DNA from: Aeriscardovia sp.
Lineage (GTDB): Bacteria > Actinomycetota > Actinomycetes > Actinomycetales > Bifidobacteriaceae
Assembly (NCBI GenBank): GCA_017537945.1
Contig: JAFYJT010000056.1
Coordinates: 1-36,883, forward strand
DNA: 36,883 bases
Reading direction: 5' to 3'
Positions 1-36,883 of this stretch are shown here, in pieces. The notes under the pieces were generated by a model. The model had not been told where the DNA came from. It ran no database searches and saw only the letters and a list, made by a program, of their open reading frames with translations. The position numbers were made by a program, and so were the translations under genes. Positions within the stretch are counted from its first letter, which is position 1, and each line of letters starts with the position of its first letter.

Positions 1-532
1 ATTTATAACGGGGGTGGGATTCGACTACTTCGTTAGGCTGATGAAAGAAGGGATAGAAAAAGAAAAAGGGGAAAAGGGAAAGGAGGAAAAAAGGCCTATG
101 ATAAGCCTTCCCGGAAAGGCCTTTATCCCCGAATCGTTCATCCCCTCCCAAAAACTTAGGATGGAAGCCTATTCTTCGATTTTCAAGGCAGAAGGGGAGA
201 AGGAGCTTCAGGAAGCAAAAGAGCAGATGGAGGACCGCTACGGCCCCCTCCCTCCGGCCGTCCTCCCGCTTTTTTCCCAGCGGAGGCTGGAATGGGAAGC
301 GGAAAAGGACGGGGTGAAGGCTATAAGCCAGAGGGGGCCGGATCTTTTCTTCTCCCTTTCCCTCCCCCTTCCTGAGTTTATGCAAATGCGCCTTAAGCGC
401 CTTTTTCCCGGCTCTTCTTATCTCAAATCCGAAACGGGTTTTAAAATTCCTTTAAACTTAGACAAAGAGCGGGAAGAAGGAGGCGCCCTCTCGGCCGCCT
501 TTGCAGCGCTTGGCAGACTTTTCACAACCTGA
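1..532 (+). CDS. mfd: Transcription-repair coupling factor Mfd, C-terminal fragment (5' end outside window)
   Basis: The reading frame is open from base 2, so the gene begins before the window. About 176 C-terminal residues are visible. They match the end of the Mfd helicase core ([14 protein letters not shown], like the G-x-GFDLY-x-x-L segment of Mfd) followed by the TRCF C-terminal domain, with the recognisable stretch [10 protein letters not shown] near residue 75. Mfd displaces RNA polymerase stalled at DNA lesions and recruits UvrA. The charged Lys/Glu-rich insert just after the helicase core (about residues 15-32) looks like a linker. The stop codon (530-532) lies 10 bases before the enolase start, so mfd and eno are probably co-transcribed. 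The assignment rests on this short tail and on the neighbouring genes. Confidence 0.82.
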
Positions 533-542
533 AAGGGGAATT

Positions 543-1832
543 GTGGCAGCAATAGAGAGAATAAATGCCAGACAAATTCTAGATTCCAGGGGAAAGCCCA
601 CTTTGGAAGTTAGCCTGGAGACCGACGACGGAGCAGAGGGAGTGGCATGCGTCCCGTCCGGAGCCTCTACGGGAATATATGAGGCTGTAGAAAAAAGGGA
701 CGGGGATTCCAAGCACTTCAACGGGAAGGGCGTATTGGGTGCCATTAAAGCCGTCAGGGAAGTCATATCCCCGGCCCTTGCAGGCCTGGATTCCATAGAC
801 CAGCGCGGGATAGACGAACGCCTGGTAGAGCTGGACGGCACCAAAAACAAGTCGAAGCTCGGCGCAAACGCCATGCTTGGTGTCTCCATGGCGAACCTCA
901 GGGCCGCGGCCCAAAGCGCCGATTTGGCCCTCTTCAGGTACATAGGGGGAGTGAACGGGTATATCCTTCCGGTGCCCTGCATGAACATCCTCAACGGCGG
1001 GGCCCACGCCGACAATAATGTCGACATCCAGGAATTTATGATTGCCCCATACGGCTTCGATTCCTTCCACGAGGCCCTGGAAGCCGGGTGCGCGGTTTAT
1101 TCGAGCTTGAAATCCATCCTGAAAGAAGAGGGGCTTCCTTCTTCGGTAGGGGACGAAGGAGGGTTCGCCCCCAACCTTGAAAGCAACGCGACGGCCATAG
1201 ATCTGATACTCAAAGCCATAAGGTCGGCAGGCTTCGATCCCGGAAAGGAAATCGGAATCGGAATCGATGCCGCAAGCAGCGAGTTTTACGACTCGGAAAG
1301 TGGGGAATACAGGTTCGAAGGCTCTATGCGCAGCCGCGGGTGGATGCTGGATTATTGGCAGAGGCTTGTAGAAGCCTACCCTGTGGTTTCAATAGAAGAC
1401 CCCTTCGCGCAGGACGACTGGGACGCTTGGATCGAAATGGAAGGGAAAATGGGGGGCAAAATCCAGATCGTAGGAGACGACCTGCTTACCACCAACCCTT
1501 CCAGGCTTTCCAAAGCCATAAGCCTTAAAGCGTGTAACGCCCTCCTTGTAAAGCCAAACCAGATAGGGACGGTTTCCGAAACCCTGGACGCCATGCTCAT
1601 GGCCCTCAGGCACGGTTTTTCCACCATGGTTTCGCACCGCTCTGGAGAAACCATGGACACTTTCATTTCCGATTTGGCCGTAGCCAGGAACGCCTGCCAA
1701 ATCAAGGCCGGGGCGCCCGCAAGGGGGGAGAGGGTGGCAAAGTACAACAGGCTGCTGAAGATTGAAATGATGTTGGGCGAAAGCGGGAAATATGCAGGCA
1801 AATCCGCCTTCAAGCGCGCTTCCGAGTTCTAG
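543..1832 (+). CDS. eno: Enolase (phosphopyruvate hydratase)
   Basis: Interconverts 2-phosphoglycerate and phosphoenolpyruvate in glycolysis. The 429 residues are normal for bacterial enolase. Visible landmarks are the N-terminal [25 protein letters not shown] near residue 203 (catalytic Glu), SIEDPF near 282 and GDDLL near 310 (Mg2+ ligands), [10 protein letters not shown] near 335 (catalytic Lys) and the signature SHRSGET near 364. The GTG start at 543 is preferred because AAAGGGGA lies just upstream at 532-539. The frame stays open further upstream, but that part overlaps mfd and is not enolase-like. Codon use is striking for a gene normally highly expressed: I count about 13 ATA isoleucine codons and mostly AGG for arginine. 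It probably belongs to an mfd-eno-DUF501-ppx transcript. Confidence 0.97.
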
Positions 1833-2355
1833 GCTGTCGAACAGGGATGCGCTCTTTTGCCGCAACCTCGCACTGCACCTCCTTTCTTCGCCTGCAAGCG
1901 AAGAGGAAAAAGATGAAGCGGGGAGGGGCCTTGGGCGTTATCCGGAGGGCATGGTCGCCGTGGGGGCCAGGAGGGGCAAAAGAATCCTGGCGGTGGTGGT
2001 AAAGCCCCTCGTGCGCGCCTGCCCCTTCCCCACCGTTTTCTACCTCTCCGACAAAGACCTTTGCAGGCGCGCTTCGCAGCTGGAATCTGCGGGAGCCATG
2101 AAAGGATGGTCTCAGAGGCTGGAAAAAGACGAAGATCTCAGGCGCGCCTACCTTCGATCCCACCTTATGTACCTTAGCTTCAGGGAGGAAGTGGCAAAGC
2201 TCTCCGGGGTCCCCCCCTATCCTTCCCCCATCAGCGCGGGCGGAATGCCCGAGAGGGTCAAGTGCCTCCACGCCCTTCTGGCGCAAAGCCTTGTAATGGG
2301 GCCCGGCATCAACCCGATAGGGGACGAAACAGCGAAGGAAGTGGGCGCATGGTGA
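1792..2355 (+). CDS. DUF501 family protein
   Basis: A member of the actinobacterial DUF501 family, whose biochemical role is not established. Family hallmarks are a central [21 protein letters not shown] near residue 80, and the C-terminal block [18 protein letters not shown] followed by [10 protein letters not shown]. The Cys-His pair and the terminal GPGxNPxGD are the usual conserved residues. The gene normally sits between eno and ppx/gppA in actinobacteria, as here. The start is uncertain. ATG 1792 overlaps the end of eno by 41 bases and has only a weak purine stretch before it. The conserved part begins around residue 45, so a start a little downstream (for example CTG 1834) is possible. 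Its stop overlaps the ppx start, implying translational coupling. Confidence 0.85.
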
Positions 2356-3278
2356 GGGTGGCAGGCATAGACTGCGGCACAAATTCGGTCAAGATGGAAA
2401 TAGCCGACATTTCCTTTTCCCCCTTCGGACCCAAGATAGAAATAGTCGTGCCCAGAAAAGTGTGGACTATAAGGCTGGGGGAGGGGGTGGATGAGACGCG
2501 CCTCCTTTCCCCTTACGCTTTAAGGAGGCTGAAGGGCTCCCTTGAGAGCTTTAAGCAGGACATCTCGGCCTTTAAAGCCGAAAAGCTCCGCTTCGTCGCC
2601 ACCAGCGCGGTGAGGGATGCGAAAAACGAGGACGACTTTCGCAAGATTGTAGAGGAAGTCCTGGGGGTGGAACCGGAAATCCTCACAGGAAAAGGAGAGG
2701 GGCGCCTCGGGTTTGAAGCCGCCTGCATGGGGATGAAGGAAGAAAAAAAGCTCCTGGTGGATTTGGGCGGGGGCTCCACAGAGTTTTCCATAGGGGAAGG
2801 GGACGTCCCTTCCTTTGTCAAATCTTTGGACATAGGGTGCGTCAGGATTGCAGAAAAATTCGGCTTCGGTTCCGATCCCCTCCCTGTTGAAAAAAGGGAA
2901 AAGGCCGAATCTTTCGTGCAAAAAGCCATGAAGGAAGTTCCGATTTTTTCCGCCAGGCGCCTAATCGGCATCTCCGGATCGGTAGCCGTAGTCAGCTTCA
3001 TGGCCGCAGGAGAAAAAGAGTTTTCCCCATCCAAAAAGCTGGAAATAGAGAGGGAAAAAGGCCTGGAGGCCTGCGAAAAATTAATGGGCATGAGCGAAAA
3101 AGAAATGGAGGAATACCCCCTAATCCCGCCTCTGAGGCGCAAGGTCATCCGGGCCGGCGCCCTTATATGGGCCCAGGTCCTCCTTTCCTCCCCCCTCCAT
3201 TCCTACCTGTTTTCAGACGCCGCGCTTTTAGACGGGGTAATACTGGATGAAGCGCGCAGGCTTTTGAGGCAGTGCTAA
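2349..3278 (+). CDS. ppx: Exopolyphosphatase / pppGpp phosphohydrolase (Ppx/GppA family)
   Basis: Hydrolyses inorganic polyphosphate or the gamma phosphate of pppGpp; sequence alone does not say which. It has 309 residues, the short actinobacterial form without the extra C-terminal domain of E. coli Ppx. The two actin-like ATPase phosphate loops are clear: IDCGTNSVK at residues 6-14 and LVDLGGGSTEFSIG near 137-150, with the conserved FVATSAVRDAKN segment between them. ATG 2349 is chosen because it gives the usual compact N-terminus and overlaps the DUF501 stop by 7 bases. The frame continues upstream to about 2262, but that part lies over DUF501 coding sequence. A tRNA-Leu gene begins 12 bases after the stop. 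Confidence 0.9.
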   Translation: MVRVAGIDCGTNSVKMEIADISFSPFGPKIEIVVPRKVWTIRLGEGVDETRLLSPYALRRLKGSLESFKQDISAFKAEKLRFVATSAVRDAKNEDDFRKIVEEVLGVEPEILTGKGEGRLGFEAACMGMKEEKKLLVDLGGGSTEFSIGEGDVPSFVKSLDIGCVRIAEKFGFGSDPLPVEKREKAESFVQKAMKEVPIFSARRLIGISGSVAVVSFMAAGEKEFSPSKKLEIEREKGLEACEKLMGMSEKEMEEYPLIPPLRRKVIRAGALIWAQVLLSSPLHSYLFSDAALLDGVILDEARRLLRQC

Positions 3279-3289
3279 GATTTAAGTGC

Positions 3290-3370
3290 GCCCCCGTGGC
3301 GGAATGGCAGACGCAGTGGACTTAAAATCCATCGCCTTTTGGCATGCGGGTTCGATCCCCGCCGAGGGCA
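3290..3370 (+). tRNA. tRNA-Leu (anticodon UAA)
   Basis: A class II tRNA of about 81 bases. It has the D-arm GGCGGAATGGCAGACGC, the anticodon loop CTTAAAA (anticodon TAA at the middle of 3318-3330), a long variable arm and the T-arm GCGGG-TTCGATC-CCCGC. The acceptor strands GCCCCCG and CGAGGGC pair with a single C-A mismatch at the fifth position. CCA is not encoded; the discriminator A is followed by CCT. The gene follows ppx by 11 bases with no visible promoter of its own, so it may be processed from the upstream operon transcript. It would read UUA, and UUG by wobble. Confidence 0.93.
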
Positions 3371-3378
3371 CCTGAAGC

Positions 3379-4158
3379 TTACTTGTTGAATCCTCCGCTG
3401 GCCCATGTAATCAGAAGGGCGATAATTATCACGCACACGATTATTATTACGCTCCAAATTATGAGCTTTTTCTTCGCTTTGCCCCTCTTGTAGGTTTTAA
3501 GCATTTCCTTGGGGGTTTCTTCTTTTATTTTTTCGAGGTACGCCTTTGCCGCTTCCATGGATTGGGTTGCGGCTTTGTCCTGGGCCAGCGAGGAAGAGGC
3601 CAAGTCTATGGCATGGGTATTGGCCATCGTTTCCTGCACCCCCTTTTCGAGGAGCGACACGTTCTTTTCGTATTCCTCTTTGGCCCTGATGCAGTCCCTG
3701 GCCGCAGAAGTGACTTCATCTGCAAATTCGTGGGCCTGCTTCTCCTTTTCGTAGGGGGCGGTGATGTCGAGCTGGCCCGAGGGGGAAAAGAAATGGAGCT
3801 TAACCTCCCTTGTGTCCTTTGTCTTTTCGTCTCCCGAGGGCGGCGTGTAAAGGCCCCCCGACACTTCCACTTCGCACCCAAGGGCCGGATCCAGTTTTAA
3901 CGAGGTCCCTTCAAAATCCAGCCTGGTCCTGTAAAGCACCGCGCCTTCGAAAGAATCCAAAGGGGCGGCGAAAGACTCTTTTTCGCCTTCCAACTGGCTT
4001 TGGGCGCTTTCTACGGCTTTTTCATGCGCCTTTTGGGCCTGCTTTAACTGCTTTTCCCCCTGTTTCACCCTCTGGTTATAAGAATTTTTGGCTTCCTGGT
4101 AGGCCCTTTCGGCCTCCCTAAGCCTGATTATTTCAGCCGGTTCCCTGTTCCTTGACAA
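3379..4158 (-). CDS. Predicted C-tail-anchored coiled-coil membrane protein
   Basis: I do not recognise a named family. The 259 residues show an N-terminal charged heptad-like region rich in Lys, Gln, Ala and Glu (about residues 10-65, likely coiled coil). A central part follows with beta-type and Pro/Gly segments (around LYTPPSGDEKT). A second helical region runs from about 140 to 215. After a basic stop-transfer-like KRGKAKKK comes one very hydrophobic helix ending 8 residues from the C-terminus. No signal peptide is seen, so the bulk should be cytoplasmic and held by the C-terminal helix. Two TTG codons occur in tandem. The second, at 4158, is favoured because it lies 5 bases from the GAGGAGG ribosome site. 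The gene is divergent from FKBP and next to tRNA-Leu. Confidence 0.75.
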   Translation of the reverse strand: MSRNREPAEIIRLREAERAYQEAKNSYNQRVKQGEKQLKQAQKAHEKAVESAQSQLEGEKESFAAPLDSFEGAVLYRTRLDFEGTSLKLDPALGCEVEVSGGLYTPPSGDEKTKDTREVKLHFFSPSGQLDITAPYEKEKQAHEFADEVTSAARDCIRAKEEYEKNVSLLEKGVQETMANTHAIDLASSSLAQDKAATQSMEAAKAYLEKIKEETPKEMLKTYKRGKAKKKLIIWSVIIIVCVIIIALLITWASGGFNK

Positions 4159-4170
4159 CAATTCCTCCTC

Positions 4171-4220
4171 TTGTACGCTATAGTTATATATTTACACGCC
4201 TATTTCGATTTTTAAAAATC
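4171..4220. promoter_or_regulatory. AT-rich divergent promoter region with a 14-bp palindrome
   Basis: The gap between the divergent tail-anchored protein gene and FKBP is strongly AT-rich, unlike the surrounding DNA. On the plus strand TTTACA (4191-4196) and TAAAAA (4213-4218) are 16 bases apart and could serve FKBP/greA. The perfect palindrome GATTTTTAAAAATC occupies 4207-4220 and overlaps that -10 candidate. The -10-like TATAAC on the minus strand (4183-4188) could serve the opposite gene. These are motif matches only. Confidence 0.35.
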
Positions 4221-4243
4221 CTTTTAAGACAAGGAGAAAAGCC

Positions 4244-4660
4244 ATGAGTGAAGCATTGCCCAAAGTGGAAGCCAAGTTCGGAGGCAGCGCCTCTATAACT
4301 TTTGAAGGCACGGAAAAAGCGGAAAAGCCGGAATTGGTATGCAAGGAACTGGTAAAGGGCGACGGGGCTACGGTTGAAAAGGGCGATACCGTCACTGTAA
4401 ACTACAGCGGAGTAGTGTGGGGCAAGAAAGCCCCCTTCGATTCAAGCTTCGCCAGAAAATCCCCCGCCAGCTTCCCGATAGGGAAAGGCATGCTGATTCG
4501 GGCCTGGGATGAAACGCTGATCGGAAAGACTGTAGGATCCAGGCTGCTGATCATAGCGCCGTCCGACTACGCCTACGGCAAAAGCGGGGTGCCCGAGGCA
4601 GGAATCGCCGGGGGGGACACCCTGGTGTTTGTTGTAGACATCCTTGCAGACAGAAAGTAG
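4244..4660 (+). CDS. FKBP-type peptidyl-prolyl cis-trans isomerase (cytoplasmic)
   Basis: Catalyses cis-trans isomerisation at X-Pro bonds and probably assists cytosolic protein folding. The 138 residues contain one FKBP domain, roughly 45-138. Its landmarks are VEKGDTVTVNYSGVVWGKK, FDSSFAR, FPIGKGMLIRAWDE, and the family end motif YAYGKSGVPEAGIAGGDTL followed by VFVVDIL. There is no signal peptide, in contrast with the lipoprotein FKBP at 30478-31440. An excellent ribosome site, AAGGAG at 4231-4236, lies 7 bases before ATG 4244. greA begins 6 bases after the stop, so the two are almost certainly co-transcribed. Confidence 0.93.
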   Translation: MSEALPKVEAKFGGSASITFEGTEKAEKPELVCKELVKGDGATVEKGDTVTVNYSGVVWGKKAPFDSSFARKSPASFPIGKGMLIRAWDETLIGKTVGSRLLIIAPSDYAYGKSGVPEAGIAGGDTLVFVVDILADRK

Positions 4661-4666
4661 GAAAAA

Positions 4667-5164
4667 ATGCCGGAAGAGGAAACCATCCTCCTCACCCAGG
4701 ACGCCTATGACAAGATGAAAAAGGAGCTGGACCACCTCGAAGGGGAAGTGCGCAGCCAGATAGCCCAGAAGATAAAAGAAGCTAGGGCCGAGGGGGATCT
4801 GAGCGAAAACGGCGGCTACCAGGCGGCTAAAGAGGCACAGGGCAAAAACGAGGGCAGGATTGCGGAGCTTACCCAAAAGCTCAGATCCGCGCGGATTATG
4901 GAGTCGCCCCGCGACGGAAAGGCAGCCAAGGAGGTGAGGGAAGGGAGCGTGGTAAAGCTTAAAGTCGGAAGCCAGGAGGGCGAATTCCTTTTGGGCGTCC
5001 GCGATCTTTCCTGCACCACCGACAAAAAGATAATCAGCGCCAAAAGCCCGATTGGGGCGGCCATCCTGAACCACTCCGCAGGGGAGACGGTGAGCTATGA
5101 AGCCCCCGGGGGCAGGAAGATGGAAGTCGAAATCCTGTCCGTCGCCCCGCTAAGCGAAGCGTAG
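4667..5164 (+). CDS. greA: Transcription elongation factor GreA
   Basis: Binds the RNA polymerase secondary channel and stimulates cleavage of backtracked RNA. The 165 residues show the standard two domains. The N-terminal antiparallel coiled coil (about 1-80) carries the tip motif EGDLSENGGYQAAKEAQGK, whose Asp and Glu are the catalytic acidic pair. The C-terminal FKBP-like domain has KSPIGAAILNHSAGETVSYEAPGG, typical of GreA. It follows FKBP by 6 bases. Its TAG stop ends at 5164 and the stop codon of the opposite-strand PAQR gene begins at 5165, leaving no room for an intrinsic terminator between the convergent genes. Confidence 0.96.
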   Translation: MPEEETILLTQDAYDKMKKELDHLEGEVRSQIAQKIKEARAEGDLSENGGYQAAKEAQGKNEGRIAELTQKLRSARIMESPRDGKAAKEVREGSVVKLKVGSQEGEFLLGVRDLSCTTDKKIISAKSPIGAAILNHSAGETVSYEAPGGRKMEVEILSVAPLSEA

Positions 5165-5881
5165 TCACCCTATTTTGCAAATCACCAAGAAGACCGCCGT
5201 GATTTCGCACGCGTACCCCAACACGGTGAAGACGTGGAAAATCTCGTGGAATCCGAAGACTTTCGGCCAGGGGTCCGGCCTTTTGGCCCCGTAAATGACG
5301 CCGCCTGCGATGTAGAGAAGCCCCCCGCACCCGGTCAGAATCACTACGACAAACCCCGCCGCCGCCGACATCCATAAGAACGGCATTATCGAGGCCCCCG
5401 CGACTCCGATGATGATGTAAGTGGAAGTGTAGAGCCAGCGGGGGGCAGAAATCCAGAGCACGTTCAAAAGCAGGGCGAGGGCCACCGTCCCCCACATCAC
5501 CGAAATCACAAGCACCCTCCCTATAAAGGGAAGGGCGAAAGAGAGGGGGGTGTAAGTGCCTGCAATCAGAAGGAAAATGTTGGCGTGGTCCACCCTCCTC
5601 AAAACGTCCGTCATCCTGGGCCCCCAGTTGCCTATGTGGTAGCAGGCCGAATTTATGAAAAGCAGGCAGCTGGAAGCCAGGTATACGCTGCAGGCCGCTT
5701 TCAGACCTTTTGTGGGGGCCAGGCAGATTGCCACTATGCACGCTGCCATGGCAAGGGGGGAAAAAACCGCATGCACCCAGCCGCGCGTCAGGGGCTTGGC
5801 CCTTCCGTGGACGTCCAGCCTGGATTTTTTGCCTATTCCTGCAGCGGCCTTTCCGGCCCCTGCACCGACTGCGGCTTGCAT
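5165..5881 (-). CDS. Hemolysin III / PAQR family membrane protein
   Basis: A seven-transmembrane protein of the YqfA/HlyIII branch of the PAQR family. Despite the name, the biochemical role in bacteria is unsettled, and metal-dependent hydrolase chemistry is suspected for the superfamily. The 238 residues include about seven hydrophobic helices and the PAQR-type conserved residues SACYHIG near the second helix, RRVDHANIFLLIAGTYTP, and FGFHEIFHVFTVLG near the end (putative metal-binding His). The start at 5881 is chosen because AAAGGAGG sits immediately upstream. The frame stays open to 5908 but lacks a ribosome site there. It is convergent with greA and divergent from the sensor kinase. Confidence 0.88.
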   Translation of the reverse strand: MQAAVGAGAGKAAAGIGKKSRLDVHGRAKPLTRGWVHAVFSPLAMAACIVAICLAPTKGLKAACSVYLASSCLLFINSACYHIGNWGPRMTDVLRRVDHANIFLLIAGTYTPLSFALPFIGRVLVISVMWGTVALALLLNVLWISAPRWLYTSTYIIIGVAGASIMPFLWMSAAAGFVVVILTGCGGLLYIAGGVIYGAKRPDPWPKVFGFHEIFHVFTVLGYACEITAVFLVICKIG

Positions 5882-5944
5882 GCCTCCTCCTTTCGCGAGG
5901 ATTGTCACAATTAAATTTACTTGCTTTGCATTAGGATTGGAAAA

Positions 5945-7402
5945 ATGAACGAGTGCCGCAATTTGAAGGATCCCGAGAGGATTCTAAGTTGTTCGGAGAT
6001 GTCGGAAGGAGCTAGGCACTTTCTCCACTCCCTTATAGCCGATTGGGGGATAATAGCCGACCTGGGGTACTGCGATCTGCAGCTGGCCGTAAAAGACGGT
6101 GCCGGGGGCTTCATATGCGCGGCCCAGGTAAGGCCGGCCACCGCCCCTTCCTGCTTTCCGGAAGACGTGGTGGGCCAAAAATTCCCCCCCTCCCTCTGGC
6201 CGTTCCTTTCCCAAGCCTTGGGATGCAGGCACCCCCTCTGCCCGGCCAATCCGGAATTTACGCCCATAAGCGCCGTCAGCGCGAACTGGGAGGGGGAGGC
6301 GGCCGGCGTGGTGCTGCAAAAATCCTATCCCGCCGCGCATACCGGCCGCTACGAACAAATGGGGATAGATTCTGCGTGGAAGCTTTTCTCCATGATCCCT
6401 TTCGGGAAGTTCCCTTATAAAGTCCCGGTAAACACCCAGAGGCACAACGCCCACGTCCCCGACGGGTTCTTAATCCTAAATGAAATGTCTCTGGTGACCG
6501 ACGCCTCCCCCAACGCCATAAGCTGCTTTAAGCGGCTGGGCTTCGGGGGGGCGCTTATAGGGCGGAACCTCGTAGAAGTGGTAAGGGGGCTCACCGGGGC
6601 GGAAGGGATGGGAAAGGACATGGCCGCCCTCCTTTCAGGGGAGAGCCCCTTGGACGCGGTCTTGAGCATAAACAACATTTCTGTGACCCTAAGGTCCCTC
6701 CCCCTTTGGGGCGAAAGGGATTACCGCGGGGCCGTAGTCCTTTGCAGGGAGATAACCGAAATCCGGCGCCGCGACAAAGAGCTGAAAATAAAAGACGCCA
6801 CCATAGCCGAAATTAACCACCGCATAAAAAACAACCTCCAGTCCGTCTCTTCCCTGCTCGCCCTTCAAATCAGGGGGGCCGAAAACGAAGAAGTGAAGAA
6901 GGCCCTGCAGACGGCCAAAAGGCGCGTCCAGGCCATCTCCATCCTCCACGACGCGCTTTCCCAAAGCAAAAATGAAATGATCGACTTCGATTTGGCCCTC
7001 CCCAAACTCCTAAAGACCAACGTCGACATAATGCGGGAAGGCGATCAAAAGATCCTCCTCTCTTACGAAGGCTCTTTTGGGCTTCTGGCGCCCAGGGACG
7101 CCACCCCCCTGGCCCTGATCCTCTCGGAACTTGTCACCAACGCCGTAGAGCACGGCTTTGCCGGGGAAGATGAAGGGGAAATCAAAATCAGCGCCGAAAG
7201 GGCGGGCAAGGCGCTTTACATCCGCATCCTTGACGACGGGGTGGGGCTTAAAGAGGCCCCAGAAGAGGGGCAAAGCCTGGGGATGAATATAGTGGAGACT
7301 TTCGTAAAGGTCGACTTCCAGGGCTCTATCCTTTGGAGCCCGGGGCCCGGGTCGGGCACGGAAGTCAGAGTGACTTTGAACCTCAACGGGGCTTTGGAGT
7401 AG
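5945..7402 (+). CDS. HisKA_2-type sensor histidine kinase (PdtaS-like)
   Basis: The 485 residues are cytoplasmic, with no transmembrane helix. The N-terminal half (about 1-190) resembles the GAF-like sensor domain of actinobacterial PdtaS kinases. A PAS-like region (about 180-280, starting HNAHVPDGFLILNEM) follows. Next is the HisKA_2 dimerisation domain with the phospho-accepting His in EINHRIKNNLQSVSSLLALQ near residue 291, then a HATPase domain with ELVTNAVEHGF (N box), DDGVGL (G1) and a terminal GSGTEVRVTL. The family phosphorylates ANTAR-domain antiterminator response regulators such as PdtaR. No response regulator is encoded beside it here. ATG 5945 is used; the ribosome site is weak. 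Confidence 0.88.
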   Translation: MNECRNLKDPERILSCSEMSEGARHFLHSLIADWGIIADLGYCDLQLAVKDGAGGFICAAQVRPATAPSCFPEDVVGQKFPPSLWPFLSQALGCRHPLCPANPEFTPISAVSANWEGEAAGVVLQKSYPAAHTGRYEQMGIDSAWKLFSMIPFGKFPYKVPVNTQRHNAHVPDGFLILNEMSLVTDASPNAISCFKRLGFGGALIGRNLVEVVRGLTGAEGMGKDMAALLSGESPLDAVLSINNISVTLRSLPLWGERDYRGAVVLCREITEIRRRDKELKIKDATIAEINHRIKNNLQSVSSLLALQIRGAENEEVKKALQTAKRRVQAISILHDALSQSKNEMIDFDLALPKLLKTNVDIMREGDQKILLSYEGSFGLLAPRDATPLALILSELVTNAVEHGFAGEDEGEIKISAERAGKALYIRILDDGVGLKEAPEEGQSLGMNIVETFVKVDFQGSILWSPGPGSGTEVRVTLNLNGALE

Positions 7403-7603
7403 GCCCGGGTTCCCGTCCGCCTCCCACAAATTTGGCTTTCTTCCTTTCTTTAGGGTTAAAGCCCCTGCGCTTGGCCAAGTTGGAGGCGGAAAACTGGGGG
7501 AAGGGCCGGCCGCTTCAAGGGCGGCCCCGCATTTAACGCAGGTGGTAGCATTTTACAGATCGGTGAAAACCCGTTTTGCGCTCAATTTTAATCTGGAGGA
7601 AAA
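7403..7603 (+). other. Intergenic region upstream of pgi
   Basis: About 200 bases without a supported gene. A GC-rich inverted repeat, GGCCGC-N7-GCGGCC (7508-7526), lies in the middle. It has no T-run after it and so is not a convincing terminator for the kinase gene. GGAGG at 7595-7599 is the ribosome site of pgi. I see no convincing -35/-10 pair, although the pgi promoter should lie here. Confidence 0.4.
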
Positions 7604-9250
7604 GTGGCACTCTCACCCCAAAGCCCCAGGCATTTGCCCGCATGGGAAAAGCTGGAGCGGTATTTTGAAGATGCGAAAGGAAAGACGCTGTCTTCATGGT
7701 TTAAGGATCCGGGCAGAACCGAAAAACTGTCCTTTGCGGTAGGCGACTTCAACGTGGACCTCTCCAAGAACCTGATAGATCCGGAAATCACCGGGATTTT
7801 CGCCGAACTGGCAAACCAGGCCGGCATCCCCGAACGGGCCAGCGCCATGGTGAGGGGGGAAGAAATAAACGTCAGCGAGGGGAGGGCGGTCCTCCACCCC
7901 CTCCTCCGCTCGCCCCGCGGGATGCAGAGCGGGGTTTTGTCCGGGGGGATCGACGCCCTTGAGAAAATACAAGGGGTGCTGGAGAGGATGTACTCTTTCG
8001 CCCGTGAAGTCAGAAGCGGGAAAATCCGCATGGAGGGCGCAAGGAGGGTGAAAACCGTAGTAAACATCGGGATAGGCGGCTCGGATCTGGGCCCGGAAAT
8101 GGTTTATGGGGCGCTTCAAAACAAAAGCGACGGATCCTTGTCGGCCAGGTTCATTTCAAACATCGACCCTTCAAGCTTCATTGAGGCGGTCCGCGGCCTG
8201 GACCCGGCTTCCACCCTCTTCCTCGTAGCCTCCAAGTCCTTCAGCACCCAGGAAACCCTCTCCAATGCGGCCCAGGCCAAGAAGTGGCTTTTGAAGGGCC
8301 TGGGGGAGAGGGGGGTTCTTGAAAGCGAAGGCGAGGCGGTGGCGAGGCATTTTGCGGGCATATGCAGCATGGAGAACCTGCAGAAGGCCGAAGAGTTCGG
8401 GATAAGGCCCGAAAACGTCTTCGAAATGTTTCCGTTCATAGGGGGGAGGTACTCTGTAGACAGCTCCGTGGGGCTTTCCCTGGTGCTTTCCTTAGGCCCT
8501 GAAACCTTTGAGAGGTTTTTGGAAGGCCTCAGGGCCGTAGACGAGTACTTTTTCTCCACCAGCGCGGAAGAAAACGCGATAATACAGATGGCCATGCTGA
8601 ACGTGTGGTACGCGGACTTTTTCAAGGCCGAAACCCACGCGATCCTTCCCTATAACGACTATCTTGGCAGGCTCCCCGCCTACCTGCAGCAACTTACGAT
8701 GGAGTCCAACGGGAAAAGGGTGGACTTGGCGGGAAAGGAAGTGGATCTGCATACGGGGGAAATCTACTGGGGAGGGGTGGGGACCAACTCCCAGCACTCC
8801 TTCTTCCAGCTCCTCCACCAGGGCACCCACCTCATCCCCGCTGACTTTATAGCTTTTGCCAACAATTCCAACCAGCTGGACGAAGAGGAAGAGGAAATGC
8901 AGGAGAGGCTCCTTTCCAGCTTCATCGCCCAGAGCGCCGCCCTGGCTTTTGGAAGCGGGGAAGAAGCGGCAGCAGAGCGCAGGTGCCCCGGAAACAGGCC
9001 TTCCACTTCCATCTTCGGCCGGGTCCTTTCCGCCTACACTTTGGGGGAGCTGATAGCCCTTTACGAACACATCGTGTTTTGCCAGGGGGTGGTGTGGGGG
9101 ATAAACTCCTTCGATCAGTTTGGGGTGGAGCTGGGCAAAAAACTCAGCCGGAGGATTTTTTCCCTGCTTTCGGATACGGATTCAAACCTGAGCGGGCTGG
9201 ATTCTTCTACGCGGCGCCTCATAGAGTGGTACTGGGAGCACAGGTCCTGA
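7604..9250 (+). CDS. pgi: Glucose-6-phosphate isomerase
   Basis: Interconverts glucose-6-phosphate and fructose-6-phosphate. The 548 residues are the full bacterial length with two SIS folds. Visible motifs are VNIGIGGSDLGP near residue 150, SKSFSTQETLSNA near 210, YNDYLGRLPAYLQQLTMESNGK with the catalytic Glu near 367, GGVGTNSQHSFFQLLHQGTH with the ring-opening His near 395, and SFDQFGVELGKKLS near 502-515 with the catalytic Lys. Oddly, the first family signature, usually FWDWVGGRFSLWSAIG, reads MFPFIGGRYSVDSSVG here, which is shorter by a residue and lacks both Trp. GTG 7604 follows GGAGG by 4 bases. Confidence 0.94.
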   Translation: MALSPQSPRHLPAWEKLERYFEDAKGKTLSSWFKDPGRTEKLSFAVGDFNVDLSKNLIDPEITGIFAELANQAGIPERASAMVRGEEINVSEGRAVLHPLLRSPRGMQSGVLSGGIDALEKIQGVLERMYSFAREVRSGKIRMEGARRVKTVVNIGIGGSDLGPEMVYGALQNKSDGSLSARFISNIDPSSFIEAVRGLDPASTLFLVASKSFSTQETLSNAAQAKKWLLKGLGERGVLESEGEAVARHFAGICSMENLQKAEEFGIRPENVFEMFPFIGGRYSVDSSVGLSLVLSLGPETFERFLEGLRAVDEYFFSTSAEENAIIQMAMLNVWYADFFKAETHAILPYNDYLGRLPAYLQQLTMESNGKRVDLAGKEVDLHTGEIYWGGVGTNSQHSFFQLLHQGTHLIPADFIAFANNSNQLDEEEEEMQERLLSSFIAQSAALAFGSGEEAAAERRCPGNRPSTSIFGRVLSAYTLGELIALYEHIVFCQGVVWGINSFDQFGVELGKKLSRRIFSLLSDTDSNLSGLDSSTRRLIEWYWEHRS

Positions 9251-9375
9251 TTGAATAGGTTTAGGCATAATAGTAGAATACCGAGTACGCTATCTAAATA
9301 GTTTCAAGATCATCCGTTTTTCAAGATCTTAATTTGGACTTCAATTTCATTTGCTATCTGAGAGGTTCTCAATCC
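9251..9375 (+). promoter_or_regulatory. rho leader region with a 10-bp direct repeat
   Basis: An AT-rich gap of 125 bases between pgi and the chosen rho start. TTTCAAGATC occurs twice, at 9302-9311 and 9319-9328. The second copy runs into CTT, so AAGATC and GATCTT can also form a small stem around the spacer. CATAAT near 9267 is a possible -10 but without a good -35 at standard spacing. No intrinsic terminator for pgi is visible. Confidence 0.35.
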
Positions 9376-10944
9376 GTGTTTAGTGAGGATACCGACAGGC
9401 TTTCAAGCAAAAAGCTGGTCGAATTGCAGGATATGGCGAAAAAGCTCGGAATCAAGGGAGTTTCGACTCTGAGAAAGGGCCCCCTTATCGCCGTTCTTTC
9501 CAAGGCCTTGGCAAAGGAGCCGGGGCAGAGGGAAGAAGAAGTTTCAGTTTCCCCGGGGCCCAAGGCCGCCCCCTCCCCCTATCAGGCGGAGGAAAAAAGG
9601 GAGTCGGAACGCGGCTCGGCCTTCAGGGCCGTTATGGAATCGCTTCCCTCAAAAAAATCAAGTTTTCAGAAAGTCAAAACAGTGGAAGATTCTTATGAAG
9701 TAAACAGGTACAGGCCCGAAGGGGAGCGCAGGTATTACGCCAAAAACCAAGGGGCTTACAGAGGCTACAAGCCCCAAAGGTACGCAAGGGGGGAGGAAGG
9801 GGAGAAGGACGAGGAAACCGTCCCCATCTCCGGCATCGTGGACATCCTCGACAGCTACGCCTTCATAAGGACAAGCGGTTACCTTCCGGGCCCTAGCGAC
9901 GTCTACATCCCCCTTTCCATGGTCAAGCATTTCGGGCTCAGGAAGGGGGACGCGGTAACGGGCCTCGTGCAGCCCGAGAGGGTGGAAATGCGCGGGGGGC
10001 GGGGCAAAAAGTTCATTCCCTTAAAGTGTATAGAGACCATAAACGACATGAGCCCGGAAGAGAGCCAGGCCAGGCCCCACTTTTCCCAGCTTACCCCCCT
10101 CTACCCCAACGAGAGGCTGCGCATGGAAACGGTCCCAAGCAACCTGGAAGGGAGGGTTATAGACCTGGTGGCCCCTATAGGGAAGGGGCAAAGGGGCCTT
10201 ATAGTCGCCCCGCCCAAGGCGGGGAAGACCATAATGCTGCAAAGGATCGCCAACGCCGTCCACGCCAACAATCCCGAATGCCACCTCATGGTGGTCTTAA
10301 TAGACGAGAGGCCTGAAGAAGTTACGGATATGCAGCGCACCGTAAATGGGGAAATCATCGCTTCCACTTTCGACAAGCCCGCATCCGATCACACCATAGT
10401 CGCCGAGCTTGCAATCGAAAGGGCGAAGAGGCTGGTGGAGCTGGGAGAAGACGTCGTGGTGCTTTTAGACTCCATAACGCGCCTGGCCCGGGCCTACAAC
10501 CTCTCCATCCCCCTCTCCGGAAAAGTGCTTTCCGGGGGCGTAGATTCGCAGGCGCTCTATCCTCCGAAAAAGTTCTTCGGAGCGGCCCGCAATATAGAGG
10601 GCGGAGGGTCTTTAACCATAATCGCCACGGCCCTCATAGAGACGGGCTCGAAGATGGATGAAGTGATTTTTGAAGAATTCAAGGGGACGGGCAATATGGA
10701 GCTCAAGCTCTCCAGGGAGCTTGCGGAAAAGAGGATGTTCCCGGCGATAGACATCAACGCCTCCGGCACGAGGCGCGAGGAGCTTCTGATACCTTCTTCG
10801 GATCTCAACCTGATTTACAAATTGAGGCGCGCCATAGGGGGGATGGACGTAGAACAGGCCTACCAGGCGCTCATCCCGCGCCTGCGCCAGACTTCTTCAA
10901 ACAGGGAATTTATGGACCTTCTGGCAAAGTCCATAAAAGACTAA
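9376..10944 (+). CDS. rho: Transcription termination factor Rho
   Basis: Hexameric RNA-dependent ATPase that terminates transcription. At about 522 residues it carries an N-terminal Rho_N domain (SSKKLVELQDMAKKLGIKG), then a Lys/Arg/Glu-rich linker of about 100 residues. The RNA-binding cold-shock-like domain is next (ISGIVDILDSYAFIRTSGYLPG, then DVYIPLSMVKHFGLRKGD). The ATPase carries Walker A APPKAGKTIML near 278, Walker B VVVLLDSITRLARAYN and the terminal NASGTRREELL. The linker is much shorter than the basic insertions of many actinobacterial Rho proteins. GTG 9376 is the most likely start but has only a distant GAGAGG; TTG 9334 is an alternative. The stop overlaps the valS stop on the other strand. 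Confidence 0.96.
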   Translation: MFSEDTDRLSSKKLVELQDMAKKLGIKGVSTLRKGPLIAVLSKALAKEPGQREEEVSVSPGPKAAPSPYQAEEKRESERGSAFRAVMESLPSKKSSFQKVKTVEDSYEVNRYRPEGERRYYAKNQGAYRGYKPQRYARGEEGEKDEETVPISGIVDILDSYAFIRTSGYLPGPSDVYIPLSMVKHFGLRKGDAVTGLVQPERVEMRGGRGKKFIPLKCIETINDMSPEESQARPHFSQLTPLYPNERLRMETVPSNLEGRVIDLVAPIGKGQRGLIVAPPKAGKTIMLQRIANAVHANNPECHLMVVLIDERPEEVTDMQRTVNGEIIASTFDKPASDHTIVAELAIERAKRLVELGEDVVVLLDSITRLARAYNLSIPLSGKVLSGGVDSQALYPPKKFFGAARNIEGGGSLTIIATALIETGSKMDEVIFEEFKGTGNMELKLSRELAEKRMFPAIDINASGTRREELLIPSSDLNLIYKLRRAIGGMDVEQAYQALIPRLRQTSSNREFMDLLAKSIKD

Positions 10945-13475
10945 AACTCTATCTCGGCGCCGGCCTGCAGAGGCGAGGGGTCGAATTCGATTTCTTTGGC
11001 GTGCACCGCCGCCTTCAAATCCTGATCGGCAATTCGGGCTTCCTTTGCCCCGGGCCCGAAAATTTTCGCCTTTTTAACTTCCGTTTTAAGGGAAACCTTC
11101 CCTTCGCTTTTCCTTTTGCGCAAAAGGGACAGGAAGAAGGCGGCGTTTTCAAAGCCCTCAGCCCCTGCTTTATCTTCCAAAGGAAGCGGCCAGGAAGAAA
11201 GGTGGACTGAAAGGCCTTTAGGATGCGCCCAGTGCCACGCTTCCTCGGTGACGAATGGGAGGAAGGGGGCAAAGAGGCCCAGAAGGGCGTCGAGGGCCAG
11301 CCTCAGGGCGTTCAAGGCGCTTTCGTCCTTCCTGTACGCCCTGTCTTTTACAAGCTCTATGTAGTCGTCGCAAAAACTCCAGAAGAAGGCTTCGGTTTCT
11401 TGGAGGGCCAGGGCGTGATCGAAAGCTTCAAGCGCGCAAGCGGCCTTCTTTTCCACTTCAAAGAGGGCTGAAAGGAGCGAAAGGTCCAAGGGGGAAGTGA
11501 CTAGGGAAAAGTCCGCTTCATCCGGCTTAAGATCCAAAATGAATTTGGAGGCGTTGAGGATTTTGTTGGCCAGGCGCCTTCCGATCTTCATCTCCCCTTC
11601 GTCATAGGCGGTGTCGACCCCGAGCCTCGCGCAGGCCGCCCAGTAGCGCACGGCGTCGGCCCCGTACTCCTCTATGGGCTCTTTGGGCACTACTACGTTC
11701 CCTTTGGATTTGCTCATTTTCTTGTGATCCGGGTCTAAAATCCATCCCGAAAGGGTGGCGTCCTTCCAAGGGAGCTCTTTAAATTCGAGCCAGGTCCTGA
11801 GGACCGTATCAAACAGCCAGGTGCGGATTATGTCCTGCCCCTGGGGGCGCAGGTCCATGGGGAAGGCCTTTTCGAAAAGGTTTTCATCCTTCTTCCACCC
11901 GGAAGCCAGAAGCGGGGTCAAAGAGCTTGCCGCCCAAGTGTCCATGACGTCGGGCTCGGCTACAAACCCTCCGGGCTTGCCCCTCATTTTTTCTTCAAAC
12001 CCCTGGGGGGCTGAGGAAGAGGGATCGACCGGAAGATCGGCAGGCAGGGCCCGGATGGGGGAGAGGTAGTCTACCTCCCCGCTTTCTTTTACCCTGTACC
12101 ATATGGGGAAGGGGATTCCGAAGAACCTCTGGCGCGAAATGAGCCAGTCTTCGCTCAGGCCCTCCACCCAGTTGTCGTACCTCCTCTTCATGAAGGCCGG
12201 ATGGAAGGAAAGCTCTTCCCCGCAGCGCAAAAGATCCCTTCTCAATTTTTCGTCATGGGATCCGTTGGCTATGTACCACTGCCTGGAGGGGAGGATTTCT
12301 ATAGGCTTGGATCCCTTTTCGTAAAAATTCGCCATCCTGGAGGTGGGGACGGGCTCCCCCTCCATCTCCCCGCTTCCTTTAAGGAGGGAGGCTATTTCCT
12401 TTCTCGCGCTGAAAACCGTAAGCCCCTCAAGCTTTTCGAAAGCCTCCTTCCCCGCTTCATTTTCAATCCACTCCGGAACCGAAGCGCAAATCCTTCCGGC
12501 CTTGGTAAGGATCGGGCGGAGGGGGAGGGAAAGCTCCTTCCACCATTCCACGTCCGTCGCGTCCCCAAAGGTGCAGCACATGGCAATGCCAGATCCTTTG
12601 TCCATTTCAACGGCCTCGTGGAAGAGGATGGGGACTTCCACCCCGAAGAGGGGCGTTCTAGCCTTTTTCCCTTTCAAGCGCCCGTACCTCGGGTCTTTGG
12701 GGTTTGCTATCAATGCCACGCAGGAAGGCAAAAGTTCGGGCCTGGTGGTCTTTATGGCCACTTTTCCCCCGTCGGCACGGAAAAGGAGGGTATGGTAAAA
12801 TCCGGGGTATTCCCTGCTTTCAAGCTCGGCTTGGGAGACGGCCGTCTGGAAAGTCGTATCCCAGAGGACGGGGGCCGCTTTTTGGTACGCCTCCCCCCTC
12901 TCCAGGTTTCTCAGAAATTCCAGCTGGGAGATCCTCCTGCATTCTGGGCCTATAGTGTGGTAGGTTCTCGACCAGTCCACGCTAAGCCCCAGCTCCACCC
13001 ACAGGTTTTTAAACTGCTCTTCGTCTTTTTGGCTCAGCCCCTCGCACAGCTTTATAAAGTTCTCCCTCGAGCAGGGGGCGGGTTTGAAGTCCTTTCCGGC
13101 CTTCCCCCCCTCCAGGGGGGGGACGAAGGAGGGGTCGAACTTCAGTGAGGTGTCTACGTAGACGCCGTAGTAGTTTTGGACCCTCCTTTCCGTAGGGAGG
13201 CCGTTGTCGTCCCAGCCCATGGGGTAGAAGACGTCAAAGCCCTTCATCCTCTTGTAGCGGGCGATGATGTCGGTGTGGGTGTAGCTGAAGACGTGCCCTA
13301 CGTGCAGGTGGCCTGAAACGGTGGGGGGAGGGGTGTCGATAGAGTAAGTGGAGCCCCTGCTTTTTCCCCGGTACTCGTAAATTTTCTTTTCAGACCACCA
13401 TTGCGTCCATTTTTTTTCCAGACCGTCCACGGTCTTCGCCCTTTCGGGCTGTTCCTTCTTGCCCTCTTCTGACAT
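10941..13475 (-). CDS. valS: Valine--tRNA ligase
   Basis: Class I aminoacyl-tRNA synthetase charging tRNA-Val. The 844 residues carry the HIGH motif as GHLHVGH near residue 55, a long editing insertion (CP1), and KMSKSKGNVV near 585. A C-terminal anticodon-binding region follows. The segment YPMGWDDNGLPTERRVQNYYGV is typical of the archaeal-like ValS subtype also found in actinobacteria. ATG 13475 gives MSEEGKKEQ, but the ribosome site is poor. ATG 13499, overlapping the stop of the upstream gene as ATGA, is an equally possible coupled start adding 8 residues. The frame continues to 13826 only over the upstream gene. valS and rho share overlapping stop codons (10941-10944). Confidence 0.95.
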   Translation of the reverse strand: MSEEGKKEQPERAKTVDGLEKKWTQWWSEKKIYEYRGKSRGSTYSIDTPPPTVSGHLHVGHVFSYTHTDIIARYKRMKGFDVFYPMGWDDNGLPTERRVQNYYGVYVDTSLKFDPSFVPPLEGGKAGKDFKPAPCSRENFIKLCEGLSQKDEEQFKNLWVELGLSVDWSRTYHTIGPECRRISQLEFLRNLERGEAYQKAAPVLWDTTFQTAVSQAELESREYPGFYHTLLFRADGGKVAIKTTRPELLPSCVALIANPKDPRYGRLKGKKARTPLFGVEVPILFHEAVEMDKGSGIAMCCTFGDATDVEWWKELSLPLRPILTKAGRICASVPEWIENEAGKEAFEKLEGLTVFSARKEIASLLKGSGEMEGEPVPTSRMANFYEKGSKPIEILPSRQWYIANGSHDEKLRRDLLRCGEELSFHPAFMKRRYDNWVEGLSEDWLISRQRFFGIPFPIWYRVKESGEVDYLSPIRALPADLPVDPSSSAPQGFEEKMRGKPGGFVAEPDVMDTWAASSLTPLLASGWKKDENLFEKAFPMDLRPQGQDIIRTWLFDTVLRTWLEFKELPWKDATLSGWILDPDHKKMSKSKGNVVVPKEPIEEYGADAVRYWAACARLGVDTAYDEGEMKIGRRLANKILNASKFILDLKPDEADFSLVTSPLDLSLLSALFEVEKKAACALEAFDHALALQETEAFFWSFCDDYIELVKDRAYRKDESALNALRLALDALLGLFAPFLPFVTEEAWHWAHPKGLSVHLSSWPLPLEDKAGAEGFENAAFFLSLLRKRKSEGKVSLKTEVKKAKIFGPGAKEARIADQDLKAAVHAKEIEFDPSPLQAGAEIEF

Positions 13476-13495
13476 ACTTGCTAGTTTAACAGGTC

Positions 13496-14983
13496 TCATC
13501 CCTTCAGGTTGAAGACGGGCACGCAGTAGTCCGTAAGGTTCTGGGGCTCCCCGCTTATCCCTTTGTCCCACACCCCTAAAAGCTGCATTTGATAGAGCCA
13601 GTCGGCAGGCTGCCCGGAGGCCACCAGCCGGGCCGTCTGGCTCATCCCCTCCGTATAAGTCCCGTAGTTGGGCGAGAGGATGGCCTGGTGGTAAACCTGG
13701 TCGGCCTGGGGGGAGTCCCATCCCCACCACGCGTCCCCGCTCACCCACGTCCCCAAAGTGTGGCTTCCCCCGCTGATATAAAGCGCCATATCGTACTTCA
13801 TGCTGTTTACTACGTCGTTTGTCCATTGGTCCGGAGTCAATTTGTAGATTTCAAGCTTTATACCCACCGCGGCAAGCTGGCTTTTTATCGACTGGGCGGC
13901 TTTTTTTACAAGGGAATTTCTGTAGGCCAGGGTAAAAGTCTTGTTGTAATAGTAGTCCATGCTCGCCTTGCCCTCTTTTTGGTTGTAGGGGAACTCCCCG
14001 GTCAGATCCTCGTACCCGGGATCCAGCCTGGGCACCGGGCCCCCTACGGTGAGCCCGAGGCCTCCGGAAGCGGAAATCACCTGCTCCTTATCTATAAGGA
14101 GCCTCATGGACCGCCTGGCCTTTAAGTCGCTCATAAGGCTGGAAGGGTGGTCGTTAAAGATGAGGGTGACGATTTTGCTGCTCACCCCCCTGTTTATATT
14201 GAAGGAAGCCGCATCGGAGGGGGAGGAAGCAAGATCGAGCGCCCCCTGTATGCTCCCGTCCTCCAAGGCGGAAAGCTCTTTTGAAGAGGAGGAAAAATAC
14301 TTGAAGACCACCGTCGAATAATAGGGCTTATGCCAGTAATAGCGGTTTCTGGTGAGGGTGATGGATTGGGGGCCCTGGGAAGAAAAGACGTAAGGCCCGG
14401 CCCCCACCGGGAGCCCCTGGTAGTTGTATTTATTGGGTTCGATGATTATGGAGGAGGGGCCGGCCAAGTACCACAAAAGCTCGGGGTTGGGGTGGGAAAG
14501 GTGGATTTGGACGGTATAGGGCCCCGGCGCGCTGAAGGCGCTCACGCCGGCAAAGTCCATATATCCGGGATACTTTTCCCTCACCAGGGTCTCTATTGAC
14601 CAAATCACGTCTTCAGCGTTCACCCTTTTCCCGTCGGAAAAGAACGTTTTCCTCAGCTGGAAGGTGTAGAGGAGCCCGTTGTCGCTCTCGCTCCACCCCG
14701 ATGCGAGCCCGGGGGCCACTTCGTTCTGATCGTTTCTTATGAGGAGCCCCTGGTAAACGTTTTGAAGCAGGACCCTCTGGGCGTTGGGGTTCCAGGTGGT
14801 ACGCATGTCAAGAGAAGTAGGCATATTTTGAAGGCCTATGGTTATCTTCCTGCCGCTGTCGGAGATTTTTTCCACCCCGGCCCACACCCCCCAGCAAATC
14901 AGGGAGAGGACCACGACGAGGGATGAAAACGTGATCCATTTTTTGGCGCTGTAGTCCCCCTTTTGGGCTTCTCTTTTTTTCAT
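13496..14983 (-). CDS. ABC transporter substrate-binding protein, family 5 (oligopeptide type)
   Basis: Extracytoplasmic binding protein for peptides or related solutes. The 495 residues start with a basic N-terminus and one hydrophobic helix (about 17-38). It lacks a clear lipobox, so it is probably an uncleaved membrane anchor. The SBP_bac_5 fold follows, with LDMRTTWNPNAQRVLLQNVYQGL, VAPGLASGWSESDNGLLYTFQLR, FSDGKRVNAEDVIWSIE and later YELTG-like and RQSL-like segments usual for OppA/DppA relatives. No permease or ATPase genes lie beside it, so its transporter partners must be elsewhere. It is upstream of valS on the same strand with a 4-base overlap of its stop and the upstream valS ATG. 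Confidence 0.88.
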   Translation of the reverse strand: MKKREAQKGDYSAKKWITFSSLVVVLSLICWGVWAGVEKISDSGRKITIGLQNMPTSLDMRTTWNPNAQRVLLQNVYQGLLIRNDQNEVAPGLASGWSESDNGLLYTFQLRKTFFSDGKRVNAEDVIWSIETLVREKYPGYMDFAGVSAFSAPGPYTVQIHLSHPNPELLWYLAGPSSIIIEPNKYNYQGLPVGAGPYVFSSQGPQSITLTRNRYYWHKPYYSTVVFKYFSSSSKELSALEDGSIQGALDLASSPSDAASFNINRGVSSKIVTLIFNDHPSSLMSDLKARRSMRLLIDKEQVISASGGLGLTVGGPVPRLDPGYEDLTGEFPYNQKEGKASMDYYYNKTFTLAYRNSLVKKAAQSIKSQLAAVGIKLEIYKLTPDQWTNDVVNSMKYDMALYISGGSHTLGTWVSGDAWWGWDSPQADQVYHQAILSPNYGTYTEGMSQTARLVASGQPADWLYQMQLLGVWDKGISGEPQNLTDYCVPVFNLKG

Positions 14984-14992
14984 ACCTTAGAC

Positions 14993-14998
14993 TTTATA
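14993..14998 (-). promoter_or_regulatory. Putative -10 box of the substrate-binding protein gene (near-leaderless)
   Basis: TATAAA on the minus strand lies 9 bases before the ATG at 14983. A start point about 7 bases downstream of this box would leave only 2-4 untranslated bases. AAGG near the ATG is too close to be a good ribosome site, which fits a leaderless or nearly leaderless mRNA. No good -35 is seen. Confidence 0.4.
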
Positions 14999-15029
14999 GA
15001 ATCTACCTAACAAAACAGGAGGGGGGAGA

Positions 15030-15677
15030 GTGAGGGCGCCGCGGGAAAAAATCCTGAAGGAGGCTGCGATACTCAGGTCGAGCTTTCCTGACGCGAAATG
15101 CACCATAAATTTCAGGAACAGGTTTGAACTTTTGGTCTGCACGGTTTTAAGCGCCCAGACCACCGACAAAAGGGTGAACCTTGTTTCCCCGGCCTTGTTT
15201 TCGGCCTTCCCCCGCCCCCAGGAGATGAGCAAGGCCCCCCTGGAAGAAATCGAAAACATAATAAAGCCCCTGGGGATGTACAAAAGCAAGGCGGAAAGCA
15301 TAAAAACCCTCTCAGGGCAGCTGGAGCAAACGGGGTGGGAGGTGCCCGGATCCATGGAGGGCCTGGTAAGGCTCAGGGGGGTGGGGAGGAAGACGGCGAA
15401 CGTGGTGCTCGCGGAAGGCTTCTCGGTCCCCGGCTTTCCCGTAGACACCCATGTGGCCCGCGTAACTTCCCGTTTGCGCTGGCACAGCCAGTGGGACAAG
15501 CCCCATCCCGATCCGGCCGTCATAGAGAGGGAGCTGTGCTCGATATTCCCCCCAAAAAGCTGGATTTCCCTTTCGTGCACGTTGATAGAGTTCGGAAGGG
15601 AAATATGCCATGCGAAGAATCCGGAGTGCGGTATGTGCCCCCTGATGGAGTTGTGCCCCTTTGTGAAGCGCGGCTAA
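15030..15677 (+). CDS. nth: Endonuclease III (DNA glycosylase/AP lyase)
   Basis: Removes oxidised pyrimidines and cleaves the AP site. The 215 residues contain LVCTVLSAQTTDKRVN near the N-terminus. The helix-hairpin-helix LVRLRGVGRKTANVVL follows, with the catalytic Lys near 120, then FPVDTHVARV with the catalytic Asp near 139. The C-terminal [4Fe-4S] cluster has the exact spacing C-x6-C-x2-C-x5-C (residues about 192-208). The GTG start at 15030 follows a very strong purine tract, AGGAGGGGGG. The gene is divergent from the substrate-binding protein gene, and a membrane protein gene follows 45 bases later. Confidence 0.96.
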   Translation: MRAPREKILKEAAILRSSFPDAKCTINFRNRFELLVCTVLSAQTTDKRVNLVSPALFSAFPRPQEMSKAPLEEIENIIKPLGMYKSKAESIKTLSGQLEQTGWEVPGSMEGLVRLRGVGRKTANVVLAEGFSVPGFPVDTHVARVTSRLRWHSQWDKPHPDPAVIERELCSIFPPKSWISLSCTLIEFGREICHAKNPECGMCPLMELCPFVKRG

Positions 15678-15722
15678 AGTAATAGATTTACATAGTTGAA
15701 AGTCTTAAAAGGCGGACGCGGG

Positions 15723-16406
15723 ATGAAAGCTGCCAGCAGGTTTTTGAGGATGTCCCTGACGTGGGGGGCGCTGATGGCGGTTTTGTACCTTTTGCCCGCT
15801 GCCTGGGATAAAGCGGGGAAGGGCGGAGAATGGGTGGCGCGCGTGATCGCCTTCCTTCTCGAGGCCGTCCTGAACGTGCTTTTAAACTTCACTTTTCCCG
15901 TGGTGGATGCTTTTTCCCCCAGGTTTCCCAAAAATTTCGGCCTGTCTTGCGGCTGGATTTCCCTGGCCTTGAGCGCCGGCTTTGTATACCTGCCTTTTCA
16001 GATCGCGGCCCGGTCTTGGTTCGAGTCGATCCTCATCTTCCTGCTTTTAGTCCTGGTCTTTTCCTTCCTCTTTCAGATTTTTAGGAAGAGAAGGCCTAAC
16101 GCCGTTTGGTCGCTCTCTGCCCTGAGCGCGCACGCATTCCTTTCCATAAGCCTTATGGGCTGGGCGTTTGCGCCGGGGCTTTGGATGGAAAACGCCGGCT
16201 GGGAAGCGGGGGCGCTGATGATAGTCGGGCTCTTGTGGGAATTCCTCCTCTTCTCCCTAAGTTTCGCCCTCATCCTCAAATCTGCCAGGGAGGACGGCGA
16301 GGAGGGGCGCCCCAAGGCAAGAACGCTCGCCTTCGCCCCGGCGCTGGCGATCCCTATGGCCCTCGGGGGGCTGCTTCCGGCCTTCTTCTGCGCCCTTGGA
16401 ATTTAG
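15723..16406 (+). CDS. Hypothetical multi-pass membrane protein
   Basis: I do not recognise a named family. The 227 residues contain about six hydrophobic segments: around 10-27, 38-58, 75-95, 100-118, 135-155 and 165-188, with a further one at the C-terminus. There is a basic loop FRKRRPNA after the fourth and an acidic/basic loop REDGEEGRPKAR after the sixth. There is no signal peptidase or lipobox motif. ATG 15723 is chosen because the N-terminus is then short and basic; the purines just upstream (GGACGCGGG) are a modest ribosome site. The gene lies between nth and ppa and ends 1 base before the stop codon of ppa on the opposite strand. Confidence 0.72.
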   Translation: MKAASRFLRMSLTWGALMAVLYLLPAAWDKAGKGGEWVARVIAFLLEAVLNVLLNFTFPVVDAFSPRFPKNFGLSCGWISLALSAGFVYLPFQIAARSWFESILIFLLLVLVFSFLFQIFRKRRPNAVWSLSALSAHAFLSISLMGWAFAPGLWMENAGWEAGALMIVGLLWEFLLFSLSFALILKSAREDGEEGRPKARTLAFAPALAIPMALGGLLPAFFCALGI

Positions 16407-16407
16407 A

Positions 16408-16902
16408 TTAAAGCGATTCCTTCAGCCTGGCCTGGGCGGCCTTGAGGCATTCCATGGCCTTTGCCTTGTCCTCCATGTGCGCCCCCGGCATTACCTTCTT
16501 CCCGGGCTCCAAGGCCTTGTACTGCTCGAAGAAGTGGCGGATTTCGTCCTTGTGGAACTTTTCTATGTCGTCTATATCCCTAATGGCGTCGTACCTTACG
16601 TCGTTGGGGACGAGGATGATCTTGTCATCCCCCCCCTCTTCGTCGACCATGTGGTACATGCCCACCACGCGGCAGTCTACGAGGCATCCGGGAAAGACCG
16701 GGATTACGTCCATAACCAGCGCGTCGAGGGGGTCGCCGTCTTCTCCCAGGGTGCCTTCTATGAACCCGTAGTCGTCAGGATAGCCCATGGCGGTAAACAG
16801 GGTCCTGTCGAGCTTCATCCTCCCGCTTTTGGGATCCAGCTCGTACTTGTTGCGCGATCCTCTTGGAATCTCTACAAGGACGGTAACTATGTCCTCTTTC
16901 AT
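16408..16902 (-). CDS. ppa: Inorganic pyrophosphatase (family I)
   Basis: Hydrolyses pyrophosphate to two phosphates, pulling biosynthetic reactions forward. The 164 residues are the normal length for the soluble family I enzyme. The family signature [13 protein letters not shown] (residues 54-66) supplies the metal-binding aspartates. [12 protein letters not shown] near the N-terminus and [17 protein letters not shown] contain the phosphate-binding Lys/Arg/Tyr residues. TTAGGAGGAG on the minus strand precedes ATG 16902 by a few bases. It is convergent with the membrane protein gene and divergent from hsp20. Confidence 0.96.
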
Positions 16903-17051
16903 TTCTCCTCCTAACTTTAAGGTTCTTACTCAAAAATGCTTACTTTAACAAGTATGGCCCGGAAAGTAGATTTTTCTCTAAGCGAAAATGAATAATTTGC
17001 CTTTAAGGCCTGTTGAAGAGGGCAGAAAGAAATGAGCGAAAGGAAAAAATT

Positions 17052-17483
17052 ATGGCACTTCTGCCCGATGTAATGAATGACTTTGCCGCCGGCCCGTGGG
17101 GAGGCTTCGGAGGGCTTTTGGCCCGCGCCCAGGGAGGCCCCGCTGCAGGCCTCATGCGCACCGACATCACCGAGAGCAAGTCCGACTACCGCCTGGAAAT
17201 AGAGCTTCCCGGATTTTCGAAGAAAGACATCCACGTCCAGCTCAAGGACGGCTACCTCATCGTCTCTGCCGAGAAAAGCGAAAAGGAGGCCGAGGGCAAG
17301 GCCGGCAGGCAGTACCTGCGCCGCGAGAGGGCGGTAGAATCCTGCTCCCGCACCTTCTACGTAGGCAAGGAGCTTTTGGCCACCGACATTAAGTCGAAGC
17401 TTTCGGACGGAGTTTTGACCATCACCATCCCCAAGGAGATTGAGACTCCCAAGGGAGAAGTGGACATAGAGATAGGCGAGTAG
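17052..17483 (+). CDS. Small heat shock protein (Hsp20/alpha-crystallin family)
   Basis: ATP-independent holdase chaperone. The 143 residues have an N-terminal variable arm containing FGGLLARAQGGP and an alpha-crystallin domain from about residue 36. That domain shows MRTDITESKSDYRLEIELPGF, DIHVQLKDGYLIVSAEK, and the family end motif KLSDGVLTITIPKE. ATG 17052 follows AAAGGA by a normal distance. Transcription should start in the 149-base gap shared with ppa. I looked there for CIRCE or the CTTGAGT-type HAIR operator and saw no clear copy. The oxalate genes begin 147 bases downstream but have their own promoter. Confidence 0.92.
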   Translation: MALLPDVMNDFAAGPWGGFGGLLARAQGGPAAGLMRTDITESKSDYRLEIELPGFSKKDIHVQLKDGYLIVSAEKSEKEAEGKAGRQYLRRERAVESCSRTFYVGKELLATDIKSKLSDGVLTITIPKEIETPKGEVDIEIGE

Positions 17484-17493
17484 GCGCTTCTAC

Positions 17494-17521
17494 TTGCAAA
17501 CCCAAGAATGCCTCCTATAAT
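17494..17521 (+). promoter_or_regulatory. Sigma-70-type promoter of the oxc leader
   Basis: TTGCAA (17494-17499) and a perfect TATAAT (17516-17521) are 16 bases apart. It lies between the hsp20 stop and the leader hairpin. Transcription should start near 17528, giving a leader of about 102 bases that contains the hairpin and T-run before the oxc ribosome site. Confidence 0.7.
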
Positions 17522-17541
17522 GGGGGGCAAGATTAAGTTTT

Positions 17542-17600
17542 TTAATCATTGCGGGCGCCTTTTCCAACGCGAGTGCGTGAGGAAAAGGCGCCCGCTTTTT
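17542..17600 (+). promoter_or_regulatory. Leader hairpin plus T-run upstream of oxc (candidate attenuator, copy 1)
   Basis: A 15-bp perfect stem has arms at 17551-17565 and 17581-17595. It is topped by an inner 4-bp stem ACGC/GCGT with tetraloop GAGT and followed at once by TTTTT (17596-17600). As drawn it is a strong intrinsic terminator placed 29 bases before ATG 17630 and about 22 bases after the predicted transcription start. A second small stem, GATTAA/TTAATC (17531-17547), precedes it and shares bases with the repeat. It could simply terminate hsp20 read-through, but its place downstream of a promoter and its near-identical copy before frc argue for regulation. Confidence 0.7.
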
Positions 17601-17629
17601 AAATGGCTTTTTGTATTACAAGGAGCGAT

Positions 17630-19354
17630 ATGGCATCTGTAAAAATGAACGGCGCGGACCTTTTGGTCGAAGCGCTGAAGGCCAATGGCGTTAAGAACGT
17701 CTACGGCCTTGTGGGCATCCCCGTCACCGACGTTTCCCGCCTGATGGAAATGGAGGGGATTCACTTCTACGCCTTCCGGAGGGAGGACGCCGCAGTGGAG
17801 GCGGCAGCGGCCGCAGGCTACCTTACCGGCCGTCCGGGGATAGCCCTGACGGTGTCGGCGCCCGGCTTCCTCAACGGCCTGGTGGCCCTTAAAGAAGCTA
17901 CGGAAAACTGCTGGCCCGTAATCATGATTTCTGGCTCCTCCGACAGGGCCCTTGTAGACATGGACAGGGGCGAATACGAGGGGATGGATCAGTATAACGC
18001 GGCCAAGCCCTTCTGCAAGGCGGCATTTAGAATCGACAGGCCCGAAGACGTGGGCCTGGGGGTAGTCAGGGCCATAAGGGCGGCCATGGGCGGAAGGCCG
18101 GGAGGAGTTTACCTGGACGTCCCCGGAGAAATGCTGGGCCAGATGCTCGATTCCTCCATCGACCCCGCTTCCACCATCCACATCCCTGTCGATCCGGCCC
18201 CGGCCCAGTTCCCGAGCGACGAAGCCGTAAAGAGGGCAGTAGACCTCCTCACCTCCGCCAAGCGCCCGACGATCCTTTTGGGCAAGGGGGCCGCGTACGC
18301 AAAGGCCGAGGATCAAATCAGGGACCTTGTGGAATCCACCTCCATCCCCTTCCTGCCCATGAGCATGGCGAAGGGCATCATTCCGGACGGCAGCCCGCAC
18401 AGCGCCGCCGCGGCCCGCTCCCTTTCTTTGGGCAGCGCCGACGTAATCCTGATTTTGGGCGCCAGGCTTAACTGGCTGCTGGGCAACGGATCCTCCCCCA
18501 GGCCTTTTGCCCAAGACGTGAAGTTCATCCAGGTCGACATCGACGGGCAGGAAATAGACTCCAACCGCCACATAGCCGCCCCCCTTGTAGGCGACATGGT
18601 CTCGGTCCTGAGCAAATTCGTCCCGGCCGTCAAAAAGACGGGCTACAAGGCGCCCCAGGACTGGCTCGAGAAGATCGCCGAAAAGAAGGCCTCCAACGTT
18701 GAAAAGATGAGCAAAGCCGAAGAAGCGGGCAAGGACAAAGTTCCTATGGGCTTCTACGGGGCAATGCTCCCGATTCGGGACCTTATAGCCAAAAATCCGG
18801 ACACCTACCTCGTTTCCGAAGGCGCGAACACCCTGGACGTGGGAAGGGATGTAATCAACATCCTCCAGCCCCGGCACCGCCTCGACACCGGCACCTGGGG
18901 CGTAATGGGGGTAGGCCTCCCCTATGCCATTGCCGCGGCCGTGGAAACCGGAAGGCCCGTAATAGATTTGGCCGGCGATTCCGCGTTCGGCTTTGACGGA
19001 ATGGAAGCCGAGACAATGTGCAGGTACCACCTGCCCATAACCGTGGTCATCTGCAACAACGGCGGAATCTATAACGGGGAAGATCCCGAAATCAACGGGA
19101 TGGTGTCCCCCACTTACCTTGATCCCAGCGGCCAGTACGATCTGATGGCGCGCGCCTTTGGCGGAAGGGCCTACGACGTGCGCACCAACCAGGAGATGGA
19201 GGACGCGCTCAAGGAGGCTTACGACTCCAAGGAGCCCAGCATCATCAACGCCGTGCTTTCCACTTCCATGGGGAAGGAAAGCGGGCACATCGGCCACCTC
19301 AACCCCGTCATCTTCCATGAGGACGGCCCCGTAAATATGCCTAAAGAGAAATAA
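17630..19354 (+). CDS. oxc: Oxalyl-CoA decarboxylase
   Basis: Thiamine-diphosphate enzyme converting oxalyl-CoA to formyl-CoA and CO2, the proton-consuming step of oxalate breakdown. The 574 residues are the usual length. Seen are the N-terminal PYR domain with the conserved Glu in FRREDAAVEAAAAAGYL, and the oxalyl-CoA-site segment RGEYEGMDQYNAAKPFCKAAF near 113, with the Tyr-Glu pair known from the Oxalobacter enzyme. The ThDP/Mg site runs from GDSAFGFDGMEAET to VICNNGG (about 448-480). The C-terminal lid ESGHIGHLNP is near 551, with His where I recall Arg in Oxalobacter. AAGGAG at 17620-17625 fixes ATG 17630. The frame is open to 17603 but would start within the hairpin flank. Its partner frc follows. 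Confidence 0.96.
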   Translation: MASVKMNGADLLVEALKANGVKNVYGLVGIPVTDVSRLMEMEGIHFYAFRREDAAVEAAAAAGYLTGRPGIALTVSAPGFLNGLVALKEATENCWPVIMISGSSDRALVDMDRGEYEGMDQYNAAKPFCKAAFRIDRPEDVGLGVVRAIRAAMGGRPGGVYLDVPGEMLGQMLDSSIDPASTIHIPVDPAPAQFPSDEAVKRAVDLLTSAKRPTILLGKGAAYAKAEDQIRDLVESTSIPFLPMSMAKGIIPDGSPHSAAAARSLSLGSADVILILGARLNWLLGNGSSPRPFAQDVKFIQVDIDGQEIDSNRHIAAPLVGDMVSVLSKFVPAVKKTGYKAPQDWLEKIAEKKASNVEKMSKAEEAGKDKVPMGFYGAMLPIRDLIAKNPDTYLVSEGANTLDVGRDVINILQPRHRLDTGTWGVMGVGLPYAIAAAVETGRPVIDLAGDSAFGFDGMEAETMCRYHLPITVVICNNGGIYNGEDPEINGMVSPTYLDPSGQYDLMARAFGGRAYDVRTNQEMEDALKEAYDSKEPSIINAVLSTSMGKESGHIGHLNPVIFHEDGPVNMPKEK

Positions 19355-19402
19355 TTATTCCGCCTCCGCGGGATCGATCTATACTGAAACCGATCAGCAA
19401 AG

Positions 19403-19461
19403 TTAATCATTGCGGGCGCCTTTTCCAACGCGAGTGCGTGAGAAAGGGCGCCCGCTTTTTT
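19403..19461 (+). promoter_or_regulatory. Leader hairpin plus T-run upstream of frc (candidate attenuator, copy 2)
   Basis: Near-duplicate of the element before oxc. The first 40 bases are identical, including the apical stem-loop. The 3' arm differs by one deleted A and one A-to-G change, which keep the stem intact as a T-G wobble pair. The arms run from 19412 to 19455, then a run of six T. ATG 19504 is 42 bases beyond. A TATACT box (19380-19385) with a weak TTCCGC 16 bases upstream lies before the hairpin. It may act as the oxc terminator, an internal attenuator, or both. Confidence 0.7.
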
Positions 19462-19503
19462 GGATCTGCTTTGCAAATAAAAGCAAAAGAAAGGTGTCTA
19501 TTT

Positions 19504-20826
19504 ATGAATGAATTCGCACCGCTGAAGGGAATCACCGTAGTGGATTGGACGCAGGTCCAGTCCGGCCCCTCCTGCACCCAGATCCTGGCATGGCTGGGAG
19601 CCGACGTAATCAAGATCGAGAAGCCCGGCTCGGGAGATCCCACCCGCAATCAGCTCCTGGACATAGCCGACTCCTGGGGCCTTTACTTCCTGCAGCTCAA
19701 CGCCAACAAGAAGTCTCTGACTCTGGACGTGAGGACCGAGGCCGGAAAGAAGGTGCTTACCGAGCTGCTCAAGAAAGCCGACATCTTCGTGGAAAACATC
19801 AAGCCCGGCGGCGTAGACAAGCTCGGCTTCGGCTGGGAGGACGTGCATAAGCTTAACCCGCGCCTCATCATGGGAAGCATCAAGGGCTTCAACAAGGGTT
19901 CGCGCTTCGAGGATGTGAAGGCCTATGAGCCCGTAGCCCAGAGCGCCGGAGGCGCCGCCTCCGCCACCGGCTGGAACGAGGGCAAGTTCAACGTCCCCAC
20001 CCAGTCCGCGGCCGCCCTTGGGGACTCCAACTCCGGCATGCACCTCGTTATGGGCCTTCTTGCCGCCCTCGTGCAGAGGGACCGCACGGGCGAGGGATGC
20101 TTCGTGTACCAGTCCATGGTCAACGCCACCATCAACCTTTGCCGCATCAAGCTCCGCGACCAAATCATGCTCGACAACCTCGGCGCCCTCCCCCACTATG
20201 CCGTGTACGACACCGGCTTCAAGTGGGGCAAGGCCATCCCCAGGGCCGAAAATACCGAAGGCGGACAGGTCATCGGCTGGTGCTACAAGGCCAAGGGCTG
20301 GGACACCGACCCCAACGACTACGTCTACATCGTCATCCAGGATCCCAAGTCCAGCTGGGAAGCACTGTGCAACACTATAGGCAAGCCCGAGCTCATCGAC
20401 GATCCCCGCTTCGACACTTGGCAGCACCGCCAGTGCAACAAGGAGGCGCTCTACGCCGAAATCGAAGACTTCACCAAGAACTACGACAAGTTCGAGCTCA
20501 CCGAGAAGTTCAGCAAGGCCGGCCTCCCCTGCGGGCCCGTCATGGATTGGTACGAGCTTGAAAACGACCCGGATCTCAACTCCGACGGCACCATCGTCAC
20601 CATCGACGAGGGAGGCAACCGCGGAAACTTCAAGACCATCGGCCTTCCCTTCACCATGTCCAACTACAAGCCTGTTTACAAGCGCGCTCCCGATCTTGGA
20701 GAGAACAACAAGGAAATTCTCACCAACCTCGGATTCAGCGAGAGCGATATTCAGAACATGCTTGCTGATGGAACGATTTCCGAGGCCCGCGGGCCGAAGA
20801 ACGCCGCTCCAAAGGTGATCAAGTAG
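19504..20826 (+). CDS. frc: Formyl-CoA:oxalate CoA-transferase
   Basis: Class III CoA-transferase that moves CoA from formyl-CoA to oxalate, regenerating oxalyl-CoA for Oxc and releasing formate. The 440 residues fit FRC/YfdW. The N-terminus TVVDWTQVQSGPSCTQILAW is typical. The catalytic Asp is in AALGDSNSGMH near residue 174, and AYEPVAQSAGGAASATG precedes it as in known FRCs. The glycine loop near 258 reads EGGQ, shorter than the Oxalobacter GGGGQ. AAAGGTG before ATG 19504 fixes the start; the frame is open back to 19438 through the hairpin. Codon use differs from the window average, with isoleucine nearly all ATC and arginine mostly CGC. Confidence 0.96.
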   Translation: MNEFAPLKGITVVDWTQVQSGPSCTQILAWLGADVIKIEKPGSGDPTRNQLLDIADSWGLYFLQLNANKKSLTLDVRTEAGKKVLTELLKKADIFVENIKPGGVDKLGFGWEDVHKLNPRLIMGSIKGFNKGSRFEDVKAYEPVAQSAGGAASATGWNEGKFNVPTQSAAALGDSNSGMHLVMGLLAALVQRDRTGEGCFVYQSMVNATINLCRIKLRDQIMLDNLGALPHYAVYDTGFKWGKAIPRAENTEGGQVIGWCYKAKGWDTDPNDYVYIVIQDPKSSWEALCNTIGKPELIDDPRFDTWQHRQCNKEALYAEIEDFTKNYDKFELTEKFSKAGLPCGPVMDWYELENDPDLNSDGTIVTIDEGGNRGNFKTIGLPFTMSNYKPVYKRAPDLGENNKEILTNLGFSESDIQNMLADGTISEARGPKNAAPKVIK

Positions 20827-20839
20827 GTAAGTTACGACA

Positions 20840-20879
20840 AAGGGGGAAAACTTAAAGTTAAGTTTTCCCCCTTATTTTT
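20840..20879 (+). terminator. Intrinsic terminator after frc
   Basis: Perfect 15-bp stem (AAGGGGGAAAACTTA with its complement) around a 4-base loop, followed by ATTTTT. It begins 13 bases after the frc stop and ends 15 bases before the carrier gene, so the carrier is probably transcribed by read-through or from a separate promoter. Unlike the three leader hairpins, this one has no sequence kinship to them. Confidence 0.88.
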
Positions 20880-20894
20880 CCAATAGGACTTCTC

Positions 20895-21935
20895 ATGAAT
20901 ATAGGGAAGATTATCGTAGATGACCTGGTGCCAATCCTGGTCATCATGGCCCTGGGCTGGTGCCTGGGCTGGAAATGGAAGGGACAGAAAAAGCCCTTCA
21001 TCGACAATGACGGCCGAAAGGCCCTGAACTACTTCGTGTTGGACGTCGCGCTTCCCGCCGCCTTGTTTGCTTCCATTGCAAAGGCTTCGAGAAGGCTCTT
21101 CATCAAAGACGGAGTTCTGACCCTCATTTCCTTTATCGGCGTCACGGCGCTCTTCATGCTTTGCTACTACTTGGACAAGTGGCTGTTCAAGCGCAACAAG
21201 GCGGAAGCCGCCATCTGCGCCTTGATTGCAGGCTCCCCGACCATCGGGTTCTTGGGATTTGCAGTTCTCGATCCGATTTTCGGAGATACCACCAACACCA
21301 ATCTGGTGATTGGCATTATATCCATCGTTGTAAACGCCATTACTATTCCTATAGGCGTGTCTTTGGTGGAAAGCTACCTGAACGAGGAGGCCGCTAAAAA
21401 CGGCACTCTGAAGGAATACAACGAAAAAGGCAAGAAGATCCACCGCGGAGCCGGATGGTCCATCCTCCGCGCCTGCTGCAAGCCTGTAGCTGCGGCTCCT
21501 ATCCTCGCCGTCATTTGGGTCTTGATTGGGATTCCGTGGCCTTCCTGGCTCACCCCCAACTTCACCTTGATAGCCAAGGCAAACTCAGGGGTCGCCGTTC
21601 TTGCGGCAGGCGTCGCACTGGCCGCCACCGGCACCTTTGCCTTCAGCTGGGAAATTATCTGGAACGTTTTCTACCGCCTGCTCCTCATGCCTGGCATCCT
21701 GGTTTTCGTAGGGTACCTGTGCGGAATGTGGAGGGACCCCAACAGCCTCATACTTCTTGAGATGCTGGCGCTTGGCACGGGCCTCCCCCCCGCCATGAGC
21801 GGCGTCATAATTTCCAGTCAAAACAACATCTATGTCAAGGAAGGCACAAGTACCTTGGCTATTTCCACAGTCTGTTTTGCAGGTACATGCGTGCTGTGGA
21901 TTTGGCTGATACCACTCATCGCCCACGCCCTATAG
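20895..21935 (+). CDS. AEC-family transporter (YfdV-like, candidate oxalate/formate carrier)
   Basis: Membrane carrier of the auxin efflux carrier family, with 346 residues and about ten hydrophobic helices. Segments such as IIVDDLVPILVIMALGWCLG at the N-terminus, ALNYFVLDVALPAALFASIA (conserved family region with a Pro in the second helix) and AGSPTIGFLGFAVLDPIFG support the family. Related proteins export organic acids or malate. In E. coli the family member yfdV lies inside the oxalate-linked yfd operon, so oxalate uptake or formate exit is a reasonable but unproven guess. AGGA about 10 bases upstream is a weak ribosome site for ATG 20895. No hairpin of the oxc/frc type precedes this gene. 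Confidence 0.85.
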   Translation: MNIGKIIVDDLVPILVIMALGWCLGWKWKGQKKPFIDNDGRKALNYFVLDVALPAALFASIAKASRRLFIKDGVLTLISFIGVTALFMLCYYLDKWLFKRNKAEAAICALIAGSPTIGFLGFAVLDPIFGDTTNTNLVIGIISIVVNAITIPIGVSLVESYLNEEAAKNGTLKEYNEKGKKIHRGAGWSILRACCKPVAAAPILAVIWVLIGIPWPSWLTPNFTLIAKANSGVAVLAAGVALAATGTFAFSWEIIWNVFYRLLLMPGILVFVGYLCGMWRDPNSLILLEMLALGTGLPPAMSGVIISSQNNIYVKEGTSTLAISTVCFAGTCVLWIWLIPLIAHAL

Positions 21936-22067
21936 CGTAGGCGAAGCTTGTGCCTTCATTTTGAGTGGCAGAAACGTCTTTTTGTTCCAATCTCCAGGGA
22001 ACGTATGGCCGTTGCCTGGTACGAAGGGCGCCGGCCAAAGGCGCGCCTTTGGCGGACTTGAAGACAT
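21936..22067 (+). promoter_or_regulatory. Intergenic region with operator-like inverted repeats upstream of the second CoA-transferase
   Basis: Contains a perfect 20-bp palindrome, GCCAAAGGCGCGCCTTTGGC, at 22034-22053, and a looser inverted repeat GTTCC-N9-GGAAC at 21984-22002. Both could be protein-binding sites or RNA stems. I see no clear promoter hexamers; TTGTTC near 21982 is a possible -35. The leader hairpin follows directly. Confidence 0.5.
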
Positions 22068-22109
22068 GCGGGAGCTTTCCGGCGCTCGGCCGGGGGCGCC
22101 CGCTTTTTT
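22068..22109 (+). promoter_or_regulatory. Leader hairpin plus T-run upstream of the second CoA-transferase (diverged copy 3)
   Basis: The 5' arm GCGGGAGCTTTCC resembles GCGGGCGCCTTTTCC of the oxc and frc elements, and the 3' arm ends in the same GGGCGCCCGC followed by six T (22104-22109). The stem pairs with one A-G mismatch and several T-G wobbles, and the loop differs. The spacing to ATG 22138 is 28 bases, matching copy 1. An ancestral relation to copies 1 and 2 is inferred from arm sequence and position. Confidence 0.55.
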
Positions 22110-22137
22110 AATGGGCCGTCTTTATGAAAGGAAAAAA

Positions 22138-23349
22138 ATGCAAGAAAAGCAGGATCCCGACTATAAGAAGGTGGCGCAAGAGGACCCGCGCCTGGATCCG
22201 AACAAGCCTTACCCCCTCGAAGGGGTGCTGGTGGTGGATCTCACCCGGGTGCTTTCGGGTCCGACCTGCACCAGGATGCTGGCGGACGCCGGAGCCAGGG
22301 TGATACATGTGGAGAGGCCCCCCAAGGGAGACGATACCCGGAGCATGGGGCCCTACGTGGCCGACGGCTCTTCCGACTACTTCCGCATCGCCAACGTCGG
22401 GAAAGAGTCCATAGCCCTGGACTTCCGCAATCCCGGGGACCACGCCTTCCTCATGAAGATGATTGCAAAGGCGGACGTGGTGGTGGAAAACTTCCGCCCG
22501 GGCGTCATGGCTAAAAACGGACTAGACCCCGAAGAGCTCGTCAAAAAGTTCCCGCGCCTCATCGTCTGCTCCATTTCCGGCTTCGGGCAGTGGGGGCCGA
22601 TGTCAAAGGCGGCCGCCTACGATACCGTAGTGCAGGCTTGGAGCGGCCTTATGGAGCTTACGGGCCTTCCGGCTGATGAAGGGGGAACGCCTACGCGAGT
22701 GGGCACATCCATTTCCGACATCGTCGCCGGCATCTACGGCTACGCCGGAATTGCGACGGCCCTGTACGCCAGGGAGAAGACCGGAAAAGGGACCACTGTC
22801 GACATCTCCATGCTCGACGCCTCCTTCTCCCTCATGGCCCAGGGCCTTATGAGCTCCCTAGGGCTCGGAGAGCGGCCCAAGAGGATTGGAAACCGCCACC
22901 CCTACATGTATCCTTTCGACACCTTCATGTGCGCAGACGAAATGGTGGCGATCTGCTGCGGAAACGACCGCCTCTGGGGCCTTTTAAGCTCCTGCCTGGG
23001 CCACCCCGAGTGGGCCGAGGATCCCGATATGATCACAAACGACCTTAGGGAGAAGAACTGGAGGAAGGTCAAAGGCCTTATGGAGGGCGTGCTCTCCTCG
23101 GCCCCGGCCCAGGAGTGGCAGAAAAAGATTTCAGAAGCCGGCGTGCCCTGCGGCCTTTGCCTTAATGTGGACGACACCCGCCGCATGCCCCAAATAGTTT
23201 CCAGGGGCATGGTCAAAGAAATGCCTGACGGCCAGCTCGTCCTGGGGGATCCCTTCAAGTTTGGCGCCTGGAACTCCTACGGGGCCCAAAAAGACGCCCC
23301 CAAGTACGACGAGGACGGCGCTAGGATCAGGAAGGAATTTGGAGAATAA
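22138..23349 (+). CDS. Class III CoA-transferase (CaiB/BaiF family), possibly acetyl-CoA:oxalate CoA-transferase
   Basis: The 403 residues show the family features. These are LVVDLTRVLSGPTCTRMLADAGARVIHVE at the N-terminus, VVVENFRPGVM, SISGFGQWGP, the catalytic Asp in VGTSISDIVAG near 193, and the C-terminal AGVPCGLCLNVDD. In E. coli the oxalate cluster also holds a second CoA-transferase, YfdE, reported to use acetyl-CoA and oxalate. The equivalent position here suggests a priming role that makes the first oxalyl-CoA. Another CoA acceptor such as succinate is possible, because the family is promiscuous. AAAGGA at 22127-22132 selects ATG 22138. The frame is open upstream to 21961 through the hairpin, which is not used. 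Confidence 0.85.
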   Translation: MQEKQDPDYKKVAQEDPRLDPNKPYPLEGVLVVDLTRVLSGPTCTRMLADAGARVIHVERPPKGDDTRSMGPYVADGSSDYFRIANVGKESIALDFRNPGDHAFLMKMIAKADVVVENFRPGVMAKNGLDPEELVKKFPRLIVCSISGFGQWGPMSKAAAYDTVVQAWSGLMELTGLPADEGGTPTRVGTSISDIVAGIYGYAGIATALYAREKTGKGTTVDISMLDASFSLMAQGLMSSLGLGERPKRIGNRHPYMYPFDTFMCADEMVAICCGNDRLWGLLSSCLGHPEWAEDPDMITNDLREKNWRKVKGLMEGVLSSAPAQEWQKKISEAGVPCGLCLNVDDTRRMPQIVSRGMVKEMPDGQLVLGDPFKFGAWNSYGAQKDAPKYDEDGARIRKEFGE

Positions 23350-23384
23350 AAGCGCCTTCCTACGGGGGCTTCCGCTTTAGGATC

Positions 23385-23411
23385 AAAAAAGGCCCTCAGA
23401 AGAAGAGGGCC
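23385..23411 (-). terminator. Intrinsic terminator of the initiator tRNA gene
   Basis: On the minus strand GGCCCTC (as its complement GAGGGCC, 23391-23411) forms a perfect 7-bp stem with a 7-base loop, followed by TTTTTT (23385-23390). It lies just downstream of the tRNA. On the plus strand a weaker AAAGCG/CGCTTT pairing between 23348 and 23379 could serve the CoA-transferase gene. Confidence 0.85.
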
Positions 23412-23418
23412 CGGGTAG

Positions 23419-23492
23419 TAGCGGGGTCAGGATTTGAACCTGAGACCTCTGGGTTATGAGCCCAGCGAGCTACCGAGCTGCTCCACCCCGCG
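23419..23492 (-). tRNA. Initiator tRNA-fMet (anticodon CAU)
   Basis: 74 encoded bases without CCA. Initiator hallmarks are clear. The first base pair is unpaired (C1 opposite U72), and the anticodon stem carries three consecutive G-C pairs flanking the loop CTCATAA. The D-arm is of the GAGCAGCTCGGTAGCTC type. T-arm: TCAGG-TTCAAAT-CCTGA. The sequence is close to the actinobacterial initiator as I remember it. It lies convergent with the oxalate genes, has its own promoter and terminator, and is transcribed away from the ATP synthase operon. Confidence 0.95.
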
Positions 23493-23506
23493 TCGGTGTG
23501 ATTCTA

Positions 23507-23535
23507 ATTTTAGCAGGTGAAAAGGATAAGCGCAA
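23507..23535 (-). promoter_or_regulatory. Promoter of the initiator tRNA gene
   Basis: On the minus strand TTGCGC (23530-23535) and TAAAAT (23507-23512) are 17 bases apart. The predicted start is a few bases before the mature 5' end at 23492. Confidence 0.6.
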
Positions 23536-23672
23536 CAAGGGCAAAAAAGGCGGGGGGTTGTCTTAGGATACTTATAGATTAAAGGGGTATGACGCCGATT
23601 TTACTTTGGATGAATCGCGCGCAATCGACGAGATATCGAGTAGAAGGCGAGGGATAATGCCCATCCTAGAAA

Positions 23673-24790
<1,118 letters not shown>

Positions 24791-24808
24791 TTTCTTCGGG
24801 AGGCCCCG

Positions 24809-25345
24809 ATGTTTGTGTTAGCAGCAGGTTCCGGATCCAGCCTGTTTTTCCCCAAGGTTTACGATTTAATCTGGTCTTCGGTCGTCCTTATAGTCCTCCT
24901 CATAGTTTTTGCCAAATTCGTTATGCCCAAATTCAACAAGGTCATGGATGAGAGGGCGAAGAAAATCAAGGGGCAGATAGACGAGGCCACCGCCATGAAA
25001 AAGGACGCCGCAAACCTCAAAGAGCAGTACGACGAACTTTTGGGATCTGCAAAAGCGGAGGCTGAAAAGATCCGCCAGGACGCGAAGGCCCAGGCAGAGC
25101 AGATTGTGGCCCGGGCCGAGAGCCAGGCAAAAGCGGAGGCTGAAAAGATCCGCCAGGACGCGAAAGCCGCTTTGGAGGCCCAGAAGGCCAAGGCCCTTTC
25201 CGATTTAAGCGAGGAAGTGGGGAATTTGGCGGCGTCCATGGCCTCCAAAATTTTAGGGACGGAACTGAAAGATCCCTCCAGCCGTTCCTCAATGGCGGAT
25301 TCCGCCATTGAAAGAATCGGCTCTGAAGGGGGAAGCCAATCTTGA
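24809..25345 (+). CDS. atpF: ATP synthase F0 subunit b
   Basis: Peripheral stalk subunit, 178 residues. One N-terminal transmembrane helix (about 18-38, VYDLIWSSVVLIVLLIVFAKFV) is followed by a long charged coiled coil with the family motif MDERAKKIKGQIDEA. A notable feature is a 13-residue repeat, AKAEAEKIRQDAK, present twice, 26 residues apart, encoded by 38 identical bases (25049-25086 and 25127-25164). GGGAGG-type purines precede ATG 24809. The stop TGA overlaps the TTG start of atpH. Confidence 0.95.
   Translation: MFVLAAGSGSSLFFPKVYDLIWSSVVLIVLLIVFAKFVMPKFNKVMDERAKKIKGQIDEATAMKKDAANLKEQYDELLGSAKAEAEKIRQDAKAQAEQIVARAESQAKAEAEKIRQDAKAALEAQKAKALSDLSEEVGNLAASMASKILGTELKDPSSRSSMADSAIERIGSEGGSQS
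25049..25164 (+). repeat. Internal 38-bp direct repeat in atpF
   Basis: Bases 25049-25086 and 25127-25164 are identical, with a period of 78 bases (26 codons). They encode the same 13 residues of the stalk coiled coil. Flanking bases diverge immediately, so only the core is shared. Identity at synonymous positions implies recent duplication or gene conversion rather than selection on protein alone. Confidence 0.85.
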
Positions 25346-26175
25346 AAGGCCAAACTTCCAGGCTGTCCTTGGAAAGCGTGAAAAAAAGATCGGAGGCGGA
25401 GATTTTAAAGAGCCCGGATCCTGTTTCAAGCGCCCGGGCCCTCTTCTTCCTCTCCTCCCTCCTTTCTTCGCGCCGCAAAGTCCTAGAGGCCTTTTCAGAT
25501 TCCTCCCACACCCCTGAAGAAAAGGCGCAGCTCGCTTCCTGCCTCCTTTCCTCCCCTTCCGCCGCCGCTTCCAAAATCATGGCCCTCCTTTCTTCCTCCC
25601 TTTGGAGCCAGAGGGAGGATCTGGCTTGGGGGGCCAATGAAATGGGCAAGGAGTGCCTAATGGAAGCGGCAAAAAAGGAGGGAAAACTTGAAAAAGTAAG
25701 GGAAGAGCTGGAGGCCTTCCACTCCCTCGCCCTTTCTTTCCCCCTCCTCGACCGCTCCCTTTCCGACAGGCTCGCCCGCCCCCCCAAGCGCTCTTCGCTT
25801 TGCAGGGAGCTTTTGCCGGAGGAATTTGAACCGGAGAGCCGGGCCTTTGCAGAAAGGTGCGCCGAAGAGGGAGGGGGGAGGTACTCGGGCAGGCTTTTGA
25901 AAGTGATAGGGGGCATAACCTCCTTCATGGGGGAAGCCGGAATCGAAGTAAGGTCGGCTTCGCCTCTCACGGCCCGGCAGGCTTCGGACTTAAAGGAGGC
26001 CTACGCCAAAAAGCTGGGGAAGCCCGTGCACCTGCGCCAAATCCTGGATCCGGGGCTCGTGGGGGGATTTAAAGTCCGATGCGGAGCCGAAGTTACGGAT
26101 ATGAGCGCCCAGGCCCAGCTTAAGGCCCTTTGCGGGGCCATGCGCAAAGAGATGGCCTTTTCCATCAAAGTTTAA
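25342..26175 (+). CDS. atpH: ATP synthase F1 subunit delta
   Basis: Connects the peripheral stalk to the top of F1. The 277 residues are about 100 longer than the E. coli protein but normal for actinobacteria, where extra N-terminal helical sequence is common. The conserved C-terminal block includes the region from ARQASDLKEAYAKKLGKPV to LDPGLVGGFKVRCG, typical of OSCP/delta. The middle is Ser/Leu/Arg-rich and poorly conserved. TTG 25342 is the start, with GGGGGAAG 6 bases upstream, and it overlaps the atpF stop. Confidence 0.92.
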   Translation: MKGQTSRLSLESVKKRSEAEILKSPDPVSSARALFFLSSLLSSRRKVLEAFSDSSHTPEEKAQLASCLLSSPSAAASKIMALLSSSLWSQREDLAWGANEMGKECLMEAAKKEGKLEKVREELEAFHSLALSFPLLDRSLSDRLARPPKRSSLCRELLPEEFEPESRAFAERCAEEGGGRYSGRLLKVIGGITSFMGEAGIEVRSASPLTARQASDLKEAYAKKLGKPVHLRQILDPGLVGGFKVRCGAEVTDMSAQAQLKALCGAMRKEMAFSIKV

Positions 26176-26184
26176 GGAAATCAA

Positions 26185-27803
26185 ATGACGGATTTGAAAA
26201 TAGATCCGGGAAAGATACGGCAGGCCCTTGAACAGTTTGCCAGCTCTTACTCCCCGTCCAGCCCTCCAAGCGAACAAGTGGGAAGGGTAGTGAACGCCGG
26301 GGACGGCATAGCCAGGGTCTCGGGACTTCCCGGATGCATGTCAAACGAGCTTCTTGTCTTCGAAGGGGGGGTGCAGGGATTGGCCTTCAATTTGGACGAG
26401 CAGGAAATTGGGGCCGTGATCCTGGGGGACTTTTCCGGAATCGAAGAAGGGCAGCCGGTAAAAAGGACCGGGAAGGTCCTTTCGGTCCCGGTAGGGGACG
26501 CGTACCTCGGAAGGGTTGTAGACCCCCTGGGCCACCCTATAGACGGCCTGGGGGAGATCAAATGCGACGAAAGCCGCATCCTGGAAGCCCAGGCCCCCGA
26601 CGTCATCCACAGGAAGAGCGTGCACGAGCCTTTGCAGACCGGAATAAAGGCCATTGACGCCATGGTGCCCATAGGCCGGGGGCAAAGGCAGCTGATCATC
26701 GGAGACAGGCAGACAGGCAAGACCGCGATCGCGCTCGATGCGATGATCAACCAGAGGAAGAACTGGGAGAGCGGGGATCCGGTGCGCCAGGTGCGCTGCA
26801 TTTACGTGGCCGTGGGCCAGAAAGGCTCGACAATAGCCGGCGTAAAGGCCTCTTTGGAAGAAAACGGGGCCATGGCCTACACCACGATAGTCGCTGCCAG
26901 CGCCTCGGATTCGGCCGGGTTCAAATACATCGCCCCTTACACGGGATCCGCCATAGGGCAGCACTGGATGTACGCCGGCAAGCACGTCCTCATCGTTTTC
27001 GACGACCTTTCCAAGCAGGCTGAAGCCTACAGGGCTATTTCCCTCCTCCTGCGCCGCCCCCCGGGGAGGGAGGCGTATCCCGGGGACGTCTTCTACCTCC
27101 ACTCCCGCCTCCTGGAAAGATGCGCCAAGCTTTCGGACGACAAGGGCGGGGGCTCGATGACCGGGCTTCCTATAGTCGAAACCAAGGCCAACGACATCTC
27201 CGCCTACATCCCCACCAACGTCATTTCCATTACCGACGGCCAGATTTTCCTGCAGTCAGACCTTTTCAACTCCGGGCAAAGGCCGGCAATAGACGTAGGA
27301 AGGTCGGTTTCAAGGGTGGGGGGCGCGGCCCAGACCAAAGCTTTGAAAAAGGTTTCGGGCACCCTCAAGATTTCCCTTGCGCGCTACAGGGACCTTAAGG
27401 GCTTTGCCATGTTCTCTTCCGACCTTGACCCGGCCACAAGGGGGGAGCTTACAAGGGGATCCAGGCTTATGGAGCTTTTGAAGCAGCCCCAGTTCCACCC
27501 CGTGGCGATGGAAAGGCAGGTCGTGCAGGTCTGGTGCGGCACCCACGGCAAATACGACGATTTGGATCTCGAAGACGTCCTGCCTTTCGCGAACCAGTTG
27601 TGCGACTGGCTTGAAGACGAAAGCGGGATTCTGGGCGAAATCAGGTCGAGCAAGAACTTTTCCAAAGAAACCGAAGCGGAGCTCGAAAAGGCGGTGGAAG
27701 AGTTCAGGAAAAGGTTTATAACCCACACCGGAAAGCCCCTGGCGAAGGAGGCGGGCCCCGTGGGGGAAGTTGACCAGGAGAAGATGGTGGTGGGGCAAGC
27801 TTA

Positions 27804-27804
<1 letters not shown>
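26185..27804 (+). CDS. atpA: ATP synthase F1 subunit alpha
   Basis: Non-catalytic nucleotide-binding subunit of the alpha3beta3 hexamer, 539 residues. The P-loop [11 protein letters not shown] lies near residue 172. [19 protein letters not shown] is the N-terminal beta-barrel region, and [22 protein letters not shown] is the alpha/beta signature region. The C-terminus [14 protein letters not shown] extends a little beyond the E. coli end. AAGGA lies a few bases before ATG 26185, and the stop shares one base with the atpG start. Confidence 0.97.
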
Positions 27805-30153
<2,349 letters not shown>

Positions 30154-30432
30154 ATGCCCGGAAAGACTTTTGAAGTCACGGTGGTTTCGAGGGAAAGGCC
30201 CCTCTGGAAGGGGGAAGCCTCCCAGGCGGAGGTGCCCGCCATGGGAGGGGGCCTCACTTTCCTTCCCGGCCACGCTTCGGCCTTCATCCTCCTTTCCGAA
30301 GGGGAGGTGAAGCTTAAAGGCGAAGAGGAGCGGGACTTTTCGGTCCAGGGGGGCTTTGCCTCCTTTGAGCGGAACCAAATGGTGATAGCCGTAGACAGCG
30401 CCAAGGAGGAAGCCTCCGGGGAAAAATCCTGA
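30154..30432 (+). CDS. atpC: ATP synthase F1 subunit epsilon (short form)
   Basis: Rotor subunit joining gamma to the c-ring, 92 residues. Only the N-terminal beta-sandwich domain is present: FEVTVVSRERPLWKGEASQAEVPAMGG and LTFLPGHAS, then FASFERNQMVIAVDSA. The helical C-terminal domain that inhibits ATP hydrolysis in E. coli is missing, which is common in actinobacteria. The ATG follows the atpD stop without a gap. A strong terminator follows 17 bases after the stop, closing the operon. Confidence 0.94.
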   Translation: MPGKTFEVTVVSRERPLWKGEASQAEVPAMGGGLTFLPGHASAFILLSEGEVKLKGEEERDFSVQGGFASFERNQMVIAVDSAKEEASGEKS

Positions 30433-30440
30433 GGAAGGCG

Positions 30441-30472
30441 CAAAAAAAGTCCGGCCGCAGCCGGATTTTTTT
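30441..30472. terminator. Bidirectional intrinsic terminator between atpC and the FKBP lipoprotein gene
   Basis: TCCGGC-CGCA-GCCGGA (30450-30465) is flanked by seven A before and seven T after, so it works on both strands. It closes the atp operon on the plus strand and the FKBP lipoprotein gene on the minus strand, whose stop is at 30478. Confidence 0.93.
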
Positions 30473-30477
30473 GTAGG

Positions 30478-31440
30478 CTAATCTCCCGAACCCAAAATAT
30501 CCACCACGAACACCAAAGTTGAATTTGCGGGGATGCCGCTCTGTGCCGTGCTGCCGTACCCCATGCTCGGAGGGATTATCAGAAGGACTTGCGAGCCTAC
30601 GGTTTGGCCTGCCAGCCCCTTCTGGAACCCTTCTATTGTATTGGACAAAGAGAAGGAGGCCGTGGTGTTTCCCTCGCTCCACGTCGACTGGAACTGCTTT
30701 TTAGAGGAGAGCACCCAGCCGGAATATTTGACTACGACCGACCCTGAAGAGGGGACCACTGGGCCCGAGCCTTTGATGATGGTCTGGGCCACGAACTTGC
30801 CGTCGGACTTGTAGTTGTTAAAGTCCAGGCTGGGCTCCCCGGTGGAGGGGTTGCTTGTAACCTTTGGAAGGTCGGAAGGGATGTTTTCCACTTTCGCCCC
30901 CTCCGCCTTCGGCAGAGTCTTTAGCACGCTCATAAGGGTCATAACGGATATGTAGGCGTCCCCGCTGTTGGCCGCCCCGGAAGCCGAAGAGCTTTCCTGG
31001 GTCCCGGGGGTCCCGAAGGCGATGGAGGCCCCGATTTTCTGGGAGGCGATTGCCTGCTCGAAGTCGGAGTCCAAAGAATTATTCAAAGTAAGGGAGCACG
31101 AAGGGGCCTGCTTCCAGGTCGAATCTATCTTGGAGCCCGTCCGGGCGTTGTAGACCACGTACTGGTAGCACACTGTTTCGCCTTCTTTAAGCTGCGCTCC
31201 CGTGCCGGGGATCAATACGGAGTAGGACTTTTGCGAAATCGTCATCGGAGTTTTGAAATGGACTTCGGGCTCTTGCCCGCTTTTGCCCGTGGCGCTCACC
31301 CCCTCCAATTTGGGAAGGGGGGAAGAAGAGGAGGAAGAAGCGTTGCCGCAAGCGGCCAGAGCTGCGCACATCCCCGCCGCCGCCAGGGCGGAAAGGGCCA
31401 GCTTTGCGGCCTTGGGCCTATGAATATGCACGTTAAACAT
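30478..31440 (-). CDS. FKBP-type peptidyl-prolyl isomerase, lipoprotein with two FKBP-like domains
   Basis: Surface-exposed folding factor. The 320 residues begin with a lipoprotein signal ending in LAAC, with the modified Cys at 31, then a Ser-rich linker. A first, degenerate FKBP-like domain (about 60-170, with SVLIPGTGAQLKEGETVCYQYVVY) is followed by a canonical one (about 215-320, with KGSGPVVPSSGSVVVKYSGWV and then MGYGSTAQSGIPANSTLVFVVDIL). ATG 31440 is the start because the lipobox is then correctly placed. The frame continues to 31500 without a ribosome site. TATAAA only 4 bases upstream suggests a leaderless mRNA. The gene is divergent from the membrane protein operon. Confidence 0.92.
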   Translation of the reverse strand: MFNVHIHRPKAAKLALSALAAAGMCAALAACGNASSSSSSPLPKLEGVSATGKSGQEPEVHFKTPMTISQKSYSVLIPGTGAQLKEGETVCYQYVVYNARTGSKIDSTWKQAPSCSLTLNNSLDSDFEQAIASQKIGASIAFGTPGTQESSSASGAANSGDAYISVMTLMSVLKTLPKAEGAKVENIPSDLPKVTSNPSTGEPSLDFNNYKSDGKFVAQTIIKGSGPVVPSSGSVVVKYSGWVLSSKKQFQSTWSEGNTTASFSLSNTIEGFQKGLAGQTVGSQVLLIIPPSMGYGSTAQSGIPANSTLVFVVDILGSGD

Positions 31441-31444
31441 CTGA

Positions 31445-31452
31445 TTTATAAT
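31445..31452. promoter_or_regulatory. Overlapping divergent -10 boxes
   Basis: TATAAT (31447-31452, plus strand) faces TATAAA (31445-31450, minus strand). They share four bases, so the two promoters would compete for RNA polymerase. The minus box lies 4 bases before ATG 31440. No clear -35 is visible on either side. Confidence 0.45.
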
Positions 31453-31488
31453 AAGCTGTAATGTAAACTTTTGAGAGCGAAGGCGAGC

Positions 31489-32661
31489 GTGGACAGACAT
31501 TCACCCCCATCTGGAAAAGCCTCTCCAAAGGGGGCCTCGGCTTTCAAAATCATCCGGGCCGCTTTAAGCGCCGTTTTTACGGCCCTGGCGGTCGTTTTTT
31601 TCATCCTTTCCGCCTTTTCCTCGGCCCTTTGGAAGTCGAGGAGCGAGATTTCGGCTTCCCTTTCCTCTTCCAGCCTCTACCTTGTCTCCGTACCCGGGCT
31701 TTTGTCCCTTACGGGGAGCCGGGTAAAAGTTGCGGCCTTTTCCTCCTCCCCCGTATGCGTAGCGATAGCCCAAAGCGCCGACGCCCAAGGCTGGGTAGGC
31801 TCCAGCCCCTACGTGCAGATAAACGGGCTTTCTTCCTGGAAGAACCTGAGGAGCCGCCCTTTGTCCGGCTCCCAGAGTTATCCCGACAAGGATCCGGTCC
31901 CTTTCCAGGACAGCGACATGTGGGAAAAAGTGGACTGCGGCCGGCAGCCGGATTTTGAGTGGGAGCCCGGGCCGGATCAGTCCCTCATCCTTTTCAACCC
32001 GGCGCAAAGGAACGTGGACCTGGTTTTGGGGTGGAAAAGGGTGAAAATTGCAAACCTCACCGCCCCTTACGCCTTTTTGGGGTGCGTTTCCCTCCTTCTG
32101 GCGGCGGTGAGCCTGGAATTTTCCAGGCTGAAGGAGATCGGATCCAAAGAGCCCCCGTCCCCCCTCCCTTCGCCTCAAACTCCGGCCCCTTCTCCGCGCT
32201 GGGCCCAAGACCAGCTGGCCGCCGAAAAGCGCAAAGCCAGGGTTTTGCCCCGCACCGTGAAAAGCACGAAAATATTTAAGATAAGGGAGAAAACCGAGGA
32301 GGACGAAGTAAGCACGCAAGTAATGGACCTTTCCGCTTTGCGGGGCATGCAGGTAGCCCTCGAAGAGGATCCGAAGGCCCTAAAGCCCTCCCTTTTCGGA
32401 TCCGAGCCCCCTTCCTTCCCCGTGGCTTCTTCGCCCCTGGCGGCCGGGACCGTGTTTTCCGTAACTTCCTCCAAAGAAAGCGATCCGGCTTCAAAAAAGA
32501 AGGGGCCGGCGATAGTGGACAAAAGCAGCGTCAACCTGCTGGCCAAGCCGGGATCCCAAGATCAAGTCCAGCTGCACCCGAAGGGCGAAGACCTGGGGGC
32601 TTATTTTGAAAGGCTGAAAGAGGAAAAGAGGGGGGAAAAGAAGCATGAAAAGAAAGCCTAA
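31489..32661 (+). CDS. Hypothetical two-transmembrane protein with cytoplasmic tail
   Basis: I do not recognise a named family. The 390 residues have a basic N-terminus and a first hydrophobic helix (about 20-43, RAALSAVFTALAVVFFILSAF). A probably extracytoplasmic region of about 145 residues follows, rich in Ser, Trp and aromatic residues and containing two Cys. A second helix (about 190-210, YAFLGCVSLLLAAVSLEF) leads to a long polar Pro/Ser/Lys-rich tail, presumably cytoplasmic. GTG 31489 is preferred because GAAGG lies 6 bases upstream; TTG 31471 has no such site. The 3' end overlaps the lipoprotein gene by 17 bases, implying coupled translation. Confidence 0.72.
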   Translation: MDRHSPPSGKASPKGASAFKIIRAALSAVFTALAVVFFILSAFSSALWKSRSEISASLSSSSLYLVSVPGLLSLTGSRVKVAAFSSSPVCVAIAQSADAQGWVGSSPYVQINGLSSWKNLRSRPLSGSQSYPDKDPVPFQDSDMWEKVDCGRQPDFEWEPGPDQSLILFNPAQRNVDLVLGWKRVKIANLTAPYAFLGCVSLLLAAVSLEFSRLKEIGSKEPPSPLPSPQTPAPSPRWAQDQLAAEKRKARVLPRTVKSTKIFKIREKTEEDEVSTQVMDLSALRGMQVALEEDPKALKPSLFGSEPPSFPVASSPLAAGTVFSVTSSKESDPASKKKGPAIVDKSSVNLLAKPGSQDQVQLHPKGEDLGAYFERLKEEKRGEKKHEKKA

Positions 32662-33640
32662 AGCTTTTTTCGCCTTCCTCCTTTCCCTCCTCCTCTTCCC
32701 GCTCCTGGCCGGATGCGGGGATTCGATGGTAGAAGAGCCGGTCCCCCCCAAGGGCGGGCAGGAGGCGTGCGTAACGGAAAGCACGCGGAAAAACGCGGAG
32801 GAAAGGATAATTTCGGGCCTTCAAGCCGCAGGCAATTCCGGATTTTCCCTCCTCCCCTCCCTGCTTGCAGGCCCGGAGCTCTCCATAAGGGAAAGCCAGA
32901 TGAAAGTGGCGAACGCCACTGGGCAGCCTAACGAAGACATGGTCATCCCTTACGCCGCCTCCGCCGTCTTCCTCCCTTCTTCCTGCCTTTGGCCTAGATC
33001 CATTACGGTGCTTAGCGAGCCTACCGGAAACCAGTATTCGCAAAGGGTTTTGACTTTTACCCAGCCTTCCCCCAGATCGAACTACAAGCTCTGGTCGGAA
33101 GTGGTGCTCTTCCCAGGAGCCCAGCTCCCCTTCAAGGCCTCGGGCGAAAAACGGATAAAATTCGGCGACCAATTGGACGCGGGGCTGATAGCCACCCCCC
33201 AGGAGGCCGTTTCCTGGTACGCGAACGTGCTGGAAGAAGGGGAAAAGTCGCCCCACCTCCATTCCTTTGAAACCGGGGACCTCTATTTGGAGGTGCAGGA
33301 GCTCAGATCCGAGTTTTCTTCCGCCCTCTCAGCCTCCAAAGGGAGCCAGAAGGAGGCCTTTTCCCCCCAGTATTCTTCGGCCAAGATACTCAAGCTCGAA
33401 AGCGGGGATCTTGTAATCGTCCAGATCAATTCGGTCTGGACCAGGAACGCCGGCAAGGGCGGCACGGCCAAGCCGGCCACGAGCGCGGAAAAAGCCCTGT
33501 TCTCTTCTTCCAAGCCCTCCCAGTTCCTTACGGCAAAATACGTGAACGTGGTCGCGTTATTCATACCTTCTTCCTCAAAAGGTACGAAAATTGAAGTGTT
33601 GGGGGCAGAAAGGGAACCTGTCTCCGTAAAAGCGAGTTAA
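32645..33640 (+). CDS. Hypothetical lipoprotein
   Basis: The 331 residues start with the basic MKRKPK, a hydrophobic stretch and the lipobox LAGC, with the modified Cys at 24. The mature part is Ser- and aromatic-rich. It contains KVANATGQPNEDMVIPYAASAVFLPSSCLWPRS and a C-terminal region with VVALFIPSSSKGTKIEVLG. No catalytic motif is recognised. GGGGGGAAAAG precedes ATG 32645. It overlaps the upstream two-TM gene and is followed 10 bases later by the thioredoxin-fold gene, so the three look like one operon dealing with the cell envelope or secretion. That function is inferred only from context. Confidence 0.75.
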   Translation: MKRKPKAFFAFLLSLLLFPLLAGCGDSMVEEPVPPKGGQEACVTESTRKNAEERIISGLQAAGNSGFSLLPSLLAGPELSIRESQMKVANATGQPNEDMVIPYAASAVFLPSSCLWPRSITVLSEPTGNQYSQRVLTFTQPSPRSNYKLWSEVVLFPGAQLPFKASGEKRIKFGDQLDAGLIATPQEAVSWYANVLEEGEKSPHLHSFETGDLYLEVQELRSEFSSALSASKGSQKEAFSPQYSSAKILKLESGDLVIVQINSVWTRNAGKGGTAKPATSAEKALFSSSKPSQFLTAKYVNVVALFIPSSSKGTKIEVLGAEREPVSVKAS

Positions 33641-33650
33641 AGGAAATCCT

Positions 33651-34610
33651 ATGAATGAAAGCGAAGAAAACAGGCAAAATGAAAAAATAGGGATATCTTT
33701 GGCCGGGGCCGTAGACTTGTCGGCAATAAAGGCCCGAAACGCCCAAAAGGCGGAAGCCGCTTCGGGGCGAAAAGGGGAGGAGGGCTTTTCCTACGTCCTG
33801 GACGTTTCCTTTTCTTCCGTCGAGTCTTACGCGCCCGCTTCCGCAACCTACCCCATCCTCCTTCTAATTTATGGGGAAGAAGGGAAGGGGCTTGCAAACG
33901 ATTTGGCCAGGGCGGTGGAAAAGGAAAAAGGGAAGGTGCAGCTTTTGAGGATAGACGCTTCCCAGGATCCCGCCGAAGCCGCGGCACTGGATCCTTCCAC
34001 CCTCCCGGCGCTTTTTGCCATGATCAAAGGAAAGCTCCTCCCGCTCTTTGAAGGCCCGCTCGATATCGACGCTTCCCAGCTGCCGGAACTAGCAAAAGGC
34101 AGCGTGGAAGCGGCATTAGAGGCCGCGGCCCAAGAAGGGGTAAAAGGAAACGCGCCTATGATGGGGAGGATTAAGAAGGCGGGGGAGAAAGCCGAAGAAA
34201 AAGAAAGCCCCTATTCTGAAGCCGAAAAGCTTTCCTCCGAAGGGAAGTTCGATCAGGCCGCCGAGGCCTACAAAAAGATCGCCGAAGAAAGGCCCGGAGA
34301 CAAGGAGGCTGAAGACAAAGCCCAAAAGGCCGAGCTTATAGCCCGGGTAAAAAAGACGGATTCCGCTTTGGCAAGGAAGAAAGCCGCAGAGGATCCTTCA
34401 GATCTTTCATCCCAGCTCGAAGTGGCGGATTTGGACTTTTACGAGGGCCATGTCGAAGACGGAATAGGACGCCTTCTGGACTGCATCGCATCCGGCAACG
34501 ATCCGGAGGGCAAGGCCAAAGAGAGGCTTTTGTGCTTTTTGGGGATGCTCCCCCCTTCCGATCCGAGGGCGAAAACGGCGAGGATGAAGCTTGCGAACCT
34601 GCTGTATTAG
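33651..34610 (+). CDS. Thioredoxin-fold/TPR co-chaperone (YbbN/CnoX-like)
   Basis: 319 residues with a thioredoxin-like N-terminal half (about 45-150) and a helical TPR-like C-terminal half. The latter includes SEAEKLSSEGKFDQAAEAYKKIAEE, a typical TPR helix pair, and later EVADLDFYEGHVEDGIGRLLDCI. At the place where an active thioredoxin has WCxxC there is YGEEGKGLANDL, so it cannot act as a dithiol oxidoreductase. CnoX-like proteins without CxxC act as holdases that hand clients to chaperones. A DASQDPAEAAALDPSTLPALFAMI segment matches the thioredoxin cis-Pro region. AAAGGA precedes ATG 33651. tRNA-Arg follows 12 bases after the stop. Confidence 0.82.
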   Translation: MNESEENRQNEKIGISLAGAVDLSAIKARNAQKAEAASGRKGEEGFSYVLDVSFSSVESYAPASATYPILLLIYGEEGKGLANDLARAVEKEKGKVQLLRIDASQDPAEAAALDPSTLPALFAMIKGKLLPLFEGPLDIDASQLPELAKGSVEAALEAAAQEGVKGNAPMMGRIKKAGEKAEEKESPYSEAEKLSSEGKFDQAAEAYKKIAEERPGDKEAEDKAQKAELIARVKKTDSALARKKAAEDPSDLSSQLEVADLDFYEGHVEDGIGRLLDCIASGNDPEGKAKERLLCFLGMLPPSDPRAKTARMKLANLLY

Positions 34611-34622
34611 AATATTAAAAGC

Positions 34623-34695
34623 GGGCTCGTAGCTCAAAGGATAGAGCGTCTGTCTCCGGAACAGGAGGTTGGGGGTTCAATTCCCCTCGAGCCCA
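34623..34695 (+). tRNA. tRNA-Arg (anticodon CCG)
   Basis: 73 encoded bases. The acceptor strands GGGCTCG and CGAGCCC pair perfectly. The D-arm contains AGCTCAAAGGATAGAGC, the anticodon loop is CTCCGGA with anticodon CCG, and the T-arm is GGGGG-TTCAATT-CCCCT. CCA is not encoded. It reads CGG. T-rich sequence follows directly (CTTTTTATTGTTTTTTT), which could stop transcription. Confidence 0.95.
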
Positions 34696-34751
34696 CTTTT
34701 TATTGTTTTTTTCCGGAAAAAGCGCCCCGGCCGGATTCCAAGCCTGGAAGC

Positions 34752-34775
34752 AAAAGGCCCGGCAGGGGCCGGGCC
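34752..34775 (-). terminator. Intrinsic terminator of the surface protein gene
   Basis: Perfect 8-bp stem GGCCCGGC/GCCGGGCC with a 4-base loop, followed on the minus strand by TTTT. It begins 16 bases after the stop codon of the surface protein gene. Confidence 0.8.
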
Positions 34776-34791
34776 TAAACCGCTTTAAAAT

Positions 34792-36883
34792 TTATTTTTC
34801 CGTTTTCCCTTCTTTCTTTTTCAAAATCTGGGCCGCCGCGCCTGCGGCCAGGAGGACGGCAGCGCCGATTGCAGCGGCGGCCGCGTCCGATCCTGTGGTG
34901 GCAAGCACGGCTTCTCGTTGCTCGGGCTCGGCCCCCGAGACCCCTCCCGAAAGGCGCTTAGGCCAAGAAAAGCCTCCCTGGAGGGCCGCTTGCTGCGTTA
35001 AAGCTTCCTGGGAGGGGGCAAAATGCGAAAGCGGCAAGGGCGCCTGAGGGGAAGCGGCTTTTGGAGAGGGCGTGGAAGATAGAGGCATAGGGGCGGAGGG
35101 GGAAGCCTCCCTGAAGGGGAGGGCCAGGATTTTTTGGCTCAATCCCGGTTCGCTTCCCTGGCCTATAAGGGCGTTGGCAGCAGGCTGAAGGCTGTCGAGG
35201 GCGGCCGCAATGGGGCGGACGGAATTGTAAACCTCGCCGTTACTTATGGCTTTTTGGATTGAATCAGGCGCGCCTGAAGCCAAATCCCCTTTTGTAGGGG
35301 CATCCCGGGCGTAGGGGGAGGAGCTCCCAAGGGATCTGGCCGCTTCTTCCATGCTTTTTATGGCGCTCTGGGTGCTGCTTATCAGGGGGCCAAGGTCTTT
35401 TTGCAACTGCTTTAGGCCGCTTATGGCATTTCCAGGATTTGGGGCGGCTTTAACCTCCTTCAAATCCTGCTCCACATTTTGAATGCCGTTATAGGCCTTT
35501 TGGGCGTTGTCGAAGACGTTTTGTGTGACGATGGCTTTTTGCCAGGCCGTAGCGTCTCCGAGAAGTCCGCCGTCCCCAGTGCCGGAGGTGGAGCCTGAAA
35601 GGATCTGGTCAAGCTGGCTTATAGCGCTTTTGAAGGCGCTTTGGATGCTGGAAGCGTCCGAGCCGGAGTAGAGGGGGCCCTCATTTGCCGCGCTTGGAAG
35701 ATCTATTGCAGACCCGCCGATCGTAACCGAAGGCAAGGATCGGGAGGCGGAGGCGTATTCGCTTTCGGCGCCCCCCATAGCCGTTATTATTTCCCCTTCC
35801 AGGGCGTTTGCCTGGGCGGTGTCCTGCAAAGCGTCCTGGACGTCCTGCTTGGCCTGGGCGGCGGCGAGGCTGTCGGAGGCGGCGCCCCCGGCGTTTTGCG
35901 CAGCCAGCTCCTTGGCGGATGCAATCTTTTCCGCCGCGTCCTGGGCCTTGGCGTAGGCCTGGTCAGCGTCCTGGGAAATCTGCTTGGCGTAGGGCTCTAC
36001 CGACTGCAGGTACTTGTAATTGGCGTAGTCCTGCTCCCAGCCTGCAGGGGGGTTTTCGTATGCCGGCGACTTGCCTAGAAAAGTGCTCTGGATGCCGCCC
36101 AGAAGTTGCCATATATACGAAGCGTTGTACCCTCCAAAGGGATTGCCGTCAGGCCACGCCTTATATTCCGTCCCCCCGTATTGGGCTACGCTGCCTGGAA
36201 CGGATCCTGCGCCCCCGCCATGGGCGATGGGAGAGGAGCGCAATATAAATTCCTGAAGCTGCCGGAAGGCGGAATCCTGCGCCAAAGCGTCCTTGCGCGC
36301 GGCAGAGAAGGCCTGGTCGGGGCTCATGGAGGCCGTATTGCAATTTTCCATGAGGCTTTGCAAGGTTTCCACGCTCGCCCTCATTATTTTCAGGTTGTTT
36401 AGGATGGTGGACGCATCCGCCGAATTGTAAACCGTAAGGGTGCCGTGGTTTTCCCACATGGGTATGTCTGCAATTACCGCATTAAGCTGATCTAAGTAGT
36501 TTGCGTAACCCGCACCTCCTCCATTGGCGGCCGTAATCCAGCTATGGGCCCATGAATCGAAATTTTTTGCATCCGTGACGAGGCTCCCTGTAGCCGGGGA
36601 GGACGAATCGTTGTAGAGGCCTTCGAGCTCATTTTGGATGCCGCTAAGGCGCTCCGATGCCTGCTGGGCTATGAGGCTGAAAGCGTTGGAGGCTTCGGAA
36701 GCGGCGCCGGCAGAGCTTGCGGCATTGCTCTCAAAGGCATTATTGGCCGAATCCAAATCCGGGTTGTTGGCGGCATTTGCCGTGTTGTAGACGTTCTGGG
36801 CGGCCTTAACGGCGCTCTTAACCCCGGACTCAGTGGCGGGAAGGTTGTCGTTGTTGTACTCGTCTATGGCGTTTTTAAGCTCG
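34792..36883 (-). CDS. Large sortase-anchored surface protein (N-terminus outside window)
   Basis: About 696 C-terminal residues are visible; the frame is open to the window edge, so the start is missing. The body is Ala/Ser/Asn/Gln-rich and strongly helical, with segments such as SAVKAAQNVYNTANAANN and AQAKQDVQDALQDTAQANALEGE, resembling coiled or bundled repeats of surface adhesins. A Pro/Ser-rich spacer follows (about 90 to 60 residues before the end). Then come LATTG, a hydrophobic helix AAAAIGAAVLLAAGAAAQIL and a basic tail KKKEGKTEK, which is a complete cell-wall sorting signal. LAxTG is the motif of class E sortases of actinobacteria. The ligand or function is not evident. Confidence 0.88.
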   Translation of the reverse strand, partial: ELKNAIDEYNNDNLPATESGVKSAVKAAQNVYNTANAANNPDLDSANNAFESNAASSAGAASEASNAFSLIAQQASERLSGIQNELEGLYNDSSSPATGSLVTDAKNFDSWAHSWITAANGGGAGYANYLDQLNAVIADIPMWENHGTLTVYNSADASTILNNLKIMRASVETLQSLMENCNTASMSPDQAFSAARKDALAQDSAFRQLQEFILRSSPIAHGGGAGSVPGSVAQYGGTEYKAWPDGNPFGGYNASYIWQLLGGIQSTFLGKSPAYENPPAGWEQDYANYKYLQSVEPYAKQISQDADQAYAKAQDAAEKIASAKELAAQNAGGAASDSLAAAQAKQDVQDALQDTAQANALEGEIITAMGGAESEYASASRSLPSVTIGGSAIDLPSAANEGPLYSGSDASSIQSAFKSAISQLDQILSGSTSGTGDGGLLGDATAWQKAIVTQNVFDNAQKAYNGIQNVEQDLKEVKAAPNPGNAISGLKQLQKDLGPLISSTQSAIKSMEEAARSLGSSSPYARDAPTKGDLASGAPDSIQKAISNGEVYNSVRPIAAALDSLQPAANALIGQGSEPGLSQKILALPFREASPSAPMPLSSTPSPKAASPQAPLPLSHFAPSQEALTQQAALQGGFSWPKRLSGGVSGAEPEQREAVLATTGSDAAAAAIGAAVLLAAGAAAQILKKKEGKTEK

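Follow-up and report, generated by a model that had tools for sequence, protein, structure and literature searches.

The window analysed here, a stretch of 36,883 nucleotides, is one contig in the assembly of a 0.82 Mb genome whose host is a member of the Bifidobacteriaceae with a reduced genome; its genus comprises very small rumen and gut bifidobacteria. The genes follow one another in the order hsp20, oxc, frc, an AEC-family carrier, a second CoA-transferase, tRNA-Met (on the opposite strand) and ATP synthase. Genome-wide scans covered 815 of the 817 kb of the assembly, and all readings given below are drawn from the sequences of metagenome-assembled genomes. The genes that concern us are:

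17630–19354, forward strand: oxc, oxalyl-CoA decarboxylase (NCBIfam TIGR03254, 837 bits against a cut-off of 739).
19504–20826, forward strand: frc, formyl-CoA transferase (NCBIfam TIGR03253, 663 bits against a cut-off of 504).
20895–21935, forward strand: AEC-family carrier, YfdV-like (Pfam Mem_trans; NCBIfam NF007384, under its cut-off).
22138–23349, forward strand: second class III CoA-transferase, nearest to CoA:oxalate CoA-transferase (PRK11430, 382.7 bits, under the cut-off of 522).

Oxc and frc are each preceded by a copy of one common block (17531–17600 and 19392–19461), made up of a 5' hairpin, the spacer TTAATCATT, the hairpin arms GCGGGCGC...GCGCCCGC with the apex CCAACGCGAGTGCGTGAGG, and a U-run. 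The parts of the two leaders and their predicted promoters are:

17494–17521, forward strand: predicted sigma70-type promoter of oxc, TTGCAA-16-TATAAT (10 of 12 consensus matches; hexamers kept in all seven species of the genus).
17531–17547, forward strand: P1, the small 5' hairpin GATTAA-GTTTT-TTAATC that opens the oxc leader (present in the minimum-free-energy fold; pairing kept in most copies).
17551–17595, forward strand: terminator hairpin of the oxc leader (leader fold and 14-copy alignment).
17564–17582, forward strand: invariant apex of the oxc hairpin (identical in 13 of 14 copies; the fourteenth, that of frc in the window, differs at the last base).
17596–17600, forward strand: U-run of the oxc leader (read from the sequence; T-rich tail in 14 of 14 copies).
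19380–19385, forward strand: predicted frc promoter -10, TATACT (a -10-like hexamer at the same place in 7 of 7 species).
19392–19408, forward strand: P1 counterpart, the 5' part of the frc leader (one mismatch in the window species).
19412–19455, forward strand: terminator hairpin of the frc leader (near-identical to the oxc copy, 98% over 43 nt).
19456–19461, forward strand: U-run of the frc leader (read from the sequence).

Set against shuffled sequences, the predicted fold of the oxc leader reaches -41.5 kcal/mol (z -6.9) and that of the frc leader -37.3 kcal/mol (z -5.1). The 19-nt apex folds into a 4-bp ACGC/GCGU stem with a GAGU loop and an A/GA internal loop. Where the P1 row of the alignment is scored as broken at several pairs, this is mainly due to one frc copy (G005_frc) and its one-column alignment shift. 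The -10 of frc precedes its hairpin by a distance corresponding to that in oxc; the -35 of frc is weak in the window species, and TTTACA or TTGAAA stands at 17 nt in several species of the genus.

The homology between the two copies starts at the predicted +1, near 17529 for oxc and 19392 for frc, and stops about 12 nt past the U-run, whereas the promoters are unrelated. Such limits of the shared block, set against two different promoters, favour a leader transcribed with its own gene over a terminator that serves the gene before it. Moreover, the U-run is separated from the start codon by only 29 nt (oxc) and 42 nt (frc), a distance too short to hold both a second promoter and a ribosome site. 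Should termination occur at the hairpins, transcription of either gene would depend entirely on read-through. A predicted intrinsic terminator between promoter and start codon is, at the level of sequence, the arrangement of an attenuator. Inspection of the leader for a coding peptide revealed only a GTG frame inside the hairpin, devoid of a ribosome site.

Two further hairpins lie downstream in the same gene group:

20840–20873, forward strand: unrelated terminator-like hairpin between frc and the carrier gene (T-run missing in several species).
22068–22109, forward strand: hairpin 22068–22103 with U-run 22104–22109 before the second CoA-transferase (only the arm ends in common with oxc and frc; apex variable in the genus).

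The carrier-gene hairpin lies only about 20 nt ahead of its start codon, so that a hairpin immediately precedes the ribosome site in each of the four genes. A preliminary description of this DNA had already located the hairpins of oxc (ATG at 17630), frc (ATG at 19504) and the second CoA-transferase (ATG at 22138) and their T-runs, with GCGGG...CCCGC arms in all three, and had set the carrier-gene terminator apart as unrelated; all of this agrees with our analysis. Its view that the three form a family of related leaders holds for oxc and frc, which are true copies, and fails for the third hairpin. What the latter has in common with them is limited to the arm ends and GGGCGCCCGCTTTTTT; its apex bears no relation to theirs, and shuffled sequences fold as well as its 87-nt region does (z -0.7). 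In seven species its arms and U-run are kept, while the apex, the loop length and 100-plus nt upstream vary freely, and the covariance model of the oxc/frc element reaches it in two species only (E 0.012 and 0.066). The best reading of this hairpin is an ordinary terminator or an attenuator in its own right. To say that the leaders mark exactly the three enzyme genes was thus a little too neat, the locus holding one paralogous pair and two ordinary-looking terminators; likewise, a common cis-acting system is supported for oxc and frc, where a terminator-like hairpin stands between a conserved promoter and the gene throughout the genus, and is not supported for the second CoA-transferase, which matches in the arm ends only. 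The combination of GCGGG...CCCGC arms and a T-run occurs at three places at this locus and at one elsewhere (contig C44) in the 815-kb assembly; of the three at the locus, the scan picked up two, since the T-run of oxc fell short of its threshold.

The oxc/frc element is present in two copies in the genome, both at this locus, and genome-wide scans found no third. Both copies occupy the same places in 7 of 7 genomes of the genus, giving 14 copies, which the covariance model recovers at E values of about 1e-20 to 1e-25. The model search that the preliminary description had suggested does return matches before oxc and frc in related genomes, within this genus only: over 189 Bifidobacteriaceae genomes nothing convincing was found outside it, and the weak matches, where inspected, resemble ordinary terminators or tRNA-adjacent sequence. 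Plasmid and viral collections contain no copies, and neither gathering-threshold nor permissive Rfam scans match the leaders to a family. A mobile element or dispersed palindromic repeat is ruled out by the restriction to two genomic places, the same two in all species. Other oxc genes, including those of nearly all the Bifidobacterium and Lactobacillus genomes examined, are devoid of a comparable hairpin before the start codon; because oxc genes outside the genus lack the element, control by oxalate does not need it. In the sister genus, a short hairpin of another kind is conserved at the start site of oxc, and local alignment does not support its homology to the element described here.

Apex and spacer are invariant across the 14 copies, save for one base in one copy. 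At the four-fold degenerate sites of oxc, pairwise identity between species is 53%, with several pairs approaching saturation, and no more than 19% of these sites are invariant in five species. With the species so far apart, the invariance of the leader reflects strong selection. Statistical support from covariation is lacking because most pairs never vary: a change of both partners is seen in one pair only, and the score is matched by 83 of 500 shuffles. Three upper-stem positions alternate between C-G, U-G and U-A with pairing kept, and these replacements weakly support pairing at the RNA level. The two hairpins of a genome differ from each other at 1.3 positions on average and orthologues of different species at 3.2; when the labels were permuted, 8 of 5040 arrangements showed a within-genome similarity as strong as this. 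The two 5' arms of a genome are always identical, with four variants across the genus, the 3' arm drifts, and each locus has its own form of P1. Gene conversion by itself could account for the likeness of the hairpins within a genome, as could a common trans-acting reader. The invariance of the 5' half and the apex suggests that the nascent 5' half is recognised while the terminator is still open.

When successively longer prefixes of the 14 leaders were folded, no antiterminator shared by the whole set emerged, but only inconsistent and weak intermediates. A terminator with no visible competing fold does not indicate a classical riboswitch, and read-through is therefore probably set by a trans-acting factor. 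As to candidate proteins, the genome encodes a single NusG, one ANTAR-domain response regulator (contig C1) and no CAT-type antiterminator (CAT_RBD protein).

Based on the above data, we propose that the oxc and frc leaders act as paired transcription attenuators under a trans-acting factor, a reading that we consider fairly probable. It takes the sequence, position, conservation and copy number of the elements and the concerted change of their hairpins from observation, whereas the start sites, the termination, the factor and the signal are all inferred. Oxc and frc would form separate transcription units, each opening with the same leader of roughly 70 nt, in which a small 5' hairpin and an invariant spacer are followed by a strong intrinsic terminator 29–42 nt before the start codon. 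Unless overridden, the terminator would halt RNA polymerase at the U-run and a short leader RNA would be freed; oxc and frc would be made only when the terminator is read through. Read-through is probably set by the factor, most likely an RNA-binding protein and less likely a metabolite, which would recognise the invariant 5' half and the apex in the nascent RNA and either block completion of the hairpin or stabilise it. A single factor reading both copies would switch both steps of oxalate breakdown together. A bolder version, possible though rather doubtful, is that the leaders constitute an undescribed class of leader RNA whose receptor lies inside the terminator hairpin (the invariant apex and the 5' half), is read by a dedicated protein or an oxalate-pathway metabolite, and was copied to both enzyme genes for joint switching.

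The main rival to a factor-read pair of attenuators is constitutive partial termination, to which we assign an appreciable but minor probability. The hairpins would then end the hsp20 and oxc transcripts and pass a fixed fraction of the polymerases arriving from the oxc and frc promoters, setting the expression level and insulating the genes with no signal involved. Indeed, no other terminator was found downstream of either hsp20 or oxc, and hairpins resembling terminators immediately precede the start codons of the carrier gene and the second CoA-transferase as well, so that read-through seems usual at this locus. A plain terminator, however, would need neither the invariant 19-nt apex nor the spacer, and the apexes of the other two hairpins at the locus vary freely. 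The same invariant nucleotides, some of them unpaired or bulged, might instead form a metabolite riboswitch, the apex or the 5' hairpin and spacer binding oxalate, oxalyl-CoA, formyl-CoA or formate and thereby shifting termination. Such a switch would need no regulator and would be well placed before both pathway genes, but we find it improbable: the leaders offer no alternative antiterminator and thus no pair of mutually exclusive folds, the presumed receptor would be very small and located within the terminator itself, and no known class is matched in Rfam.

The apex also reads as an imperfect DNA palindrome, ACGC-N4-GCGT, and a second palindrome surrounds the oxc -10 box, which raises the prospect of a repressor bound to the apex dyad about 40 bp past the start site and blocking elongation there. 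The chance of this is slight, for the conserved block far exceeds an operator in size and is directional, with a T-run on one strand only; in addition, G-U pairs break the symmetry of the DNA yet keep the pairing of the RNA, and the site is seen at no other promoter of the genome. Alternatively, the 70-nt product might itself act on other mRNAs, oxc and frc being reached by leakage, as promoter, hairpin and U-run together make a complete small RNA unit, here in two copies. This is highly unlikely, since the apex is mostly paired and shows no obvious seed, no convincing target complement was found in the intergenic DNA, complements to the apex in trans amount to chance 11-mers, and the copies are fixed to oxc and frc in all species. 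The single ANTAR response regulator could in principle act as an antiterminator at a leader which does have two hairpins, the second a terminator. The targets of ANTAR proteins consist of a pair of short hairpins, each with a six-base loop carrying A at position 1 and G at position 4 (PMC3369931), a rule that the loops of the leader do not fit, and no antiterminator pair overlaps the terminator, which makes this last route extremely improbable.

Viewed as protein-dependent attenuators, the leaders would resemble the ANTAR (EutV-NasR), LicT/SacY and L10 leader systems in having an intrinsic terminator close to the promoter, with read-through governed by an RNA-binding protein, a role that in our case is predicted. 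All of these known systems have a defined antiterminator or binding fold, and it is this feature that is not seen in the oxc and frc leaders. Regulation of the same two enzymes has been studied in Lactobacillus, where oxc and frc are induced at the RNA level by oxalate and acid (review PMC8773937); the same review cites work from 2010 on how acid affects transcript levels in Bifidobacterium animalis. The oxc-frc genes of L. acidophilus are described as an operon (PMC8773937), in contrast to the separate predicted promoter and leader of each gene here. In the literature searched, which for oxc/frc regulation was that outside subscription, no RNA-level control of oxalate degradation was found, and the paired leaders look like an undescribed on/off switch for oxalate breakdown. 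If confirmed, such a switch would illustrate how a bifidobacterium with a strongly reduced genome still regulates a pathway that bears on dietary oxalate in ruminants.

The nearest precedent is the rimP leader, a strongly conserved terminator stem with no antiterminator for which a termination or antitermination protein was proposed (PMC2965389). Both are short and consist essentially of a conserved GC-rich terminator stem and a U-run before a gene, with no visible antiterminator. The rimP leader controls rimP-nusA-infB in many phyla, whereas the oxc and frc leaders belong to oxalate catabolism in one genus, occur in two copies per genome and do not match the rimP model in Rfam; their most distinctive part is the apex, as opposed to the GGGC...GCCC stem of rimP. 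The oxc/frc pair, if confirmed, would therefore provide a compact two-copy system for asking how a terminator that has no antiterminator is regulated, a question it has in common with the rimP leader.

At the predicted oxc start site of the sister genus, a block of the form TGTCC[AG]CTGGGCGGAATGGCGTAG[AG]GGA is kept. It occurs once per genome and is predicted to form a hairpin whose stem contains 1x1 internal loops and whose loop measures 6 nt. Because the flanks in one genome, G029, are entirely unlike those of the other copies, the block itself must be under strong constraint. The sister-genus features, by locus, are as follows.

L123:2328-2355 (genome G016); L036:3897-3924; L124, reverse strand (G029): oxc start-site block
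L036:7230-7440; L123:5230-5440: conserved stretch in the frc leader
L123, about 4350-5050; L132 and L036, 3' of oxc: second CoA-transferase beside oxc, short matches in several frames

The conserved stretch of the frc leader is structured-looking, reading GTCCCAGC... and then AGCGGCAT...GAGAACCGCT, and is possibly another cis-regulatory RNA; no Rfam match was found for its L036 copy. The second CoA-transferase adjoining oxc appears to be broken in two sister-genus genomes, where its matches are short and spread over several frames, and intact in that of G029.

In the window, an inverted repeat lies either side of the oxc -10 box (17512-17529, TGCCYCC-TATAAT-GGGGGGCA). It is retained across the window's genus, its left half partly as pyrimidines only, and could represent an operator. 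Directly 3' of the carrier stop codon (21943-21972), the block GAAGCTTGTGCC...TTTTGAGTGG is kept in all seven species, unlike the variable remainder of the intergenic region.

The genomes of this genus (G000-G006) measure 0.6-0.9 Mb, with completeness estimates up to 100%. Phosphoketolase is retained, as is the oxalate locus, which adjoins the ATP synthase operon. Such genome reduction is extreme for the family Bifidobacteriaceae.
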